This document shows positions 1-5,303 of a DNA stretch of 5,303 bases, in pieces (within the stretch, counting starts at the first letter, position 1; each line of letters opens with the position of its first letter). A program made the translations under genes and the position numbers. The DNA comes from Pseudomonadota bacterium (GTDB taxonomy: Bacteria; Pseudomonadota; Gammaproteobacteria; Burkholderiales; JABEVD01): contig JAJZPK010000160.1 of assembly GCA_021811205.1 (NCBI GenBank), positions 1-5,303 of the forward strand. Direction: 5' to 3'. The notes below the pieces were generated by a model. That model saw only the letters and a program-made list of their open reading frames with translations, had not been told where the DNA came from and ran no database searches.

Positions 1-1846
1 TGATGGTGTAGTCCATGCGCTTTTTCGAGCCGATGTTTCCCGATACGACGAAATCGGTGTTCAGCCCGATGCCGATGTCGACGGGCATCTTGCCTTCCGC
101 ACGGCGCGCTTCGTTCCACGAGAAGAGCGATTTCAGCATTTCGATCGCTGTCCTGACCGCCCTGTCTTCTTCGTCCCCTTTGGCCTCGGGAATGCCGAAA
201 ACGGCCATGATGGCATCCCCGATGAACTTGTCGAGCATTCCGCCTTCGTTCTGGATGCAATCCACCATCAGGGTGAAATATTCGTTGAGCAGGGACACCG
301 TGGCCTGGGCGCCGAGCTGCTCGGTGACCGTCGTGAAGCCGCGTACATCGGAAAAGAGCACGGTGCATTCGACGCTCTGTCCGCCCAGCACTTCTCCGCC
401 CTGAGCTACCACGCGATCGGCAAGCGAGGGGTCCATGTAGCGCGCCATGGTCGATTTCAGGCGCTTTTCCGAACTGATGTCCTCGATCACCAGCATCGAG
501 CCCATGCGCTTTTTTTCGCTGCTCACCAGGGGCTGGACGGTCAGGTTGACGGAAAGCGTTTCGCCTTCGACGTCGATGTTGGCGTCCATGGTCACTTCGG
601 GTTTTTGCGATTCGGCTACCGCCTTGATCTTCTCCGCCACCCAGGCATTCTTTTCCGAGAAGAATTCCCCCACTTCCCTGTTCAGGATGTGGTCCGGAGA
701 AACCTTGAGTATCTCGAGTCCGGCAGAATTGCAGGTGACGATCTTTTCGTTCTCGTCGAGCGTGATGAGGCCGTTCGTCATGTTCTCGAGCATCGCCTCG
801 TTGTAGTTCTTCATGTTGTGGACGTCGGCGAACAGCTTGGCGTTCTCGAGCGCGATCGAAACCTGTGCGGTGAAGGCCTTCAATCTCGCTTCATCCTCTG
901 CAGTGAAAGGGCCGCCGCGCTTGTTGAGCACCTGGGTGACGCCGATGATCTTGCCGCGCTTGTTGACGACGGGCACGCAGAGGATGGAACGGGTGAAAAA
1001 CCCCGTCTTCTTGTCGAAAGCGGGATTGAAGCGCAGGTCGGCATAGGCATGGGGGATGTTGACCGTCTTGCCCGAGGTGAAGACTGCGCCTGCAATGCCG
1101 AGATGGTTGGGAAGCCTGATCTGCATGGCGTCAAGGCCCTGTCCGACTTCCGACCAGAGCTGGTTCGTTTTTTCGTCGTTGAGAAAGAGGGTGGAACGTT
1201 CTGCATTCAGCATGCTGGTCGCTTCCCCCATCACTTTCTGGAGCAGAGAGCCGAGCTGGATGTCGGCCGTGACTTCGGAGACGATGTTGACGAATTCCAT
1301 TTCCTGTTTGCGCAGTTTCTGCATGCGCTCGATGAACTGGGCGCTCAGGAGGGCAAGCGAACACTGGGCAACCATGTCTTCCAGAAGCCCCTTGTCTTCA
1401 TCGTCGAAATGGCCGGTTTTCTTGTTGAGTGTCTGCGCGACGCCGATGATTTCTCCCTTGTGGGAAATGATCGGCACGCAGAGGATGTTTTTCGTGACGA
1501 ACCCGGTCTGTTCATCCACGCTCCTGTTGAAGCGCGGATCCGAATAGGCGTCGAGGATGATCTGGCTCTGCCCTGTAGAGAAGACGTAGCCGGCAATCCC
1601 CGCATTGTTGGTCATGCGGATTTCGCGCAGGAAGTTGCCCTGAGCCACGCGCGAATAGAGTTCGTTCGTCTCCGGATCGTTCAGAAAAAGAGTGCTTCTT
1701 TCCGTGTCGAGCTCGATGGAAGTCGATTCGACCAGGGTGCGCAGCACGTCGTCGAGGGTATCCTGTTCGCCTATCTTCCTGGAAAGTGCGAGCAGCATTT
1801 CGGCGCGCATCAGGCGCTCTTTCTGAGTATGTTTCGGTGCCGTCAT
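1..1846 (-). CDS. Class III adenylate cyclase, GAF-GAF-PAS-cyclase (partial, C-terminus beyond window)
   Basis: Predicted to convert ATP to cAMP in the cytoplasm; no signal peptide or membrane segment is seen. 615 residues are visible. Domains: GAF-1 about 31-170, GAF-2 about 198-337, PAS about 350-460, cyclase from about 490. The two GAF domains share the string ERSTLFLND. GAF-2 has a full NKxnFx3DE motif (N308, K309, F314, D318, E319), the signature of cyclic-nucleotide-binding GAF domains; GAF-1 has N141, K142, F147, D151 but K152 instead of E. In the cyclase domain FSDVRGFT gives metal ligand D500 and DKFIGDAIMAVFG gives D544. K540 and T614 (in MDYTI) are the adenine-selecting pair of bacterial adenylate cyclases, arguing against guanylate cyclase. 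The order matches Anabaena CyaB1. The ATG overlaps the upstream gene's stop (ATGA), so translation is probably coupled; GGAAG lies 4 nt before it. The catalytic Asn/Arg lie beyond the window. Confidence 0.95.
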   Translation of the reverse strand, partial: MTAPKHTQKERLMRAEMLLALSRKIGEQDTLDDVLRTLVESTSIELDTERSTLFLNDPETNELYSRVAQGNFLREIRMTNNAGIAGYVFSTGQSQIILDAYSDPRFNRSVDEQTGFVTKNILCVPIISHKGEIIGVAQTLNKKTGHFDDEDKGLLEDMVAQCSLALLSAQFIERMQKLRKQEMEFVNIVSEVTADIQLGSLLQKVMGEATSMLNAERSTLFLNDEKTNQLWSEVGQGLDAMQIRLPNHLGIAGAVFTSGKTVNIPHAYADLRFNPAFDKKTGFFTRSILCVPVVNKRGKIIGVTQVLNKRGGPFTAEDEARLKAFTAQVSIALENAKLFADVHNMKNYNEAMLENMTNGLITLDENEKIVTCNSAGLEILKVSPDHILNREVGEFFSEKNAWVAEKIKAVAESQKPEVTMDANIDVEGETLSVNLTVQPLVSSEKKRMGSMLVIEDISSEKRLKSTMARYMDPSLADRVVAQGGEVLGGQSVECTVLFSDVRGFTTVTEQLGAQATVSLLNEYFTLMVDCIQNEGGMLDKFIGDAIMAVFGIPEAKGDEEDRAVRTAIEMLKSLFSWNEARRAEGKMPVDIGIGLNTDFVVSGNIGSKKRMDYTI

Positions 1847-2253
1847 TTTTCTTCCAGCCTCTGGCGCAGCAGGACGACGGTTTGCTTCAGTTGTGCGATC
1901 TCGTCCTGCGCGTTCTTTTTTTCCTGGACGACTGCTTTTTCCTGCTCGATTTTCGCCAGTTCAAGGGCGCTTCTCAACGAAACTGCAGTTTCCTTGAGCT
2001 GGTTCATTTCATCATGAAAAAGCGAAGCGGCTTTCTGAATCATGTCCTCCCGATTGGCGCGTTCTTCCTCTAGCTTGTCGCGCAATTCGGTGATCGTCGA
2101 CTTGAGATGCAGGGTTTCCTGGCCATGCTCCGTGTGCACAAGCTGAATCGCATGTTCGTGCTCGATGCCGATCTGTTCCAGCCTGTTGCGCAAGGCGAAT
2201 ACGGTTTGCTGCAGTTGCCTGATCTCGGCTTCCTGAAGCGCATCATTTTCCAA
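1843..2253 (-). CDS. Coiled-coil protein of four 36-residue repeats, upstream partner of the cyclase
   Basis: A 136-aa, highly charged, all-helical protein with no signal peptide and no enzymatic motif; I do not recognise a named family. Motif LKxTVxxLRxRLE recurs with leucines at residues 14, 50, 86 and 122, exactly 36 apart, and flanking positions also repeat (E10/E46/E82/E118; E33/E69/E105; A35/M71/A107). The chosen start is TTG at 2253, because AGGAG lies 8 nt upstream and a promoter-like site sits about 40 nt before that. An in-frame ATG at 2337 would give 164 aa, but it lies upstream of that promoter and its extra residues do not look like a coiled coil. The gene ends in an ATGA overlap with the cyclase gene, so the two are almost certainly co-expressed. 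A role as scaffold, oligomerisation partner or regulator of the cyclase is inference from operon position. Confidence 0.82.
   Translation of the reverse strand: MENDALQEAEIRQLQQTVFALRNRLEQIGIEHEHAIQLVHTEHGQETLHLKSTITELRDKLEEERANREDMIQKAASLFHDEMNQLKETAVSLRSALELAKIEQEKAVVQEKKNAQDEIAQLKQTVVLLRQRLEEK
1846..2226 (-). repeat. Four tandem 36-aa (108-bp) protein-level repeats
   Basis: Units are residues 10-45, 46-81, 82-117 and 118-136 of the coiled-coil protein (the last is cut after 19 residues). Each opens with E-x3-L-K/Q-x-T and continues to LRx(R/K/A)LE. The DNA copies have diverged, so the repeat is clear in protein and weak in nucleotides. Thirty-six residues equal ten turns of an ideal alpha-helix. 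Confidence 0.75.
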
Positions 2254-2261
2254 TCTAGAGG

Positions 2262-2266
2262 CTCCT
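2262..2266 (-). promoter_or_regulatory. Shine-Dalgarno AGGAG deciding a TTG start
   Basis: Read on the minus strand, AGGAG is followed by 8 nt and then TTG (2253-2251). No comparable site precedes the in-frame ATG at 2337, so TTG is preferred as the start of the coiled-coil gene. Confidence 0.7.
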
Positions 2267-2300
2267 GTGCGGCCGCTCTTAAGAATGTTCCCCCGCCCTG

Positions 2301-2329
2301 ATTCTAAGGTACATCGATTTTGCCCACAA
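2301..2329 (-). promoter_or_regulatory. Sigma70-like promoter of the coiled-coil/cyclase operon
   Basis: Minus strand: -35 TTGTGG (2329-2324), 17-bp spacer, -10 TAGAAT (2306-2301, 5 of 6 consensus bases). The start of transcription would be near 2294, giving a leader of about 40 nt that contains the AGGAG site. Predicted by eye only. Confidence 0.55.
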
Positions 2330-2336
2330 GAGGCCA

Positions 2337-2365
2337 TTGCATAGCATGTCGCGCCTGCCTAGAAT
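2337..2365 (+). promoter_or_regulatory. Sigma70-like promoter of the cNMP-binding gene, possibly leaderless
   Basis: Plus strand: -35 TTGCAT (2337-2342), 17-bp spacer, -10 TAGAAT (2360-2365). The -10 is identical to that of the divergent promoter, and the two -35 boxes are only 7 bp apart. The ATG at 2373 begins 8 nt after the -10, where transcription itself should begin, so the mRNA may carry no leader. This fits the lack of a Shine-Dalgarno site there. The -35 is weak. Confidence 0.5.
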
Positions 2366-2372
2366 ACGTCTT

Positions 2373-2855
2373 ATGAAAGAATCCGTGGCGATCAATAATA
2401 TCAGGGATATGCTGCTCGAATGCGAATTGTTTTCCAGCTTCGACAGGCTGGAGATGGGCTCGATCGCATCCTACTTCAATTACATCGAAATCGAGAAGGG
2501 CGATGTGGTGTTCAAGGAAGGCGATCCAGGCACGTTCATGTGCATCGTTCATACCGGAACGGTATCCATTTCGAAGAGCGATCTTGAGGGGCGCGTTTAC
2601 GAGATAGCCAAGCTGCAGCCTGGGCGACCTTTCGGGGAAATGGCGCTGCTCGATGGCGAGAGAAGAAGCGCGACATGCCAGGCTGTGGAGAAATGCAGCC
2701 TGCTGACCCTGTCCAAGGATGCGCTCGACTTGATGATAGAGGATGCGCCTTCGATGGCCGCGAAAGTGGTGCGTACCGTCGCTGTTTCGCTCTCGAGGAG
2801 GCTGCGCATGGCGGACGGCCAGCTGGTAGACAGAAGAAGCCGCAACGCCTACTGA
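2373..2855 (+). CDS. Stand-alone cyclic nucleotide-binding domain protein
   Basis: A 160-aa cytoplasmic protein consisting of one CNB (Crp/PKA-regulatory-type) beta-roll domain, about residues 8-125, plus a C-terminal helix. The phosphate-binding cassette is intact: G84, F87-G88-E89, A91-L92-L93, R97-R98-S99-A100-T101; E89 and R98 are the usual contacts to ribose and cyclic phosphate. Crp-family regulators are about 200-230 aa with a C-terminal helix-turn-helix; here the chain ends at about the point where that domain would begin, so it is not a normal transcription factor. It is divergent from an adenylate cyclase gene and probably acts as a cAMP receptor through protein contacts (inference). 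The start is uncertain: ATG 2373 fits a leaderless transcript, while ATG 2346 (9 residues longer) has GAGG 12 nt upstream. The secreted-protein gene follows after 8 nt. Confidence 0.88.
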   Translation: MKESVAINNIRDMLLECELFSSFDRLEMGSIASYFNYIEIEKGDVVFKEGDPGTFMCIVHTGTVSISKSDLEGRVYEIAKLQPGRPFGEMALLDGERRSATCQAVEKCSLLTLSKDALDLMIEDAPSMAAKVVRTVAVSLSRRLRMADGQLVDRRSRNAY

Positions 2856-2863
2856 TCGGTCTC

Positions 2864-3712
2864 ATGCTGAATGTGTGGACGATAATATGCTTTTGTCTGG
2901 CTGTTCTGCTTTCGGCCAATCAGGCGCTTGCGAACGAAGATATCCCGCAATATGTCAGGTATAGAGCTCAGCAAGACCTGAACGGCGAATGCCTCAAACT
3001 GTTTCTTGATAGAGGATACTGGTATCGACCCGGTTATCAGGCCCCTCATATCCCAAGCCGGGTAGGCGTATTTGCCGTAGGCGAGTTCCATTCAAAATTC
3101 TATTGCGCCTGGGCGCGGAAATCGCTCTTTGGCTCGATAGGCGATGCGCAAAAGAAGGCCATTTGGGATTGCGAAGCGGTTCGCGCACCTGGGGGCACAC
3201 CCTGCGAAATATATGCTTACGACAACCGCATCGTATACAAGAACAATCACGACAAGCTCGATTATGCGATGAAGCTCCTGGATTCTGGGGATGTTTCAGC
3301 GTCAGGGCATCTGATGGCCTTTGTGGATGTCGGGAGCCTGTCGCCGGGTGACAAGGGGCGATACTATTATCTGTCCGGGATGCTTCAATACGATCCGGAA
3401 AGGGTGGGGAACAAGGCGGGGCTTTCTGACGTGATACGCGATTTCCATCGCGCATGGTTTTCGTACGGGAACTTGGACGCTGCAGTGGAGGAAGGTAATT
3501 TGCTACTGTCTAAGGGATTGATAGACAAAGATGGCCAGTACATACGCGATGCCTGGCTATATTTTCTCAAACACGCCACTGACGAGCAAAAGCGGTTGTA
3601 TCCAGAAGTTGAGCAAGACCTGAAAGTGATCGAACTTTCTGATCAGGCCGGGTTGGCAGGGAGGGCGAAGGCGTCGCCCTCAGCCAGGCATGCTGGAAAG
3701 CCTGTTCACTAG
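2864..3712 (+). CDS. Exported cysteine-containing protein of unknown function
   Basis: 282 aa. Residues 1-23 form a Sec signal peptide: hydrophobic core about 4-18 and an ALA cleavage motif before N24. The n-region has no basic residue, which is unusual. The mature part has four cysteines (43, 81, 103, 114), compatible with periplasmic disulfides. The stretch 81-126, with Ala-rich helix, WDCEA, then TPCEIYAYDNRIVYK, loosely resembles modules of the DUF4189 type, where a helix with Cys is followed by G-x-x-C-x-x-Y/V-A; this is a resemblance only. Residues from about 130 to 260 are helical and TPR/Sel1-like in feel. The gene starts 8 nt after the cNMP-binding gene with no clear Shine-Dalgarno site, so it probably depends on that gene's transcript and translation. 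Upstream in-frame ATGs lie inside the preceding gene and would bury the signal peptide. Function unknown. Confidence 0.85.
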   Translation: MLNVWTIICFCLAVLLSANQALANEDIPQYVRYRAQQDLNGECLKLFLDRGYWYRPGYQAPHIPSRVGVFAVGEFHSKFYCAWARKSLFGSIGDAQKKAIWDCEAVRAPGGTPCEIYAYDNRIVYKNNHDKLDYAMKLLDSGDVSASGHLMAFVDVGSLSPGDKGRYYYLSGMLQYDPERVGNKAGLSDVIRDFHRAWFSYGNLDAAVEEGNLLLSKGLIDKDGQYIRDAWLYFLKHATDEQKRLYPEVEQDLKVIELSDQAGLAGRAKASPSARHAGKPVH

Positions 3713-3720
3713 GCTTTCTT
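3696..3720. terminator. Hairpin between convergent genes, candidate bidirectional terminator
   Basis: GAAAGCCT (3696-3703) pairs perfectly with AGGCTTTC (3711-3718) around a 7-nt loop. The stem covers the ends of both convergent genes, and both stop codons touch the loop or the base next to it. T-richness after the stem is modest (TT, then CTTTCC), so intrinsic termination is plausible but not strong. Confidence 0.42.
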
Positions 3721-3870
3721 GCCCTTTCCGTGAACCTGCGTTCGATTCCCTCCCTGCAGTTCTGCGGAAATCCGCTCGTGCACGGTTTTCCTTGAACCCG
3801 ATGTTTCTTCAACCACTTTCAGAATCCGCCTGAGACAGTCCGGATGCCTGTCGTCGATGATTTCGTTCAT
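3709..3870 (-). CDS. Small hypothetical protein (53 aa)
   Basis: The ORF starts at ATG 3870 and ends with TAG (CTA at 3709-3711). A purine-rich Shine-Dalgarno stretch, AAGGGAAGGG (3887-3878 on the minus strand), lies 7 nt upstream of the ATG, and a good promoter candidate lies at 3958-3986. The N-terminal half is acidic to mixed (MNEIIDDRHPDC) and probably helical; the C-terminal end is basic (HGKGKKA). No signal peptide, membrane span or known domain is recognisable. Its stop overlaps that of the exported-protein gene within one CTAG, an arrangement expected between two real convergent genes. Whether it is translated cannot be settled here; the ribosome site is the best argument for it. Confidence 0.6.
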   Translation of the reverse strand: MNEIIDDRHPDCLRRILKVVEETSGSRKTVHERISAELQGGNRTQVHGKGKKA

Positions 3871-3957
3871 TGCGATTCCCTTCCCTTGTGCGATATTGAA
3901 AAGCTATTTGTATGTGAAATATTTTACGGACGCACTATTAATGAATTATTAAAAACC

Positions 3958-3986
3958 ATTGTACACGACAATCGGAGCGTTGTCAT
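3958..3986 (-). promoter_or_regulatory. Sigma70-like promoter for the 53-aa ORF, with dyad in spacer
   Basis: Minus strand: -35 ATGACA (3986-3981, 5 of 6), 17-bp spacer, -10 TACAAT (3963-3958, 5 of 6). Predicted transcription start is near 3951, leaving about 80 nt of AT-rich leader. The dyad GACAA-N8-TTGTC (3967-3984) covers the spacer and part of the -35 and could be an operator. A second dyad, CAATCG / CGATTG (3969-3974, 3987-3992), interleaves with it. Confidence 0.5.
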
Positions 3987-4010
3987 CGATTGAATTAAGT
4001 GATTGCGAAC

Positions 4011-4034
4011 GGGCGGGCTGAAAACTGCCTGCCC
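4011..4034. repeat. GC-rich inverted repeat
   Basis: GGGCGGGC (4011-4018) and GCCTGCCC (4027-4034) can form an 8-bp stem with one G.U pair around an 8-nt loop. No T-tract follows, so it is more likely RNA or DNA structure than a terminator. Confidence 0.4.
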
Positions 4035-4103
4035 AAGCCAAAGTAGCCTGGATAAAATCGGCAATAGGAATCTTACGGAGCGCGCAATATTCTGTATTAT
4101 AAG

Positions 4104-4125
4104 AAAAAACACCGATTCGGTTTTT
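4104..4125. terminator. Weak terminator-like hairpin
   Basis: An A6 run and C precede ACCGA-T-TCGGT (4111-4121), followed by a run of T (4121-4125). The stem is short, but flanking A and T runs could lengthen it and would work in either direction. A possible -10 (TATTAT) lies just upstream with only a poor -35. Confidence 0.3.
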
Positions 4126-4239
4126 CTGGCATACCCCGAAATGTACCCCGACCCAGGAAAAATGCGAAAAAAATCTGCGGTTCGGTTTCCATGATGCCAG
4201 GCGAGCGATTTTTTCTGGTTCGTTAGATGAGGAGCAGTT

Positions 4240-4271
4240 CCAGATTCTGGCAGCCTAGATCTGCAGAATCT
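4240..4271. repeat. Strong intergenic hairpin
   Basis: AGATTCTG (4242-4249) pairs with CAGAATCT (4264-4271), and CAG (4251-4253) with CTG (4261-4263) continues the stem past a one-base bulge. This gives 11 pairs and a 7-nt loop. The left arm is also part of the palindrome CCAGA-T-TCTGG (4240-4250), so two alternative folds compete. There is no T-tract. Confidence 0.5.
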
Positions 4272-4406
4272 CCAGGAATCAACCTGTGTAAACCATTTTG
4301 TAAACTCCGGAAAAAACGCAGCAACTGGCGAACTGTCGGGGCCCGAATTGCCCTCGAGAAAAAGGGCTGGGAAGGACCCGCTGCATTGCTGCTATTGCTA
4401 CTGTGC

Positions 4407-4506
4407 CGGGACGGTCGGGACAAAGCCCGGGAAGCCGCATCAGGGCGTCATCTTGCTCCTCCTGGTAGCGAATTTCATCGGCGGGACAGGACGGGACATG
4501 CGGGAC
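4407..4506. repeat. CGGGAC direct-repeat cluster
   Basis: CGGGAC occurs at 4407, 4416, 4482, 4492 and 4501, with a near copy CGGGAA at 4428. Steps are 9 bp in the first group and 10 and 9 bp in the second, close to one helical turn. All copies point the same way, and no GTCCCG is seen in the gap. This looks like a multi-site protein-binding array, but no binding protein can be named. Confidence 0.45.
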
Positions 4507-4517
4507 GGTTGACCTCC

Positions 4518-4548
4518 GGCATATGCTGTTTGCATATTGCATATGGCC
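4518..4548. repeat. GCATAT triple repeat and imperfect dyad
   Basis: GCATAT occurs at 4519, 4532 and 4539. GGCATATGC (4518-4526) and GCATATGGCC (4539-4548) form an imperfect inverted repeat with one bulged base. It lies just downstream (in the minus-strand sense) of the 88-aa gene's stop. On the plus strand it overlaps a possible promoter, TTGACC (4509-4514), 18 bp, CATATT (4533-4538). Confidence 0.4.
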
Positions 4549-4563
4549 ACGTTGCCTGCCAGG

Positions 4564-4830
4564 CTACAATTGTTTCCCATAAGGCAACATGTGGTTTGAC
4601 GACGTTATCGCCCTGAGGCGTTCAATTACAATAGGCACCCTGGCCTGACTTCCCGGGTCGCCAGGCATGTGTCCCGGCAAAGCTTCGAGAAATCTGTCAT
4701 CCCTCAGCAAATCAGCCAAACGCTGCCCGAGATGATCTTTCAGTTTTTCATCGCACTGCCTGACTTCTTCCACGATTTCAGGCCTGCCATCGAGAACTGC
4801 CACGATGTCTTCCATGTCATGACTCATCAT
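4564..4830 (-). CDS. Small orphan protein (88 aa) divergent from an antitoxin gene
   Basis: The protein has no signal peptide or membrane span. Residues about 7-50 are acidic and helical; the part from 47 to 73 has the look of a conserved motif, FLEALPGHMPGD followed by SQARVPIVIERL. I have no firm family name for it. The chosen start is ATG 4830, preceded on the minus strand by AAGG at 7 nt. An in-frame ATG at 4911 would add 27 residues rich in aromatic and basic residues that look non-coding. The gene is divergent from the antitoxin gene at 5035 across a 204-bp interval. No clear promoter was found for it. A part in the toxin-antitoxin locus is possible but unsupported beyond proximity. Confidence 0.68.
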   Translation of the reverse strand: MMSHDMEDIVAVLDGRPEIVEEVRQCDEKLKDHLGQRLADLLRDDRFLEALPGHMPGDPGSQARVPIVIERLRAITSSNHMLPYGKQL

Positions 4831-4924
4831 GTAGTCGCCTTTTCCCCTGAAGACAAAGCGCCAGATCGAGAATGGGTAAAAAATCATTCCCTGAAAGCAC
4901 TCATTCTTCATGTCATTTCTTTTG

Positions 4925-4955
4925 TTTCGTTTGTTGCGAATATTTCGTTTGTTGC
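4925..4955. repeat. Perfect 13-bp direct repeat over the antitoxin promoter
   Basis: TTTCGTTTGTTGC occurs at 4925-4937 and 4943-4955, separated by GAATA (18-bp period). The first copy overlaps the -35 box and the second lies in the spacer, ending one base before the -10. This is where a repressor would block RNA polymerase. Confidence 0.65.
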
Positions 4956-4962
4956 CTATGAT
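4934..4962 (+). promoter_or_regulatory. Sigma70-like promoter of the antitoxin operon
   Basis: -35 TTGCGA (4934-4939, 4 of 6), 17-bp spacer, -10 TATGAT (4957-4962, 5 of 6). The transcript would start near 4969-4970, giving about 65 nt of leader to the ATG at 5035. Confidence 0.6.
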
Positions 4963-4967
4963 TCATA

Positions 4968-4991
4968 CCGGGAACGGCAATGGGATCCCGG
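4968..4991. promoter_or_regulatory. Inverted-repeat candidate operator at the transcription start
   Basis: CCGGGA (4968-4973) and TCCCGG (4986-4991) form a 6-bp inverted repeat with a 12-bp spacer across the predicted transcription start. A perfect 8-bp palindrome, GGGATCCC, lies at 4982-4989. Likely function is repressor binding or a leader hairpin (inference). Confidence 0.45.
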
Positions 4992-5034
4992 GGGAATTGA
5001 ATAAAATAAAAGCCCATGGCGAAGGAGAAAAGTC

Positions 5035-5303
5035 ATGAAGATGCAAACGGTAGCCGCTTTGCCGTCTGAAGAAGAAGCGGAACTGGCGAAGGAAAGCAGC
5101 AGGGCGTTGTCACTGCACATGAAAAGCCGTGACGAGACGCAGGAAATCTGCATAGTCGACGACAAGGGAGAGCATGAGGCAGTCAAGGTTCCGGCCGCAG
5201 CCATGCGCATGCTGTTGGATATCCTGGCGGAAATGGCACAGGGCAACGCGGTGAGCCTGATTCCTGTTCATGCCGAGCTGACCACTCAGGAGGCAGCCGA
5301 TTT
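5035..5303 (+). CDS. Excisionase-family antitoxin of a type II toxin-antitoxin system (partial)
   Basis: 89 residues are visible and the gene continues past the window end. AAGGAG lies 7 nt before the ATG. Residues 36-80 carry the pattern of this antitoxin family: a short beta part (EICIVDDKGEHEAVKVP), then a helix (AAMRMLLDILAEMAQGN) and SLIPVHAELTTQEAADF. The LTTQEAAD segment is the start of a MerR/excisionase-type helix-turn-helix, normally continuing with LNVSRP and a recognition helix. Proteins of this kind bind their own promoter and neutralise a toxin, often a PIN-domain ribonuclease encoded just downstream; that gene would lie outside the window. The 13-bp direct repeats and the inverted repeat upstream fit autoregulation. 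ATG 5035 is preferred to ATG 5041 on spacing. Confidence 0.82.
   Translation, partial: MKMQTVAALPSEEEAELAKESSRALSLHMKSRDETQEICIVDDKGEHEAVKVPAAAMRMLLDILAEMAQGNAVSLIPVHAELTTQEAAD

Follow-up and report, generated by a model that had tools for sequence, protein, structure and literature searches.

Bacterial cAMP is usually viewed as a cell-wide signal that is read by Crp. Complexes of the PKA-R/AKAP type embody a different idea, a scaffold that keeps a cAMP source and a receptor together. We use them as an analogy and claim no relation; a scaffold role is what the coiled-coil protein described below may have. For stand-alone receptors, two proteins offer a comparison. The first is Mfla_1926 of Methylobacillus flagellatus (PDB entry 3gyd), which consists of a single cyclic-nucleotide-binding (CNB) domain. 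The second is CbpA, which Endoh and Engel reportedly described in 2009 and which is said to be polar and to possess two CNB domains, one of them degenerate. According to a review (PMC11139211), cAMP in Pseudomonas acts not only through Vfr, a homologue of Crp, but also through CbpA (PA4704). The described cyclases most similar to the one studied here are CyaB1 and CyaB2 of Anabaena (1ykd), with which it shares the order tandem GAF, PAS and cyclase domain.

The whole stretch of DNA analysed, called the window, comprises 5,303 nt of the forward strand of contig JAJZPK010000160.1 (Pseudomonadota bacterium, assembly GCA_021811205.1). As the initial annotation had it, genes for a coiled-coil protein and a cyclase lie on the minus strand, and those for a CNB protein and then an exported protein on the plus strand. 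The features are as follows.

2..1846, minus strand: class III adenylate cyclase, GAF-GAF-PAS-cyclase domain (Pfam), C-terminus cut by the window edge
1349..1762, minus strand: GAF-A, residues 29-166, with R50, T52 and D111 but lacking the E of NKFDE
848..1255, minus strand: GAF-B, residues 198-333, predicted cAMP pocket (1ykd alignment and conservation in 32 cyclases)
cyclase residues 350-457, minus strand: PAS domain (Pfam)
11..370, minus strand: cyclase homology domain, residues 493-612 (Pfam; residues compared in 32 aligned cyclases)
1843..1846, minus strand: ATGA, the 4-base overlap of coiled-coil stop and cyclase start
1843..2253, minus strand: coiled-coil protein of 136 aa (start codon TTG) with four repeat units of 36 residues
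2254..2372, no strand: divergent intergenic region, 119 bp, between the coiled-coil TTG and the CNB ATG
within 2254..2372, plus strand: weak candidate promoter TTGCAT(2337)-17-TAGAAT(2360), from the alignment with genome G011
within 2254..2372, minus strand: weak candidate promoter TTGTGG(2329)-17-TAGAAT(2306), from the same alignment
2373..2855, plus strand: lone CNB-domain protein, 160 aa (PF00027, 5.6e-23; 169 aa if started at 2346)
2864..3712, plus strand: putative exported protein, hydrophobic N-terminus read by eye

The window holds 615 aa of the cyclase, whose frame runs past the edge; in a 97% identical relative the open frame amounts to 790 aa. Pfam matches were obtained for GAF (9.3e-38), PAS (3.9e-14) and Guanylate_cyc (3.8e-16), and the best PDB match was 1ykd (1.7e-42). 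The residues D500, K540, D544 and D612 at the catalytic positions are those of adenylate rather than guanylate cyclases. We take Asp 500 and 544 to be metal-binding, Lys540 and Asp612 to be adenine-binding and the Asn/Arg pair to stabilise the transition state. This pair is located beyond the window; its pattern was seen in the loci of 28 of 33 relatives, the other five being cut or unmatched.

The GAF pocket was read with the help of the cAMP-contact residues of CyaB2, as given in PMC4411481. Most of these residues are present in GAF-B of the window (R217, T219, V234, D278), together with the full NKFDE motif (N308, K309, F314, D318, E319). Throughout the 32 cyclases, the R, T and D as well as the N, F, D and E of the motif were invariant, while the K was found in 31. 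The retained pocket makes it likely, judged from the sequence, that the cyclase is activated by its own cAMP through GAF-B. The position of the CyaB2 contact residue Asn359 differs, being occupied by Thr in 27 cyclases including that of the window and by Ser in five. This exchange, the incomplete NKFDE motif of GAF-A and the good matches of the cGMP-binding GAF domains of PDE5 and PDE2 would suit GAF domains that sense cGMP or another small molecule instead of the product of the cyclase. We regard such a ligand as unlikely, since the Arg, Thr and Asp of GAF-B and its NKFDE motif are kept in 31 to 32 of 32 sequences and the best structural match is a cAMP-binding tandem GAF of a cyclase. On the partner of the cyclase the pocket residues are uninformative, because cyclases without the coiled coil largely keep them too. 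A further difference from CyaB1 and CyaB2, in a comparison covering the loci of the window's family, is the coupled gene for 36-residue repeats upstream of the cyclase.

The product of this upstream gene is built of units starting at 2229, 2121, 2013 and 1905, each exactly 36 residues in length, apart from the fourth, which is shortened by the stop codon. They follow the motif EIxQLKxTIxALRDxLE. The TTG at 2253, preceded by AGGAG, is the likely start and was preferred over the ATG at 2337 (164-aa form) because G011 shows little conservation ahead of position 2253. In 15 coiled-coil proteins, the BLOSUM62 self-similarity at shift 36 had a mean of 1.23 versus -0.43 (sd 0.05) in shuffled sequences, a distance indicating that the periodicity exceeds chance. 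Two sets of genomes disclosed a unit spacing of exactly 36 in 115/119 and 121/127 gaps, respectively, and an Arg at unit position 14, outside of the hydrophobic core, in 150/152 units each. The proteins carry 3 to 12 units. No Pfam family exceeded its cut-off with the 164-aa form (best, Ax_dynein_light with 22.3 bits versus 26.4), NCBIfam gave no match to the 136-aa form, and the alignment used as a query retrieved nothing from PDB. Among the literature matches listed, titles and beginnings of abstracts, with subscription literature mostly outside the scope, did not describe the coiled coil or its pairing with a cyclase. Apparently, it represents an undescribed protein family. We dismissed the idea that the repeat imitates a cyclase helix: a position-specific score derived from 62 units, scanned against the window's cyclase alone, peaked at 5 bits, whereas true units had a median score of 41.

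Coiled-coil matches were recovered from 10/369 genomes of a class sample, 24/399 of an order sample and 26/398 of a phylum sample, G001 belonging to all three. All 58 genomes with a match had such a cyclase adjoining the coiled coil, which affirmed the proposal that both genes form a true unit; nine of the 58 had themselves supplied rows of the coiled-coil search alignment. In G391, the tenth genome of the class sample, just 33 cyclase residues are visible at a contig end. Overlap of the coiled-coil stop with the nearest start codon by 4 bases recurred in 13 of 33 relatives. The genes surrounding the pair are otherwise variable. The reverse test yielded the cyclase (E <= 1e-120) in 12/369 genomes of the class sample: the coiled coil was present in 9/9 genomes whose cyclase shares at least 55% identity and in 0/3 of those with 45-50%. 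In a tree, the 32 coiled-coil-linked cyclases (the window's and those from 31 genomes among the first 33) formed one clade with a support of 0.90, and seven unlinked cyclases fell outside. Tree and residue counts were made without the cut cyclases of G145 and G391 and the 25 phylum-sample genomes. A single genome, G797, encodes repeats and cyclase fused in one frame of 903 aa. Between the window and G011, dN/dS pairs were 0.014/0.354 for the cyclase, 0.048/0.287 for the coiled coil and 0.159/0.842 for the CNB gene.

That the genes are paired, coupled and once fused is compatible with whatever protein partners the cyclase directly, and the raw unit count was four in 19 of 33 genomes. The coiled coil might hence be an inhibitor, a sensor or a localisation factor whose repeats merely set its length or stability, a reading with a real but less than even chance. 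To the strict 36-residue spacing, the nearly invariant Arg outside the core and the range of unit numbers, however, repeated binding sites are better suited than a plain rod, and we therefore prefer a multi-site scaffold.

The initial annotation had envisaged that production and reception of cAMP are wired together locally in a combination of four genes. A CNB-containing gene was detected immediately beside the pair in 9/58 genomes and in six arrangements, whereas 0.75 were expected within 1.5 kb from the CNB density of the genomes (Poisson, 1.3e-4 for the six arrangements). The first 33 genomes, from which the idea arose, contributed three (0.33 expected). The 25 genomes added later contributed six in three arrangements (0.42 expected), with Poisson values of 0.009 for the three arrangements and 5e-6 for the six genomes. 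Three of the six arrangements had the CNB gene on the strand of the pair. The remaining 49 genomes had none directly beside it, two of them possessing one at a distance of 2.2 and 6.6 kb; the scan employed a home-built profile that may miss divergent CNB genes, and 17 flank sides were shorter than 1.5 kb due to contig ends. These data support the wiring of cAMP production to a local receptor as a recurrent, exchangeable arrangement, not as a fixed module of four genes.

For the window itself, it is conceivable, though we consider it rather unlikely, that the pair functions alone and the CNB protein is a chance neighbour serving whole-cell cAMP signalling. Apart from the window, this type of CNB gene adjoins the pair only in G011; in G001 it resides on a different contig, without a cyclase within 10 kb. 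G014, G040 and G086 possess it but lack this cyclase (E <= 1e-40). The gene also diverges faster than its neighbours, its dS being more than twice that of cyclase and coiled coil. Moreover, several CNB genes and cyclases exist per genome (G011: 11 matches to CNB domains and five, including a marginal one, to class III cyclases). Against mere chance speak the six arrangements set out above and the divergent layout, which is retained in G011. The fetched CNB loci (80) contained neither the cyclase nor the coiled coil nor the exported gene.

One promoter region shared by both gene pairs, as initially suggested, is plausible in view of the 119-bp gap. The back-to-back TTG-17-TAGAAT patterns within it are kept in G011, where the minus-strand -35 element TTGTGG reads TTGTGA, but these weak candidates were not flagged by a consensus promoter scan. 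RNA elements in the window were rejected, only two Rfam matches having emerged, both below the gathering score.

The CNB gene likely starts with the ATG at 2373, which unlike the ATG at 2346 is kept in G011. An alignment of 28 sequences affirmed the canonical phosphate-binding cassette, with GEMA and LDGERRSA invariant. The AF2 model had a mean pLDDT of 77.6, falling below 50 both for residues 99-106, which belong to the cassette, and for the tail residues 153-169. The best Foldseek matches were 2pqq and then 3gyd; the latter, Mfla_1926, also matched by sequence profile, has a similar length but only 28% identity. According to Pfam, the protein contains a single PF00027 domain and lacks the C-terminal HTH of Crp/Fnr regulators. 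The assertion that the system does without a regulator of the Crp type is true locally but not genome-wide, as G011 encodes a protein with CNB and HTH domains elsewhere. Like CbpA, the CNB protein would be a non-Crp cAMP effector, differing in its single CNB domain. Its Pseudomonas relatives were also considered as CbpA; the other gene context in L009, L010 and L020, by which alone they were set apart, spoke against this. The genes nearby, read by eye, presumably encode an oligopeptidase and an HNH protein. Seven Pseudomonas CNB loci yielded no Rfam match at gathering score and therefore no prrF.

The exported gene probably starts 8 bp past the CNB stop and is thus probably co-transcribed with the CNB gene. 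Nevertheless, its product is very improbable as an output of the cAMP module that reports to the envelope, the role initially suggested for it: the gene is absent between the CNB gene and the next gene in G011, although coiled coil, cyclase and CNB are kept there. Among 633 scored candidates the protein had one relative besides itself, and the gene was not found in 80 CNB loci or 40 scanned cyclase loci. No match over the Pfam cut-off and none in NCBIfam was obtained, and the structure predicted from a two-row alignment had a pLDDT of 46.8. We judged the protein to be a lineage-specific passenger and rejected it as part of the system. In related genomes, the exported gene is not found as a neighbour, whereas the other three genes are. 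With the exported gene missing in G011 and the CNB gene on another contig in G001, the four-gene set is not conserved as a module; conservation is confined to a core of cyclase plus coiled coil.

Building on the genes, residues, co-inheritance, one natural fusion and recurrent CNB neighbours observed here, we consider it probable that two genes form a core producing cAMP, into which a receptor is plugged. The coiled coil would bind the cyclase directly, each 36-residue unit providing one docking or packing surface by which cyclase dimers may be held or clustered. The cAMP produced should bind to GAF-B, perhaps also to GAF-A, and stimulate the cyclase in the way known for CyaB2 of Anabaena. The lone CNB protein, whose gene is read from the 119-bp region in the opposite direction, would read the locally made cAMP and might pass the signal on by some contact of its conserved C-terminal tail to a target.

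More speculatively, and with a rather modest chance of being right, the coiled coil may be the ruler of a cAMP signalling complex, along which self-activating tandem-GAF cyclases are arrayed into a local cAMP source, each dimer taking up one unit of ten helical turns or about 5 nm. Lineages would plug in different receptors (lone CNB, double CNB, Crp-type, kinase-CNB, hydrolase-CNB), so that one core could lead to different outputs. A clade of cyclases paired with a coiled coil and a recurring receptor gene could be a case of compartmented cAMP signalling in bacteria, and the regular repeat makes this idea easily testable through the number of units. With the finding come a protein family that seems not to have been described and several types of receptor worth seeking.

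All four genes of the initial annotation, which had claimed a cAMP module of coiled-coil protein, class III adenylate cyclase, lone cyclic-nucleotide-binding (CNB) domain and exported protein, were present in the proposed orientation, as judged by the window sequence and a domain search. On the minus strand, the stop of the coiled-coil gene overlaps the start of the cyclase gene (ATGA), which continues past the window edge. The plus strand contains the lone CNB gene and, after a gap of 8 bp, the gene for the putative exported protein. Comparison with G011, the nearest genome, shifted the coiled-coil start to TTG 2253, behind AGGAG, and the CNB start to ATG 2373, so that a divergent region of 119 bp lies between these genes.

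Features of the window
2373-2855, plus strand: lone CNB gene
3710-3870, minus strand: small family-less gene, retained in G011 past CNB (76% identity, 42 aa)
4564-4911, minus strand: small family-less gene, retained in G011 past CNB (85% identity, 93 aa)
5035-5303, plus strand: small acidic protein cut by the window end, resembling an antitoxin or regulator by eye only and without match in a Pfam search

The coiled-coil/cyclase pair is a conserved unit. In the class sample, 12 of 369 genomes contained the cyclase at E <= 1e-120; the coiled coil was situated immediately upstream of all nine cyclases with at least 55% identity and of none of the three at 45-50%. Searching this sample with the coiled coil gave ten genomes, the nine with close cyclases and G391, whose contig stops 33 residues into the cyclase. 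Among 100 relatives of genome G001, eight harbored the cyclase at E <= 1e-40, six of them at 64% identity or more along with the coiled coil and two at 45% without such a gene upstream. The coiled coil was also found in 24 of 399 genomes of the order sample and 26 of 398 of the phylum sample. In all 58 distinct coiled-coil genomes of the three samples combined the cyclase adjoins it; the search alignment drew its rows from nine of them and none from the other 49. Genome G797 even encodes repeats and cyclase in a single 903-aa frame. Of 33 genomes, 13 showed a 4-base overlap like that of the window between the coiled-coil stop and the nearest, not necessarily true, start codon. A FastTree tree grouped the 32 linked cyclases in one clade (support 0.90) and placed seven unlinked ones, two of which cover only part of the protein, outside it. 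The remaining genes around the pair differ between genomes. Two pair-bearing genomes possess a second related cyclase outside the linked clade (G066:C22 on locus L096, G017:C32 on L097), and in G464 (L251) a gene divergent from the pair, metallo-hydrolase-like by eye, possibly encodes a phosphodiesterase.

The coiled coil consists of units of exactly 36 residues (consensus EIxQLKxTIxALRDxLE). In 15 such proteins, self-similarity at shift 36 averaged 1.23 versus -0.43 (sd 0.05) in shuffled sequences; among shifts 5-74, only shift 72 was similarly high. Arg occupies unit position 14 in 61 of 62 aligned units. For the first two samples (33 genomes), the distance between units was 36 residues in 115 of 119 gaps, and 150 of 152 units had the Arg; the respective values for 25 genomes of the phylum sample were 121 of 127 and 150 of 152. 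Spacing exceptions were mostly additional weak matches (such as 18+18, 29+7, 25+11); one exception was a gap of 38 residues within the G797 fusion. Leaving out weak matches, each protein carries 3 to 12 units. A Pfam search returned nothing at or above the cut-off, NCBIfam and PDB searches no match, and a protein search three relatives out of 140 candidates. The coiled coil probably binds the cyclase directly; that its units would serve as repeated docking sites is a rather tentative idea.

Domain search gave the order GAF-GAF-PAS-cyclase, and the best solved relative was the tandem GAF of 1ykd (Anabaena CyaB2). According to excerpts of PMC4411481, the cAMP contacts of CyaB2 GAF-B include Arg, Thr, Asp, Ile and Asn; with this numbering transferred manually via the window-1ykd alignment, the first three are identical in the window, whereas Ile is replaced by Val and Asn by Thr. 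In an alignment of 32 cyclases, one from the window and the others from 31 genomes, GAF-B showed no variation at Arg, Thr, Asp or four of the NKFDE positions (N, F, D, E), and had the Lys in 31. Seven cyclases without coiled coil mostly retained these pocket residues too (E of NKFDE in three). In GAF-A, all 32 cyclases have the Asp and 31 have the Arg, the E of NKFDE not being kept. The metal Asp pair and the adenine Lys were conserved in all 32, the adenine Asp in 31. The transition-state Asn/Arg lie beyond the window; of the loci of 33 relatives, 28 contained their pattern and five were cut or unmatched. Thus, the plain reading of the residues is an active, adenylate-type cyclase which probably responds to cAMP, and activation by cAMP through GAF-B appears reasonably likely.

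The window's CNB has a canonical cassette by alignment, and its structure model shows a CNB fold whose confidence is low within cassette and tail. At E <= 1e-3, 813 relatives were found. The exact four-gene set was not upheld, since none of 80 CNB loci (flanks up to 10 kb) contained the cyclase, coiled-coil or exported gene, and the exported gene is missing in G011. Among the 100 relatives of G001, a close cyclase (at least 64%) occurred in six and a close CNB (at least 50%) in five, both together in two and adjacent only in G011. Between window and G011, dS was 0.84 for CNB versus 0.35 for the cyclase and 0.29 for the coiled coil; the CNB gene therefore seems to have undergone its own history, which we read as allele replacement or another separate history. 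The exported protein, for which structure prediction yielded no fold, has one relative besides itself (P0122, 78% identity). By BLAST edges, the CNB-flanking segment comprises about 40 bp in G011 versus about 900 in the window. We treat the exported gene as a passenger; alternatively, it could have been lost in G011.

A home-built CNB profile, run over the flanks of the pair in each of the 58 genomes, gave matches in 11, two of them farther out (G017, 6.6 kb; G482, 2.2 kb).

CNB arrangements beside the pair
1: lone CNB, divergent, as in the window; G011
2: Crp-type CNB+HTH, same strand, upstream; G259
3: Ser/Thr kinase with C-terminal CNB, divergent, a possible bacterial cAMP-controlled kinase; G194, L246:3789-5213
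4: double-CNB protein upstream, abutting the coiled-coil gene; G870 (L273:4627-5583), G843 (L284:3033-3977); 37% identity to one another, no domain besides two CNB in Pfam
5: lone CNB of a second subfamily, immediately downstream of the cyclase; G803 (L270:1058-1657), G809 (L274:6822-7370), 31% and 28% identity to the window's CNB; G954 (L272:6822-7139, cut by contig end)
6: metallo-hydrolase-like protein of 889 aa carrying two CNB domains, divergent; G868, L282:994-3660; metallo-beta-lactamase-like domain, Apyc1 similarity below cut-off

Local wiring of cAMP production to reception, the central inference of the initial proposal, was borne out as a recurrent tendency: a CNB frame lay within 332 bp of the pair in nine of the 58 genomes, in six arrangements which we judge to be separate events, versus 0.75 expected within 1.5 kb from CNB domain-match counts and rounded genome sizes (Poisson chance 1.3e-4 for six arrangements, 1.1e-7 for nine genomes). 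Within the first 33 genomes alone this was a modest excess: three CNBs within about 2 kb versus 0.47 expected and five in wider flanks versus 1.35 (chance 0.012 each). The 25 later-fetched genomes, a fresher test than the first 33, yielded six with a CNB neighbour against 0.42 expected; these represent three arrangements, a number whose chance is 0.009. That the window's CNB would read cAMP made by the neighbouring cyclase is, on balance, slightly favored, and its tail may contact a target.

The E. coli CRP model reached its cut-off in none of seven genomes searched. G011 encodes a CNB+HTH protein with canonical cassette away from the pair, and gave 11 CNB-domain and five class III cyclase matches, one of the latter marginal. 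Should G011 be a fair guide, this locus would be one of several cAMP circuits in the cell.
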